Below, piece after piece: positions 1-64,000 of a stretch of DNA of 64,000 nt. The notes under the pieces are model-generated. The model was not told where the DNA came from, made no database searches, and worked only from the letters and a program-made list of their open reading frames with translations. The first letter of the stretch is position 1. The number at the start of each line of letters is the position of its first letter. A program made the position numbers and the translations under genes. The stretch spans positions 1 through 64,000 of the forward strand of contig RSEH01000229.1 of assembly GCA_006503475.1 (NCBI GenBank), given 5' to 3'. This DNA comes from Stentor roeselii. Taxonomy: Eukaryota; Ciliophora; Heterotrichea; Heterotrichida; Stentoridae.

Positions 1-1250
1 GATTTCTAGAAATAATATTATATTATATGATGGTTTGATGATTATTATATACCATAAAAATTATCATATATTCAGGTTAGTTTCAAATCTCTCCTTATAA
101 TGAAAAAAATATTAATTTTGAAGGAAATTATAAAATTTTCCAACTTAGAGTATTGGCATATTCGAAAATCCAAACAAGCAGAGATGTCTTTGAAATACTT
201 CAGTTATAATCCAAGATGGACTAGCTATAAACAAAGATTCAGGTATATCAAGCAGACGATAATGATTGAAGATCTCGGATTAGCATGAATAAAAACAAAT
301 GGGAAAATGATTATTCAGATATTCATAGATATAAGTTTTTATATCTTTAGTTTTCATTGCTATTTCCAAGAATTAATCTCTTTAATTTCTTTCACCTTAT
401 TTAATAAATTATTCCAGCTCTCATCATATTATATAAATTCAGCAAATTTATGGTTAATAAGGAAAAAATTAATAATTTGTTTCATTCTTAAAAAAATATT
501 ATTAAAGTATCACTTGATTGACTATTTAAGTATTTTCAAGATCCTTATCCATTCTATCACCTTCTCCTTATTATATAATCATAAATCTTGAATTATTTTC
601 ATGAAGATTTCAAATGAAACTACAAAGATTTAAAAAAAGCGTACTTCATATCGGGGTTTCAGTTCACAGTGAATGCCTCGATACTAATTGAACAAATCGC
701 TCATTTGTGAAATAATTTTTTTTAGGCTAAATTACTCAAAAGTCATTATAAATTCATGCTCAAATTCTTTAATAAAGATTCAGATGCACAGTTATTCTAA
801 ACGACTCTCCTAGAGCAACTTCTTCAGACTAACCAGCCACTTACCTTGCAGTTGACTTAATCATAAGTTTAATAAAAACATCATTCAAATATTCATTTCA
901 TTATTAATACTCTTAATAAGCTAGCAAGGTTTATAAAGCAAGGGGTTGTTTGAGTATTGAAATAATTTATCAATGTCTTAAAGATGTTATTCCTGCTTTT
1001 TTCTTTCATTAAGTAGCCTATTAGTGAATTTCATTTTTAAATAGAGAATTAGATACAATTATTTTGCTGAAATTCATAAATGTTTGTTAATTATACTGCT
1101 AGGCTTAACAATTAGACTAAATCTTACTAACTACTCATATCTGAAACAAATTATCACTTCGAATTTTCAATCCTTCCTAAACCAAAACATTCAACTCTAT
1201 GCAACAATCCTAAAAAAATTCATAAAAACCCCTAAAAACTTCACCCTTAT
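1..1250. other. AT-rich intergenic stretch, no supported gene
   Basis: Only short open frames occur here. The longest (100-288, plus, 62 codons) has no recognisable motif, no tight start context and no neighbour to join by a 15-nt intron. Around 757-850 one frame reads protein-like for about 30 codons but is interrupted by stops, so it could be a very old coding remnant or chance. No tRNA, repeat array or telomeric repeat was recognised. Confidence 0.5.
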
Positions 1251-2840
1251 TTAAAAATACTCATTCCAGTCTCTCTCTTCATTAGCCTTCGCAACTTTAT
1301 TCCTTCTTTCTTCGGGCAATTCCCCTACTTGCTGCCAATACGCTTCAACCTGATCCGGTGAAAGATGCGGAAGTTCAGGTAACTGAAACTTGATATCCGC
1401 GTATTTCTGAGCAAAAAACATGAGTTGCACCGCTTTTCCTTCACCAGTGTACTGAATATAAGGTTTATTTTTATGAAAAGCAGGGAAAAAAAGCACAGCA
1501 GGAAGAACATAATGTCCGATGACAGTCTGAACAGGTTCATTATCCGCGTCGATTTTATAAACTTTCATTGAAGGAAAATTAAGTTCTTTGAACCGAAGAG
1601 CAGCTTTATTGAAATTGGGTGCAATAGTAAGTGACTTTTCATTGTTACTTTCATAAACCAACAACATAACATCAGTTCCATCTTGAAACACGAGCTGATC
1701 CAGTTCATTCATCGTGATTCCTTTCGTGTTCCTGAACTTCTGCTCAATTTCCAGATTTTTTCCTTTAAACCCAGGAGTCTTCACCCCTTGTTTCAGTTTA
1801 TTTTCCAAGAAATTCGCACAAAAGTGCTTAATTGCCTTTAAAGTGATATTTTTACTTTCGTCAAAAGGAAAAACTCTTCCATCAAGAAGGTTAAAAGCCA
1901 TGGCAGGTAATTTTTCAGTGACAAGTCCAACACTTTTTCTCTTTTCCTTGCTGACCTCAGTGGTTCCTTCCATCCAAACAAAATTTATAATTTTTTCAAA
2001 GTCCCTTGCCGCTTTTTCATAAGTTTCAATTAAAGAAGTGAACTCCAAAGAGTTAGAGTCAGCAAATAGAACCAACATGGGATTTCCTGTTGTTTTAAAG
2101 ACCTGAAAGGAAGTAGGAGTCAGTTCTTGCACTAAGTCCACTGAATGAGACGATAAAAAAGAGACGATGTCCTTGTCGTACTCCAGGTCAAGAAACTTCC
2201 GAGAGGCCTTATCATGCAAGATGCAGTTGAAATACGAGATGAAACCTGAAGTTTTTAATGATTTTATCAGAGACTTGTCAGTCACCACTGCGAACGACGT
2301 ATGAGGCCAGTCGATTAATTCTATTCTCGCTTTTTGATAATGTTTTAAAAACTCCTCCTGGTCAAATATAAACCCGACAACTTTTATTTCTTTAGAGTCT
2401 TCTGATAAAAAAGAAAGCAACTCGTCTCCTGTTGAAAGGACTTGATGAGGACTTGAAAAAACTGAAAGGTATTCAAAAATGTACTCGTCCATTGAGTACT
2501 CGTAACGTTTTAACACCCCTTCTGAAGCGATGTAAAGATGTGGAAGTGCATCGTTCTTGTCGATGAACTTGGATAAGTAGCTCTGGGTTGATAGGTCTGC
2601 TCGGACTAGCTTTAGTTTCCGAGAATTTAAACCTGGATAGATTTTTTCGTACTTTTCTTCAATGTGGCAACAGTATCGGCACCATTTCGCGGAAACACCG
2701 AGTAAGAAAAGAGGAACTTTTTTAAGAAGGTCTTTGAACTGTTTTTCTGATGTCAGGTTCAAGTCGCTGAAAGTTAATTGAGAAAAAGTGCAGTTGGTGT
2801 TGCTTTGGACTAGAGAAAGAAATGAAAGTAGTAGCAACAT
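1251..2840 (-). CDS. Secretory-pathway thioredoxin/PDI-like protein
   Basis: 529 residues, single exon. The N-terminus is a hydrophobic signal peptide (about residues 1-13). A thioredoxin-like domain follows with a WCRYC redox motif (Cys54 and Cys57), the CxxC pair used for disulfide exchange in PDI and TMX proteins. Residues 130-500 look like further redox-inactive thioredoxin folds lacking CxxC, as in multi-domain PDIs. The C-terminus ends in ...WNEYF and is not a KDEL/HDEL signal, so ER retention, if any, uses another device. I see no transmembrane helix. The likely role is disulfide or folding chemistry on secreted proteins such as the Cys-rich protein at 52.7-59.2 kb; that link is inference. 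The start is the first ATG, directly before the signal peptide. Confidence 0.8.
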   Translation of the reverse strand: MLLLLSFLSLVQSNTNCTFSQLTFSDLNLTSEKQFKDLLKKVPLFLLGVSAKWCRYCCHIEEKYEKIYPGLNSRKLKLVRADLSTQSYLSKFIDKNDALPHLYIASEGVLKRYEYSMDEYIFEYLSVFSSPHQVLSTGDELLSFLSEDSKEIKVVGFIFDQEEFLKHYQKARIELIDWPHTSFAVVTDKSLIKSLKTSGFISYFNCILHDKASRKFLDLEYDKDIVSFLSSHSVDLVQELTPTSFQVFKTTGNPMLVLFADSNSLEFTSLIETYEKAARDFEKIINFVWMEGTTEVSKEKRKSVGLVTEKLPAMAFNLLDGRVFPFDESKNITLKAIKHFCANFLENKLKQGVKTPGFKGKNLEIEQKFRNTKGITMNELDQLVFQDGTDVMLLVYESNNEKSLTIAPNFNKAALRFKELNFPSMKVYKIDADNEPVQTVIGHYVLPAVLFFPAFHKNKPYIQYTGEGKAVQLMFFAQKYADIKFQLPELPHLSPDQVEAYWQQVGELPEERRNKVAKANEERDWNEYF

Positions 2841-3370
2841 TTTATTTATATAAAATTATTACACGTGTTTTTTTATTATTAAGTTTTGGAAATGAATCGT
2901 TCAACTTGGAATAAAGACGTGAAAAATTTGCAAGGTTTTTAAAGATTCAGTTATTTCAGAGGAAAATTTACAAATGATGAAAAAATAAGGTTTTATAAAG
3001 AATGAAAATAACTTATCAACTATTCTCTTTTTGTTGAATTAATGTGCTATGATTGAGATTTTCATTATTATCCTCAACAAGTTCAATTAGGGACAATGAT
3101 TTTCTACAATTCTAAAATTTTACTAAAAAATCATTTCTTTCATCACTTCAATTTAGTCAACAATTGAAGATCCTGCTAAAAATCAAATCTTGTTCAAAGC
3201 TGAATTTCATCTTTTAAAGTAAAATCATCTGAATATCTCAAGGCGATGTACAAAATATTAAAAATTACGATCTAATTACCCCTTTTCAAGATTCAAAAAC
3301 TCATTGCAAGAATCTCAAAACAACTACTTACTCAGTGAGAGAAAATTAAACTATTCCAATTAGATAAATA
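2841..3370. other. Intergenic region, promoter side of the PDI-like gene
   Basis: About 530 bases of AT-rich sequence between the PDI-like start and the end of the SET-PHD gene, both on the minus strand. It must hold the PDI-like promoter and the 3' end of the SET gene. No motif, repeat or coding signal was recognised. Confidence 0.5.
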
Positions 3371-6310
3371 TCACTTATTTTCTTGAACTGGAAAGACCAC
3401 ATATAAGAAATTATTCGAGTTTTTTGAAGATCCAATCATTAAATCTGCCTTATCCTTTGTATCAGAAGATAGGGCTGGGCTAGATATAATCTGGTTGTTA
3501 TTGTTCATATCAGTGCCTAAAATGATTTTTCGACGATCTAAATTCCAAAAAAATGCTGAAAGCTTGGAATAGTTTGGAGGTTCCCAAACAGTGAAATCAA
3601 TATCTGAGCTGTAGCTTGTAGGAAAAGCGAAATAATTTCTGAGGTCTTTGCTTTGGCGAACATCACTAATGATCCTGTCAGTGATCTTATCGAAATCCAT
3701 ATCAGGACAGTCATCCAAGTCACTTTCATCAATAATATTATGAGAAATCAATTTCAAATAATAGTCATTATACTCAAATTTTCCTCTACTTTCAAAGTCT
3801 TTCTGAAAATTCAAGAAAAATAAGAAAAGTCTCTTCAAACTTTCTTTCAAACCGACCCTAAGCCTGCAATTCAATAAAACGTCGACCTGCGCTTCACTTT
3901 CGCAAAGTCTGATCAAATTGATTAAACTATCCACATCCTCATCAAAAAGTTTCAAAACCTTAGCCCTGAAGATGTCAATATTGTTTCCCTTTCCTTCCAA
4001 TAAAACTTCAGCAGAATAAACATCCCAAAATTTCAAAATATAAACTTTTTTGCCTTCACTGACAGGAAAAAACTCAGGATTCAAAAACTTTTCAATTGCA
4101 TGAACGAATTTAGCTGAATTCTTAAAAATATGACGAAACATCTGTGACTGAACATAAACAAAAAAATCTTCCAATTCTTTTTCACCCATTGTTTTTCGTA
4201 CTTCAGCTAAAATTTTACTTTTAATTTCAATGATTTGCTTCCAACACCCTGTTATTTGAACTGTCAGATATTTTCTAGGAAGTATTGGGTCAAATGTTTT
4301 AATTGTTGGGATTATGCCGGAAAAAACTGATTTCTCGAATTCGCTTATCTCGTTTCTGAGTCTTTTGACTTGTGGGGTTACCCGAGTAGGAAGAAGGAAA
4401 TGAAAGTAAGTTTCGATTTCACTGTGGAATTGACCTGAGATCCAAGCGTTGTACATAAGATAAGCATTTTTTATTTGCCTAAGTTGTTTTTACGATTCGG
4501 TGCCGATGAATAAAAGTTTTCTTTCTTCTCGTGAGTAAAAAAAAAATGGATGAGGAGACTCGTTAACGATTTTATCTTCACATAATCTGACTTCAACAGG
4601 AAAAATCATACTTTTAAACATAAACAAGTTCTGTTCAAATACTTTTGCCTCTGTGTTTGAGACTAGTAATGTAAAAATGACCAAATGGTCTACATGGTCT
4701 AAAATTGACTCAGCTAAACTCATGATTTCAGACTTTCTTCCAGTTATGTATAGCTTTGAAATTTGAGTGATAGAGTAGATTTGGTCTAGGTCAATAATTT
4801 TGTCGTAGTCGATGTTGGCTGAGATGTTTAAGGTCTTGTAGAAATTTAAGACGCTTTTGAGATAAATTGTTTCTATTCTTAGAACTATTTCTGTCACTTC
4901 GTCTTCTACTTGACTGGCTAAGACAGAGTGTTTGCTGAGGTCTTGGATTAACTTTTCAGCTTGTTTCGCTTTTACACCTCTGATGAGAACCTCAATTTTC
5001 CCTTCTTGAGAAATATTATTATCCCAAAACAACTTGACATCAAGTTCAATAATTTCTTCTAAATGTTTCCTCAAAATATCAAACTGTCTCCTTTCCAAGA
5101 AAACCTTAATATCAGCTTCAGGAGCTTTATTCCTTTTCTTATCATCATCAGCATTGCGAGGCCTAGCCGAGCAAGTTTCACAGACCCAAGAGTCTTCAGG
5201 TACAGCTTTTAAAGGAACTTTCAAGCACTGAATATGCCATCCTTTATTACACTTATCACAAAGAATAAGTGACTTATCATCATTTCCAGAGCTTTTTCTA
5301 CATCCAGTGCATTTAATCGACTTAAGTTTCTTAAGCCACTGTTCAGCACTCGAGTAATTACTAGGAATAAGTCCAAGATACTGTCGACAGTTTTTGCTTC
5401 CACACAAACATTTAGTCAACTGAGTTTTATGAGTATCAAGTCGATAATCAAAAGTCAATTCTTCCTCTTCATTAATATTCTTCTTCGCGAAAATTCCAAC
5501 ACAGACCTCTCCCATGACATTCCATTTCTGAGTCTCACAATTAGGGTCACATGAATGGTTAATAAAACGAGCCATGTTGCCTTTTCGAGCCGGGTCAATC
5601 ACTTCATTATGAGAAGTCGACATAAGGTACGTGCAAGGCTCAGTCTTATATTTATTCAGTCGGGTCCTGCCCAGGTCTGAGTCAGTACTAAAGACTTCTC
5701 CGAGATACTCAATCACAAACTGTCCTTTTTTTATAAATTGACCTGCAGCAAGTCCCCATCCTCGGTTTTGAGTTTTTATTGGAAAGACTTGAGCATATTG
5801 GTAAAGCTGAAAGCGACGATTTGTGCAGTTATCGCCTGTTGGACAGAGAGATGAACAACATTCAGTACTGACCACTCGGTTCAGGCACTTTTTTCCACAG
5901 CCTACTGTGGAGTGACCGTTGTACTCGCCTTCTGTGATCTTAACGGGAGGCTTACAAGAGCAGACCATTATTTCGTTTAGAGCTGGTTTCGCATGTTTTC
6001 TTTCTAGAAACACGAGTTTTTTGATTGGACGGTAAACTTTAAGTGATTCTTCGGTTAGCTTGTTTCTAAGGTCTTGCTTTGAACTGGGTGGAAGGGTTTT
6101 CTGTGTAAAAGTTACTCGGAGGGACTCGTCTTGAATGAACTCGATCAGTTCATTCATTTGGTCGTCAGGCACTGAACGAGACTCGCCTTGGCTTGTTTCT
6201 TTGGACTTCTCTAAGGCGTAAAGAAGTTGTTGGCGAGAGCTCATGTTTGAAACAAACTGCGACTTGCATGGGTTCGCTGATTCGGGGTCTTTCATATTGA
6301 TTATAGCCAT
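3371..6310 (-). CDS. SET-domain histone methyltransferase with PHD finger (SETD2/ASH1-type), two exons
   Basis: 974 residues after removal of a 15-nt intron at 4479-4493. Order: AWS Cys cluster (about 117-168), SET domain (172-293) with the cofactor/catalytic motif NHSC (251-254) and FDY (287-289), post-SET CxCxxxxC (301-308), then a PHD finger (334-381, C4HC3 pattern). AWS-SET-postSET is typical of H3K36 methyltransferases of the SETD2/NSD/ASH1 group, so nuclear chromatin modification is likely. After the PHD come about 590 residues with repeated short I/L-x-I-x-G-x-x-x-x-I motifs that resemble KH-like folds. The intron sits in one of these motifs, and the join completes it, which supports the two-exon model. 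Without the join the downstream 361-codon frame would begin without a sensible start. The exact substrate (H3K36 or H3K4) is inferred. Confidence 0.85.
4479..4493 (-). other. 15-nt intron in the SET-PHD gene
   Basis: Sense sequence GTAAAAACAACTTAG. It contains the stop that would end the upstream frame. Removal joins TC to G (TCG) and continues in frame into the downstream open frame. A is at intron position 10. Confidence 0.9.
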
Positions 6311-6640
6311 AAAAATAAGATGATGGAAGAAAGTTGAAGGGATTAAAAGTGGAGGGATTTCGATGTTGTTTTAAGTAAAAGAAATCAATTTTAATAGGGT
6401 TTTTTTAAGATCACTTGATTTGATGATGGAAAGAGTTTGTTGGGGTCATGATTCCTGCAGTTCTAATGATTCAAAAGGCTTTTCAAATAATTAGACCTTT
6501 AGGGGCAGTATAATAAGAAACTACTAACTTCCATTCAAATCTCCATAATTAACCTTCTACATTAAATACCAGCCGCAATCCTTATTATAACCTTGATTAA
6601 ACAACACATGTTGAACTTTACTAAAATTTTCATTTAATCT
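6311..6640. promoter_or_regulatory. Divergent promoter region between the SET-PHD and FBXO9-like genes
   Basis: 330 bases separate two start codons facing away from each other, so both promoters must lie here. It is AT-rich with T/A runs. No specific element was recognised. Confidence 0.4.
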
Positions 6641-7777
6641 ATGGAAAACACCCCGGCATCTCTCGACGAAGCAATCAGCAGAATGCAGTTAGAATCAAAG
6701 GCAAGAGGTATTGCCCGATTGACAGAAATCTTCGGAAGACTCTTCACCAGAGAAGAACTGTCAAACGCTCTCGAGCATTCATCATTCAATGTTGAAAACG
6801 CAGCGGTTTACCTTCAAGACCGTCTCCCTTCACAGGTCATGAAACCTGAAACTAAAGAACCAGTCTTCGATTTACTTGAAAGTGAAATGTTTGGCGAATG
6901 TAGCAAAAAAATTACATCAGAATCGAATTTTCACAGTCAATTTATGAACCTTTCTCAAGTCCCACAAGTAAAATGCCCTGAAACTGGACCTCTTGCTTTG
7001 GAATTCAGTCTCAGTCCTCAGTATTTCGACTGCTTTATACCTGTTGTTTATGTTTCTGATGAAATTTTAAAGGAAATCTTCGCGTTTTTCACTGCTCCTC
7101 AACGGGGTAGACTTGCAGCTGTGTGTAAAACGTTTAAAATGATTGAAGAAAGTGCGGTTTATCTTTATAAAAGAGATTGCATGATGCTTTGGGGCTCTCA
7201 GAACAGGCCGGAAATTTCACCTTTTTTGCACCCTTTTAATGATTTGGATGTGCTTTGGGGGAAAAACTTTCAGGCATTTAGGGACTCGAAGGAGTTCTGT
7301 AAAAGCTTTAAAAATTGGAGGAATATGTGGATTAAGAGGCCGAAAATCAGGTTTAATGGAGTTTATATTTCGAGGGTTTCTTTTTTTAAGCAGGGGCAGG
7401 TTAATATGGATAACCTCCCCTCATTCCACAAGGTAGTATTTTACCGATACCTTCGTTTCTACAGCGACTTCTCAGTAGTCTGTGTGAATTCAACTAAAAA
7501 ACCCCGTGAAATCTTCCGTCAAATCGAAAAATCCTATCCTGAGAGCCGTTTAGGTGAATGGGCCCGTAAAGACTGTTCACTGCAAATCCACCTTTCCGCA
7601 AAAAGCGAGGTCTTCACATACGACCTAGACCTAAAAAGTTCATTCCCCTTCCAATTCGACCTTTTAAAGCTAGAAAAGGTCCGATCACGAAATGCATCAG
7701 ACCTAAGCTTTTTCGAGCACAACATAAACAACGAGGCATGGCCTCGTTACTTCAGGTACTACCCTCTGCATAACTGA
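6641..7777 (+). CDS. F-box protein of the FBXO9/Hrt3 family
   Basis: 378 residues. Residues 20-62 form a UBA/CUE-like three-helix segment. An F-box lies at about 138-183 (pattern from SDEILKEIFAFF through CKTFK). The C-terminal half carries the FBXO9 signature RIRFxGVYIS-type strand (about 235-246) followed by a YYRYLRF-like strand (FYRYLRFYSDF), as in animal and fungal FBXO9. Family knowledge: substrate receptor of SCF (Skp1-Cul1-F-box) ubiquitin ligases. Animal FBXO9 carries a TPR instead of the UBA-like N-terminus seen here, so binding partners may differ. Only 21 bp separate its stop from the next gene's ATG on the same strand. Confidence 0.75.
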   Translation: MENTPASLDEAISRMQLESKARGIARLTEIFGRLFTREELSNALEHSSFNVENAAVYLQDRLPSQVMKPETKEPVFDLLESEMFGECSKKITSESNFHSQFMNLSQVPQVKCPETGPLALEFSLSPQYFDCFIPVVYVSDEILKEIFAFFTAPQRGRLAAVCKTFKMIEESAVYLYKRDCMMLWGSQNRPEISPFLHPFNDLDVLWGKNFQAFRDSKEFCKSFKNWRNMWIKRPKIRFNGVYISRVSFFKQGQVNMDNLPSFHKVVFYRYLRFYSDFSVVCVNSTKKPREIFRQIEKSYPESRLGEWARKDCSLQIHLSAKSEVFTYDLDLKSSFPFQFDLLKLEKVRSRNASDLSFFEHNINNEAWPRYFRYYPLHN

Positions 7778-7798
7778 ATGGTTTAAAATGGTTAATAA

Positions 7799-8740
7799 AT
7801 GAAATTCCTTCCTCTTGTTTTCGCTTTCGCACTAGTCGGAAGCAACGCCTCAAAAGTTTCAGATGTTGAAGACGTTTTCAATGAAGTCATGGAAATCATT
7901 GGAGGCATCTTCGTTGGAATGAGTCTCGATGTCAAGGCTCAGGATGTCGCTCCTTGTGTCAAAGATGCTGGGTCTATTGGACAGGACTTGGAACAGGCTT
8001 ATTATTATTATAAACTTGGAACTTATACTGGAAAAATCAAGGCTCTTGCTTTGGTAGCAGCAGCTGAACAACAGGTCTCTGATGCTATGAAAGAGTGCAA
8101 GGCTGGAAGTGTTGAAGCTGGTGAAGCTATTGCGAGAATGGTTCTTGCTTGGAAAGACCCATTAAGCGTTCTAACCCACATGGGAGAAAACCTAGTAGTA
8201 AACGGTGCTGACATAATGGCAGAAGTCTCATACGCAATGAACGCCTGGGAGTACAAAAACTACTTTGACTTCGGTTTCTACATCGGAGAAGCCGGTTTCA
8301 AAGTATTATACGTTCCTCCAGCAAAGCCATCAATCGACTCTAAATCATTAGAAGCCCTCTTCAAATCTCTAACCGAAAGTCTAAATTTCTCTCCACCAAC
8401 AACTTCCTTTTCCGATTCAATCATCGAAAAACTTGACTCAAGTTTTTCCCACGATTTTGACTTTGGAGGAATTGCTGATTTCATAGTCGAATTAGGAGAA
8501 GCGATGGAAATGATGATAACCGAACTAGAAGAAAACAACGAAGAACTAAAAGTCTGTGAAAAGATAAAAAGCGCAGTGAAGTCAATGATCGAGCCAACAA
8601 GCCTCGCCGTTGTTCGACGCTTCATCGTTTTAAACGGTATCCACTTGAACCACTTCATGTCTTTGAAGATGAATTACCTAAACTCTGACTGGTCAGGAGT
8701 CGGTCATTACATGGGTCTGACCCTCAAGAGTTTGATTTAG
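7799..8740 (+). CDS. Secreted helical protein, family unknown
   Basis: 313 residues with a clear signal peptide (MKFLPLVFAFALVGSNA). The mature part is alpha-helical by composition, with few Cys (about residues 44, 98 and 268) and no transmembrane segment after the signal. I do not recognise the family. The ATG lies 21 bp after the F-box stop and its own stop is 20 bp before TTLL12, so its promoter and 3' processing signals are either tiny or overlap the neighbours. Codon use resembles neighbours. The presence of a signal peptide argues it is a separate protein, not an extension of the F-box gene. Confidence 0.75.
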   Translation: MKFLPLVFAFALVGSNASKVSDVEDVFNEVMEIIGGIFVGMSLDVKAQDVAPCVKDAGSIGQDLEQAYYYYKLGTYTGKIKALALVAAAEQQVSDAMKECKAGSVEAGEAIARMVLAWKDPLSVLTHMGENLVVNGADIMAEVSYAMNAWEYKNYFDFGFYIGEAGFKVLYVPPAKPSIDSKSLEALFKSLTESLNFSPPTTSFSDSIIEKLDSSFSHDFDFGGIADFIVELGEAMEMMITELEENNEELKVCEKIKSAVKSMIEPTSLAVVRRFIVLNGIHLNHFMSLKMNYLNSDWSGVGHYMGLTLKSLI

Positions 8741-8760
8741 CTAGTTAATAATCCAGTAGA

Positions 8761-11052
8761 ATGGAGGAGTTCTTGGCAAAGCACGAGTTACAATTGTATG
8801 GAATGGGCTTTCCTAGAGAACTTTACCCAGAACTACTAAATAAACTCAACAATGACATACTAGACGCAGGGACTTTTTTCAAGATTCAGCAGACTGTCAA
8901 TGAAAACAATGAATTCACTGGGCAAATGGTTGTAAGTGATAAGGATCTTCAAAGACATTCTAATGTCTTTTTAATTGATCATGCCTGGACCACCCGGGTG
9001 TCGTCTATTCGAGATACTCTTCTAGGGAACTACAAATTATTGAATCGGATGAAAGGACTGGTCAGGATTCGAGGAGAGAAGATCTCGATCATACACGAAA
9101 AAGACACTCCGAAGGTCTTTGAAGACTCCACAATGGACTTCGACGACCAGGGTCTTTCAGAAATGCCTCAAATCATCCCAGGCACCCTAGCCCTTAGTTT
9201 ATGGGGTAATAATTTCTCAAGTGTCACTCAGTTCGAAGCAGGTCTCGATTTCCTCAAAGCCCTTTGGCTGAACCAAAACCCGATCAGTCAAGACGAGGAC
9301 TCACTTTTTAAGTACTTTGAAGACTTTTACCCGAACATTGAAATTCTTAATTCGAAACTCACGAAAACTGCAGATGTCTGGGCCTTGCAGTACTTGGCAA
9401 ATGAAGTCAACCTTGACCTTGTTACAGACTTGGACTTGTCTGATAGAGGAGTCGCTCGGGCACATACCAGGTTGATTGACCATGTCGAGCATGTCCGAAG
9501 TCTTGATTTGACCAACAACACCCTGACCGCTGAATGGGAACTCAGAATTTTTGCATTGAAAAACTTGAAAAAAATTAAAGTCGATCAGAAACTTGAGGAC
9601 TGGGCCTGGCGCAATGTTCGAAGATTTTCTTGTCTTAGGTATATCAATGATTTCGACGTGGTTAAAGGAAGACCGGAACTTGTTGATCATGTTATTCAGA
9701 AATTGTGGGCTTATTTCAATTGCTATCGACTTAGTACTGATAGTAAATATGATGAAAATGCAATTTGGTATGTACTTGATGAGTTTGGGTCTTCTATTTT
9801 GCATAGTGATTGTCCTAATTGCAAACTTGCACCGTTTTTGTATTATTCGCCGAATGGTGAATCGGTTACTTACTCACTGTTGTGGCCTGAACAACAGGTA
9901 AGGGCTGGGGATATAATTTATCGTGATTTTCTTCCTAATATCAAGGAAGTCAACTTCAGGTCATATCGACTACACCCTTGGTTCTTAATTCCTACATCAG
10001 AGCCTTTAAAAATGATAGAAAAATGGAAAACCAGCATGTTTCAAGGCTCAAGGCCAACTCTTTTATTCCTGAACCGAAAGTCATCAGAAGCGATTCTTGA
10101 AGGTAACAGTTTAAAAATATCAACTGACCTTGATTTCTTTCTTCACTCTTTAAACGACCCGAAATTCGTATTTAGTTCATCAGAAGACTGCGACATTCTA
10201 TGGACCCGAGGTAAGATCATTGACCTAAAAGCCTTTGAAACAGATAAATATTTAAATCAGTTTCCATTCGAGACTTGCCTGGTGATGAAGAACCAACTTG
10301 CTCAGATGATTCAAAAAGTAGTCCAAGTCCCGTGGTTTCCTCTCACCTTCGACCTTGACCACGAGTTTCCAGCCTTCATGGGCGAGTACTTAAAAAGGCA
10401 GTCAGAAGGTTCAGATAATCACTGGATCGTGAAGCCTATCAACTTGACAAGAGGAATCGACTGCCAAGTGACCAACTCATTAGACTTCATCATCAGATGC
10501 ATGGAAACAGGTCCGAAAATCGTCCAGAAGTACATCGAAAGACCTTTTTTACTAGAAGGTAGAAAAATCGACTTAAGGTTCATTGTTTTGCTTAGAAGTG
10601 CCTCGCCTTTGATTTTAGGAGTTTATAAACACTTTTGGATACGGTCTGCAAATCAGCCTTTTAACTTGTCTCATAGTTTTAACCACTCTTATGAAACTCA
10701 CTTTACTGTCATGAACTACTCGGGACATGCCATGAAACATATAAAAGATGTTGAGTTTATTCAATACTTTGAGGAAAAAACTGGAAGTGTTTGGGAAGAA
10801 AAACAACAGGAAATTTATGATTGTATTAAAGAGTTGTTCGTTGTTGCTACTTCCAGTTTTCATATGGAAAGGGAAAAGTCGAGGGCTATTTATGGAATCG
10901 ATGTCATGATGGACCAGGACTTGCAACCTTATTTACTGGAAGTTAATTTCTGCCCGGATTGTGAAAGAGCGATTAAGTATTACCCGGAGTTTACTAATCA
11001 GGTGTTTAATTCTTTGTTCTTTGATGAACAGGATGGAATTATTTACTTGTGA
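8761..11052 (+). CDS. TTLL12: Tubulin-tyrosine-ligase-like protein 12
   Basis: 763 residues, similar to the usual 640-750 of TTLL12. The N-terminal part (residues 1-430) has the TTLL12 beginning (FLAKHELQLYGMGFP) and LRR-like strands (about 145-270). The TTL/ATP-grasp domain fills the rest: HWIVKP at 554, a conserved QKYIERPFLLEGRKIDLRF segment (about 581-600) and the metal-binding EVNF at 727. Family knowledge: TTLL12 acts on or binds tubulin and is linked to detyrosination and histone methylation control; its ligase activity is disputed because it departs from active TTLLs. Here the terminal motif is EVNFCPDC, where active TTLLs have LEVNxxPS. Likely cytoplasmic or ciliary. Confidence 0.9.
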   Translation: MEEFLAKHELQLYGMGFPRELYPELLNKLNNDILDAGTFFKIQQTVNENNEFTGQMVVSDKDLQRHSNVFLIDHAWTTRVSSIRDTLLGNYKLLNRMKGLVRIRGEKISIIHEKDTPKVFEDSTMDFDDQGLSEMPQIIPGTLALSLWGNNFSSVTQFEAGLDFLKALWLNQNPISQDEDSLFKYFEDFYPNIEILNSKLTKTADVWALQYLANEVNLDLVTDLDLSDRGVARAHTRLIDHVEHVRSLDLTNNTLTAEWELRIFALKNLKKIKVDQKLEDWAWRNVRRFSCLRYINDFDVVKGRPELVDHVIQKLWAYFNCYRLSTDSKYDENAIWYVLDEFGSSILHSDCPNCKLAPFLYYSPNGESVTYSLLWPEQQVRAGDIIYRDFLPNIKEVNFRSYRLHPWFLIPTSEPLKMIEKWKTSMFQGSRPTLLFLNRKSSEAILEGNSLKISTDLDFFLHSLNDPKFVFSSSEDCDILWTRGKIIDLKAFETDKYLNQFPFETCLVMKNQLAQMIQKVVQVPWFPLTFDLDHEFPAFMGEYLKRQSEGSDNHWIVKPINLTRGIDCQVTNSLDFIIRCMETGPKIVQKYIERPFLLEGRKIDLRFIVLLRSASPLILGVYKHFWIRSANQPFNLSHSFNHSYETHFTVMNYSGHAMKHIKDVEFIQYFEEKTGSVWEEKQQEIYDCIKELFVVATSSFHMEREKSRAIYGIDVMMDQDLQPYLLEVNFCPDCERAIKYYPEFTNQVFNSLFFDEQDGIIYL

Positions 11053-11496
11053 GTGGAAATAGTAGTTATTTCTAATAATTTAGCTGGAGTAGGACCTGGT
11101 TTTATGAGATTTGTGAGGATGATTTTTTGGTTTTATTATGGGAAACTTGAGTTTTATTATATGGGGAATTTTTTTGTAAGATATTGATGATGTTTCAGAG
11201 AATAATAATTATTGTTGGGGTTATACTATTTATTATAACTTATAAGCTTCGTGAATGTATAAGACCATTTTAATATTTAATTAGTAATATTATTATTAAA
11301 TCCTCGTCTCAGGTATTTACAATAGTTTGAAACTCACAGAAAGAAATACAAGGTTTTCTGTTGAAACTGGAAGTATTTAAAACTAAATAATTTAATTCGG
11401 ATCAAATCCAGAATCATTACTGAAGACCTAATTCATGAAAAAATCTAAATTTAAAATTCACCATACTAAACCAAAATCCTATCAAATTCCTTATAA
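11053..11496. other. Intergenic region between TTLL12 and the PKG-like kinase
   Basis: 444 AT-rich bases holding the 3' end of TTLL12 and the promoter of the kinase. No motif or coding signal recognised. Confidence 0.45.
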
Positions 11497-14166
11497 ATGG
11501 GAAGTTGTTCAATGAAATCAACAGAAAACCAATCCTCAATCCTAAAACTTTCAAAATCCTCCAAACTTCTTCCAACATCCGACGACCGACGAGATTTCGA
11601 TTCAAGTCTTCTAAGTCCTCGTCACAAAAAACTACGATCAAAGTCCTTAAAATCCTACACTCTCCAAAATTCCAAATCAATCCAAGAATTTTCATCAAAA
11701 AAGCCTTCAAATCATCTAAAATCTTCAAAAGACCAAATTCAAATCAAGTCATTTTTTAAAAGTCACTTTTTATTCAATAGCTTAACAGAAGAAGATCTTT
11801 TTTCTGTTATCGATTCAATGTTTTTCTACTCTTTTTTATCAGGTGAAATTATCTTTCATCAAGGCGAGCCTGGAGTCACTTTTTACATTGTTCGGTCTGG
11901 AGTTCTGGAAGTCTTGGTTAATAACAATCGAATTAACACTATTAAAGAAGGACAGGGCTTCGGAGAACTAGCCTTGATGCATGATTCAGTTCGATCTGCT
12001 ACTGTTAGGACTGTTACTAATGTTGATTTGTGGGGACTTTCGAAAGAAGTTTTTCAAAAAACTCTTGAAAGTGTTTCTGTCAGAAATTTTCAGGAAAACT
12101 TGAATTTTGTTGTGGCTTTACCTGTGTTTTGTGGAATTGACATTAAGAGGGTTGAGAATTTTGTGATGGGTTTGAATACTTTGAACTTTCATAATGGACA
12201 GGTTATTATTAGGCAGAAGGATTGGGATGATTTGTTTTATTTGGTGAAAAGTGGAATTGTTTCGTGTAGTAGGGGAGGGTATGAAATTAAAAAGTTTTAT
12301 CCTGGAGATTATTTTGGTGAGCAGGCAGTTTTATATCATAGTCCTCGTACAGCTACTTGTATCGCAGTCGGTGACGTCCAATGTTTATCAATAAACTTAT
12401 ATCAACTACAGTCTACTCTAGGAACTAACATTCAAAACGTAATGTTTCGGAATACTTTATCCATAATCCTAATTCAAGACCCTTACCTATCCAAACTTCT
12501 CGATTCTCAAATAGACTCTCTGATAAACTCAATAGAAATCCTAAAATGCCCATCAGGTTCAATCCTTCTCAAGAAAAACGAATCAATCGATAAAATAATA
12601 ATGGTTCTCAATGGACATCTCACATCAGGAAGTTTCACTTTCAAGACTTTAGAAGTTTTCGGTATAAAAGAAGCCATTTTCCAGTCTTCTACTCTTCTAT
12701 CAAAAGACTTGCTTTCAGAAGAAGACAGCGAATTAGGTGTTATTTCCCATCAAAATTTCTTCAAAGCAATCGGAGGAGACTTCGAGTCAGTGACTCGAAA
12801 CAATGAAGCTTTCAAATCCTTATCTCAAGTTCCGATATTGAAGAGCCTTAGCAAGGAAAACCTTCTCGCATTGAAAGATTTAATGAAAATAGTCAAGTAT
12901 CAAGCTGGAAAAACCCTTTTCGAAGAAGGATCTCCAGGTGACTCTTTATTTATCGTTAAAAGTGGATCAGTTCAGGTCACTATTTCAAATGAATTAAAAA
13001 GAATAGTCAGTAAATTTGACTACTTTGGTGAAAGGTCAGTTCTTTTCAATTCAAAACGATCAGCAACGGTCATCGCTTTAGAAGACGTTGAACTTTGGGA
13101 ACTGGACCAGAAAGATTTCAAGAAAGTTGTTGATCAGCGACTTTCAAACCAACTGATCAAGCGAATAGTATTACAAGATGAAAATCTGATACTTGAAGAC
13201 CTCCTGATAATTAAACTGATAGGAAAAGGGACGAATAGCAACGCTTTTTTATCAGTCAGTAAAACCACTAAAATTTTTTATGCAGTCAAAACAGTGAGTC
13301 GCAAGAGGATAAGTACTTTAAACCTAGAAGAGTCTCTCAAGCGAGAAAAGCAAATCTTGATGCAACTCGACCATCCTTTCATCATGAAATCAGTTAAAAC
13401 CTTGAAAGACACTAAAAGGGTTTACTTTGTCTGTGAATACGTAAAAGGCATTGACTTCTTCGAGGCGATTAGAAAAATGTCAGTAGTTTCAGAAGATGAC
13501 TCGCGGTTCTACATCGCTTGTCTCATCGAAATCTTGAAGTATCTTCATGAAAAAAACATCGTGCATCGCGATTTGAAACCTGAAAATATCATGGTTGAAG
13601 AAGACGGGTACTTGAAACTCACAAACTTCAGTAATGCGAAGATTGTCAATTCAAGGACCTACTCATTAGTCGGCTCTCCTCATTACATCGCTCCAGAGGT
13701 TATTTTAAGGAAAGGATATGGAATCTCTGCTGATTATTGGAGTCTTGGAATCATTCTTTATGAACTTTTGTATGAACAGGTCCCTTTTGGATTTGAGGAA
13801 AATGACCCGCTTAATGTTTATGCAAGTGTCTTGAAGGATAAGGTTTTTTATCAGAAAAATGATAATTTTTCTAAAGAAGTTAAAGATTTTATTGGAGTTT
13901 TGTTGAGAAAAGACCCGAATTTACGACTTGCGAGAGGATTTCAGGACTTGAGAGGACACTGTTGGTTTAGAACTGTTGACTGGGAGAAAATTTTATTTAA
14001 AGAAGAAAGACCGCCTTTTTTACCATTGGCTTTTAACTTTAGTGTTGAGAGAGTTATTCAGAATTTCAGTTATAAACAGTGGGATGCTTTGATTAAGAAG
14101 GAAGAAAATGAGGACTTGGCACTTCCTTTGACTAGTTTGTCTACTAGATGGGACTTTGATTTCTGA
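11497..14166 (+). CDS. cGMP-dependent-type protein kinase with four CNB domains and an altered DFG motif
   Basis: 889 residues. The N-terminus MGSCSMKS fits N-myristoylation plus palmitoylation, suggesting membrane anchoring. Four cyclic-nucleotide-binding folds follow (about 88-200, 205-320, 325-430, 440-555). Domains 1, 2 and 4 keep the phosphate-binding cassette (FGELAL...RSAT, FGEQAV...RTAT, FGERSV...RSAT); domain 3 has lost it. This 3+1 plan matches apicomplexan/ciliate PKG. The kinase domain (about 567-835) has the Lys of VAIK (Lys598) and HRD (690-692), but the Mg-binding DFG reads Asn710-Phe711-Ser712 and the third Gly of the P-loop is Ser. Either it is a pseudokinase that still senses nucleotide, or it uses an unusual metal arrangement. 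The domain call is firm; activity is uncertain. Confidence 0.85.
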   Translation: MGSCSMKSTENQSSILKLSKSSKLLPTSDDRRDFDSSLLSPRHKKLRSKSLKSYTLQNSKSIQEFSSKKPSNHLKSSKDQIQIKSFFKSHFLFNSLTEEDLFSVIDSMFFYSFLSGEIIFHQGEPGVTFYIVRSGVLEVLVNNNRINTIKEGQGFGELALMHDSVRSATVRTVTNVDLWGLSKEVFQKTLESVSVRNFQENLNFVVALPVFCGIDIKRVENFVMGLNTLNFHNGQVIIRQKDWDDLFYLVKSGIVSCSRGGYEIKKFYPGDYFGEQAVLYHSPRTATCIAVGDVQCLSINLYQLQSTLGTNIQNVMFRNTLSIILIQDPYLSKLLDSQIDSLINSIEILKCPSGSILLKKNESIDKIIMVLNGHLTSGSFTFKTLEVFGIKEAIFQSSTLLSKDLLSEEDSELGVISHQNFFKAIGGDFESVTRNNEAFKSLSQVPILKSLSKENLLALKDLMKIVKYQAGKTLFEEGSPGDSLFIVKSGSVQVTISNELKRIVSKFDYFGERSVLFNSKRSATVIALEDVELWELDQKDFKKVVDQRLSNQLIKRIVLQDENLILEDLLIIKLIGKGTNSNAFLSVSKTTKIFYAVKTVSRKRISTLNLEESLKREKQILMQLDHPFIMKSVKTLKDTKRVYFVCEYVKGIDFFEAIRKMSVVSEDDSRFYIACLIEILKYLHEKNIVHRDLKPENIMVEEDGYLKLTNFSNAKIVNSRTYSLVGSPHYIAPEVILRKGYGISADYWSLGIILYELLYEQVPFGFEENDPLNVYASVLKDKVFYQKNDNFSKEVKDFIGVLLRKDPNLRLARGFQDLRGHCWFRTVDWEKILFKEERPPFLPLAFNFSVERVIQNFSYKQWDALIKKEENEDLALPLTSLSTRWDFDF

Positions 14167-14953
14167 TAGTATTGAAGAGTTAATAATTTTTAATTAATTC
14201 TTGTTGTTTTATGTCGAATATTTAATATGAAGACCATTAGCTTATGGTGATTATTTTAATTATGAGAAGTGATTAAATATTCATATCAAGGCTAATTATA
14301 TATTGAAAATAAGATTATTAATAGTTCTTTTTATTAAAAGGAGGAAGGAAATGATGAAATTGAAGAGAATTGCATAATTCTATCTCTAAATAATGATCAT
14401 AAATAAATTTACATTATGATAATCTTCTAATATCATTTAAGTATATCCCACCTCCAAATTAGTTCAATAATAAAAAAAAATATTACTAAAACCTGAAAAG
14501 TTTACGAAGTAAATTTGATGAATCATAATAAAGTAGTTCTTATACACAAATTTTCAATTTTCAAGCTTTTGCTTTAGAGTCATTACTTTTGAGTCGATTT
14601 GAATCCTTTAATGCAATTCTTAAATACAATATATCTATCCTATATTTGATTGAATCACTAAAGTATATGAATTCAAATGTTTGAATAATTTCATAGTGTA
14701 TAATCAACGAAAAAACTTCTCATTATTTTATGTTCATACTAACCAAACTTACATTCTAATCATCCCTACAAATGTTCTTAAAAAATATAAAAAATGACCA
14801 ACTCCAAAAACATCTAAAATCCAGTCTCATCTGTTCATCTCATTTATCTCAAAAATAAGCCAACTTCACTCTTAATCTAAATTTAAATCTACTCTCATAC
14901 ACCATCTCTACTCTAATCAAATACCCATAAACCACTCTTCTATTACAAACTAA
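14167..14953. other. Intergenic, AT-rich
   Basis: 787 bases with no open frame of note. The first 30 bases after the kinase stop contain GTTAATAAT, a string also found shortly after the stop at 8740; it may be part of a 3' processing signal. Otherwise nothing recognised. Confidence 0.4.
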
Positions 14954-15877
14954 ATGAAACAACCTCTAATCTCAAAACACATAAGAATGAAAATTATGCG
15001 AACTCCACTTCTACAAACACTAGTCACATACTCCAAAAATTCAACAACTCCAAAAAAAGAACACGTGGAGAACATCTGCCGAGTTCTTCAAACAATGCCC
15101 GAGCCTGAGCAGTCTTGTTACAAAAACATCTTAAACATGTCGATGAACTCTTCAACAAGCAGATCTCTCGGGTCTCCAAACAAAAACCTAAGCCCGACCC
15201 TTCGAAGCAAGTCAAATAAAACTCCCATCATCAAGCCTCGGCACAGCCGATTAATTATCTCTCCTAAAAAAGAAGAAAAAAAAGCACAGTTCAAGATTTC
15301 TCAAAAGACTAAAACATTGGCAATAAACTTGAATAAACATAAACTTAAAGAAGAAGAAAACTCTTTGAAACCAAAGTATATGACTCAGGTTTTAACAAAA
15401 ACTGAAAAGAATAAACATAGGCTTGAATGTGATTGTTTTATTTCAGAAGTCAAGGTTTATGCGAGTCAGATTCAAAATCTTTATAAAGTTTTTTTATGTT
15501 GTCGAAATGCTGCGAGTGATTTGCCACAACTTTTATCGAATCAAATTCACTCAATCATTTCAATTGGAGAAGAGCCAAATAATTTTCCATCAATTCGAGG
15601 AGGGTATAAAAATGTACCCTTTGAAGGAAGTTATAACAAACTGGTTGCTCCAGTTTTTGCCTTTTTGATTAGTCAGAGTGTTAAGGGGAATGTTTTGGTT
15701 TGTGATGAGAGTGGAAAAGGAGCAGCTTGTGTGATGGTCATGTGTTTTTTTATGAAATATCTGAAAATTAACTACGATGAAATGATAAAGATAATGAAAA
15801 ACTCCAGAACTTTCTTTACAATTGGAGAAGATGAAGAGGTCTTCATTAAGACCTTTGATCAGCACAAGATTGGATGA
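14954..15877 (+). CDS. Dual-specificity-phosphatase-like protein, probably inactive (STYX-like)
   Basis: 307 residues. Residues 1-150 are basic, Ser/Lys-rich and probably disordered. From about 165 a DUSP-like fold begins (AASDLPQLLSNQIHSIISIG resembles the first core strand and helix of DUSPs) and continues to the P-loop position, VCDESGKGA around Cys250. Active DUSPs have HCxxGxxR; here the His is Val, the Cys is present, and the position of the catalytic Arg (256) is Gly. Family knowledge: without this Arg, phosphate cannot be bound and hydrolysed normally, so a phospho-binding or scaffold role is likelier. The fold assignment is moderate. Confidence 0.55.
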   Translation: MKQPLISKHIRMKIMRTPLLQTLVTYSKNSTTPKKEHVENICRVLQTMPEPEQSCYKNILNMSMNSSTSRSLGSPNKNLSPTLRSKSNKTPIIKPRHSRLIISPKKEEKKAQFKISQKTKTLAINLNKHKLKEEENSLKPKYMTQVLTKTEKNKHRLECDCFISEVKVYASQIQNLYKVFLCCRNAASDLPQLLSNQIHSIISIGEEPNNFPSIRGGYKNVPFEGSYNKLVAPVFAFLISQSVKGNVLVCDESGKGAACVMVMCFFMKYLKINYDEMIKIMKNSRTFFTIGEDEEVFIKTFDQHKIG

Positions 15878-17825
15878 AATTTATAATCAAATTAACTTTA
15901 ATCCTTTAAACTTCAGTTTTAATGTTTTATTGAATTGATAAATGTTATTCATCAGTTGATTTTTTTATAATTTTACCTAAATTATTGTTTATATTATTTA
16001 AATATGAGTCTTAAAAAGGTTTATCTCTAGTCTTCTTTGATGAAATGAAGGAACTGTAGTTATAAACAAGAAATTCTCAATTTATTCTTGTTAATCATTA
16101 ATTTTATATAATTTTTGGATTAAATCTTTCTTTGTGAAATACTTAAAGGATTAGTAGAGCTAAAAAAGGAGTTTACCTTGAACAGACAAAGGAGAATAAA
16201 ATATCATCTATAAAATATGAAAAAAAATTTAATCAAATCACTTTTCCTTTGAATTGATTTCCAAAATATCTTCAAAGCATATGAAATTCATAAATCCTGA
16301 GGAATATGATAATATCATCCTATCTTCTTACTATTCATAAAATTCATCGAAAATATAAAATTTAAATAATCCTCACAAAATTCGTATCTGACTGATTTTT
16401 AATTAAATAGCTAATTTCTCAATGCTTGCAATAATTTTGAAATCAAAATACTACAAAATAAATACCTGATTTTTATTCAGTAATTTAAAGATCTAGAAGA
16501 TAAATGAAATGCGAAAAATTCTTTATGTTACTTTAGCAGTTTACTAGAATCTCGAACTATCACAGACCGTCACAAACTAGTTTATTCCTTATCTCTCAAG
16601 ATACTTTTAATATCTATTATCTCGTTAGTGAGTTTCATCATCTCTGATTTGATCCATTTTAAACAGCCACTTCTCACTCTTCTAAAAATTTATAAATAAT
16701 TATAATCTTCTGTTAAACTCTTTATAGCTTTCTCCTATCTTATCCTAATGCAGTCATTAAGTTTAATATTATCTCAAGAAAAGCACAGATGAAGATCAAG
16801 ATTAAATTCAATAAATTCTTTTACCTTATAAAAATAGACCCTATAGCTTTAATCGACTCAAAAGTCTGCATCAGCGAAGGAATAAAATTGCTTGAAAGAA
16901 ACTTCTAGGTGTTCATGCAGTGCTGTATGAACTTGAAAATATTTTTTTCTCTGATAAGTCAAAAGTATTCCTAACAACAGTAGCTTTCCAATAGAGTCTG
17001 TAATTTATGAACTGCGAGGACTGAGATCTGAAGAGCTATATAAAAAGGTTTGCATTCGAATGGACAATAATTATATTTCCAAACACAATTTCGCATTTTT
17101 TGTTGAATTTTCATCAGATTATTGCTATTAAAATTAATATAATTTTGTGTCTTTAGATTCAAGACTTTTGAATAAACTATGAAGTAAAATAATAGCATAG
17201 ATATTTATAAAGAAACAATGAGACTTTTGAACAAATCCTTATGAACTTGAAAAGAATTTATCAAGTCTTTAGTTATAGAAAAATCAAGCACAATCTCTGT
17301 ATCCTAAATTCAAAATGATTTTCACTCATAGCTAAAAACTTGTTATTTAATTCTTTATCAAATGAAAATCATTGCTTCATAACTTAAGAAATTTCAGCGA
17401 AAAATCGATTAATCAAAGAAAATCAAATCTTTGTAAATCTGCTGCTCTTTTCGTTCATTAAGTTTATACTAGGAAAACCTTTTTTGGCGAATTTCATCAG
17501 TGATTTATAGATTTCCAGTTATAGCCAAGCTCAAACATTACTAAGTGCATCAAAAGTGCATTTAAAATGATAATATTTAATCACAGTAAATTATAAAACA
17601 GAAACTTTTACACATTTTCCTAAATTTACTGATGGGAGAATCCGATTCCACTCCAACATCTTAACGATTAAAAAATAAACAAAAACATTTTCACGATAAC
17701 CAACAACTTAAATACAACCCTCGAAAATCCAAAATTCTTAAAAATATCTCTAATTCAAATTCTATCTTCAACTATCCCACTTATCCTCAATGCACCCAAA
17801 AGTCATGACAATCTAATTCCTAATA
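15878..17825. other. Long AT-rich intergenic region
   Basis: About 1.95 kb with no supported gene. A 39-codon ATG frame from 16791 reads protein-like (ends RNF), so a decayed gene fragment is possible. A near-perfect 22-bp inverted repeat lies at 16911-16932. No tRNA or snRNA was recognised. Confidence 0.4.
16911..16932. repeat. 22-bp inverted repeat (possible hairpin)
   Basis: GTTCATGCAG, a 2-base spacer, then CTGTATGAAC: ten-base arms with one mismatch, which would be a G-U pair in RNA. The loop is too short for a normal RNA hairpin, so a dyad binding site or chance is as likely. Confidence 0.3.
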
Positions 17826-19370
17826 ATGTCACATCTTTCTCTAGAAGACTACGAAGACTTATTAAACATTCCACTTTGCGAATCTCCAAAAGTAAAAGAA
17901 AAACCAAGTTTTGTCCCTTCATTACGACTTTCAACACCCAGTCAGTCCTCCGACACAAACGAATTCCATCCAAAGCCACCAAGAAATCTATCAAATCTTC
18001 AGCAAGTCCTTCTGCGGAAAAAAGCCCGAAACTTCATCGAATCCAAGCAAATCCAGAATTTCGAGAGTTTCGAAGCTTCTTCCAACCAAAACAACTTTTC
18101 AGTCGACGAGATTCTAGCGAAAGCAAGACTAGAATGTGAAAAGCCAAAAGTCACCAGGTACTTCGACGCGAAACTGATGATGAAAATCAAAGAAACTGAG
18201 AAAAAAATCCAAAAAAAGAGACTTAAAGCGATTTCTGAAGGTTTTTTCCAACAAGAACAAGATGACCCTTGCAATATGAAGAACTTGGAGTAGGACCTAA
18301 GCAGGAAATCAATAGAAGAACCTATTCCAGCAGGTGTAAAGACTATCACCAAGCACCATGTAGCAATCAATTCAATTTTAAAAGATGGGTGGAATATTTT
18401 ACTGCTTTCTTTGAAACTCAACAAGCTGGACCTGTTCAACGACCTGATTTCTCGTGAAAAATTAAAAAATCCCTCAAAAAAAACCCTAATCGAGGCTTTT
18501 TACCAGATCACATCTTCAGGCAACACAATTTTCCATATATGCGCAAAGTACTCAAATACTTCAACTCTCTCAAAAGTTGCAGAAATAATGAAAAACTTTG
18601 ACTACTCTCACATGGACCCACATCAGTACTCCTTCAAAACCTGCTTAAACTACTCAAACATCAAAAAAATGACACCTTTTCTCATCGCTGTTCAAGAAAA
18701 CCAAACAGAAAACACAAAACTTTTCGCTGAACTCGGGTGCAACATTTGGGCAAAAGAAGAAAAACTTGAAAATGCTCTTCACATCGCTTTTAAGAACAAG
18801 TCAAGTGAAATGATTCGACTTGTTACTTTCCTTGACTCTGATAAAAATTGTCTTCGAACCCAAATCGACATCAAGAAAAGAAGACCTGCTGATTTGGACC
18901 CTTATAAAAAATTAGTTAAATTCACGAGAAACCCTTGGGAACTGGTAAAAGCAGGAAAGTTGGAATGTTTGGCTTCTAAGATAAAAAATGGAAAAGTTGG
19001 GATAAATGATTTTACCTTCAAGAAAAAAAATACTTTTTTGCACCTTGCTGTTAAATTTCGACAGACACCGATTGTTAGGTTTCTTGTTTTAACTGGTGCT
19101 GAAAAGGAGATGAAGAATTATAAAAATTTAACACCTTTGCAAATTGCATTAAATGATAAAAACAGAATTTATTTTCAGATGATTGAAAATTTGTTTACTT
19201 GTCAGGGTTGCTTGAAATTACCTAGGCCTTCACTTTCGAATGTTAGGAGTAATGTGAAGAGAATTAGTTTGAAAGAAGTACCGAATCGAAAGTCTTTGAC
19301 GAGTTTGAAAGTGGTTCTTCCTACTTTGCATTCGAATATAAATGAAACTATGTCGAAATATCTGTTTTAA
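17826..19370 (+). CDS. Ankyrin-repeat protein, two exons
   Basis: 509 residues after removal of a 15-nt intron at 18290-18304. Exon 1 encodes a Ser/Lys-rich region with charged helices (about 110-155). Exon 2 encodes ankyrin-type repeats: GNTIFHICAKYSN, MTPFLIAVQENQ, LENALHIAFKNKSSE, NTFLHLAVKFRQTPIV and LTPLQIALNDKNR, in two groups separated by a spacer. The basic C-terminus is probably disordered. Ankyrin repeats mediate protein binding; no enzymatic domain is seen. Without the join, exon 2 has no ATG before the repeats, which supports the two-exon model. The next gene starts 33 bp after its stop on the same strand. Confidence 0.8.
18290..18304 (+). other. 15-nt intron in the ankyrin gene
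   Basis: GTAGGACCTAAGCAG. Position 4 is G where most others have A. A is at position 10. It contains the stop that ends exon 1's frame; removal keeps frame into the ankyrin repeats. Confidence 0.85.
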
Positions 19371-19403
19371 TTGGATAATTAATAAACGTTTAAGTGATAA
19401 CAA

Positions 19404-20273
19404 ATGAATAACGCAGGTATTTTCAACTCATCTACCAGTACCAAAGCTCAAAGTCGACAAACTTCGGAGTCTCACAGCTATGCACACTCAAACCCAGGCG
19501 GTCACCATTCAAGTCTAAGCCTTTCAATGATAGTCCCAGCAAAAAACCCTTCAATAAAAGACTTCTGCCGTATCTGTTCCTGTTCATTCACGCTAATCAA
19601 CAAGAAACTAACCTGCAAAGGTTGCGGGGAGCCAATGTGTTACATTCACTCATCCCTTCTAGATCGCTACAACCTCGAGCGAATTTGCGACATGTGCATG
19701 CAAGACATCTTAAAAAAGCAAGCCGAAGACGAAATCGCTGAAATCAAGCAAAGATACATCGGCGAGCTGAGTTTTTCCACATTAGAAAGAGAAGAAAAAA
19801 CTCGTCTTATCAACAAAGCAATGGGTCGAGTCCGAAAATTAAGAATCGAGAAAAAAGACAAAGAAGATAAATTTAAAAAAGAAAAAGACAGCCTTGAGCG
19901 CAGTTTAAAGAATCATGAAGACGATATTCAAGAAACTCTTTCAAAAATCAGTGAAATTCAGGCATTGTTAGAAGAACAAAAAGAAAACGAGAACTGTGAA
20001 CGTGAACGTTTTTCTATGATTCAAGCTGACCAAGAAGCCTTAATGGAAAAATTGAATAAAGAAGAAGCTGGACTGAATCAGGTCTTTAACAAAGCAGAGT
20101 ACTTGAAAACTGAAGTCGTCAAGTATATGGATTTGAAAAGTGTTAAAAAGAACTTATGTGTAGTTTGCAATAATGTCTTAGCAAGTGAAATTCCTGAAGA
20201 CTTCAAAGAAATCAAAGCAGGTAAAGGAAATGATGAAATCAGTAGAAATATTTGTACTTGTAGGATTTCTTAA
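19404..20273 (+). CDS. FYVE/RING-like zinc-finger and coiled-coil protein
   Basis: 289 residues. After a Ser-rich start, residues 53-100 hold four CxxC-like pairs (CRIC, CKGCG, CDMC and a C/H ligand set), the spacing of FYVE-related or FYVE-like fingers, but the basic RRHHCR patch for PI3P binding is absent. Residues 105-245 are a long charged coiled coil. A second Cys set (CVVCNN near 255 and CTC near the end) closes the protein, possibly a truncated RING-like pair. Similar to rabenosyn/slp-homology type adaptors only in layout. It converges with the next gene, leaving 30 bp between stops. Confidence 0.6.
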   Translation: MNNAGIFNSSTSTKAQSRQTSESHSYAHSNPGGHHSSLSLSMIVPAKNPSIKDFCRICSCSFTLINKKLTCKGCGEPMCYIHSSLLDRYNLERICDMCMQDILKKQAEDEIAEIKQRYIGELSFSTLEREEKTRLINKAMGRVRKLRIEKKDKEDKFKKEKDSLERSLKNHEDDIQETLSKISEIQALLEEQKENENCERERFSMIQADQEALMEKLNKEEAGLNQVFNKAEYLKTEVVKYMDLKSVKKNLCVVCNNVLASEIPEDFKEIKAGKGNDEISRNICTCRIS

Positions 20274-20303
20274 GACATAATAGTGGAAAGGGCTTCTAGA
20301 TTA

Positions 20304-20723
20304 TTAAGCATATTTAGAACGGTAGAACTCTGGAGGCATTCTCACTTGATGAGGTCGTTGATGGTAACTCCAGTCAGGCCTTCGACTTCTTCCACTGTCA
20401 TCTTTTTCAACGAATTCATTTCGATAGCTAGTGGTCCAATGACTGGTCATCACTTTTTTATCATCCTGGACAATAGACTTCCCGGCAGCGTCTAAAGTTC
20501 TTCTTTGTTTGACTTCGTAATCCTGAGGAGTGACAGTGGAGCTTATTTTGCTTCCATAAATTGAATCCCAGCGGTTATACGTCTTCAAGTACCCGTCTTG
20601 AGGATCGACGCCGACATACGAATAATAATCTCTTTCCAAAGAGTTCTGCCCAGGCTTAAGCGTCGTGATCGGTTTCTGTCCGTAGCTTTGAAAGCCTCCA
20701 TAGTGAGTAGCTCTTGAAATCAT
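20304..20723 (-). CDS. Small basic protein, possible axonemal (microtubule inner) protein
   Basis: 139 residues, no transmembrane segment, rich in Tyr, Arg, Ser and Gln. It contains short YGGF, DYYSYVG, TSHWTTSYRNEF and PPEFYRSKY-type motifs spaced along an otherwise unfolded chain. This style (aromatic anchors in an extended protein) is typical of ciliary microtubule inner and sperm-axoneme proteins, and ciliates have many such genes. This is inference from composition; I do not recognise a named family. Complete with ATG and stop; 38 bp downstream of the preceding gene on the same strand. Confidence 0.6.
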   Translation of the reverse strand: MISRATHYGGFQSYGQKPITTLKPGQNSLERDYYSYVGVDPQDGYLKTYNRWDSIYGSKISSTVTPQDYEVKQRRTLDAAGKSIVQDDKKVMTSHWTTSYRNEFVEKDDSGRSRRPDWSYHQRPHQVRMPPEFYRSKYA

Positions 20724-20761
20724 TATAATTTAAATAAGAAACTAAAAAAGCATTATTTTAA

Positions 20762-21406
20762 CTATTTCATTGGATGAGCTTGATATTTCTTCTTACCGTC
20801 TGTGTTTAACCATTCGACGTACTCTGCGAATTCGTCGAGGTCTCTTTCTTCGTCGAAGTCTTTTCGGCTTTTTGGGACAAATTTTGACTGTTGTCTGGTG
20901 ATTTCTAGTTTTAGCTTTTCTAAAACATCAGAGGCGTTTGTGAGTTTTTTCATGAGTGATGATTTTTTTTCTTCTTTTTCTGCGAGACACTTTTGGGTGA
21001 ATATTGATTTTTTGTATTGGGAGACTCTGAATAAGTCTTACTTTTTGTTGATCTCGACTTCGAGAAGAGAGTCTTTTCGAAGCATGTTTGCCTGATAGGG
21101 TAAAATTCCATTACTTTGAAATCTTTTCATTCGACGATGACTTTTTTGTTTGTATTGGTCGAGAAGGTGTTGACGGTAAGTTTCTATTTTGTCTGATGAT
21201 TTTAGATCTGACTCTGAGAAGTACTTGGATGAACGTGAAGATGATAAGCCTGGCTTCATTAGGAGTGTTAGAGAGTTCAGACTTGATCGAGATAAAGTCT
21301 TGGGTAAATTTATATGTGATTCAGGGCGTTTTAAACCAGTTGTTGTCATTGGAAATGAATAAAGGGCATTTGAACTGGATTCGACTTTAGGAGTTATTTG
21401 ATACAT
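20762..21406 (-). CDS. Coiled-coil protein of unknown function, two exons
   Basis: 209 residues after removal of a 15-nt intron at 21027-21041. The first 60 residues are Ser/Thr-rich, then a basic region (QHLLDQYKQKSHRRMKRF) and a charged helical C-terminal half (KKLTNASDVLEKLKLEITRQ, EFAEYVEWL). No catalytic motif. The second exon alone would lack about 27 upstream residues that stay open and in frame, supporting the join. It sits between uL11m and the small axonemal-type gene, all on the minus strand. Confidence 0.65.
21027..21041 (-). other. 15-nt intron in the coiled-coil gene at 20.8-21.4 kb
   Basis: Sense GTAAGACTTATTCAG, A at position 10. It contains the TAA that ends the first frame; splicing joins AA to A (Lys) and continues in frame. 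Confidence 0.85.
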
Positions 21407-21675
21407 GGTTGATTTTTAAAGGATTGATTATTGGAAGATTATTTAAATTAGATATACAGGCTATTGATCAAAACTTAATAAAGAAAAACTTGAAAATCAA
21501 TGAAGAACGATGTTTTATTCAACTATAAAAAATACCTGATTCTAATACTCTTAAAAAGACTATCCTTAAACCTTCTTTAAATTACTCATTAAAAATTCCA
21601 CATTCAACCTCACCCTCTTAAAAATTTCCTCTAAACCCTAAATTCAAATCTAAAAAACCCATCCATTAATAACCT

Positions 21676-22185
21676 CTACTTCTGGCCAACTTTCCTAACA
21701 GGAATCTGCATATATCCAGGTTTCTCCATATTATTAACAACATGAATTCCCATAGATTTACAAGTTCCCAGAATTTGCTAAGTACTCCTTACACTGCATA
21801 CACTCTGAAGACTGATATGTTTAAAAGCAGGGTCCATATTTTTTTTAAGATTTGCGATATCATAAACGCTATAAATCGAAATCAATCCCGCATTTTCAAA
21901 GAAAGGTGAAGGACTTCCCTTTAAAGTCCCTGAAGCTCTTTTAATCATCCAAGTCAATGGAGGTCCTCTTATTTCCAGTTTGTAGGTCTTGTCGAAGAAT
22001 GCTGAAAGAGTGGCTTTCATTGGAACGTCAGGTCTGATTGTTTGAGTCATTTCGTTGAACTCTTTGCAGATCTGCGCCATGTTTAGACCGAGTGGGCCCA
22101 GGGCTTGTCCGAGCTTCGCTGTTGGTCTTGCGATTCCGGAGTAAGCCAAGATGTTCACGATTCTTTTCACGTCCTTGGCAGCCAT
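21676..22185 (-). CDS. MRPL11: Mitochondrial large-subunit ribosomal protein uL11m, two exons
   Basis: 164 residues after removal of a 15-nt intron at 21778-21792. It has the uL11 plan: N-terminal domain with a LGQALGPLGLNMAQICKEFN motif that binds the stalk base, the PPLTWMIKRASG strand-turn, and a C-terminal rRNA-binding domain ending in ...GTCKSMGIHVV. The sequence is of the bacterial/mitochondrial type (compare PPAAVLLKKAAG and IEGTARSMGL in bacterial L11), not cytosolic eL12. The splice restores the GTCKSMGI motif, which is strong evidence that the intron is real. A short C-terminal tail (NNMEKPGYMQIPVRKVGQK) extends beyond bacterial L11. No obvious presequence: the protein starts directly at the mature domain. 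Confidence 0.9.
21778..21792 (-). other. 15-nt intron in uL11m
   Basis: Sense GTAAGGAGTACTTAG, A at position 10. Splicing restores the conserved C-terminal uL11 motif, so this is the best-supported intron in the window. Confidence 0.95.
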
Positions 22186-22207
22186 TTTATATGTTGAGAA
22201 AAAGTAG

Positions 22208-23857
22208 TTAATTACCTAAAACACAAGACTTCCATAACTCTAAAGATTCTGTGATGTTTAAACCTTTGTGGTCTTTTCTCCAGGGAATTAGATGCTGGGC
22301 TGGCTGATGAAGCCATATCTGTAAAGACTCTTCTAGAGTTTCGATTTCTTCTTGAGATATGTTAGTGGATTCTTTTAGGTCTTTTAAGACTTGAGTTAAT
22401 GATTTTCCTTTGGGTTGAGAAATGATTTTTTCTTCTGGAATCTCAGAAAATAAGAATTTCTGAGACTTCCTCACCACATCCTCAACTCTATCCAAAGTCT
22501 TCTCAGGAAGCAGAAATTTTTCTGTATTCAAAACCTGAAAAAGTTGAAAGATTCTCTTAGAAAGTCTTGGTTTTTTAAACAAATCCTGAAAAGACTCTTC
22601 AAAACTTTTCCCTCTTGGATTCGGGACATTAAAAGGCAACAAATTTTCCGAAATTTCTTGAAAACCTTTCAATTCTCTATGAAAAGGCCGATGTAGTGGG
22701 TTCAACTTCTGAGAAATCGAAATTTTCAAACTTGTGAAATGTTTTTTCAGAAATTCTTCAATTTGTAGTTTTTTTTTCAAAATTTCTTTTCTTATTGCCG
22801 AGCTTTTTGTAAGAGTTTCTTCAGTTAAAACAGTTAGAATATCAGGATCAGCTATTTTTTCTGAATGTTTTCGATGAATACGTGACTGAGACTCTTTTTC
22901 TTCCAGTTGAACTTCCAGTTCTTTTAAAGACTTTTTCAGTGACTCGAGTTGAACTTTTTTCCCTGAAATGTTTAAAGAAATTGTTTGAATCTTCTGAAAA
23001 GTCGGGTTCAAAACCTTTTGTTTTGACAGCAAATTTTGAAGTTTTGATTTAAATTTTTCAGTTTCTTCTAAAATAGTCTCAGTTTTGATGAAGTCCTGCC
23101 AAATGGTTTCTCTTTTTGTTTTCACTTCTATTTGAAGACGGTCGATTAACTTGTTGTTGTCTACTTCTTCTACTCGGAATAAACCGTTTTCCTTCTTCAG
23201 ACTTACTCCGAGATATGAAAATTCTTCTTCAGGGCTGAAATTTCTGATTTTTTCTAAAAGTTCTAATTTCAAACTCTCGATTTTTTCTGTTAATAAAGGA
23301 AAAACTTCAACTGCTCTTATGTCAGATGATGATGAAATTGCTTCAACTGTTGATTCTGTCAGTTCAAAACCTTTCTGACTTTCAAGGTAAACCAGATTTT
23401 CACAGATACGTGAAGATATCTCAGAATTCATGATTTTTTCTTCAGATTTCAAGTCTTTCAGATCAGTTTTAAAATTTTTCATCTTTTCTGAGATTTTTTC
23501 TAGTTTCTTTTGATGAATCTTCAAAATCACATCAGCCGCTTTTTTCCTCTGAAGATTTTCTTTTAATATCTGAATTTTTAACAAGTTTTCAGATGCTTGA
23601 TTTTCTAGTTTTTTAGCATTTTCGAGTTCTTTTCTTATTTTTTGACTGAGAACCTGATGATTTTTTCCGGAAAGGCCTGAAAGTTTTAGGTTTCCCTGGA
23701 TTTTTTCAGAGGTTTTTACGTCTTGAACGACATGCATGAAGAATTGAAGAATGGGACGAGCGACTCCTTGAGCGGCTTGTTGAAGGTCAGTGAGATTTAA
23801 GTCTTGAAGGTATCCAGCTTTTACAAGATGTGTTAAAAGGGAGTTGGGGAGTTCCAT
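22208..23857 (-). CDS. Coiled-coil protein, HAUS5-like (augmin complex)
   Basis: 549 residues if translation starts at MELPNSLL. An upstream ATG at 23923 lies inside the TBC gene and is unlikely. The first 60 residues resemble HAUS5 (segment ARPILQFFMHVV then KIQGNL, compare the R-x-I-W...HV...KIRGNL pattern of animal HAUS5). The remainder is long coiled coil (about 65-400) and helical. Family knowledge: HAUS5 is one of eight augmin subunits that recruit gamma-tubulin to existing microtubules. The family call rests on one N-terminal motif, so it is moderate. Its ATG lies only 4 bp after the stop of the TBC gene, and uL11m starts 22 bp after its stop. Confidence 0.5.
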   Translation of the reverse strand: MELPNSLLTHLVKAGYLQDLNLTDLQQAAQGVARPILQFFMHVVQDVKTSEKIQGNLKLSGLSGKNHQVLSQKIRKELENAKKLENQASENLLKIQILKENLQRKKAADVILKIHQKKLEKISEKMKNFKTDLKDLKSEEKIMNSEISSRICENLVYLESQKGFELTESTVEAISSSSDIRAVEVFPLLTEKIESLKLELLEKIRNFSPEEEFSYLGVSLKKENGLFRVEEVDNNKLIDRLQIEVKTKRETIWQDFIKTETILEETEKFKSKLQNLLSKQKVLNPTFQKIQTISLNISGKKVQLESLKKSLKELEVQLEEKESQSRIHRKHSEKIADPDILTVLTEETLTKSSAIRKEILKKKLQIEEFLKKHFTSLKISISQKLNPLHRPFHRELKGFQEISENLLPFNVPNPRGKSFEESFQDLFKKPRLSKRIFQLFQVLNTEKFLLPEKTLDRVEDVVRKSQKFLFSEIPEEKIISQPKGKSLTQVLKDLKESTNISQEEIETLEESLQIWLHQPAQHLIPWRKDHKGLNITESLELWKSCVLGN

Positions 23858-23861
23858 ACTA

Positions 23862-25556
23862 TTATTTAATGACAGTTGCATAAGACCCGTCAAGATCCTC
23901 CAAAATCCTCGGGTCGATTTCAAACAACGGAATAATCTTATGAATATTCGAGCAGCTTATCTTCGACGTGAGCACTGTCAAAGTTTCTTCATAATTTTTA
24001 TTCAGCACCTTCTCCTCAGACAGGTAAAAAAACGCGAGACACGTTGAAATAAGCGCTGGCCACCCTTGTAACAAAAAAAAGTCCCAGATATCAAAAACGA
24101 CTTTCGCAGCCATTTCATATCTATAATGCAAATGCGTGAAAACCGTCAGAAACCATCGAGTTACAATAGTAGACAAGTTAATATCCAGATCTTTTAAATG
24201 TTTCGCCAGCTGTGGAAGGCGAATACGAAGCAAGAACTCAAGTTGATATATTCCAAGGTTAAGTCTTGACAAGTCATTTTTCCACAACTCACTTAAATAA
24301 AAAGGTGGCCTGCACAGTGAGTCCATGATTTTGACGACTTCTTGCTTGTCCCTGTACATCATAAAGAGCATGTTGCTAACAAAATGCATTCCTTGACAGT
24401 AGTCCAAGTTAGGGTTATACTTACAAAGTTCTAGTAAAATTTCTTCAGTTTCTTTTTGATTCTCGTTCAAACCTTTCCAGACATCATTTTTTATCTCTTC
24501 AGCTTTTTTACTATCAACTTCGTAACCAACTCCACGAATTTCAGTTTTGTAGAAGTTTCTCATGTAAAGACGATAAGTTATTCGACGTGGTCTTAAAGTT
24601 GCAAGACTCATCTTTCGCCAGACTGACTTGGCCATTAAAGTCTTTTGTGTCTGTCTTCTAAAGGCTTTACAAGTGTTTCGGATCACAACAATTTCAGGAG
24701 TTTTTAGAAACTCTAAGATATTCGTCCAGATCTTCAAGGTGTAAATAGAAGAGTCACTGAAATAACTCGGTTTTCTTAACTTATCAATTCCATTTTCTAT
24801 TTCTTTTATCTGTGACTTGTAAGAATCAATTTCTTCATCTTGTTTCGCGATTTTTCCTTTTAAAAGTTCTTGTTTATGTGTAAGTTCCGTTCTTTCTTTA
24901 ATATTTCTTCTTATTTTCTGTTCGATTAAACTGCATTCGCCTGTTTTTTGCTTTATTTCAACCTGGCTGAGTAGTGAGTTGAGAACATCTTGAAAAATCT
25001 GTCTTTCCAGTTGATTTCGTGACTGTTGACTGACCCGGGGCTGCCTAGTTCTGTTTGTTTTAAAAGAGTCGTCACCATCATGTTCAATGATACTTTCACA
25101 GTACTTTTTCAGTCCATTCGCACTCATGTACTCCTTGCAAAGTCTCACCAGGGTGTTAAGACTAAACACGAAGTCCTCTCGAGTCTTTTTACTTTCAGTT
25201 GCGAATTCAAAGGTCTTATTCGTCGTGATTATTTTCAAGCCGAATTGCGTCGATGTCAGATGAGGATACATTTCTTTTATCAAAGACGAAAATGACTTCT
25301 CAGCGGCAATAATGTCAGTCGTCAAGATATAACTCGACGAGTCTTTATCTATTGAAAGCTTTTGAAGACTTTCAGAAAAATAAACTGTGCAGTACTTGAT
25401 CTTCCCTGACTTGCTGAATTTCGTGAAAGAATGAGGACTTGTCAAAGATTTTATTGTAAATTCTTGATCTTCTGGCTTTTCCTGGTCGTTGAAACTGGAC
25501 TCAAAGAAACTTGGGACTTGTGTGTAAGATTTTTTCACTCTTCTGATTCTGGACAT
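23862..25556 (-). CDS. TBC (Rab-GAP) domain protein with PH-like and F-box-like regions
   Basis: 564 residues. Residues 35-145 are beta-rich and PH-like. A coiled coil runs about 180-260. An F-box-like segment (about 275-310, IWTNILEFLKTPEIVVIRN) comes before the TBC domain (about 325-545). The glutamine finger motif is present (DYCQG, Gln388). The arginine-finger motif IxxDxxR reads I355-K-N-D358-V-W-K361, so the Arg is Lys. Family knowledge: TBC domains stimulate GTP hydrolysis by Rabs using both fingers; a Lys substitution usually weakens or abolishes catalysis. The combination PH-coiled coil-F-box-TBC resembles fungal/ciliate membrane traffic regulators. The stop is followed after 4 bp by the next gene. 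Confidence 0.75.
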   Translation of the reverse strand: MSRIRRVKKSYTQVPSFFESSFNDQEKPEDQEFTIKSLTSPHSFTKFSKSGKIKYCTVYFSESLQKLSIDKDSSSYILTTDIIAAEKSFSSLIKEMYPHLTSTQFGLKIITTNKTFEFATESKKTREDFVFSLNTLVRLCKEYMSANGLKKYCESIIEHDGDDSFKTNRTRQPRVSQQSRNQLERQIFQDVLNSLLSQVEIKQKTGECSLIEQKIRRNIKERTELTHKQELLKGKIAKQDEEIDSYKSQIKEIENGIDKLRKPSYFSDSSIYTLKIWTNILEFLKTPEIVVIRNTCKAFRRQTQKTLMAKSVWRKMSLATLRPRRITYRLYMRNFYKTEIRGVGYEVDSKKAEEIKNDVWKGLNENQKETEEILLELCKYNPNLDYCQGMHFVSNMLFMMYRDKQEVVKIMDSLCRPPFYLSELWKNDLSRLNLGIYQLEFLLRIRLPQLAKHLKDLDINLSTIVTRWFLTVFTHLHYRYEMAAKVVFDIWDFFLLQGWPALISTCLAFFYLSEEKVLNKNYEETLTVLTSKISCSNIHKIIPLFEIDPRILEDLDGSYATVIK

Positions 25557-25623
25557 TATTACCTTGAAAGGATTTAAGAATAAATCTTGTGAATTCTTCT
25601 AAGGTTAATTAATAGAATTAATT

Positions 25624-25932
25624 TTATTTGGGGTCTGCAAAGGTGTTTGAAAATTCAAGAGTTTTACGTCTGGAAAGGTCATAAGACTGTAAAAAAGCGT
25701 ATTCCAGGTCAGCGCGGTTCATGAAGTGGCTTGAAGAACGAGTGCTGTAAACTCGGGAGTCTGGAAAATTGGGAACTGGCGATGATTTCAAAGGGTCTTC
25801 GTTGTGGGAACTTAGACTGACCTCGCCGAAATCGTCATCTGTTTTCATAAAGTTTAGCTCTTCTAGAGTCACTTTTTCTTGGTTGAATAGGTCAACTTCG
25901 GCAGTTTCCACTTTTGATTGACAACAGCCCAT
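25624..25932 (-). CDS. Small acylated (MGCC) protein, unknown function
   Basis: 102 residues. The N-terminus MGCCQSK is a textbook dual-acylation signal (N-myristoyl on Gly2, palmitoyl on Cys3/Cys4), so it is probably membrane-associated. The remainder is acidic then Ser/Arg-rich, with an RRKTLEFSNTF-like stretch near the end that could be a phosphosite. No domain recognised. It lies 67 bp upstream of the TBC gene on the same strand. Confidence 0.6.
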   Translation of the reverse strand: MGCCQSKVETAEVDLFNQEKVTLEELNFMKTDDDFGEVSLSSHNEDPLKSSPVPNFPDSRVYSTRSSSHFMNRADLEYAFLQSYDLSRRKTLEFSNTFADPK

Positions 25933-26347
25933 TATTACACATTGTCCAGAATAAACGGAATCGAATTTTTTTGATTAAAGGTTTAAAGATTTAGGATTTT
26001 TTTTAGGTTTTTAGGGAATAGAAAGGATTTTTTAAAGGGTTGTTTAAAGAAGGAGAGATTTTTGAATAGTGTGTGATTTTAAATGTTTTTCTAAATTTTC
26101 AAGAATATCTTTGCAAGTTTATTACTTTAAAGAAACATATTTTCCATGATTGTTGAATTTCTCTAAAAGCTATTAAAACTAAAACCACTTGAAATAAAGA
26201 AAATCTTTACTTATCTTCAAGAAAATCATTGAAAACCAAATAAATAATCCGATACTTCATATAAACTCAATTCAAAAAAACATCTAAAATCATTTCCATC
26301 CTTCATCTTCCGAAGCATCAAGGTATTAATGGTTGTGTTTCCAAGTA
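25933..26347. promoter_or_regulatory. Divergent intergenic region
   Basis: About 415 AT-rich bases between the MGCC gene start (minus) and the SET-like gene start (plus). Both promoters must lie here. No element recognised. Confidence 0.35.
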
Positions 26348-27451
26348 ATGATAATGACCCAGGTCTTGTTCCCTCTCTTATCAATCCTTCTTCCTCTAAG
26401 CTCAAGTCATGAAAAAATTCCAGAAGCCTCTTCAGAAGTGTTAGAAAAATACCATCAACACCTTCCAAGCCCATTTAAAGTCCACCTTCTCTCAGACAAC
26501 ACTCGAGCTTTATCATCATCTTCATTCTTTTCAGCCAACAAAGCAAGTCTCTGCATTCCTTGGTCATCATCAATAAGCTCATCAGACAAATTCGCCCTGT
26601 CTTCCTCAATATCTCATTTAAGCCCAACCCAGGTCCTGACAGTTCGTGTTTTATACGAGAAGCTAAATTCAACATCCTTATCTTTAAGCAATCTTTTCAT
26701 AAACTCACTGGAAAGCGAAGTCCTTCACTTCGGGTCATTCACGAAGGCTCATTTAAAAGTCTTCGAAAAAGTGAATTTTCATGAAGTTGATGTGAAGTCT
26801 TTCATAGAAGCTGACGAGTTTACTGAGGTTTACAGGGCTTTGGAAAAAGTAAAGCCTTTAGACGAGGAAATGCTCAGTTACAGCTCTTATCTCTGGGCTT
26901 CGCATCATGTGAATTCCAAGAAAATTTACTGGAAGGAAAGAAATGTTTTAGTCATGGTGCCTTTTATTGAATTAGTGAAACATGATTCTAATGGAAATGA
27001 AAGTATTCGATTTGATAATGGATCATTTTGTGTCTTTTCTCATAAAGATGTCAAACCCGGAGAAATTATTGTAAGGGACTTTGGAAAACTTTCAACTTTA
27101 GAGTATTTCAGGAAATTTGGAAAAGTTTTAAAGAATAATGTGAATGATTTTTTTGTTGTTGAAAATGAGGGAAAAAAAGTGAAATTGTTTGGAAATTTAG
27201 TTTCTGAGGAATTAGTTGAGAGATTTGGAGATGGGGTTGAAGGTTGGGGAAAATATCGGAAGTTTTTGTTGAAGTCTGTTAATGTGAGTCTTGGGATCAG
27301 GGAAGTAAGAAGGAAAATCGTTCCTTATCAGGACCATGCGATTAAAGAAATACTGAAATATGGGATTGAAATACGAAAGACTCTTTACAATCATCTGAAG
27401 CTGGTCGATTTGAAGCTGATCTCTGAATTCTCTAAGATCTTTTTTAAGTAG
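26348..27451 (+). CDS. SET-domain methyltransferase of the RBCMT/SETD3 type with a hydrophobic N-terminus
   Basis: 367 residues from ATG 26348 (MIMTQVLF...); ATG 26354 is equally possible. The N-terminus is a hydrophobic stretch ending in SSS, a likely signal peptide or anchor. The SET core is split as in the Rubisco LSMT/SETD3 group: an early segment around residues 40-90, then the VPFIELVKHDSN motif (SETD3 VPFMDMCNH) and RDFGKLSTLEYFRKFG (SETD3 FYGxRSNxEFxxxxGF). The key NH of the cofactor motif is KH here and the Tyr of YG is Phe (DFG), so activity may be altered. A C-terminal helical domain follows, as in LSMT substrate-binding domains. It converges with the PWWP gene, 20 bp between stops. 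Confidence 0.65.
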   Translation: MIMTQVLFPLLSILLPLSSSHEKIPEASSEVLEKYHQHLPSPFKVHLLSDNTRALSSSSFFSANKASLCIPWSSSISSSDKFALSSSISHLSPTQVLTVRVLYEKLNSTSLSLSNLFINSLESEVLHFGSFTKAHLKVFEKVNFHEVDVKSFIEADEFTEVYRALEKVKPLDEEMLSYSSYLWASHHVNSKKIYWKERNVLVMVPFIELVKHDSNGNESIRFDNGSFCVFSHKDVKPGEIIVRDFGKLSTLEYFRKFGKVLKNNVNDFFVVENEGKKVKLFGNLVSEELVERFGDGVEGWGKYRKFLLKSVNVSLGIREVRRKIVPYQDHAIKEILKYGIEIRKTLYNHLKLVDLKLISEFSKIFFK

Positions 27452-27471
27452 ATTACCATAGACCGTTAAAA

Positions 27472-29394
27472 TTACACTAAACTAGCACAGATATGGTCAA
27501 AGCTTTGATTGTCTAGCGTTTTTATATCTTTCAACATGATTTTAGCGAGTTTTTTGTATTTTTCTCCCATACTTGGATCTTTTTTACGCAGGTTCTCTTC
27601 GATCATGACTGAAAGTTTTTCAGATTTTTCTAATGTGAAGTTTTTTTCAAGAAAGACTTTCAAGATTTCCTTTATTGCTGCTTGTTGTAAAGATAAGTCA
27701 AAGAATGGTTCATCAATTTTTTTTTCTAATTTCTGATTTTTTTCTGATTTTTTAGCTTTTTTTGTTTTTTCATTAAAAATTTCTGCTTTTTTTCGAGGCA
27801 CTTTTGCATTTTTTTCTGAGAAATTTTTGCGGATTTTTTCTCTGGTTCTTCGCATTGAATTTTCTCGTGATTCGGCTTCGAGTTGGTCTTTAACTTGATT
27901 TGAAAGATTTGGGGAAATTTGATGAAGATCTTGATTTTCTTCAAGGATTTCGTTTGTTTTCATTGGTTGTGGGCTGAAAGGAGTTACTTTTGAAGTTTCT
28001 TTTGAAGTTTCTTCGGTTGTCTTTGACTCGAATATTTCGTTTGACTTCAGAATGTTGTAATATTCAGATTTTTCTGATGTTATTGCTGGCTGGTACATTC
28101 TAATAGGTTGAGGCATGACGATTTCCATATAATTTACAAGAGTTATTTTAGATTCGAGTGTTAGGTCAACTCTTGGAGGAATGAGAAAGTCATTGTTTTT
28201 TACTTTTAGTAGATCTGAGCAAGGCTCGATCTTTTTTATTTCAAAGATTTTTTTTGGAGTTAGTGAATCTTCTTGGTTCTTTTTTTTGGATTCTTGGCTA
28301 GTTTCATCACTCTTTTTATGAAAACCGATATTTTCACATTGAAATCTGTTTTTTGTAAAAACCTTTTTAGAAAATCGATCATCATCAGAAAGCACTTCTT
28401 TTTCATCAAAACTTGAGTCTTTTTCATCTAAATCAAAACTATCTTGATCAGAATCATAACTTTCTTCATTATAATCATCGAAATTTTCTTCAAATTCACT
28501 ATTTTCATCAGAATCATGACTATTTTCATCAAAATCATTACTTTTTTCATCAAATTCACAAATTTTCTCATTATTCTTCAAATCTTCAACGCTCACCAGA
28601 GATTTCTTCAAATTCTTTTCAAAATCTTCTAAAGTCTCCTTAAGTCCATCAAGTTGATAAGCAAGTTGCAAGTCTTTTTTTGCAATATTTACTTTCCACT
28701 GAGCATAAATAAACTTCATGATTTTAGACAAGTCATTCAAAGTATCTCCTTTTCTATTTTCAAGAGAAAAAATAAGAATTTTCATAAGTTTCGTGAGTTT
28801 GAAATCTTTTAAGTCCTTTGTTGATATCTCAAATTCCTGAATTTTGATTAAAACAGATAAAAGATCGGAAGTTCGGAAATGATTTACCATTCGACCTAAA
28901 TCTTTAGAAATCTTTGACAAGTCTTTTGAAGAAGGCTTTGATTTCTGGGTTTTTGACTGAAAAGTCAGGATTTTCAAGTCATCTAAGAGGTTTGAATTTG
29001 TTTTTACTGGCTTTAAGACTGGCTCAGGACTTGTTTTGACTTGAAGAGTGAAACAGTCTTCGACTGGTGGTTTCGATTTGCTCGTCTTTTTCAGGTTTTC
29101 TAGAATTATTTTATTTGAGTGTTCCAGGTCGTTTTTGAAGTCCTGAATATGAATTACTGGTCTTGATGAGCCTTTTTGGAAGATTTTGTAATTGGACAGG
29201 AAGTCTTTCACCTTATCTTCTGGGAAATCGGCACTAAATAGGGTTTACTGTTGATTGCAGGAGAAAAACCGGATTCTCTTATAAACTTTATTCCTTTGGG
29301 TAAATGAGCACTCTTCCTAAGTATTTCTTACAATTCCTGGCCACCAAGGGTACCCCTTCATCTTGGCCCAGACGACGTTTACTAATTCGGACAT
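27472..29394 (-). CDS. PWWP-domain protein with TFIIS-N-like and TFIIS-M-like domains, three exons
   Basis: 630 residues after two 15-nt introns (29317-29331, 29234-29248). The first two short exons encode the PWWP motif: VVWAKMKGYPWWPGI, then ...RIRFFSCNQHADFPEDK as the second half of the PWWP barrel. Next comes a helical domain (about 135-230) resembling the TFIIS N-terminal/LEDGF IBD bundle. A highly acidic Asp/Glu/Ser run (about 270-310) and Lys-rich stretches follow. The last 75 residues match the start of a TFIIS central domain (EKYKKLAKIMLKDIKTLDN-like). Family knowledge: PWWP binds H3K36 methyl nucleosomes and TFIIS-type folds contact transcription machinery, as in LEDGF/IWS1-type elongation factors. 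It may read marks made by the SET-PHD enzyme at 3.4 kb (inference). Confidence 0.75.
28380..28570. repeat. Low-complexity Asp/Glu/Ser-coding stretch
   Basis: Imperfect repeats of TTTTCATCAAAATCA-like units on the plus strand, coding on the minus strand for DENSHDSDEN-style acidic runs inside the PWWP protein. A typical slippage-prone region. Confidence 0.7.
29234..29248 (-). other. 15-nt intron 2 of the PWWP gene
   Basis: Sense GTAAACCCTATTTAG, A at position 10. Joins CA to T (His) and opens the long third exon. Confidence 0.9.
29317..29331 (-). other. 15-nt intron 1 of the PWWP gene
   Basis: Sense GTAAGAAATACTTAG, A at position 10. It separates YPWWPGI from the next exon. Splicing joins codons cleanly (phase 0). 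Confidence 0.9.
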
Positions 29395-29569
29395 TACCAA
29401 CCACTCTTTATTAAATCCAACTTTCAAAAAAAATCCAGGTATCTTTTCGATCCAGAAATTCTTCAAAACCACTTTTTAAAATTTTTCAAGATTTTAAAAT
29501 CTTTTCAATTATTTCAATCAAACACTTCCTCAAATGAAACCTTTGTCCACATAAAACTTTCTTCATTTC
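29395..29569. promoter_or_regulatory. Short divergent promoter between the PWWP gene and RBM42
   Basis: 175 bases between two divergent ATGs. It contains TTTTCAAGATTTTAAAATC-like T/A-rich runs. Any promoter elements for both genes must fit here. Confidence 0.4.
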
Positions 29570-30022
29570 ATGGAACCTTCTAAAAAACTCAAACTTTTCA
29601 CAGGTGAAGGTCTTGAAAAGCTTCCAAATGGTCAGCCTATTCCAGCTACTCTTCCTCCTGGTCAACAGAAGACTGAAAAGGTTTCAAGTCGAGAAGGTCG
29701 CTCTTCTAAAAAAGTTAAACAAAGGGGTAAAGAAGAAAACTGGATTGATAGTTCAATGAAGGATTGGCCTGAAAATGACTTTCGTGCTTTTATTGGAAAC
29801 TTGGCGTCTGAGGTGAATGAAGAGGACCTTCGGAAGGCTTTTTCACACTTTTCTTCGATACAGAGAATCAAAATCATTAGGGATAAAGGAAATCAAAGAA
29901 GTAAGGGCTTCGGATTTATTAGTTTTTTAGCGGCTGATGAATATCTTGCTGCGTATCAGGAAATGAATGGAAGGCATATCAAGTCTCAGCCGATTGTTTT
30001 TAAGAAGGGGGTGAAGAAGTGA
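29570..30022 (+). CDS. RBM42: RNA-binding protein RBM42
   Basis: 150 residues, one RRM at about 68-147. The segment before it (ENWIDSSMKDWPENDFRAFIGNL) and the RRM (RNP2 AFIGNL, RNP1 KGFGFISF, then YLAAYQEMNGRHIKSQPI) match RBM42, which has ...NDxRIFxGDLxNEV... KGYGFVSF ... MNGKYVGSRPI. Family knowledge: RBM42 is associated with the U4/U6.U5 tri-snRNP, a relevant role in an organism with 15-nt introns. The N-terminal region is basic and short, as in other ciliate versions. It converges with the polo kinase, 17 bp between stops. Confidence 0.85.
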   Translation: MEPSKKLKLFTGEGLEKLPNGQPIPATLPPGQQKTEKVSSREGRSSKKVKQRGKEENWIDSSMKDWPENDFRAFIGNLASEVNEEDLRKAFSHFSSIQRIKIIRDKGNQRSKGFGFISFLAADEYLAAYQEMNGRHIKSQPIVFKKGVKK

Positions 30023-30039
30023 ATTTATTAGTTAAATAT

Positions 30040-31779
30040 TCAGGTGGGAGTCTTTGGGTTAAGCATCCTCGTGATCATCTCAGTTGTATAGTTAATTCTT
30101 TTGCTAAGTTCTTTATTATCCGACTGCACAGCCGACTTCAAAGGATGAACTTCACAAGTTCCAGTTTTATCAATAAAAGCCACAGTTTTCAACTCAGTAG
30201 ACAAAACAAGTTCAGTCTTATCCAGAAACCTAATCTGTACAGTTTTATCACTCAATCTAAAAACAGTAGCATGTTCCGTTTGCATCCATTTCTTAACAAA
30301 CACCATCTCATTCCCACTTTCAGATTTCATTTCAGTGACAAGATATTTTCTAAAATGTTCCAAAAGTGTTATTTTTTTCTTTAAAGCAGCAGGATATTGA
30401 CTTAACTTGAACTCTTCATTAACTTCTGCAGAAGTACCTTGTGGTTTAAAAACATGAAAAACATCTCCTTGACAACTGCAGACTAATTTCGAGTTATCAT
30501 TGAAATATATTCCAATTGATCCATTAGAAAGCAAGTACCCAAGTCCATACTTATTCGAGTAGTCGACCCATTTTTTCACATAGATTTTTGCGCTATTCCC
30601 TCGCGCTGTATAATTTGAAATAACTGCAATTTTTCGAGCAGTGGAAGAAATCGAGTCCTTTGGTGTCAATGGTTCGGACTGTTGAGTGATTTTTACTGGT
30701 GATTGATTTTTTTCATGTCGATCAGAGGATTTTTCTTCATCTTTACTGGCAGTGGATTTCAACTCATCTGAAATTCTTGAAAAAGAAGTGCTTCTGATCT
30801 CTCGGGAGTTACTTCGACTTGAGTTCTTGATCATGAATTGCTTTAAGTAAGCGTCTGAAGGTGGACAGGCCAAGGTGCTGGTGGGGAGGTACTTAGGAAT
30901 CAGATTTTTTTTCATAAACTCATGCTGCATGACCTCATCAAGCGGAATTCTCATGAGAGGATCAGTAACAATAAGTTTCGATATCAAATCTTTAAGTTCA
31001 TCTGAAATCGGTACACTTTCCGGGTAGCTATAAGCATTAAGTTTGATTCTCCTATAAGTCAATTTAATATCATGAGTCTCAAACGGAGGTCTTCCAATGC
31101 TAACAGTATAAAGCAACACCCCCAACGACCACAAGTCCACTTCATACGAATGACCTTCTTTTCCATCAAGTATTTCCGGAGCAATATAATTAGGAGTTCC
31201 ACAAATAGTCCTTTTTCTTTCACCTTCAAACTCAAGTTTCGTCGCAAGTCCAAAATCTCCTAATTTAATCTCCATCTTGCTGTTTAAAAAAAGATTTCCT
31301 AACTTGATGTCTCTATGAATCACTCGATGACTGTGTAAATATTTCAGAGCTGACACCATCTGTGCCAGATAAGACTGTACTTCTAGTTCAGTTAATCTTT
31401 TTCTTCTTCTCAACAACTCGTTCATTGTTTGGTTCTGGCAAAGCTCAAGAAGAATGTAGATGTTGTTGGCGTCTTCGAAGTACCTCTCGAAAGAAACTAT
31501 GTGAGGGTGATGTAAAGCTCTGTGAATTTTTATCTCGAACATCAACTTTTGACGGGCTCTTGCTTTTTGTAAGGATGTCTTACTTATCACTTTGCCAGCA
31601 AGTACTTCTTTGTTTTCCAGATTGAAAAACTCGAAAACTGCTGCAAAGCCTCCTTTGCCTAGAAGAGGACCTCGTTTGTAGTTCTTGGTTAAAAGATCGC
31701 CGTTTGGCTTGGTGATGATTTCTTGGATAATAAAATCTTCTTCTGGCTCTTTTTCTTTGGATTCAGGGATATTTTTCAT
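30040..31779 (-). CDS. PLK: Polo-like kinase
   Basis: 579 residues, the usual PLK1 length. The kinase domain (about 29-283) has GKGGFAAVF, Lys of AGKVI, HRDIKLGN, intact DFG, and the T-loop RKRTICGTPNYIAPE with the activating Thr. After a linker with KTPKD-like phosphosites come two polo boxes (about 400-470 and 490-560), with VKKWVDYSNKYGLGY and FVKKWMQTEHA at the start of each, as in PLK1. Family knowledge: mitotic and ciliary regulator, recruited to phosphorylated targets by the polo boxes. Nothing is missing from the active site. Divergent from the FHA gene. Confidence 0.95.
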   Translation of the reverse strand: MKNIPESKEKEPEEDFIIQEIITKPNGDLLTKNYKRGPLLGKGGFAAVFEFFNLENKEVLAGKVISKTSLQKARARQKLMFEIKIHRALHHPHIVSFERYFEDANNIYILLELCQNQTMNELLRRRKRLTELEVQSYLAQMVSALKYLHSHRVIHRDIKLGNLFLNSKMEIKLGDFGLATKLEFEGERKRTICGTPNYIAPEILDGKEGHSYEVDLWSLGVLLYTVSIGRPPFETHDIKLTYRRIKLNAYSYPESVPISDELKDLISKLIVTDPLMRIPLDEVMQHEFMKKNLIPKYLPTSTLACPPSDAYLKQFMIKNSSRSNSREIRSTSFSRISDELKSTASKDEEKSSDRHEKNQSPVKITQQSEPLTPKDSISSTARKIAVISNYTARGNSAKIYVKKWVDYSNKYGLGYLLSNGSIGIYFNDNSKLVCSCQGDVFHVFKPQGTSAEVNEEFKLSQYPAALKKKITLLEHFRKYLVTEMKSESGNEMVFVKKWMQTEHATVFRLSDKTVQIRFLDKTELVLSTELKTVAFIDKTGTCEVHPLKSAVQSDNKELSKRINYTTEMITRMLNPKTPT

Positions 31780-31997
31780 TATTTCGACTATATGAAAAGA
31801 TCAGTGAAAATTTCGATTAAAACGAAAGATTTAAAGTTTTTAATGTTTAAGAATTTTGAAAGTCTTTTGTTGAATGTTTTTCATATCTTTAACTTAAATA
31901 ATTTTTCTTACCATTGGAAAAATCTTAAAAAGATAAAAAATTTCAACTGAGTAGTTTTTAAAGAATTCAAAGAATCTTATAGAACAATAATTTGAAA
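31780..31997. promoter_or_regulatory. Divergent promoter between PLK and the FHA gene
   Basis: 218 AT-rich bases between divergent starts. No element recognised. Confidence 0.35.
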
Positions 31998-33008
31998 ATG
32001 TCTGTAAATAGAGACGGAAATCCAGGGTTTCAATGTTCAGGAATCACATCAGAGACCAACTGCATTGAAGTGACTGTAAACTTCACCTAGGTCGTTAGAA
32101 CAACTGTCGAAGGCTTTCAGCCTAACAAGGTCATTATCACTCAACAAGGAGTCATTGATTCAGTTCGGCAACCATCGGACGGATTTTTCAAGATTGGCCG
32201 ACAACAGGTAACAGAATCTGGCACTCGTCCTAATGACCTGATGCTTCCTCCTAGCGATAGAGCCATCTCCAGATCTCACTGTCAGATAAACTATCATGAA
32301 TTCTTCAATTCTACACCTTCGGAAAACTGGTATACATTCATGATGGTTACTCATCCTAGACTTGGTCAACATTCAGTCTTTCAGTATCTTCCAATTGAGA
32401 TCTTTAAACTAATCTGGCTCTATGTTAAAAAACAGCGCTTTCCACTCTTGATTGATTTGGGTAGTATGTGTGGGACGTTCGTAAAAGTCTCGAATTCCGA
32501 GCCAATAATCCTAACCCAAGGCCTAAACTTTCTGGTAGGCAGCGACATAAACATCGAGATCGACAAAGTAGAAAACGAGATTCACGAGCAAGAATTAGGT
32601 TTCGGCGGTAACGACACAAGAATGAGTTTCGATGACGACGACGACCAAGGTCCTTTCATAAAGATCCGAGTAAGTAAATCATTTCCCGACAACGAGGCAA
32701 CAATGAGTCCAACATTTTGGACATTTAAAGCGACCGACCAAAAGTGGCGTTACACTGTCGGCCGTTCCCAGAACTGCGACATAAACCTTCCCGAAAACAC
32801 AATATCGCGAGTTCAATGCCGAGTCTTTTACGAGGAAAAAAAATGGAAGCTGCTTGATGGAAGTGAAGGAAAACCGACAGTAAACGGTACCTGGCAAAAC
32901 ATCTCAAAAAGAGCAAGTGCAAGTCGAGAAGTATCTGAACCTTACCCATTAAAAAGTGGAAGCCAGGTGAAAATCTCAGACACGATCCTTCAGGTTGACT
33001 GGAACTAG
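31998..33008 (+). CDS. Double-FHA-domain protein, two exons
   Basis: 331 residues after removal of a 15-nt intron at 32076-32090. The first FHA domain (about 58-190) has FKIGR, LMLPPSDRAISRSHCQI and a GSMCGTFVKV strand. It is interrupted by a 30-residue insert between the SRSHCQ and GT strands. The second (about 225-331) has YTVGRSQNCDINLPENTISRVQCRV and KPTVNGTW. Both keep the Arg and Ser that bind phospho-Thr. FHA domains read phospho-Thr; here possibly PLK or other kinase products (inference from adjacency only). The splice extends the N-terminus to a proper first FHA strand, supporting it. It converges with the LRR gene, 37 bp between stops. Confidence 0.8.
32076..32090 (+). other. 15-nt intron in the FHA gene
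   Basis: GTAAACTTCACCTAG, phase 0 after 26 codons, A at position 10. Contains an in-frame TAG at its end. Confidence 0.9.
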
Positions 33009-33045
33009 TGAATTGTTATGGCTAGAATAATGGTTTTAATGAATC

Positions 33046-35595
33046 TTAATTTGCAGATGTTTTCGATTTACCTGCTTTTTTCAAGTCTTTGTACTTTGCA
33101 AAGCTTTTGTTTAACACGAGTTCTAACTTTGAGTCCAAAGGGACTTCGGAGTAGATGTTGTTTAAAATTTCACGTTCTGGGTCTGGAGAGTCTAAAAAGT
33201 CTGAAACTCTTGAAAGTGCTTCGATGAACTCTAAACGATTCGCTTGGGTATGAGAAATACTGTTCAATTCATCAATATGTGTCATCAGTGACATGTGAAA
33301 GCAGAAAGTCGCTTGACGAATGTTAAAAGTTTCATTCATCAACTCATGACTAGAGCAAATATTTAAAAAATCTTCAACTTGCATAAATTTTCTTTCTCCT
33401 GGCTTCGCTTTTTTACCACTGTTCAAATCGAAGACCTGTTGGAAAATATCTCGATTTTCCATTATTACTTCTTCACAGTCTTGGTTAAAAAAACGCTCCC
33501 AACGCCATTTGTCTTGATCGTAAACTGAAAGCTTTTCGAAGTGGTTCTTGAAAAATAATGATAAAGCTTCAGGTTCAGACTTGCAGATACCTGAGCGAAA
33601 GTACTTGTCAAGAGCTACACGAATGATGAATTCGAGGAACTCATGGCGGACTAGGCCGTAGGAAGTGTTTACGTTGTTTAGTGAAAATTTTGAAGCTTTT
33701 AAGGATAGGTCGATGTCTGAGATTTTGAAGGTTTTGTCGAGGATTTCAGCTTTTACGCAAAATTCAGTCACTTGTGCAAGGTTTATAGAAAAAATGTTTC
33801 CATTGGTCCCGAGGGCTGCGTAGTACTTGTAGGTCTTTTTGCTGATTTTTTTTTACATGAACTTGTAGAAGGGCCTGGCTATTTCTTTTACTTGGTTTCG
33901 GATTTTCTCGGATTTTAACATTCGGGTTACTTTTGTATTGCTCCAGTCGAACTCGAAACATGCGTTTAGGGTTTCCTAGGTATTAATTACTTCGCTGTCC
34001 CAGACGTAGTTTGCGAAATGGGACTTCTCGAATGACCACTCGGAGATTACCATTGAAGACTCTTCACCGCTTTCAAGCATAAAAGCCTTAGGCCCATATC
34101 GTGGTTTGCAAGAGAGTTCCCCTTGCGTAATCAAAAAGTAATTCAAAGCCTTAACCGTGATCTCTTCAGTCAGAATAGTTTTCACAAAAGGTTCAGAAAG
34201 AGTCTCAGTCGGATAATCAAAAGAAACCTGGGCATGTCCCCGATAAGAAAAGAAAAACTTAACCTGCCTATTACAAGGAATTGCTCTTTTAATCAAAAAA
34301 CACTCAGAGTTCTCATCATTTTTCATATCAAAAGGTTCAAAGTTATCAATATCAAGATGCAAATAAACAAGTTCCTTCTTTTTTCCACTTTTCGCATTAA
34401 AAACCGCTTTTAAAGTTTTTTTCCAAAGTATAGAAGCCGGGTCCCAAATGACAGAAAAGTCGATATATTTATTGCAGATCCAACAATTATGGTCATTTAC
34501 TCTTTTTGGAGTGCGAATAATCCTCGCTGACTTCTGCAAAGAAGGCGAAACAGCCATTGAAGTACTGGGAAAGACAAAGCCGAGGTGGTCGACTCTTCCA
34601 TGGTTCCCTTCAAGATGAATTCCCATCAACGAGTGATTATTTTCCAGAGCTTTTCCCATCATTTCAGCAGCTTGAGCAGAAATTCTATTATGAGAAAGGT
34701 CCAGATGTTCAAGTTGACTTTCACTGCTTAAAAAGCTACAAAGTGCTTCAATTGCTTCACCTGAGCTTCCTATCGAATTCCAAGAAATATCTAAAGCTGC
34801 AAGGGTATCATTTTCTTTTAGTCCTTGAAATAAAAGTACTGCCTCATTTCCTTGAATGAGATTCCAGTGCAGGTCAAGTCTTTTTAAAGTAGTTGTTTGT
34901 GATAAGAACTCTTTTAAATGGTAACCTGCTCCTGATCCCAGCTTGTTATTCGCCAAGTTCAGTTCTTGAATCGTGTGGTTTGTACGAAGTCCTGAAAAGA
35001 CCTTCACGGCGAATGGGTAGCTTAGACGAGTTGACTCGAGTGACAATTTTTCAATTCCTGAATTAAAGTCGCTGATTATTTCCACTACTGAATTTATTGA
35101 GTTTAGTCCGATTGTGTTAGAGGACAGGTCAAGGACTTTCATACTTGACTTGTTCACATTGGACAGAAGAGAAAAAATCCCTTCGTCTGTCACTCGGTTA
35201 CTGCGAATGTTTAACTCTTTTAGGTTTGGAAGGTCTTTTACTGTTGATGATAAAGCTTTTGCGTAGTCATTGCCGATGCCGTATTCTTTAACTGATATTT
35301 TAGTTATTTCTCCAGCGAGACTTGGAAGGACTTTTGACTTTGAAAAAATTTTCAAACTTTCGTTATTTTGTAGCTTTAAAGGCTTTATAGGGGTCAAGGA
35401 ACGTTTAATGCTTTTGTACATCGTCATTGTGCTTTTCAACTTGATACGTGATTCAGGGGAGATTTTCCGAGATTCTAAAAGACGTTCTTTAATTGATGGG
35501 CAATTTTCCCGAATAGGAGTCCGCATTCTGAACTGTCCATCTTTCGAGGACTTGCTGATGATGTGGAGGTACTTTAGAGAATTATTGTTTTGCAT
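33046..35595 (-). CDS. Leucine-rich-repeat (RNI-type) protein, three exons
   Basis: 839 residues from ATG 35595 (MQNNNSLKYLH) after two 15-nt introns (33976-33990, 33842-33856). A longer start at 35658 lies inside a 59-bp duplication and is less likely. Residues 90-340 carry about eight RNI-type LRRs (LKELNIRSNRVTDEG, IQELNLANNKLGSGAG, LEHLDLSHNRISAQAA). A Cys/His pair around CWICNKY follows. Residues about 540-839 (ARPFYKFIKKTYKYYAALG... and KYEFLEFIIRVALDKYF-like helices) form a helical domain common in large ciliate LRR proteins, function unknown to me. Joins are supported because both introns contain the frame-ending stop and reading resumes at once. Confidence 0.75.
33842..33856 (-). other. 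15-nt intron 2 of the LRR gene
   Basis: Sense GTAAAAAAAAATCAG, A at position 10 as part of an A run. Splicing joins AT to C (Ile) and continues in frame. Confidence 0.85.
33976..33990 (-). other. 15-nt intron 1 of the LRR gene
   Basis: Sense GTAATTAATACCTAG, A at position 10. Phase 0. Confidence 0.85.
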
Positions 35596-35606
35596 ATATA
35601 TTGAGA

Positions 35607-35724
35607 TTAGAGTTAATTGAAGAAGTTTACCAAGAATACTTGATTTATTGAAAATCATGAAAAATTTAGAGTTAATTGAAGAAGTTTACAAAAATCTTGA
35701 TTTATTGAAAATCATGAAAAATAA
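35607..35724. repeat. 59-bp tandem duplication upstream of the LRR gene
   Basis: Two adjacent copies (35607-35665 and 35666-35724) of a 59-bp unit beginning TTAGAGTTAATTGAAGAAG. They differ at a few positions near the middle. The copies lie in the short divergent space between the LRR gene and the Kelch-like gene. Confidence 0.85.
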
Positions 35725-35784
35725 GATTTTTTATTTGTTTATTTTAACTACTTTGATGATAAGTTTTCTCGAATTTGTATTAAA

Positions 35785-37002
35785 ATGGACTGGAACCTTC
35801 CTGAACCATGTGGAAAAATCGCGATTCCATCTCGAGAATACAAAGGAAATATCAACACAGATCAAAAACCTCCTACTAACCGTCCTCAGTCCTCCCAAAG
35901 TACCCGAGAAGAGTTTAAAATTCAACTTCCAGCCCGTCCATACCAACAACCAATTCCATCATTCCATCCAAATCCATCATTCCAGACCAACCCAAAGTCA
36001 AACATCCCAAACCCAAGCCTAAAGCAGAAATTTGAAGACCTTCACGAAAAACTAGAGAAAAAGCTTCAAAACAAGTTAAAACAAGCAGAAGACGACTACA
36101 AAAAAAGAATCATTGAAATCAAGCAAGAAGCAGAACAAGAAAAAAACGACCTGCTTGCCTTGGAGCATCTTTCCCTGAGTGACTCTCTGAAAAACACACC
36201 TTCAATCCCTTCAACCACGAAAGACCCAGCAAAGCAAGACCCTCCAAAGCCTCTTCTCTCAAAAGGCAAAGATTTCAACACGACACTTCTAGGCTACAGT
36301 CCTCAAGAAAGCCTTATCTCTCAAGACCTAAAAACCCTAAAACCGCTGAAGACCCCGAAAGACTTCTCCAAAGGAGGGGGGCTACTTCTATTAAAAGACA
36401 AGCAAGTTCTAATAGTCTACGGAAACGGGAAAGCCTCTCTTCTGACCCTCTCACAAAATAAACTCTCAAACCTTCCAATGTTCCCTCAGCCCAGAAGCTA
36501 CTTCGCCTTGACAATGATAGGAAAAAGTCCTGCAGTCATCGGAGGCATTTTAAACTCGTCAACCTGCTCCGAAGTCTCTATTCTGAAAAATCTTAACTAC
36601 TGGGAAAATGGAGCAGAAATTAACATTCCCAGGTCCCATGCCCGTGGAATTAAACATCAAGACTCAACTTATCTCTTCGCAGGTTTCAGTGGCGGGGCAG
36701 TGACTTCGATTGAGATGTTTTTCAATGAGTGGGTCGAGTTAAACGTGTTGATGCCTGCAGCGATTAACCATTTCGGACTTTGCTCGAAAAATCATGAAAT
36801 TTTTTTATTTGGAGGTGAAGACTCGACTTCGATTTTTCGGTCGGTTTATTCTTTTGACACTAGTTGTGAAAAGTTTTCAAGGAAGAAAAATTTGGGAGAA
36901 GAGTTTTCTTGTCGCAATGATGGAAGTGTTAGGATTGTTGATGGAGAGTTTTACTTGTTGAATGTTCAGAAGAGTAATGTGATTAAGTATGTTCCGGGGT
37001 GA
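35785..37002 (+). CDS. Coiled-coil and Kelch-like protein
   Basis: 405 residues. Residues 1-80 are Pro/Gln/Asn-rich and disordered. Residues 80-130 form a charged coiled coil (KLEKKLQNKLKQAEDDYKKR). From about 200 to 405 there are Kelch-type blades: repeats of ...AVIGGI..., ...YLFAGFSGG..., ...FLFGGEDSTS... with the diagnostic GG or G(F)SGG pairs followed by W or Y about 15 residues later. Kelch propellers bind proteins. It is divergent from the LRR gene. Confidence 0.7.
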   Translation: MDWNLPEPCGKIAIPSREYKGNINTDQKPPTNRPQSSQSTREEFKIQLPARPYQQPIPSFHPNPSFQTNPKSNIPNPSLKQKFEDLHEKLEKKLQNKLKQAEDDYKKRIIEIKQEAEQEKNDLLALEHLSLSDSLKNTPSIPSTTKDPAKQDPPKPLLSKGKDFNTTLLGYSPQESLISQDLKTLKPLKTPKDFSKGGGLLLLKDKQVLIVYGNGKASLLTLSQNKLSNLPMFPQPRSYFALTMIGKSPAVIGGILNSSTCSEVSILKNLNYWENGAEINIPRSHARGIKHQDSTYLFAGFSGGAVTSIEMFFNEWVELNVLMPAAINHFGLCSKNHEIFLFGGEDSTSIFRSVYSFDTSCEKFSRKKNLGEEFSCRNDGSVRIVDGEFYLLNVQKSNVIKYVPG

Positions 37003-37151
37003 TGTTAGATAGATTAGTCGAGAATAGGGGAGGTGAAAGTGTTGCCGAGATTTCTTTTACTGCTTTTCTCGAATCTTTTACTGTTTATGAACTCAGTGAT
37101 ACGTTTGCTCTTGTTTTGATGTTCTTCGAAAAGTTTGGATTGGTAGACACT

Positions 37152-38291
37152 CTAGATATATTTCACCATTTTCGTCTGGAGCCTTGTTATTCGGGTCTGG
37201 GCTGAAAGATGCTCGAGTTCGTTTTGAACGGCGATTGCTTTCATTTTTTCTTGCTTTTTTTTTAGAACTTTTTCGTTGTTTTTACTTTTTTTCTCGATTT
37301 CTAAGTTTTTCTTGTGTTCTTCTTCTTCATGGATTTTTTTTATGTTTAAGAACTTTTTTTTCTTTATCTTTTCCAGGTCTTTTTTTTTCTGCATGCGAAA
37401 TTCGATGATTTTTCTGATTTTTTTCTTGTTTTCACTCATTTTTTCGAATTTTTCCATTAAAATTTTAAGTCTTCCCTCACTTTGAGCGCCTTCGACGAGG
37501 GTTTTATCGAAGTTGACACTTTTTGTCATTTGTTTTGCTTTGATTTTTTTGCTGATTAAGTCGAGTTCGAGTTTCTTTTGAGCCATTTTATGTTTCAATT
37601 CGATTTTATCGAGGCTTTTTTTTATGTTTTTTTCGAGTTCGTGTTCTTGTTTTTCAAGGTTTTTCCTGACAGAGTCGAACTTTTTCATGTTGTTTTCGAA
37701 GCTGTTGTTGGTCCTGTCGGATGAGAACTCGTGGTGCTTGACAAGGCGGTCGAGGATCTTTTTGTTCTTTTTTTCTCTTTCGAGTTCGAGGTGGTTCAGA
37801 TTTATTAATTGTTTTAGCTTCTTTTTTTCGAAGGAGGATTTTAATAGAAAGATTTTACTTTCGATTTTCTTTTGGATTTCTTCGGCTCTTTGCTCTGGCG
37901 ACTTTGATAGGCGGAAGGACTTGTTTGAGAGGAAGACTGGAGAGGTCTTTTGGGATAGCTCTAGTTGTAGGGTTTGGGGAGTCTTGCAACTAGGTGACAG
38001 TAGTGATGAAGATGGTTCTTGCTGCAGGTTATCACTAACAGCCCTATCATCTTCTGAGTTCTTTTTCTTCGCTAAAAATCCCCGATACTGCACTAGAATC
38101 AGCTGAAGTTTATCTTGATGATATTTAAATCTAGTCTCTTGAATCTCCGGCGAAATTCCCTGTTCAAAGAAGTCTTTCAGTTTCCTTTTTAACTCTTACT
38201 TATTTTCAAGCTCTTCTTTCAGGATGCCCTTGGTTTGGATGAATTCAGTTACCAAAGGGTCTTTAATATTTAAAGCATATTTTTTACTCAT
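37152..38291 (-). CDS. Lysine-rich coiled-coil protein, two exons
   Basis: 374 residues after removal of a 15-nt intron. The ATG at 38291-38289 reads MSKKYALNIKDPLVTEF. The first exon ends in ELENK. The rest is a long, highly charged coiled coil (about 110-374) rich in Lys/Glu, ending TRITRLQTKMVKYI. No known domain. It is probably cytoskeletal. The upstream gene's TAA overlaps this ATG by one base (TAATG). Removing the intron gives one continuous frame with an open 5' end, so the start is well supported. Confidence 0.75.
38186..38200 (-). other. 15-nt intron in the Lys-rich coiled-coil gene
   Basis: Sense GTAAGAGTTAAAAAG, A at position 10. It ends AAAAG, the least typical 3' end in the set. 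It contains the TAA that would stop the first exon. Confidence 0.8.
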
Positions 38292-40546
38292 TATTTATTA
38301 ATTTTTTTTTTCATGCAAGAGTCGCATGAGCTGGTGATTGTATTTCGACAGTTTTTGCAATATTCTGAGATATTATTTTGCTTTTTATAACAATTTCCGC
38401 AGTTTCTCTTCTCGGTTGTGGTTAGACTGGAAAAACAGAATGAACATTTTCTTGTCTTTGGGTTGATGGACGAGGAACGTCGGCAGGTTGTAGAACATGG
38501 GGTTTGGTTGCATTTTGGACATTTGGATAAAGGCTTTTGTTCTGAGGGTGATGGCTGAATTGAGGGGTTACCTGTTTGATATGAAAATCTTGAAGGACTA
38601 TCGATTTGTGGGGAATTTGTCAGGTCAGAATAAGCTTCTGGATTATAAGATTTTGTTAAATTTGAGTTACTTTTATTTTTCAATTCACAATTTTTGCAAA
38701 TATCTGAATCTTTCCTCCGATTACACACCTGACAAATATTATACTTTAAAGGAATTTTAGGTTTTTCTTCTGTAGGTACACTGCATTTAGGACAATCATC
38801 ATTTTGATTTTTCAGCAAATTCTTACAGTTAGAACATTCATAAATCCCATTACTTTTTTTCCCTTGCGATTGATTATCTATGTTAAAAACCTTAACTGGT
38901 CCTGAATTTCTAAAGCAATTTTCACATTTTCTTCCATTAATAACACTTTTCCCACAGTTTGGACATTCATTAGAGGTAAACATAATTTTAACTTTAGCCT
39001 TTTGACAAAAGGGGCAAGTTGGTTCATTTATTGAGTATTCTTTATTGCAAATTTGACAAATTTTAGTCAAAAGGTATTTACACTTATAACATTTTGTATT
39101 AGTTTCAGATTGAGAAGTCCTACAATTATTGCACTTCACTTTTAAATTTTTTTTAGGTTCAGGAGAAATTTGATGTTCAACGTGATCACAATAAAGACAT
39201 GATTTTGCATCAATTTTTAGAATTTTATTGCAATTATCACATTTTTTATTTAATTTTGTTTTACAAGAAATACATTCAAGATTATTTTCAGGCTGATAAT
39301 TTTGGCAAGTGTTACATTTTATTGTTTTTAACTCTTGGTTCATTAAAACATGAGTTTCGCTTTGAGTTCTTTCACAGTTAGGACATGATTTAAGTGAACT
39401 ATGAAAATTTGATCTGCATTTTTTACAAGTTTCACTGAAAAATTTAGGACATCTTAAACATTGATTATTTGAAGTTGCTTGAAAATAACCGCAAGAGCTG
39501 CATTGAAATTTTTCAACAGGTTGTCGAGTTCTAGATTTTTCAGTAGTTTCAAAAAATGCAGAAGGCTCTTTACGATAGATGATCAAGTTGATTATTGGTG
39601 AGGAGGTAGAAAGAAGAAAAACCATGTTATGATTATCGAAATCAGCTCCAGTATTATCATACCAACAGTCTTTCAAGTATTTATAAATAAAGCTTTCATT
39701 ATGTTGATTTCTTGCTTCAATCAAAAAAATCGAGTAATTCTGTGAAAAAACCAAATTTTCGCCCTTTATTTTCAGGTCAAAGTCGAAATTTTCTATTTGA
39801 AATTCAGTTGGCTGGTCACAACTCACTTCTAGGATAAGATATTCAGGAAAAATTTCAATATTTTCATCTTGGTATAAACTTTTTTTGAATTTGCATCCAT
39901 TTGTTTTACATATTTTTAAAAATTTTTCTTTCAAACTATTTCGATAAAACTCGAAAATTGTCAGATTTTTTAGAAAATTTTGGTCTTTTATCGAAACTTT
40001 CAATGAAAACTTAGAAATTTGCATTTTTAACACTTCTTGACAAGAGCACTTGAAAGTAGTTGAAAGTTGCAAATTAAAAAAACTTGCTAAATTCAATTTT
40101 TTTGAACATTCAAGTCTTTCCAGGTCTTTAAGCAAGACATTTAAAGCGTCCATCACAGAATCTACTTCGAAGCCATCAACATAAGAAGAAAATTCTGAAT
40201 TTTCTATATATTCAAAAGAAATCATCTCAGTACAAGTGCTATTTGAAACCAAGATTTTGCAAAAGAACATTCGAATTCCACAAAACAAGCAATTGCATCG
40301 AGGATTTAATTGAGAAATCGTATCAAAAGTTATTTTTCTGAACTTTTCACAGCAGAACCTGAATAAAAATTACAAAATTTTCAGAGCTTCTTCGAAATTT
40401 CTAAATTTTGTTGTTTCTTTTGAGTAAAAACAAGGAATGGTTGTATATGTAAAGTCATCGTTTAGAACTTTTTTGAATTTTACACAGTTTTCGATGTGCT
40501 TGGCTTCCCATCGCTTCTTACAAAACAAGCATTCATTATTTTCCAT
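38291..40546 (-). CDS. Multi-zinc-ribbon protein, two exons
   Basis: 746 residues after removal of a 15-nt intron at 40359-40373. The N-terminal exon starts MENNECLFCKKRWE. From about residue 325 onward there are more than ten CxxC...CxxC knuckle pairs (for example CSSCGY, CNTCQN, CDNCNK, CPNCGK, CQVCNR), each like a double zinc ribbon (DZR). These structures usually bind zinc and mediate protein or RNA contacts. The unusual number suggests repeated expansion. Its TAA overlaps the ATG of the coiled-coil gene downstream. The WD40 gene starts 65 bp upstream on the opposite strand. Confidence 0.75.
40359..40373 (-). other. 15-nt intron in the zinc-ribbon gene
   Basis: Sense GTAATTTTTATTCAG, A at position 10. 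Joins TT to G (Leu) and continues in frame. Confidence 0.9.
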
Positions 40547-40611
40547 TTACAAGAAAGTGTCTGATTTGACTCGAAAGGGTTATTAAGAATTTTTAGTTAA
40601 TTAAATCAGTT

Positions 40612-43128
40612 ATGCAGAACAAGATCAAAAAATTGTTGACTCGTCAGGAGACTATGAATAGCTATAAAACCCAGTCGAAATCTCAGACATCTTCTAGTCC
40701 TTCACAAGTATTTGGGTTGATTCCCGAGACTTCATTTTCAAAGATATCTTTACCTCCTCGTTCGCTTCAATGGGTGTCTCAATACAGCCTCTACGCAGCC
40801 TGCGACGAGAAGACCTTCATAATCTTCGACAAACAAGGCAAGGTAAAAAACTCAGTAAACCTCTTCGAGTCCTACCGTATTTCCTCGTGTTTGACCTTCA
40901 CATACATCGACAAATTCCACTGTTTCGCTTTAGTCTCCTCCGACCTGAAACTTCTCCTAGTATCCGTCCTTCTCGACCTGTGGAAGACAATCCAATTATC
41001 AGGTCGAATAAACCACATCGAGTACCACAAAGACCTGATATTTTTAGGAGGAACTTCAAAAATCACAGTCCTTCGTTTGAAATGCGACACAAAATACGAA
41101 ATCGAAAAAAGTCTTCTTCTCGACCCCGACCGTGGCTTTGTGAATTTTTCAACAGAAGAGGTGAAAGACTTAAGTTTTAACATCAAGTGGATAAAAGGAA
41201 TGAAAGTTTGTAAGAGTTCAGACCTTTTTTTACTATGGAGTGAATGTACTGTGATTATCTTTAACCTTCCTTCCTGCGTAATGCGAGCAGAGGCTGAAGA
41301 CATCTGCCCAGGTACATTAATGACTTACGTGATGTACACATCTCAACAAGACTACATAATCGCTGCGACGTCTCAAGGAAGTATTTTCACTTACAAGGTA
41401 GGACCTGTGTTTAAACTAGTCCATATCTTCCAGGGGCATACTCGAAGTGTTCCAACTTTAGAACTTTTAAACTCACAGTTTTTTATTTCTGCATCTTTAG
41501 ACTATACATTGAAAATGTGGAGTTTGGAGCATTTTCGGATTCTTTACTCGTTTGACATGCCTTCTTCTGACTCGCCCTTCAGTTATCTAAGCCTTTTAGA
41601 CCCGTTCACCTTGGCCTACACATCAAGTTCAACCTTATCAATAGTCCACATTAACCTAATCGGTCGTTTGATGTTTATAACTGTTTCAAACGTCAGGTAC
41701 TTGAAGTTAATCGACGAGAAAATCACGGCGATTGGAGAGGACAACAGTATTGTTTTATATAAAGCAGGAAAAGTGATGACTACTATTTACCCTCCGCCTT
41801 CGGCACATGACTTGAAAGACATTATTTTTGTGGAAGACTTGAGAAGGGTCTTGGTCCTTCTGGACTCTGGAGTCATCTGCGTCTTCAGCATTGAAGGCGA
41901 AACGGGCCTGCTCGAAAGACTTGTGAGGACTGGCGATATCACTGACTATGAACTAAGACCCATCACCAACCCCATCCAGTGCATCAAAAAAGTCTCTTGT
42001 GTCCCGCCGCAGTTCGACTGTGAACTTGTCTTTCGAAAGCACTCAGGAGAAGAAATTCAACCTGAAGAGTTCCTCGCCATGTCCGCTGGAAAAGGAATGA
42101 TTCTCTTCATGGCAGTTGATAAAATCGATAAGATTTATGCACGCTTCGCCCTGCATAGAGAGACTATCACTATTATCGAAGAAGTAGAAGGATTTATTAT
42201 CACTGTCTGTGCAGCGAATTTACTCATTATTTCTCAGTTTAAGGAAAATCTGCTGATTAAGTTTAAAAAAATCGAGTTGAAATCGCAGATTACTTTTTTA
42301 AAAGGACTTCTGCCGAATAAGTTTTTTATTTCTTTCAGCACTGGGCAGACTGAAATCCTGGAAATTCAAAATGAGGAACTTGTAAGAGTTGTTAATAAAG
42401 ACCTGGAGTCTGATACTCTTGTCACTTCCATTGATATCGTGCAGGAGTCCTCTATTCTTGCAACTGCCACTTCGAATAACATGGTGCAGGTCTGGACATT
42501 TGACAAGCAACTTCTTCATGAAATAAAATTTCCTCATCCAATCAGCAGTATTTTAATTGTAAAAGACATGATCTACGCTTCTTATCGTCAAATCACTACA
42601 GCAGTCACTGTTAGGAACTTCTTTCCTTTAGGGACTCCTGAGTATGAAGAGTTAACTGATGATTACTTCAAAGCGTATGTTCCACAAGTAGATGAAAATG
42701 AAATGATGATGAAAATCATTGAAAGAGAAAAAACTCCTGATAAACTTTCAGTCGTTTTCAAAGCACTTGAATTCAAACCTAAAGAAACTAAAAAAAAGTC
42801 AAAAAGCGTGAGTCGCAAACAAAAGCGAAAAAGAAACGATTCTAACACCCTGCCTAAGGCGAAGAAGAAAGACCCTTTCGAAGAACTACAACTGGAAATG
42901 TATAAAAAAGTGATCTCTAAGAAAATCCCAGTCATCACCAATGCCAGGCCAGTAAGCAACAACACCTTACTAACCCGAAGACAGCTCACTGAGGAAAAAA
43001 TCATTGAAAACATCAGAAGATACGGAGACCCTGCCGACCGCATTGATTATTCAGGTCTTTGCGTAGTTGATGAAAGCATTTATTACGAAGAACTCGCAAA
43101 ACTCAGAGGGTCAAACTCAATAATTTGA
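40612..43128 (+). CDS. WD40-repeat protein, probably ciliary
   Basis: 838 residues. Two beta-propellers are likely: blades with GHTRSVPTLELL...SASLDYTLKMWS are clear near 265-305, and further degenerate blades extend from 45 to 680. The C-terminal region (720-838) is Lys-rich, then contains ...TRRQLTEEKIIENIRRYGDP and EELAKLRGSN, a tail found in several flagellum-associated WD proteins as I recall, so the ciliary link is tentative. No catalytic motif. The stop is 9 bp before the next gene on the same strand. Confidence 0.7.
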   Translation: MQNKIKKLLTRQETMNSYKTQSKSQTSSSPSQVFGLIPETSFSKISLPPRSLQWVSQYSLYAACDEKTFIIFDKQGKVKNSVNLFESYRISSCLTFTYIDKFHCFALVSSDLKLLLVSVLLDLWKTIQLSGRINHIEYHKDLIFLGGTSKITVLRLKCDTKYEIEKSLLLDPDRGFVNFSTEEVKDLSFNIKWIKGMKVCKSSDLFLLWSECTVIIFNLPSCVMRAEAEDICPGTLMTYVMYTSQQDYIIAATSQGSIFTYKVGPVFKLVHIFQGHTRSVPTLELLNSQFFISASLDYTLKMWSLEHFRILYSFDMPSSDSPFSYLSLLDPFTLAYTSSSTLSIVHINLIGRLMFITVSNVRYLKLIDEKITAIGEDNSIVLYKAGKVMTTIYPPPSAHDLKDIIFVEDLRRVLVLLDSGVICVFSIEGETGLLERLVRTGDITDYELRPITNPIQCIKKVSCVPPQFDCELVFRKHSGEEIQPEEFLAMSAGKGMILFMAVDKIDKIYARFALHRETITIIEEVEGFIITVCAANLLIISQFKENLLIKFKKIELKSQITFLKGLLPNKFFISFSTGQTEILEIQNEELVRVVNKDLESDTLVTSIDIVQESSILATATSNNMVQVWTFDKQLLHEIKFPHPISSILIVKDMIYASYRQITTAVTVRNFFPLGTPEYEELTDDYFKAYVPQVDENEMMMKIIEREKTPDKLSVVFKALEFKPKETKKKSKSVSRKQKRKRNDSNTLPKAKKKDPFEELQLEMYKKVISKKIPVITNARPVSNNTLLTRRQLTEEKIIENIRRYGDPADRIDYSGLCVVDESIYYEELAKLRGSNSII

Positions 43129-43137
43129 TAGTAATAA

Positions 43138-44055
43138 ATGAAATCTAAATTTTCAAGATTTCTTCAAAAGCCCAGGTATCGCGTTGAATGCACTGACTTA
43201 AGTCCTGACCTCGCCACGCAAATCATTGAAAAAGAAATCGACTTAGATAAATCCGCTTCTTTACAGTTAGTTCAGGACCTGACAGCACTTTACACAAAGG
43301 CAATCGAGCACTACGAAGCCCAAGAAAACCCGAAATATCTGGATTTTCAAGAAAAACTCCAAAAAATGCTGCTAAGGCCGCAGGTTTTTTCATTATTAAG
43401 CCCGAAACCCTTGTCTAATGTTCCAAGTTCAACAACGTCATCAGAGACCCTTCCTCAGAAAATATCTGAATTTCCAGTGGAAGAAGAAGAAAAAGAAGAG
43501 CATCGAAAACATCTGTCTTTTCAACTTGTTTCACATTTAGAATCAGGGAATTTGATGACTGTTATCAACTCACATTCGAGTATGTCGAAAGAAACTTCTG
43601 AAACTGCAAAAAATGTGATAAAGTCCCAAGAACAGGACTTGGAAGCGAAGGTTCAAGCGAGAAAATTGAGGAAATCGAGAAGGACTCCGAGTATTACTCA
43701 GATGTCGAATTCTTTTTTCAATTGTGATATGAGTTGTGTTGATAGTGGAAGTAATACAAGCACTAAGTCTAGCTTGTTCAATTCGATTGATTTGAAGGAT
43801 AATTATGATCGGTTTGAGAAAAAACTTGAGGAAATCATGGAAAGGGTCATGGGGGAAAGGGTCTTTAAAATCATGGAGATTAGGAAGAAATATGAAAAGG
43901 AAATTGAAGAAATCAGCTCTTGTGGAGGGGTACTTGAGCTGGTTGTTAAGGAAATGAGGAAAAATATGCAGAAGGAAATTGATGAGGTCTCGGAATTTTA
44001 TGATAATTGGAGGAAAAATGAGGTGCAGAGGTTAAAGGATGAAGTTAATAACTAG
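43138..44055 (+). CDS. Coiled-coil protein, parent of a pseudogene at 49.4 kb
   Basis: 305 residues, single exon. The N-terminus (residues 20-90) is helical: SPDLATQIIEKEIDLDKSAS. A Ser/Glu-rich middle follows, and a coiled coil covers about 215-300. No known domain. Only 9 bp (TAGTAATAA) separate it from the WD40 stop, so the two may be transcribed together or have overlapping signals. A broken copy of its 3' half is found 5.9 kb downstream. Confidence 0.7.
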   Translation: MKSKFSRFLQKPRYRVECTDLSPDLATQIIEKEIDLDKSASLQLVQDLTALYTKAIEHYEAQENPKYLDFQEKLQKMLLRPQVFSLLSPKPLSNVPSSTTSSETLPQKISEFPVEEEEKEEHRKHLSFQLVSHLESGNLMTVINSHSSMSKETSETAKNVIKSQEQDLEAKVQARKLRKSRRTPSITQMSNSFFNCDMSCVDSGSNTSTKSSLFNSIDLKDNYDRFEKKLEEIMERVMGERVFKIMEIRKKYEKEIEEISSCGGVLELVVKEMRKNMQKEIDEVSEFYDNWRKNEVQRLKDEVNN

Positions 44056-44769
44056 GATTATTATATGTATACCTTTGGAAATAGGATTTGGGTAATTTCT
44101 TTTGTTATTTTTATTATAATTTAAGATTTATTTAGGTATCTAAATTGGTTAAATTTATACAGGGATAATAATGAGATTTTTATTTTGTTATAGTTTCAAA
44201 GAGTTCATTTTGAGAAGAGGTAACTTTAATTGTATATATTTTAATATTTTGGTAGGTTTTAGGATTTTCTGATATATTCTGTCACTTATCTTGACCTTTC
44301 CACACGAAACCAAGAAGTCAAATCGAACTGGAATTATAACAATTAATAATATGGCTTTATTCTTAATATTTTTGTATAATCATAAAGTCGGTAGTAATTT
44401 AGGGTTATATGATATCTATAAAAGATTAAAATATTACCCATATATGATTGCCTTTTACAATAATTTTAATGAAAAATGAAATAATTACATACAATTATTC
44501 AAGTTTTTATAAGAAAACCTGCATTAGGGCTCAGAAATCATTTCCTTGCTTAATTATGATAATCATGAGTGTGAATACAGTCACTATAAATTATACCTAC
44601 ACAGTTTGGGCATAGGGTTTATTAATAGAAACTTAAATTATTATCAATTTTTCATAGTATTTACTAGTGTTTGAAACATTAATTATATGAGAAATCCTAA
44701 TTGAAAATTTCATTGGTTAAAGAGACAAATGAGGCATTTCTTTGATTTTATACTAAAACTTAGATTATC

Positions 44770-45290
44770 TACTCCTACTACTAAAAGAATCCTTTACATC
44801 TTCTCTAAGACTACACCAACTTGTTCCAAGTAATATTTGAACCCATGCCTTACATTTGCTGTTTGTAAATTTTCTTTACTTTTCTGATATTTACTGTATT
44901 AGTACAGATATTTTTTTCAGTATCTTATTTAGTTTGTCCTTCAACCTTCGGATAAAAGTATCAATATTTTTATTTTAAAACTTTGTAAATGGTCCATATT
45001 CAAATACTTCTTTGTGTATTAAAACCATAATAGTATATGGGATCTTTACTGATGTTAAAATTAATCAAAAAATTATGTTTTTAATCTGCATCATTCTTGT
45101 TTAAGATACATAGGGTGTCTTGTTTATTTTTTAAACTTCATATTTATTATAATCCTCGCCTTTATCAATTTTTGTATCTTGCTTTTTCCATTATTTTCTC
45201 TTCTGTAAAAGTTACTAAAGTGGTAACTTCAATTCCTTCTCAGTCGTCATAACTTCATATTTATCCTCTACTTCTTCTTCAACATGATAA
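44770..45290 (-). pseudogene. Probable decayed coding remnant, parent unknown
   Basis: One minus-strand frame reads as protein over about 170 codons, for example YTIMVLIHKEVFEYGPFTK and CKAWVQILLGTSWCSLRED, with several stops scattered through it. The sense of composition (Glu/Lys/Ile-rich) fits a helical protein. Parent not recognised. Chance is possible. Confidence 0.3.
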
Positions 45291-45518
45291 ATCTATTGGG
45301 GTCATCACTCCTAAGTTTTTAAGTTAATTCAATTTTTCTTATGAAAATTTGATGAATATCTAAAACAATAAAATACTTGACTAGAAATAACGAGAGCCAA
45401 GTAGAAAACTTAAGTTTTCATTACATCCTTAAAAATAAAGTTTACTCTTTTTTTTTTAAATTTTTTTGCCATCTCATATGCACTATATCGATATTACAGA
45501 CTATAGAATTAATTTATC

Positions 45519-45990
45519 TTAATTTAGCTTGTTTTTATTCTTTATCAACTGGATTCCTTTTTGTAGAACGAACGAGGGTGGACTTTCTGATACTTTCTCA
45601 GAAGAGTTTATCATAGCTTCCATACTAATGTTGAATTTTTTTGAATATTCTTGTTCTTAATGGAACATTATTACGTAGTCAAGGCCAGTTAATTGAAGCT
45701 TCATTAGGATTATTTTTATTTCATTAAATATCACTTCTTTGGTGACAGGTAATTCGTGTTTAGTAAACCTGGCATGTTGATTATTTGGAAAGTGTCGTAA
45801 TCCAAACGATCACAAAGGAAAATTTAATGAATTAATACCATGTCGTAGGTATCATCTCCTTTAAAATAATCCCTTTCCTTTTCCTACTTTCACTTCTTCT
45901 GTCTTCCCAGCGTAATCAAATAGATTTTAGTTCTTTTGCCATCCTGAGACAGCCCGAAGACCTAAAACTTCATATTTCTTAAATCCCTAA
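45519..45990 (-). pseudogene. Probable decayed coding remnant, parent unknown
   Basis: Protein-like minus-strand reading, for example FGLRHFPNNQHARFTKHE and VIFNEIKIILMKLQLTGLDY, interrupted by stops and with possible frame changes. It may be part of the same former gene as the remnant at 44.8-45.3 kb. Weak evidence. Confidence 0.25.
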
Positions 45991-46332
45991 ACCAAACTGA
46001 ATAATTTGGCTTCCATAGATATCATAAAATTATGGTAAACTACATTGAAAAATATAAAGGTAGACATCTTTTTATTATTTCTGCCTATCTACCTTTTAAA
46101 ATACCGATAAAATAAAAATGGAAGGGAAAAAATTACTAGTCTACCAAAAATCACAAATCATTCTTTATATGATTTTAAACTTATATTTTATTACTTTAGC
46201 ATAGATAATCCATTTAGATCAAATCTAACAAAACTGATTGTATACCGTGTGAAGTTTTGATGATAAAATTGAAAATCCTATTTAGTTAATAATCTTCAAA
46301 AACAAAAAAATCTAAAAAAGTCCCATTTTTTA

Positions 46333-46749
46333 ATGGTTAATAAAATGGAAAGTGCGATTCGAGGAATGCGAGAGCTCCATCTAGTCAGCATCGATCAACA
46401 GGTAACTATAAGTTGGAAACAAGGATCATTCTTAGGAGCAGGTGGTGATCATTCTGAACCTTATAGTCTGTGCAAATACTCGAAAGATGGTGACTTAATT
46501 CCTGTGTTTATCCAAAGGGGATATGATATTCCTCAAGTGCTACCTGTGGACGGAAGATTGCAATGGGGAATGAATAATGGAAATTTCTTCTTTGTTTTTC
46601 ATGATAAATCTCGCACTCCCTATCAACATCGTTTTGTTCAAAGTGCTGCCCAAAATTTGGCCATTTATGCAAATGAAATGATTAAACTCAAGACAAAAGG
46701 GTTTGTTGACGCTAGTTGGGTCGTTGGAGATTATCTTCATAACGTTTAG
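46333..46749 (+). CDS. Small conserved-looking protein, unknown function
   Basis: 138 residues from ATG 46333, or 134 from ATG 46345 (MESAIRG), which I favour slightly because AATAAAATG is the usual start context here. Mixed alpha/beta composition with many aromatic residues (for example RLQWGMNNGNFFFVFHD) and no signal peptide or membrane segment. Not recognised. It stands alone, with 2.3 kb of non-coding DNA upstream and remnants downstream, but its codon use and balanced composition look intact. Confidence 0.6.
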   Translation: MVNKMESAIRGMRELHLVSIDQQVTISWKQGSFLGAGGDHSEPYSLCKYSKDGDLIPVFIQRGYDIPQVLPVDGRLQWGMNNGNFFFVFHDKSRTPYQHRFVQSAAQNLAIYANEMIKLKTKGFVDASWVVGDYLHNV

Positions 46750-46839
46750 ATTTAGTTAATCAAACCTTTAGGAAAATTTTTTTTTATGTAGAGTGAGGAA
46801 TGGCCTTTTGATGTTTAGGCATTTATTATTGAAAGCTAT

Positions 46840-47170
46840 GATAAGAGTACTTGAAATTTTTCTTTTTTATTTCGTGAAGGATTTTTTCTCTTTGAGTTTG
46901 AATTCTTTTCTGTTTGTTTCTCAGATTTGGCTCTTCTTGATATTCAAGATTTTCCTTGTAGATTATCCATGCGTTTTAATTGATTTATCCTAATCTTGGC
47001 TTTTTTTTGCCTTTTTCTTTCTCTAGCTGCTTTTGTATTTCATTTTTACTTCTTAAGATTTTATATCTCTTTGTATATATTTTAATTCTTCAGTCTTTTC
47101 TATAGTTCTAATTTCAAGTCCATTTAAATTTACTTCTTTTTACCTTATGTGATATTCTTCCATTCAAAAT
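46840..47170 (-). pseudogene. Coiled-coil gene remnant
   Basis: A minus-strand frame reads EIQKQLEKEKGKKKPRLG, then EPNLRNKQKRIQTQREKILH and EIKKKNFKYSYHSFQ, a typical charged coiled-coil, interrupted by stops. Upstream bases continue the pattern in another frame. Parent not identified; the composition resembles coiled-coil genes in this window. Confidence 0.4.
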
Positions 47171-47389
47171 AAAACTTTATTGTATTTATATTCCACATTG
47201 AAAAGTTATTTTATTCATTCCAAATATCCAATCTAAATTCCATCTCAAAAAAAATAAACAACAGAAGTTCTATTTTAAAAAATATTCTCAACCCTATTGG
47301 AAAAAGCAAGATCTTATCTTCAGTCTATCCAAAGCAGACAAGAACTCTTCAAAATAATTTAAAACTTATCACAGTGACAGACACTGTTC

Positions 47390-48360
47390 CAAAATGAGTT
47401 TCTACCTGGAGACAGTGACATAAAACAACATGCAACTTCAAGTGAAGAAAATCAAGAAAGCCTCGTCAATACTAGCTCTGTTATTACCCAAACACAAAGC
47501 CACTGATATATTTAGACTTGTCTAATCAAGAGTCCCAACTGCAACTGAATGAGACAGCTAAAAAAAAATGCAGATAATGATTCAAGAAAATTTTTAAAAA
47601 AACGCTTATTCGCTAAGAAAATAAGACTTGCATGGCACATGCTTGAGTTTGAAATGAAAGAATTGCTGGGCTTTCCCATGTCGAAATTCTGAAAATTAAG
47701 AATGATGCATGCGGTGATTGAACAAGAGACGAATGCGAAGGACCGGCTGGTGACCTTGCATCGAGAGTTTTAGATTATTAACAAACAATTTTAAGATATT
47801 CTTGATTGCTTTCTGAGAAAGGATTTACCAGTCAAGATCTGGCCATAGAGATTCATGAGCTTGCTTGGAAAGGACAGCCTTATGCTCTATAGAGACCCTG
47901 CCTTCGATGGCCTATCAAGCTTCCAGCTCATATCTTTTTATAACTGAGATTATTTCGCTTGTCGTCTGAATTAAAATCGGAGAGGGTCTCTTCTGAATGG
48001 CTTATGGTCGACCTCTCATCCTTTCTCCTAAAGCATGAATTTGTCTAGGTTTAATTTGAGGATCTTCGCTAGACTGGCTTTTTGTGATGGAGAAAATTAT
48101 GTCTCAATTTTAGGACTTGGATATTGAATGCTTTTCACTGGGATACTGTCTAAGGATCTGTGAAGGTCTTCGAGTAACGGAAGATTATTGGCAAGTCCGA
48201 ATGATGCATTTCTTATTCTCGCAGATGTATTCTGCTCATCCTTTCCTAATTCTTCCTAACTTTCAATCCTTCCGAATTCAACACAGGTCAGTCTTTGGAT
48301 TCTTAATGATTCAACCCATTTCTGCGTGAGTAAAAACGTTGAAATTTTCAAAAAATACTC
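47390..48360 (+). pseudogene. Decayed protein-coding remnant, parent unknown
   Basis: Plus-strand reading gives long protein-like stretches: GDSDIKQHATSSEENQESL, AKKIRLAWHMLEFEMKELL, VIEQETNAKDRLVTLHREF, LASPNDAFLILADVF and VSKNVEIFKKYSIPEIM. Several stops and frame changes interrupt it. The Ser-rich first part is similar in style to the repeat protein next door (48.7-49.2 kb). Not recognised. Confidence 0.4.
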
Positions 48361-48729
48361 CATTCCTGAAATTATGAGCAAGTTCTAGGATGGTGATAAT
48401 CTTAAAACTAAACCATCTAAATAAAGAGTCTTCAAGATTCTTCATTCCAAAACTATCAAAGAGTCAGTAAAAGAGCGATAATTATTAATAACTTCCCAAA
48501 GCTGAAGTCTTCATTGAGATCATTGAAGAAATTTGAAAACTCTTCATTTTTGATAATTTCAAAGTTTGTTCAAGTTTTCCAGTATCTGCGCCTCGTTTAT
48601 GATGTGCTTGTCTTAAAATGAAAGATCTTTTCAGCGACTTGATTCAGCACCAATCCATTCACCATATTTTTCTGATGTGTTCCCGCCTTTTATTTATAGA
48701 CATCCCTACAAAAGTATATTTTAAACTAT

Positions 48730-49239
48730 TTAGATAACAATTGTGTCTTGAGTACTGATTTCACTTTCATCTAAAAATCTAGGAGAGTTGATAGTTGCCC
48801 TTGAAATAAGTTCTATAGCAGAAAGGTTTGGACTTGGAACACCTGAAGAATTTTCACCCTGATGTCTAGTAGTATCCGAATCCTGTTGATCTGAAAAGGT
48901 AGGAGAGTTGATAGATGCACCCGAAATCATTTCTATAGCAGGAAGGCTTGAACTTGGAACACCCGAAGAATTTTCACCCTGATATCTAGTAGCATTCGAA
49001 TCCTGTTCATCTGAAAAGGTAGGAGAGTTGATAGTCGAACCCGAAATCATTTCTATACCAGGAAGGTTTGGACTTGAAACACCAGAAGATCCTGCATTGT
49101 TAATCTTGCTACCTGAATCGATTATGTCAATTTCAAAATGTTCTGTGCAGTCTATAAACATTCCTTTTTTATGTTCAGTCTCAGTTGATGCTGTCGTTAC
49201 ATGAGGGTGCAGATCGGTTATCTCATCACGAAGTTCCAT
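48730..49239 (-). CDS. Small repeat protein, Ser/Glu-rich, unknown function
   Basis: 169 residues. A 40-residue unit (SSGVPSPNL...EMISG..INSPTFSDEQDS..) is repeated about two and a half times, matching a 120-bp DNA repeat. It ends in QDTIVI. No transmembrane segment or signal. Either a young, repeat-driven gene or a fragment of a larger one. It lies between decayed remnants, so its integrity and expression are uncertain. Confidence 0.45.
   Translation of the reverse strand: MELRDEITDLHPHVTTASTETEHKKGMFIDCTEHFEIDIIDSGSKINNAGSSGVSSPNLPGIEMISGSTINSPTFSDEQDSNATRYQGENSSGVPSSSLPAIEMISGASINSPTFSDQQDSDTTRHQGENSSGVPSPNLSAIELISRATINSPRFLDESEISTQDTIVI
48781..49080. repeat. 120-bp tandem repeat, 2.5 copies
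   Basis: Units start at 48781, 48901 and 49021, exactly 120 bp apart, beginning AGGAGAGTTGATAG. Copies differ at scattered positions and stay in the same coding register (40 codons). Confidence 0.9.
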
Positions 49240-50131
49240 TTCTAAATTATAAGATAAATCATATTTGATTTATTAAAGCTAAATTAGTTTGAAGGCGCAC
49301 CCGATTAAATAATTTTTTTATTATGTGGTGCCGAAAATTATGCGAATGCTCTGCGAAAGAAAAACAAGAAAAAGAAGGCACCGAATAACCTGTCTTTTCA
49401 TCTAGCTTCACATTTGAATCAGGGAATCTCATGAGATTCATCATTTACCAATTGAACAAGTTCGAAGAAACTATCAAGACTGTCATAAAGTCGCTAGAGC
49501 AGAACCTCGAAGCTAAACTTAAAGCCAGGAATTTAGGAAATCGAGAAAGACTCGAGTCTCACTAACTTTTCAATCTTTTTCTATTTTTTTTAAGATGTCG
49601 ATAGAGAAAGCAATACCAAGTCCAGCTTGTTCAACTTGATTGATTTGATGAGTAATTATATGAGTTTTTGAGGAATCATTGAATTATTATGGGTATTTTG
49701 GTTTTAAATCAGGCAGATTAGGAAATTTTTATAAGGAAATTGAAGAAATCAGGCCCTGTTGAGATTTTTGAAATTTTGATTGAAATTGATGAGGTTTTGG
49801 ACTTTTATTATGATTTAGGAAATAGGTTTTGGATGAAATTAATAACTAGGATTATTAAAATCTTGAAAGGTTGTTGAAAATGATTAAACCTTTGGGTTTT
49901 TTATACAAATCTGACTGTTTTAAATGAATTTGATACAACCCATTCTAAATTAAAACATTCCAAAAAAAATACCATGACTTGATATAATATCTTAAGATCC
50001 TAAACCAATTTTCCATTCAACCTATCTCCAAATTGAAAAATCATTCTAAACCAATCTCCAAAATAAGACTCCCTAAATCTATCACCTCTATAAACATATC
50101 TTCATCTAAAAAAATCCTTTCCTCTAAAAAA
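49240..50131. other. Non-coding region containing a gene copy fragment
   Basis: 892 bases. Most of its right part is the pseudogene copy of the 43.1 kb gene (49355-49860). The final 270 bases are AT-rich and hold the promoter of the RING-like gene. Confidence 0.5.
49355..49860 (+). pseudogene. Broken copy of the 3' half of the coiled-coil gene at 43138-44055
   Basis: Matches 43.48-44.06 kb in order along its length. Shared blocks include CTGTCTTTTCA, TTCACATTTgAATCAGGGAAT, AGTCCAGCTTGTTCAA (parent AGTCTAGCTTGTTCAA), GGAAATTGAAGAAATCAG, GAAATTGATGAGGT and the 3' end TTAATAACTAGGATTATTA. It has several deletions and stops and no long open frame. The parent has no intron, so DNA copying and RNA-mediated copying cannot be told apart. 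No repeats flanking it were seen. Confidence 0.8.
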
Positions 50132-51778
50132 ATGGATAATCGAGAATGTTTTTTATGTTTCGAAAAATCAAGATTGATCTCTCACGGTTGCCAATATCTA
50201 ATCTGTTCAAATTGTTTAAAAATAAACGAAAACCTTTTATGTCCATGTAAAAAACCCTGGGATAAGAACCTGCAACCCACAAAACTCGAATATTTCATCA
50301 AAAAGTTCCAAAACTGCGAAATCCACGAAGAAAACAAGCAAGTCTTAAGCCAGATCCCTTCAGAGCTCTGCAAATCCTGTTTAAACAACCCAGCAAACCT
50401 CGACAGCATTTTCCAATCAATGGAATTAGTGCAAACTCTTCCAAGTTACCTGAAATTCATCTACAAATTTATCGACAAGTCTCAAAAAGAGCAAAAGCAA
50501 AGATTCATCGAACTAAGTTTAAGTTTTCTTGAAATCTGCTGTGCGATGTGCTTAAAGACTTTAAAAGATCCTGAAAAAATAGAAAAACTTTGCAAAAACT
50601 GCTTTCCGAAGATATCTTCAGAAAAAGGAAATTATAAAAATCTTCTGTTAACAAAGTACTTTAATTGGAGAAGTAACGAAGAGTCTAAAGTAGGAAATTT
50701 GTTGATTAAAGTAAAAGCGATTGAGTATTTCGGAGTGAAACTTAATTATGTCCCTAACTTTAGCTGCTACTTTTGTCATACGCCTTTTGACTACCAGAAA
50801 TCTTTACCCATCCAGTATAATGAAGGCTCTATTGAAAAAGCTGTATGTTTTAAATGCAGCATGACAAAAAGACTAGCAAATCAACATAAAATCTATCTTT
50901 ATGAGTTTAGTCGACTTTGTGTTAAAAAATGTGGAAATCCTGGAGAATTGCTTCTTGAATGTAGTCATTCTGTTTGCTTCGAATGTTCAACTGGATCTTA
51001 TTTTGTTTGTTGCAATATCGTCACTTTTATTGAAGATAACCAAAAGTTTAAAGAAAAATATTTCTATCTTTGTGATGCTCATAAAATACCTGCTGACTTG
51101 TATAGTGAAGAAACTCTTCAAGTTTATTGCAAATTATGTGAACCTCTTGGAGAAACTTATAAAATTTCTGAAAATTTTCAAAATTTTTCAACGAATCTTT
51201 TTAGTATTTCTTCAAGAGTTCCTATCAGCAGCTCCAAGTTCATGAAAAAGATCAGCTCGGAAAAGTATAATATTTGTAAAAGTGTTAGAGAAGACTTGAC
51301 AAGAATTATTTTCTATGAAAAAATCATTCCTGAGAATAAGGAAAACTTTTCACAGATGTGGATGCTTAGTAATTTTGATACTCATATAATTGAGATAGAA
51401 GTTAAACCAGGGAAAAGAATGGTTATTAATGGACTTTTTATCACTGGATGCTCTGAAAATTCTGATGTTGTTATTAAGGTTCAGATTAAGAAAAATGGGT
51501 ATGATTATTGCAGTCTTTATTTTGAATTGATGAGCATGAGATGCCAGTTGCTTGAGTTTCCGAAGGAAACTTTTAGACATGATCAGAATAAAAGTATGCA
51601 TTTTTTAAATCTTGAAAAAAATGATAAAGTTGAGTTTCGGTTGAGTTATTCGAGGTGTTTTAGAACTTTGTGTTATAGTGGAGTTATTCCTAAGTTCAAA
51701 AATAAATATATTTCTGTTACTGTCCCTCATCAGGCTGGGTTGATTTATGGGTTGTCGATTATGGCTCAAAAGTTATAA
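50132..51778 (+). CDS. RING-like zinc-finger protein
   Basis: 548 residues from ATG 50132 (MDNRECFLCFEKS). Residues 5-42 carry a RING-like set (CFLCFEK...HGCQYLICSNC...CPC). Two further Cys clusters occur near 165-190 and 237-262, and a third near 280-360 (CGNPGELLLECSHSVCFEC). The C-terminal third (about 400-548) is beta-rich and may be a jelly-roll or PHR-like domain; the last strand is VPHQAGLIYGLSIM. Ubiquitin ligase function is possible but unproven. Upstream codons back to 50033 are open but lack an ATG. Confidence 0.6.
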   Translation: MDNRECFLCFEKSRLISHGCQYLICSNCLKINENLLCPCKKPWDKNLQPTKLEYFIKKFQNCEIHEENKQVLSQIPSELCKSCLNNPANLDSIFQSMELVQTLPSYLKFIYKFIDKSQKEQKQRFIELSLSFLEICCAMCLKTLKDPEKIEKLCKNCFPKISSEKGNYKNLLLTKYFNWRSNEESKVGNLLIKVKAIEYFGVKLNYVPNFSCYFCHTPFDYQKSLPIQYNEGSIEKAVCFKCSMTKRLANQHKIYLYEFSRLCVKKCGNPGELLLECSHSVCFECSTGSYFVCCNIVTFIEDNQKFKEKYFYLCDAHKIPADLYSEETLQVYCKLCEPLGETYKISENFQNFSTNLFSISSRVPISSSKFMKKISSEKYNICKSVREDLTRIIFYEKIIPENKENFSQMWMLSNFDTHIIEIEVKPGKRMVINGLFITGCSENSDVVIKVQIKKNGYDYCSLYFELMSMRCQLLEFPKETFRHDQNKSMHFLNLEKNDKVEFRLSYSRCFRTLCYSGVIPKFKNKYISVTVPHQAGLIYGLSIMAQKL

Positions 51779-51896
51779 GTTTATTGAATTAGAAATGTTT
51801 AGGTTTTTATTAGATTGAGTTAGTTTATGGAGTTGATAAAATTATTTACAAGTCTTTTCGAGTTAAAGACAATCGAAATAATTAAAAATACATATA

Positions 51897-52664
51897 ATGG
51901 AATACGATTTTGAAAATGCAATTTCTAGAACTCAGACCACCCTAAAGAAAAACCTGATTTTCATGAGTTCATTTTTCCTAATGGGTCTAGTTCTGATCTT
52001 ATTTTTCACAATCTTATCTCCAGACCTTCCAAACGTAAACAATTCAGTTTTTTTGACATTCCCATACCCTTTAGAAAATCTCGAAAAAGTTTCAGAAACA
52101 ATAAAAATTTACCACGACGAGGCCTTTATCTACACACTTTTATTTTTCATCACAACCTACCTAGTCCTTCAGTCCTTAGCAATTCCAGGGCCAATATGTT
52201 TAAGCTTCATGGCAGGTTCAATCTTCGGAAGATGGTTGGGACTATTAATAGTAACCTTTTGCTCTACTTTAGGCTCATCACTTTGTTACCTTCTTTACCA
52301 GAACTTCGGCCAAGGACTAGTGATCCGACTTTTTCCTTCCTTTATAAAAAAACTAAACCACCAGGTCTTGACAAACAAAGAAAAACTTCTTCAATGTCTG
52401 ATAATTTTAAGGGTCTTGCCCATCATTCCCAACTGGATCATTAATTTTTCAAGTCCGATCATTGGAATTCCTTTTGTGACTTTTGTGATTTCGACGTTTG
52501 TTGGACTTATTGTTCCGAATTTCCTTCAGATCTCGGCTGGGATTGCCTTGAAGGACTTGTCGAAGCAAGGTCCTGATTATGTCTCGATTTCAATTATTGC
52601 TTTGTTGGTTTTTTTATCTTTGGGGTCGATGATGGTAGATAAAAAGAATAAGGTTAAAGTTTAG
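51897..52664 (+). CDS. VTT-domain (TMEM41-like) membrane protein
   Basis: 255 residues with five to six hydrophobic segments. The VTT/DedA core is present: GPICLSFMAGSIFG with the conserved G(S/A)...G, then RVLPIIPNWIINFSSPIIGI, matching TMEM41 and VMP1 (LRxTPLxPNWxINxASP), and a C-terminal FVGLIVPNFLQISAG. Family knowledge: TMEM41B and VMP1 are ER lipid scramblases needed for autophagosome growth and lipoprotein secretion. ATG16 lies 8 kb downstream. It converges with the Cys-rich giant, 37 bp between stops. Confidence 0.85.
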   Translation: MEYDFENAISRTQTTLKKNLIFMSSFFLMGLVLILFFTILSPDLPNVNNSVFLTFPYPLENLEKVSETIKIYHDEAFIYTLLFFITTYLVLQSLAIPGPICLSFMAGSIFGRWLGLLIVTFCSTLGSSLCYLLYQNFGQGLVIRLFPSFIKKLNHQVLTNKEKLLQCLIILRVLPIIPNWIINFSSPIIGIPFVTFVISTFVGLIVPNFLQISAGIALKDLSKQGPDYVSISIIALLVFLSLGSMMVDKKNKVKV

Positions 52665-52701
52665 ATTAGAGTAGTTAAAGAGATTGGGAAATTTTTATTA
52701 T

Positions 52702-55700
52702 TTAGATTATTCTTGTTGCCGTGTTTATTTCAGCTGTTTGCTTGTTTTCTAGAGGAAGGACTTTCGCTGACTTTAAGAAACTCTCAACTCTTGATTTGAA
52801 AAATTTTTGAAAAAGGGTTTTGATTGAGATTAGAACAGAATACATGCAGACTAGGTATTGAATAAGTCCACAGGCAAAGATGCCGAAAATAATCAGGTCT
52901 TCGATTAATGCTAATTCAGATTGAGTGTTTTCTCTGAGAAGTAAAGAAACGACGGTAAATATATAAAGGGTGCAGACTTCTCCTGATAATTCTGATATAA
53001 AAACACTTTTGTCATTAAATGGTCTGTATTTTAATAAGTGGATAAGTTGGATCAAGGTAAAAATAATGCTAAAAGCGATTTGGAGTACTGGGAAATCGTT
53101 TAAATATATTTGACTCATGACATAGATTAATCTTCTGAGAAAATAAATGGAATAAAATAAAGAACTTAACTTGCCTTTGTCGTTTTTAAATTCTGAAAAT
53201 AAACTTCCGTATTTTTGAATTGTTTCCTCGTTATTTAGATTTGATGTGCAGATTATATAGGTTGATGTGATTGGTGATAAAAATAAAATCGCCTAATTAG
53301 AAAATACTAGAAAAAATCCTGAAATTGAATAGTTTATGTATCCACTGATACCTATCAAATTACTCTAAGTAATTATTACTGCTCTAAGCTGAATCAAGGA
53401 GTAAATTCCGACTTCCAAGTAACTCTGGATAATAAATCTGATGAAAAAGTTGAACTTATAGTGAACCAAATACTTTTTAACATATGGAGAAATTTTTGTA
53501 ATGCATGACAATGCATACAATAATGGAAAAATCACAATATATGCCAAAGGTATTATTAAAGTATTTCCGAAATTTAATAAAAAAACTGAAGAATCGATTC
53601 CGAATTTTTTTGCTTGTTTGAAAGGCTCAGAAGATGAATTTGGAGGAACAAAGTATTCAAAAGGGTTTGGTAAAAGGTTGTAAGATGTGAGTGAAGCATG
53701 AAAAGATTTTAGTTTAGGTGTGTATGGCAAGGAGTTCAAAGGCAAATAGCTTATTATTTGAATGGTGTTGAGAAGGGTCCAACAAGCTGATGGATTTGAA
53801 ACTAGTGAGAAACTCATGGAAGTTGAACCTATTGTTTGTGTCATGGCCTTAGTTTGCGACGCTAGGGTTTGTATTTCAGTATTTGGCTGGGGGTTAAAAT
53901 AATCAGAAAACATATATTTCCTCAGTTTTGATTTTTTTAAACTATAAATAGGACCCTTCATAACCAATTCAAATGTTTTTGTTTCAATCAGAGACTCCAC
54001 AATCTTCGGTGTAATAATAAAGCTTGTATTTGACTTTTTTACAATTGAAAATTTTAGAGACTCTTTTTCTAATATTATATGTAAAATGTTTGATTCATTC
54101 AAAGTGAGAGGATGAGTGAAATCAATTTGAATTCTATTTGAACTACTAACAATAATCTCTGCATCAAATAAATACTCTTCACAATTTCCTGACTTTTCAT
54201 TAAAACCCAAATCACATTCACAAAAACCCTTTTCATTAAAATTCGAATTCTTTATACATGAATTACATCCTTTGAAATTCTCACAAAATTTACACAAAGA
54301 AGGACATTTTTCACATCCATCCAAAAAATATTCAAATTTCTTACATTTAAATAAGCACTGCCCATTAACTACAATTTTTTCTTTATCAGAACATTCAACA
54401 CATTGATTTTCAGATTTACAGTCCAAACATCCATCTTTACATTTTTTACAAGAGTTTTTTTCAATTAAAGGAGAATCTGCCCAAAACCCTTTATCACAGG
54501 AGCATCCTTGAATAGAATTTGGAGATGAGTTAAAAGATAAACAAGTCTCGCAAATGGTTAAGTTTTGGCAACTGCTGCATTCTTGATTGCATTTTTCGCA
54601 TTGAAGTCCTAATGGGTTAGAATTGAAGAACCCTTCAAGACATTTACATTCGGGACCTAAAATTTCGCTGTTGTTTGATTTGCATTGATGACAGATGTGC
54701 TCTTCACAGACTTCACATGAAATGTCGCAAGGACTGCAGTCTTCGGAGGAGTTTAGGTAATAGTTTGAAGCGCATTCGCATTTTCCATCTTTGATGACTG
54801 AATTAAGAATTGAACATTTTGAACAGATGGAACTGGATGAACAATTGGAACAGTTGGATGCGCATGGTTCACATAGGAATGTTGATGGGTTCATGAAGTG
54901 TTTTTCTTTGCATGTGCACTTACCAGATAAAGGTAATGATGATGGGTCTATGCAGTCAAGGCATGATTCTGGAGAAGTGCAAGATTGACACTCTGGTGGG
55001 CAGTTCAAGCAATTAGAATCTCCATAGTATCCTTTCGGACATATACATTTATTCCCATTAAAAATTTGAAGAGAATCAAGGCATTTATCACAAGAAGAGT
55101 AATTCATGCATATCTGACATCCTAACACGCATTTTTCGCAAGTCTGATTCACCAAATCAAAAAAATAACCTTCTCTGCAAACACAGATATTAAGTAATGG
55201 GACAGAATTAATATCCTTACAAATAATGCAAGACGTCGAGTTACAACTTTCGCAGGTTGAGTCACATGGAAAGCAGTTGCTATTGTTTTCAAAGAATCCT
55301 GATTTACATGAACAAGCACCATTTATAGCCGATTTTTGAGGGTCTTTGCATTTCAGACAAAAAGTTGAATTCAAGCATTCAGAGCAGTCTTGTTTGCAGA
55401 TTTCACAGAAATTACCGTTTAAAGCATAACCTGGATTACAAATGCATTGGGATACATTAAAAAAAGAATTGGAATCTAAGCATGAAATGCAATCATTATT
55501 TGATGTACATTTTGAGCACCCATTAATACAAGGAAGACACCCAGATAAATTATAAAAACCTGCTTTGCATACGCATTGGTTAACTAAGAATTCTGCGTTT
55601 GGGTCAAGACACTTTTGACATGAAGAAGCCGCAAGACATAATTCGCAACCGACAGGACAAGGCTGGCATCCTGAATTATTGTAAAACCCTGGATTACAAT

Positions 55701-58700
55701 CGCATGACATATTATTAAATGACGCAAAAGGATCAAGACATTGCTGACAAGAACTAGAATTTTTACAGTCTGCACATCCGGAAGGGCATTTCTTGCAGCC
55801 TGAATTATTATAGTAGCCTAAATTACACTGACAAGTTGCACCAGAAAAAGTTGCAAAAGTATCATAGCACAAATCACAAGAACTTGAATTTTGGCATACT
55901 CGACATCCTTCAGCACATCTTAAGCATACAGAGTCGTTGAAAAACCCTTCATTGCATCTGCACTCTCCATTAATAAAAATAGCAAACGGATCAGTGCAAA
56001 CCTCACAGACTGAAACATTCTGACAAGTTTTACAACCTTGAAGACAAGGTGTGCAGCCTGAATTATTGAAATATCCTTCTATACATTCACATCTTCCATT
56101 CTTAAATAAAGCATACTGATCCTCACACTGTTGGCAAGAACTTTCATTTACACATATCAAACAGCCTTGAAGACAAGATGTACAGACAGAGTTATTGAAA
56201 TACCCTTGTATACATTCACACTTTCCATTTTTAAATAAAGCATATTTGTCCTCACACTGTTGGCAAGAACTTTCATTTACGCAAATCGAGCAACCTTGAA
56301 GACAAGGTATGCAGATTGAATTATTGAAATACCCTTGCATACAATCACATCTTCCATTCTTATATTCAGCATACTGATCCTCACATTGATGACAATGACT
56401 TTCATTTACACAATTCAAACAACCTTGAAGACAAGGTGAACAGATTGAATTATTGAAATACCCTTGCATACATTCACATTTTCCATTCTTAATTAAAGCA
56501 TACTGGTCCTCACACTGATTGCAAGAATTTTGATTTAAACAATTCAAGCAACCTTGAGGACAAGGTGAACAGATTGAATTATTGAAATACCCTTGCATAC
56601 ATTCACACTTTCCATTTTTAAATTCAGCATACTGATCCTCACACTGATTGCAAGAATTTTGATTTAAACAATTCAAGCAACCTTGAAGACAAGGTGTACA
56701 GATTGAGTCATTGAAATACCCTTGCATACATTCACACTTTCCATTTTTAAATTCAGCATACTGGTCCTCACACTGATCGCAAGAATTTTCATTTACGCAA
56801 ATTGAGCAACCTTGAAGACAAGGTGTGCAGACTGAGTTATTGAAATACCCTTGCATACATTCACATTTTCCATTCTTAAATACAGCATAATGGTCCTCAC
56901 ACTGTTGACAAGAACTTTCATTTACGCATGTCAAGCAACCTTGAATACACGGTGAACAGACTGAGTTATTGAAGTATTTTTCTATGCATTCACATCTTCC
57001 ATTTTTAAATTCAGAATACTGATCCTTACATTCTTCGCAAGAACTTTCATTTATGCATGTCAAACAGCCTTGAAGACAAGGCTTGCAATATATATCTTCA
57101 TAGTATCCTTGATTACATTTGCACTTCCCGTTTACAAGGTTAGGTAATTTTTCAGAGCACTTTATACAGGTCTCGAGTGATTCACATTCACTGCAACCTG
57201 ATGCGCATGGTGTACAGTTGTTAATTTTACCAAAATATCCATAATCGCATATGCATTTCCCTGCACTTATTATAGTATTGTTATATAAACAGCTGTAACA
57301 GACATCTTGAGATGAACACTCAGCGCATCCATCTGAGCACTGAATACATTCAGAATTATTTTCAGAAAAACCTTGTGGACATTGGCAAGTGCCTGATACT
57401 TGAATATAACCTGATTTTAAACACTCGATACAAGATGATGAATTATTGCAGGTTTTGCATTCTTCAAGACAAGGGATGCAACTTTCTCCATCTCTATAAA
57501 ATCCATCTACACACTCACATTTGGACAATCTATTGATTGCGTTATCAGCGCACTTTAAACATGATGTATTATTGCAAGCTAAACACAACGTTTCACAAAT
57601 AATGCAGACGCTATTCAATTCATAAAAACCAACTATGCATGAGCAACTCTCATTAACCACTATAGCATTTTTATCTATACAGCTTAGGCATTTATTTAAT
57701 GAATTGCATTCATTACACCCATTACCACATGGACTGCAGGTAATTTCATTGGAAAAATAGTGCTGGGGGTTGCATAAGCACTCATTTTTCGAAGCTATCT
57801 TGATTGAATTCGCAGTACAAAGTAAACATTCAGTACTAGAGCTGCATTCTAGGCACCCTTTTCCACATAAACTGCATGTTATTTCATCTGAAAAATAGTA
57901 TCGAGAATCGCAAGAGCATTCATTTTTTGAAGTTACCATTGCTGAATTTTTAGTGCATTCAGAACACTCAATGGCAGAACTGCAATTGAGACATCCTTTC
58001 CCACACAAACTGCAAGTTGTTTCATTCGAAAAGTAATATCTCTTGTCACAAGCACATTCATTTTTATTTAAAATCTGTTTAGAATTTGCCACACAATTAC
58101 TACAAGTCTTATTTGAGCTACATTCAAGACATCCTTTTCCACATTGAATGCAAGAAGTCGAAGTATTCGCAGGGGACCCATAGTACCTTGTATTACAATA
58201 ACACAAACCATTAGCAGGTAAAGCATTCGGGTCAAGACAACTAGTGCAATTTCCTGCTAAGTTGCAATCACTACACCCAGGATTACAACAATAGTTATTA
58301 ACATACGATCTTCTGCTCTCACAATTGCAGACAATCTGTGAATATGAACCATCTGAAGGATTAATTGAGTAGCACGTGTTATTTTCTGGTTTAAATGCAC
58401 AAAATTGAGTTGGTGCGCAATTATAATGAATTGTGTTCGAACAGCCGATTTCGCTGTTGTCTTTTTCACATGCTTGATTCCAAGAGTTTATATGTGAGCC
58501 AATGTACTTTGCAAGACAACCACTGCCGTAGACTGGATCGCTGATTATGGGAGAACAGGAAACACAACTTGAGTATGGCACTAAACATTGAGTCGAAGTA
58601 CCTGCTATCAAGTAGTCATTAATTGAATATGAGCCACTAACTATTAGAAAGTTCCAGTATAAAGCAACTAATGAGGCAGGATTATTGAACATGGTACCGA

Positions 58701-59244
58701 TTCCGATTGTTCCTGGAGAGGGATCTTGATAAGTTTTTGAATAAGTAAATTTTATAGCTCCATTTACTTCTATTTTGAAAGATGATCCATCATACGAAAA
58801 TGATATAAGCTGCCAAACATCTGTCTATAAATTACTAGCTAGAAAAGTATTTGCTGTAGCATTTATTGATTCAGAGGTTGTTGATGAACTATTATAATCA
58901 AACACAAACATTTTGCTTATCCTTTTGACATTAAATGAAATTCCTGATGGAGATGATGAGTTTTTAAACAGAATCCAGCCCTCTCCACTTTCAGGTAAAG
59001 TCCAAAACACTACTGAAAATGTTTGAGGAATTGTAAAATTGCTTGGCACCATAACGCACCTTGGATGTGCTGACGTTGATTTGATATATAAGCCTCTGTC
59101 AGTAGTTCTTGACACAAAGTTTTTGCAGTTCAATCCGTGATAATGATTCAAAGAAAAATCGTAGTAAAATTTACCATATGAGTGTCCAAAGCGATATTCA
59201 ACCAGAGCAGAAAAGACTAGAGTTACTAGAAATACAAACTTCAT
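52702..59244 (-). CDS. Giant LamG/Cys-rich multi-pass membrane protein, four exons
   Basis: 2165 residues after three 15-nt introns. Order: signal peptide (1-14), LamG/concanavalin-like domain (about 20-225), then about 1400 residues of furin/GFR-like Cys-rich repeats (CxxC...CxxC), then several transmembrane helices (about 1900-2165) with short loops. Nine repeats of 43 residues in the middle are almost identical. N-glycosylation sites (NxS/T) are frequent. This architecture is common in ciliates for large cell-surface or ion-channel-like proteins, but the function is unknown. No kinase or channel motif was seen. The C-terminal splices extend the membrane domain into the last exon (MSQIYLNDF...), which otherwise would look like a separate gene. 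Confidence 0.8.
53293..53307 (-). other. 15-nt intron 3 of the Cys-rich giant
   Basis: Sense GTATTTTCTAATTAG, A at position 10 (position 4 is T). Opens the last exon, which carries the remaining membrane segments. Confidence 0.8.
53365..53379 (-). other. 15-nt intron 2 of the Cys-rich giant
   Basis: Sense GTAATAATTACTTAG, A at position 10, phase 0. Continues into a short exon of 57 bases. Confidence 0.85.
55960..57125. repeat. 129-bp tandem repeat array, nine copies, in the Cys-rich gene
   Basis: The string CCTTGAAGACAAGG or a close variant recurs at 56036, 56165, 56294, 56423, 56552, 56681, 56810, 56939 and 57068, exactly 129 bp apart. Each unit encodes 43 residues with eight Cys. The units are highly similar but not identical, as in recent expansion or homogenisation. 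Confidence 0.9.
58821..58835 (-). other. 15-nt intron 1 of the Cys-rich giant
   Basis: Sense GTAATTTATAGACAG, A at position 10. Splicing joins the LamG-like strand into WQLISFSYDGSSFKIEVNG, a typical LamG motif. Confidence 0.9.
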
Positions 59245-60043
59245 TTATAATTCACCATAATATACTAAATACTTACATTTATATACATTTGTTGAATTTA
59301 TATACATATTTTGTATAAATGTTTTAAGAATCAAACTAAGTATTTGAAGAAAAAGCTAAAATATTGATATAGAATTAAATTCAGTTAAAATCTTAAGTAT
59401 TTCAAGTGATCTCTACATAAATTACTATTGAATTTTTCTAGGTTACCTGGGGATTAATGAATAAGTCTTATGCATATTCGATACTTTGATGGCTAGTCAA
59501 TATCTAGATAAGGTAATTTCTATAACTTTGAACTCTGCAAGAGTCATTAGCATAGTTACTAATTGTCTTAGATTAAAGTTTTTCATTAATCTCACTGAAA
59601 ACTCCTACAATAAAAAGTTTTCAAAGAATAGCCTCATTTTAGAGTATCTAACTGAGTTAAAGAGTTTAGATCTATCAAATAATATATATTTTTACTATCT
59701 TTCTCGTTTGAATCATATAATTACTTTGTTGGGTTTTAAAAAGGTTTAAAAACATTAGATAAGAAGGAATATCAGGAAAGTATTTTAAATCAAATTTTCC
59801 AAATATTTTAAATATCAAAGCTATAGGATATCAACTTAATTTATCTTAATCTTGTAATCCTTTATTTTCCCTTAAAACATTTAGAAGTCTTATGATTAAA
59901 ATACCGATTCAAGAGAGATCAATATAAGTTAATCTTAATATCGATTCTAACTCATATGTGCATGAACTAGTTCAGTAAAAAGATAAAGACCCAAATAAAA
60001 ACCTTAAATAATTCCTAAGTTATTTTATAATATTATCTAGTTC
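59245..60043. other. Intergenic, AT-rich
   Basis: About 800 bases, with the promoter of the giant gene at its left end. An 87-codon plus frame (59486-59749) contains LTELKSLDLSNNI, which looks like a single LRR, but it stands alone and is AT-rich, so it is likely chance or an old fragment. Confidence 0.4.
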
Positions 60044-61647
60044 CTATTCCCAAATACTAATTCCCCCAGAAATATCAATAGCTGCTAATTGACTTTCATT
60101 AGGATTCCACTGGACAGATACCACAGGTTTATCAGAAGCAGGTAAAACTGTGACGTCATTTCGCAGAAAGTCCCAAGTAATAATCTTCCCATTAAAACTT
60201 CCACATGACAGAAATTTCGACATCGGACTAAACGAAATTCCAGATTTCACCGATGGACATTTAAGGTCTTTATGTGAGAGCCTTGCCAAGACCTCCATCA
60301 TTCTCATATCAAAAATAACAAGTCGATTGTTTCTCATTTGCCCAGCGATGTAATTTCCACAAGGACTGAATTCGCAAGAAGTTACTGCGGATGACTCAGT
60401 AACTAACTTAGTACATTTATTTGAATTTTGAAGCCATAAGCCTAATGTTCCATCTTTATGGCCTGTTAGGATTGATGAGTCTAGAGAACTGGCTGATAAG
60501 GAGTAAAGAAGAGAAGACAAGTTGATACTTTTCATAGAATATCCTCTAGTGACATCCCAAAAACGAAGAGTAAGATCCTCAGCACCCGTAACAGCAACAC
60601 TTCCAAACTTAGTAAACCCGGTTCCATTGATTTTCGCTCCATGTCCATTTAACTTGTGCTTCAATTTCGCATTATTAAAATTCCAGAGGTACCCAGCCCC
60701 CGAAGAGCATCCTCCCAATATCAGATCATTACTATCAGAGACACTCATAGCAAGAATAGTCTGACTATATCCAGAAAACGATTTCCTTTCAATGCCATTC
60801 AAATGATCCCAGACCTTCAATTTTTTTTCAGATCCAGAACTGAAAAGAACCGAGCCTGATTTATTATAAGCTACAAGAATTCCTTCAACTTCATGTGCCT
60901 TGAAATCTGCCAGGTTTCGATGAGGACTTTTTACATTAAAAGACCTGGAGTACTTCTCGTAACAAGGATCATCATCAACTATTTCATAGTCGTCAATACT
61001 TACATCAATCGACTTTGATCTTTGCTTCATCTGTTGCATCATGGAAAAAATTTCATCTTCTCGAGTCATGCTTTCTTCTTTCATTTTAAGCATTTGAGAA
61101 ATGATGTTGTTGCTTTCTTTGCTGAGTTTATTGTTATCTTCTATTAATTTGTCGATTTTTTTATTTAGGTTTTCTTGTTCATTTTTTAGGATTTCTTGCG
61201 AGATCAGAAGGGTTTTAATGAAATCGCTGAGATCTTGTCGGTGATGAGAAAGTTCTTCATGTTTTCTTTGGTCTGATAAAATATCTTTGCAGATTTGGTT
61301 GAATTCTTGTTGAAGAGGCTCGATTTCTTCTTTTAATTCTAGGATTTTTTTTATGTTTTCTGATTTTTGCTCGTATTCGATGCCTAATGAATTTTTGATC
61401 GATGCTATTTTTGATTCTATTTCTTCGCAGTTGATGTTTGATCTGATTAGGTTTACTGGAAGGATGATCTTAGGATTTTTATTTGGCTGTGTTTTACGAG
61501 GGACTCGTAACCCAGGTGGGTGGTTTCTGAATGGAGATTGTTGTCTGATTGAAAATTACAGACTTCGATGATTGTTTTAAATTGATGGGTTTGGAGTTTG
61601 TTTCTTGAAATTAGAGATTCTTTTATAGATTCTTTCCAGGGATTCAT
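60044..61647 (-). CDS. ATG16: Autophagy protein ATG16 (ATG16L-type), three exons
   Basis: 524 residues after removal of a 15-nt and a candidate 14-nt intron. The N-terminus MNPWKESIKESLISRNKLQ...FKTIIEVYNNL matches the ATG5-binding start of ATG16L1 (W...RDRLQ...FEEIILQYNKLL). A coiled coil (about 65-190) follows, then a seven-bladed WD40 propeller (about 230-524) with typical ATG16L ends (WDHLNG, FWDVTRG, TWDFLRN, and ISIWE at the C-terminus). Family knowledge: ATG16 scaffolds ATG12-ATG5 to lipidate ATG8; the WD40 domain directs conjugation to single membranes. The N-terminal match supports the start and the first intron. The second intron is needed to keep the frame. Confidence 0.85.
61443..61456 (-). 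other. Candidate 14-nt intron 2 of ATG16
   Basis: Sense GTAAACCTAATCAG, one base shorter than the rest. Branch-type A stays six bases from the 3' end (position 9). Removing exactly 14 bases corrects the frame into QSNINCEEIES, continuous with the coiled coil. A sequencing loss of one A in the run after GT would also explain it. Confidence 0.6.
61545..61559 (-). other. 15-nt intron 1 of ATG16
   Basis: Sense GTAATTTTCAATCAG, A at position 10. Splicing gives IIEVYNNL, which fits ATG16. Without splicing the frame also stays open, so it would be missed by frame analysis alone. Confidence 0.75.
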
Positions 61648-62044
61648 TTTTATAAGTTTTATCAATAATATTGTAGTTTTTATTAGTATTCAAGTATTTG
61701 AGGGCTTATTGAATATTATTTGGTAATTGAACAGACTTAAATTGATATCCATATAACCTATGCTTCAGGAAATATTCTGAATTTAAATTTTAAATGATTG
61801 ATATTTGCTATGAAAACTATAATTAGGGCATTATTATTTCTTTATTTCATTTCTTTTTTGGCTATCTTCAAAGCTATACCGATAACATTTGAGATAAAAA
61901 TTTACTTTAAATCTCTAAGATAATTTATTTATAATAGTTATACAACTTTTCTTGCTTTGCCATAATCTAGAAATTAATCTTAAACAAATCATCATCTATT
62001 ATAATTTATGATATAAATCACTATATAAGTAATAATAAAGATAT
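61648..62044. other. Intergenic, AT-rich
   Basis: 397 bases between the ATG16 start and the 7TM gene's stop, both minus strand. Nothing recognised beyond the ATG16 promoter that must be here. Confidence 0.4.
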
Positions 62045-62869
62045 CTAACTAGGGCTAAAATTAACTAAAGGTAATCTTGATTGATTTTGAATATCATTTT
62101 CAATTCTTATAGCATGCATAATTTCTGGACTAATTCCCAAAATAATACTATTAAAAAATCCTATAAAATAGGGAAGGGAATAACAAAAGATAGCAAAATT
62201 AGTGCCTATTGCATTTCTTTGAGTAATGTAATAAATAAAACTTGGAAAGGAGCAAAAAAATGTGATATAAGGATAAATTGTTAATCTTGTAATTGTCCAT
62301 TTTTGCTGATTTAAACATTCTTGAAGCATACCCTTGATTTTTCTAATAGTTTTGTAGCTATAATAGATACTCCAAAATGATGAGATGATCAAAACAGAAA
62401 GGTTGATAAAATCAATGACCAAATTGATTTCATCAATTTCACATTCCAATAAACAAAAATCTCCCTTTTGTTTAAAGCACATGTTTGATAGTTCCAAGAC
62501 TGGCACTGATAATGAAATTATCACGCCTAAAATCAATGGCTTTTTAAAGGAAATACTTTCTTTTTCTTTTTCGAGATAGATAATTTTATACAAATAGTTT
62601 GATAATGCTGATACCCAGTATGTTTGGAATAGCATTAAAAAATCATAGGAAGCACTGAGAATATTGCATAAAATAAAATCCCCTGAAAATAATTCGACTA
62701 TGCCTAAAGAGCACATCACGAAATCTGCTAATTGTAGATATGCTATATATTTTATTCCAAAAGTTAATCTGATTGCTTTGAATTTTAAGTAATGATAAAG
62801 AAAGATTGAGCAGCCTAGTACACTTAAAGTGCAAGGTATAATGAATATATAATAAACTGATACCATCAC
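62045..62869 (-). CDS. Seven-transmembrane receptor, cAMP-receptor-like
   Basis: 274 residues with seven hydrophobic segments (about 5-25, 38-60, 72-93, 110-130, 150-172, 195-217, 225-247). The segment order and the YLQLADF motif in TM2, plus the Cys pair (Cys68 after TM2 and CLLEC before TM5), resemble the Dictyostelium cAMP receptor (CAR)/class E group. Short N-terminus and a short C-terminal tail. Ligand unknown. Family knowledge: these couple to G proteins, but ciliate examples are poorly characterised. Confidence 0.65.
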   Translation of the reverse strand: MMVSVYYIFIIPCTLSVLGCSIFLYHYLKFKAIRLTFGIKYIAYLQLADFVMCSLGIVELFSGDFILCNILSASYDFLMLFQTYWVSALSNYLYKIIYLEKEKESISFKKPLILGVIISLSVPVLELSNMCFKQKGDFCLLECEIDEINLVIDFINLSVLIISSFWSIYYSYKTIRKIKGMLQECLNQQKWTITRLTIYPYITFFCSFPSFIYYITQRNAIGTNFAIFCYSLPYFIGFFNSIILGISPEIMHAIRIENDIQNQSRLPLVNFSPS

Positions 62870-63881
62870 AGATTATATTCCTCCATACTGGGCAAAAGTT
62901 ATTCCATTGAAAAGATAAATACTTAGCTTTAATATCGATGATATTAGAATCGTCAAATGGAAAATTTAACCTAGCTCTTAATTTATTTGATACAAAGTGC
63001 TGTTTTTTGTCATATTTCTTTCAAGTAATTAGTAATTTTCAAGGTAATTAGTAAATAGTACAGATCAGGAAACCTAATCAAAGAAATGATTAAATTTTAA
63101 GGTATTGCATTTGATTTTTGGATTATTTAATCGAATAAATTATTTCTTATTTCTCGAGATTTTATTTTAGATTTAGGCAAAATTATTCAAGCTATCCAGG
63201 CACTTAAAACTATTGAAGGATAGGAAAATTATCAAGATTTTTTACATATGGATGTAGTCCTAAACATCTGAATAATATACTTCGCCTTGATTTTTATAGA
63301 ATTCGTAAAGTTAAATCCAAGAGCACATTTAGCAGCATAACATCAGATTTGTAAGTGATGAGCTTTTGATAGTCTATCAACTTAATCAATCATGATCTAA
63401 ACTTTACCTTCATATTACTTATGTGAAATTATATTCTCAGTAAAATATATCAAATCTTAGCCTAAGAGTCAATCTTTATTATTTTGAGAAATTCAAGAAT
63501 ATATACTCTTATTTTCTGTATAATAATTGTGTCCCAATAATAATCGATTATGTTTCTCATCCCTTTGCTAAAATTTAAACAACAATGGAGTCTTCCATTG
63601 TAATATTTTGATTTATATTTAGGATTAATTCAATAGTTATAAGATTCGGTTGCAAGTTATCATTTGAATGCTAAATCAACCGATTAACTATAGTTGATAA
63701 TTATTAACTTCTAATAAAATTTGGCATATCTCAATCATAATACTACATAAAACACAAATTCCTTATGTTTTCCCAAGAAATTAGATGAAAAACCTGATCT
63801 ACTTATATTCTGATTCCGAAAAAACATTTTAACATTTTTCAGGATCTATGTTTAAACCTTTTAGTTGAATAAATAATAAAA
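62870..63881. other. Intergenic, AT-rich
   Basis: About 1 kb between the 7TM gene and the gene beginning at the right edge; both promoters should lie here (divergent). No coding signal, repeat or RNA gene recognised. Confidence 0.4.
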
Positions 63882-64000
63882 ATGAAAACTTTAGACCTCA
63901 TCAGGCGAGATAATAAAATTCACCCACTCGATATAGATGATCAGAAATCTATTCAAATCAATCTAATCCAACCCACTAAACTTCATCCCCTTCCTAAAAC
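63882..64000 (+). CDS. Start of a gene running off the right edge (partial)
   Basis: An ATG at 63882 preceded by AAATAATAAAA, the typical start context in this window, opens a frame that stays open for 39 codons to the end (MKTLDLIRRDNKIHPLDIDD...). It is too short for a family call. The composition is similar to other N-termini here (Lys/Ile/Asp-rich). Confidence 0.5.
   Translation, partial: MKTLDLIRRDNKIHPLDIDDQKSIQINLIQPTKLHPLPK

Follow-up and report, generated by a model that had tools for sequence, protein, structure and literature searches.

The ATG16-like gene located on the reverse strand at positions 61647-60044 of the window (the whole 64,000-nt stretch of DNA analysed here, G000:C149:1-64000, which is gene-dense and belongs to a 44.4 Mb genome in 522 contigs) is predicted to contain an intron just 14 nt long, GTAAACCTAATCAG. 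We put at roughly 85% the probability that this element is a genuine U2-type spliceosomal intron and belongs to a rare 14-nt class, nearly all other introns of the genome measuring 15 nt; this estimate is based on gene structure, homology and motif counts in the genomic DNA.

Exon 1 of the gene (61457..61647, minus strand) starts with the ATG at 61647 and ends with ..TTC CA, in phase 2. The predicted intron follows on the same strand at 61443..61456, with its GT at 61456-61455 and its AG at 61444-61443, and exon 2 (60044..61442, minus strand) encodes a coiled coil and WD40 repeats before a TAG stop codon. When left unspliced, exon 1 is open from its ATG up to a CAG TAA. Following the frames after removal of exactly 14 bases gives a continuous product of 529 aa that displays an N-terminal W..I..SL..R motif, which we take to be like that of ATG16, followed by the coiled coil and the WD40 repeats. 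The 14-mer pointed out in an earlier, sequence-only reading of this DNA is therefore present, and its removal does join the N-terminal exon to the coiled-coil/WD40 exon. The same reading had further held that the frame could be followed only if exactly 14 bases were taken out; the repair of the frame stood but its uniqueness did not, since a jump of 11 nt, one of 29 nt or a single base lost upstream has the same effect.

Indeed, the frame of exon 2 is open upstream of the intron as far as 61555 (38 codons), so that the reading frame alone is indecisive. Comparison of the alternative products to the Pfam ATG16 family (PF08614, cut-off 33.7 bits) gave 23.1 bits for the 14-nt-spliced product, 23.0 for the 11-nt and 18.5 for the 29-nt one, all below the cut-off, and the first two are inseparable by this measure. 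A length-neutral gene finder run without splice-site scores chose the 11-nt jump, and a run that included splice-site scores, allowed 12-40 nt and had no length preference chose the 14-mer unprompted.

In its organization the 14-mer resembles the other introns of this genome. It begins with GT and ends with AG (61456-61443), as expected of a U2-type intron, its splice-site and branch-A pattern matches that of the other introns, and its removal restores the frame, although not uniquely, the restoration being stricter for other 14-mers described below. Its splice score of 9.5 falls inside the spread of 5.2-11.2 occupied by 35 of the 36 scored 15-mers (the remaining one is an outlier at -0.8), which bears out the likeness to 15-nt introns that had been noticed by eye. 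Ordinary 15-nt introns used as yardsticks in the window, all on the minus strand, were GTAATTTATAGACAG at 58821..58835 in the neighbouring long gene, GTAATTTTTATTCAG at 40359..40373 and GTAAGAAATACTTAG at 29317..29331. The feature that sets the ATG16-like intron apart is its length, 14 nt, which lies outside the 15- or 16-nt class of heterotrich introns. A full-length match to U2 snRNA (142.6 bits) was found in the genome at G000:C18:116696-116887, on the minus strand.

The position and phase of the intron are also conserved in a homolog. A second ATG16-like gene, located on contig G000:C476, shares 30% identity with the 529-aa product over residues 4-528 and scores 53.2 bits against the Pfam ATG16 family. 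It carries a 15-nt intron, GTAATCTCCAAAAAG, that lies in phase 2, as does the intron in the window, and at most one alignment column away from it. Since the paralog has an intron at the matching site, an intron belongs here, and the question narrows to whether it measures 14 or 15 nt. Introns of 15 and 14 nt at one site in two paralogs would also constitute a natural pair for testing how so short an intron is spliced.

The overall distribution of intron lengths was assessed in 314 kb of sequence (the window, C339:1-200000 and C391:1-50000) with the splice-site-scored finder, introns of 12-40 nt being allowed with no preference for length. This census yielded 153 genes, representing 235 kb of predicted genes, and 61 introns, 52 of which are 15 nt long, three 14 nt, one 13 nt and five 24-40 nt; none of the 61 is 16 nt long. 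The five jumps of 24-40 nt are unexplained and could conceal a few frame errors. Under a harsher setting, the figures were 50 introns of 15 nt, three of 14 nt, none of 13 or 16 nt and three of 24-40 nt, with two called frameshifts instead of one. Neither frameshift is real: the first, at window position 38293, corresponds to two abutting genes, and the second (C391:49920, harsher setting only), like the weak 13-mer at the same place, falls where a gene runs off the fetched stretch with its frame open to the end. An A at position 10, leaving a 5-nt tail, occurs in 49 of the 52 15-nt introns, none of which bears a TAATCAG tail. That tail is carried by both of the firm 14-mers that were not selected through it, namely the ATG16-like intron and that of an EF-hand gene.

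The EF-hand gene provides the second of the three 14-nt introns in the census. The sequence GTATTTTTAATCAG at C339:36852-36865 interrupts an EF-hand whose 12-residue loop, DEHNMG^SIGFKE, is restored by its removal, and the spliced product scores 45.2 bits against EF-hand_7. The third, GTGATGTTAGATAG at 36999-37012 on the plus strand of the window, is doubtful; removing it adds ca. 60 codons, and the ORF stop at 37002 may be the true end of the gene. In a strict two-sided coding test applied to the 314 kb, 2 of 31 candidates of 14 nt were called spliced (the EF-hand intron and the doubtful one at 36999), along with 26 of 90 at 15 nt, and no spliced call was returned among 174 candidates of 13, 16, 17, 19 and 20 nt or among 39 of 18 nt. 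At 12 nt there was one call out of 35, at C339:53727, which was rejected because it is really a 15-mer, GTAAGAAAAAAGCAG. The ATG16-like site received no spliced call in this test, in our reading because the exon-2 frame is open upstream of it.

Because both good 14-mers end in TAATCAG, the genome was searched for GTANNNNTAATCAG, which was found at 106 sites, only slightly more than the 90 of the reversed pattern. Among the 100 matches listed of these 106, 44 start with GTAA, and 40 of the 44, sharing the form GTAANNNTAATCAG and all distinct from the ATG16-like site, were submitted to a frame test. Nine were called frame-restoring upon removal, two were in frame when unspliced, one was in frame with stops and none showed the third frame relation; at the other 28, no flank pair reached the threshold of the test. 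In a control performed on ten of 30 sites of 13 nt, one was spliced but tied with unspliced, three were unspliced, one showed the third relation and five were sub-threshold.

Several of the nine frame-restoring 14-mers lie in conserved genes. When spliced, a NEK7-like kinase (L067, on C440) aligns over 150 residues ungapped across the junction, and a U1A/U2B''-like RRM protein (L060, G000:C378, 7088-7101) over 76 residues ungapped. Pfam scores of the spliced products reach 145.9 bits for TruD (L065, on C432), 51 bits for an RRM protein (L030) and 28.8 bits for Sec10 (L057), and the joined product of TFIIIC Tau95 (L047, on C123) scores 84.6 bits versus 18.6 and 53.9 for its halves. L052 and L055 are backed by coding scores alone, and the product of L054 has no Pfam match. 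The margin of the frame test over another frame relation is below 4 in five of the nine (L030, L054, L060, L065 and L067), and for these homology decides all except L054. A different situation is observed at L053 (G000:C213, 184146-184159, minus strand), where GTAAATCTAATCAG contains two in-frame stops within an otherwise continuous coding frame; there, a removal of 3n bases would be needed despite the 14-nt motif, and an A6 run lies just upstream.

Spacing counts over the whole genome point in the same direction for one of two motifs. The pattern GTAA-N(k)-TAATCAG occurs 30 times at 13 nt, at least 44 times at 14 nt (among the 100 matches listed of 106), 176 times at 15 nt and 30 times at 16 nt, the excess at 14 nt being about one tenth of that at 15 nt. 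For GTAAG-N(k)-TANNTAG the corresponding counts are 43, 51, 643 and 39, with little excess at 14 nt, and because this excess is small the 14-nt class would be rare and sequence-dependent. We read the 14-mers as a true, if rare, class of spliceosomal introns limited to some sequences. The proposal that the ATG16-like 14-mer is an intron now draws support both from the paralog, whose 15-nt intron matches it in place and phase, and from these further 14-mers in conserved genes.

The sequence-only reading had itself raised the caveat that a base might have been lost from the A run after GT, the genuine intron then being an ordinary one of 15 nt reduced by an assembly error. Two observations agree with this: the 14-mer corresponds to the 15-nt pattern minus one base, and the intron of the C476 paralog is 15 nt long. 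Against it, the run comprises only three A's, and random base loss would not prefer TAATCAG tails, which the 15-nt introns of the census lack altogether. Lost assembly bases are also a poor explanation because none of the frameshifts called across the 235 kb of predicted genes is real, even if the five long jumps could hide a few more; an artefact of this kind would therefore require a loss rate in introns far above that in coding sequence. In the worst case, in which all five long jumps are frame errors, ca. 5 errors per 235 kb would translate into ca. 0.06 expected over the 176 TAATCAG 15-mers (2640 bases), whereas five or more of the other 14-mers, all in conserved genes, are backed by homology through ungapped alignments or strong family matches. 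For the 14-nt class as a whole, we consider base loss excluded as an explanation; for the single ATG16-like site it is conceivable and unlikely, so that the caveat survives in this narrower form.

Even less probable is that the frame is mended by a different jump, either the 11-nt GTAAAACACAG at 61487..61497 (minus strand) or a 29-nt GT..AG sequence that shares the start of the 14-mer. Both leave an open frame, and the 11-mer, besides having been preferred by the finder run without splice-site scores and giving a product equivalent in Pfam terms, has a splice score of 8.7, in which its two halves overlap. However, an intron of 11 nt would be still more extreme, with its branch A falling at position 6, the 29-nt product has the lower family score, and neither jump begins or ends at the intron site of the paralog. 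With splice-site scores the 14-mer beats the 29-mer, the 11-mer being out of competition in that run because its minimum was set at 12 nt. It is just as improbable that there is no intron at all and that a base was lost in assembly, or a true frameshift arose in a decaying gene, somewhere between 61555 and 61443: the open upstream frame of exon 2 would allow it, but the paralog has an intron at this very site, a near-perfect splice motif sits precisely at the frame break, and the frameshifts called elsewhere in the 235 kb are spurious.

If the 14-mer is an intron, as we favour, GTAA would serve the spliceosome as 5' site and the terminal AG as 3' site, with the branch forming at A9 or at its neighbour A10. 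Branching at A9 would give a lariat loop of 9 nt and a tail of 5 nt, and branching at A10 a loop of 10 nt and a tail of 4 nt; in the 15-nt introns the loop has 10 nt and the tail 5. Since the TAATCAG 14-mers have an A at both positions 9 and 10, either the distance to the 5' site (A10) or that to the AG (A9) can be kept. When counted separately, sites having A10 alone showed no excess, with 116 at 14 nt versus 180 at 13 nt. The splicing of the RNA at the 14-mer, like the role of A9 or A10 as branch point, is inferred from the sequence, the frame arithmetic, the intron of the paralog and the further 14-mers in conserved genes. As to its origin, the 14-nt intron most likely derives, through loss of one base from the stretch separating the branch A from the 5' site, from a 15-nt ancestor that occupied the site and was kept in the ATG16-like paralog. 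More generally, we consider it quite probable that the genome harbours a true, sequence-restricted 14-nt class of spliceosomal introns, probably the shortest known, in which the AA doublet before TCAG would supply a branch A that fits a 15-nt-type spliceosome from either end. The lower length limit would then be set by branch-site context and not by a fixed 15-nt ruler.

Heterotrich introns described in the literature, as far as the accessible text goes, measure 15 nt in about 93-95% of cases and otherwise 16 nt. Of the 8806 introns of Stentor coeruleus, 8173 have 15 nt and 633 have 16 nt, and the branch A usually occupies position 10 or 11 (PMC9505925). The introns studied here share with these the GT..AG ends and, in the 15-nt ones, a branch-type A at position 10 and a 5-nt tail, but differ in that ca. 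7% of the S. coeruleus introns are of 16 nt and that the accessible portions of that paper mention no 14-nt intron, whereas our census contains no 16-nt intron and a 14-nt class is predicted. Blepharisma stoltei, according to the sections available, likewise combines tiny introns, predominantly of 15 and 16 bp, with a compact, AT-rich genome of 41 Mb, but UGA encodes tryptophan there (PMC9942806) whereas TGA is a stop codon here, 84 ORFs of at least 300 aa in the window and C339 ending with TAA (42), TAG (28) or TGA (14). With all three standard stops in use and introns almost uniformly of 15 nt, the genome probably belongs to a heterotrich ciliate that follows the standard code. Very short spliceosomal introns are known as well, from the accessible parts of the respective papers, in Loxodes magnus, but with a mode of 17 bp and a negligible number below 16 bp (PMC11441545), and in mikrocytids, but all of 16 or 17 nt (PMC10245619). 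A 2025 paper, in its accessible part, sets its shortest intron against the 15-nt Stentor intron (PMC12316389). The supposition that 14 nt is shorter than anything described agrees with the literature searched, which leaves many subscription papers outside its reach and in which 15 nt, one base more, was the minimum found and no report of 14-nt spliceosomal introns appeared. Matches there to "14-nt" or "14 bp" introns, as far as their text could be consulted, turned out to be a retained intron piece, an insertion and two indels. If confirmed by RNA, 14 nt would be a new shortest length among known spliceosomal introns, one base under the printed minimum, insofar as the accessible literature is representative.

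Such introns, if real, would imply that the spliceosome binds both splice sites and the branch site within 14 bases. Gene models and RNA mappers that impose a 15-nt minimum would miss them and label the genes concerned as broken. How U1/U6 and U2 can find room on so short an intron would also become a sharper physical problem. The gene encoding the U1A/U2B''-like splicing protein itself carries its predicted 14-nt intron near its start.
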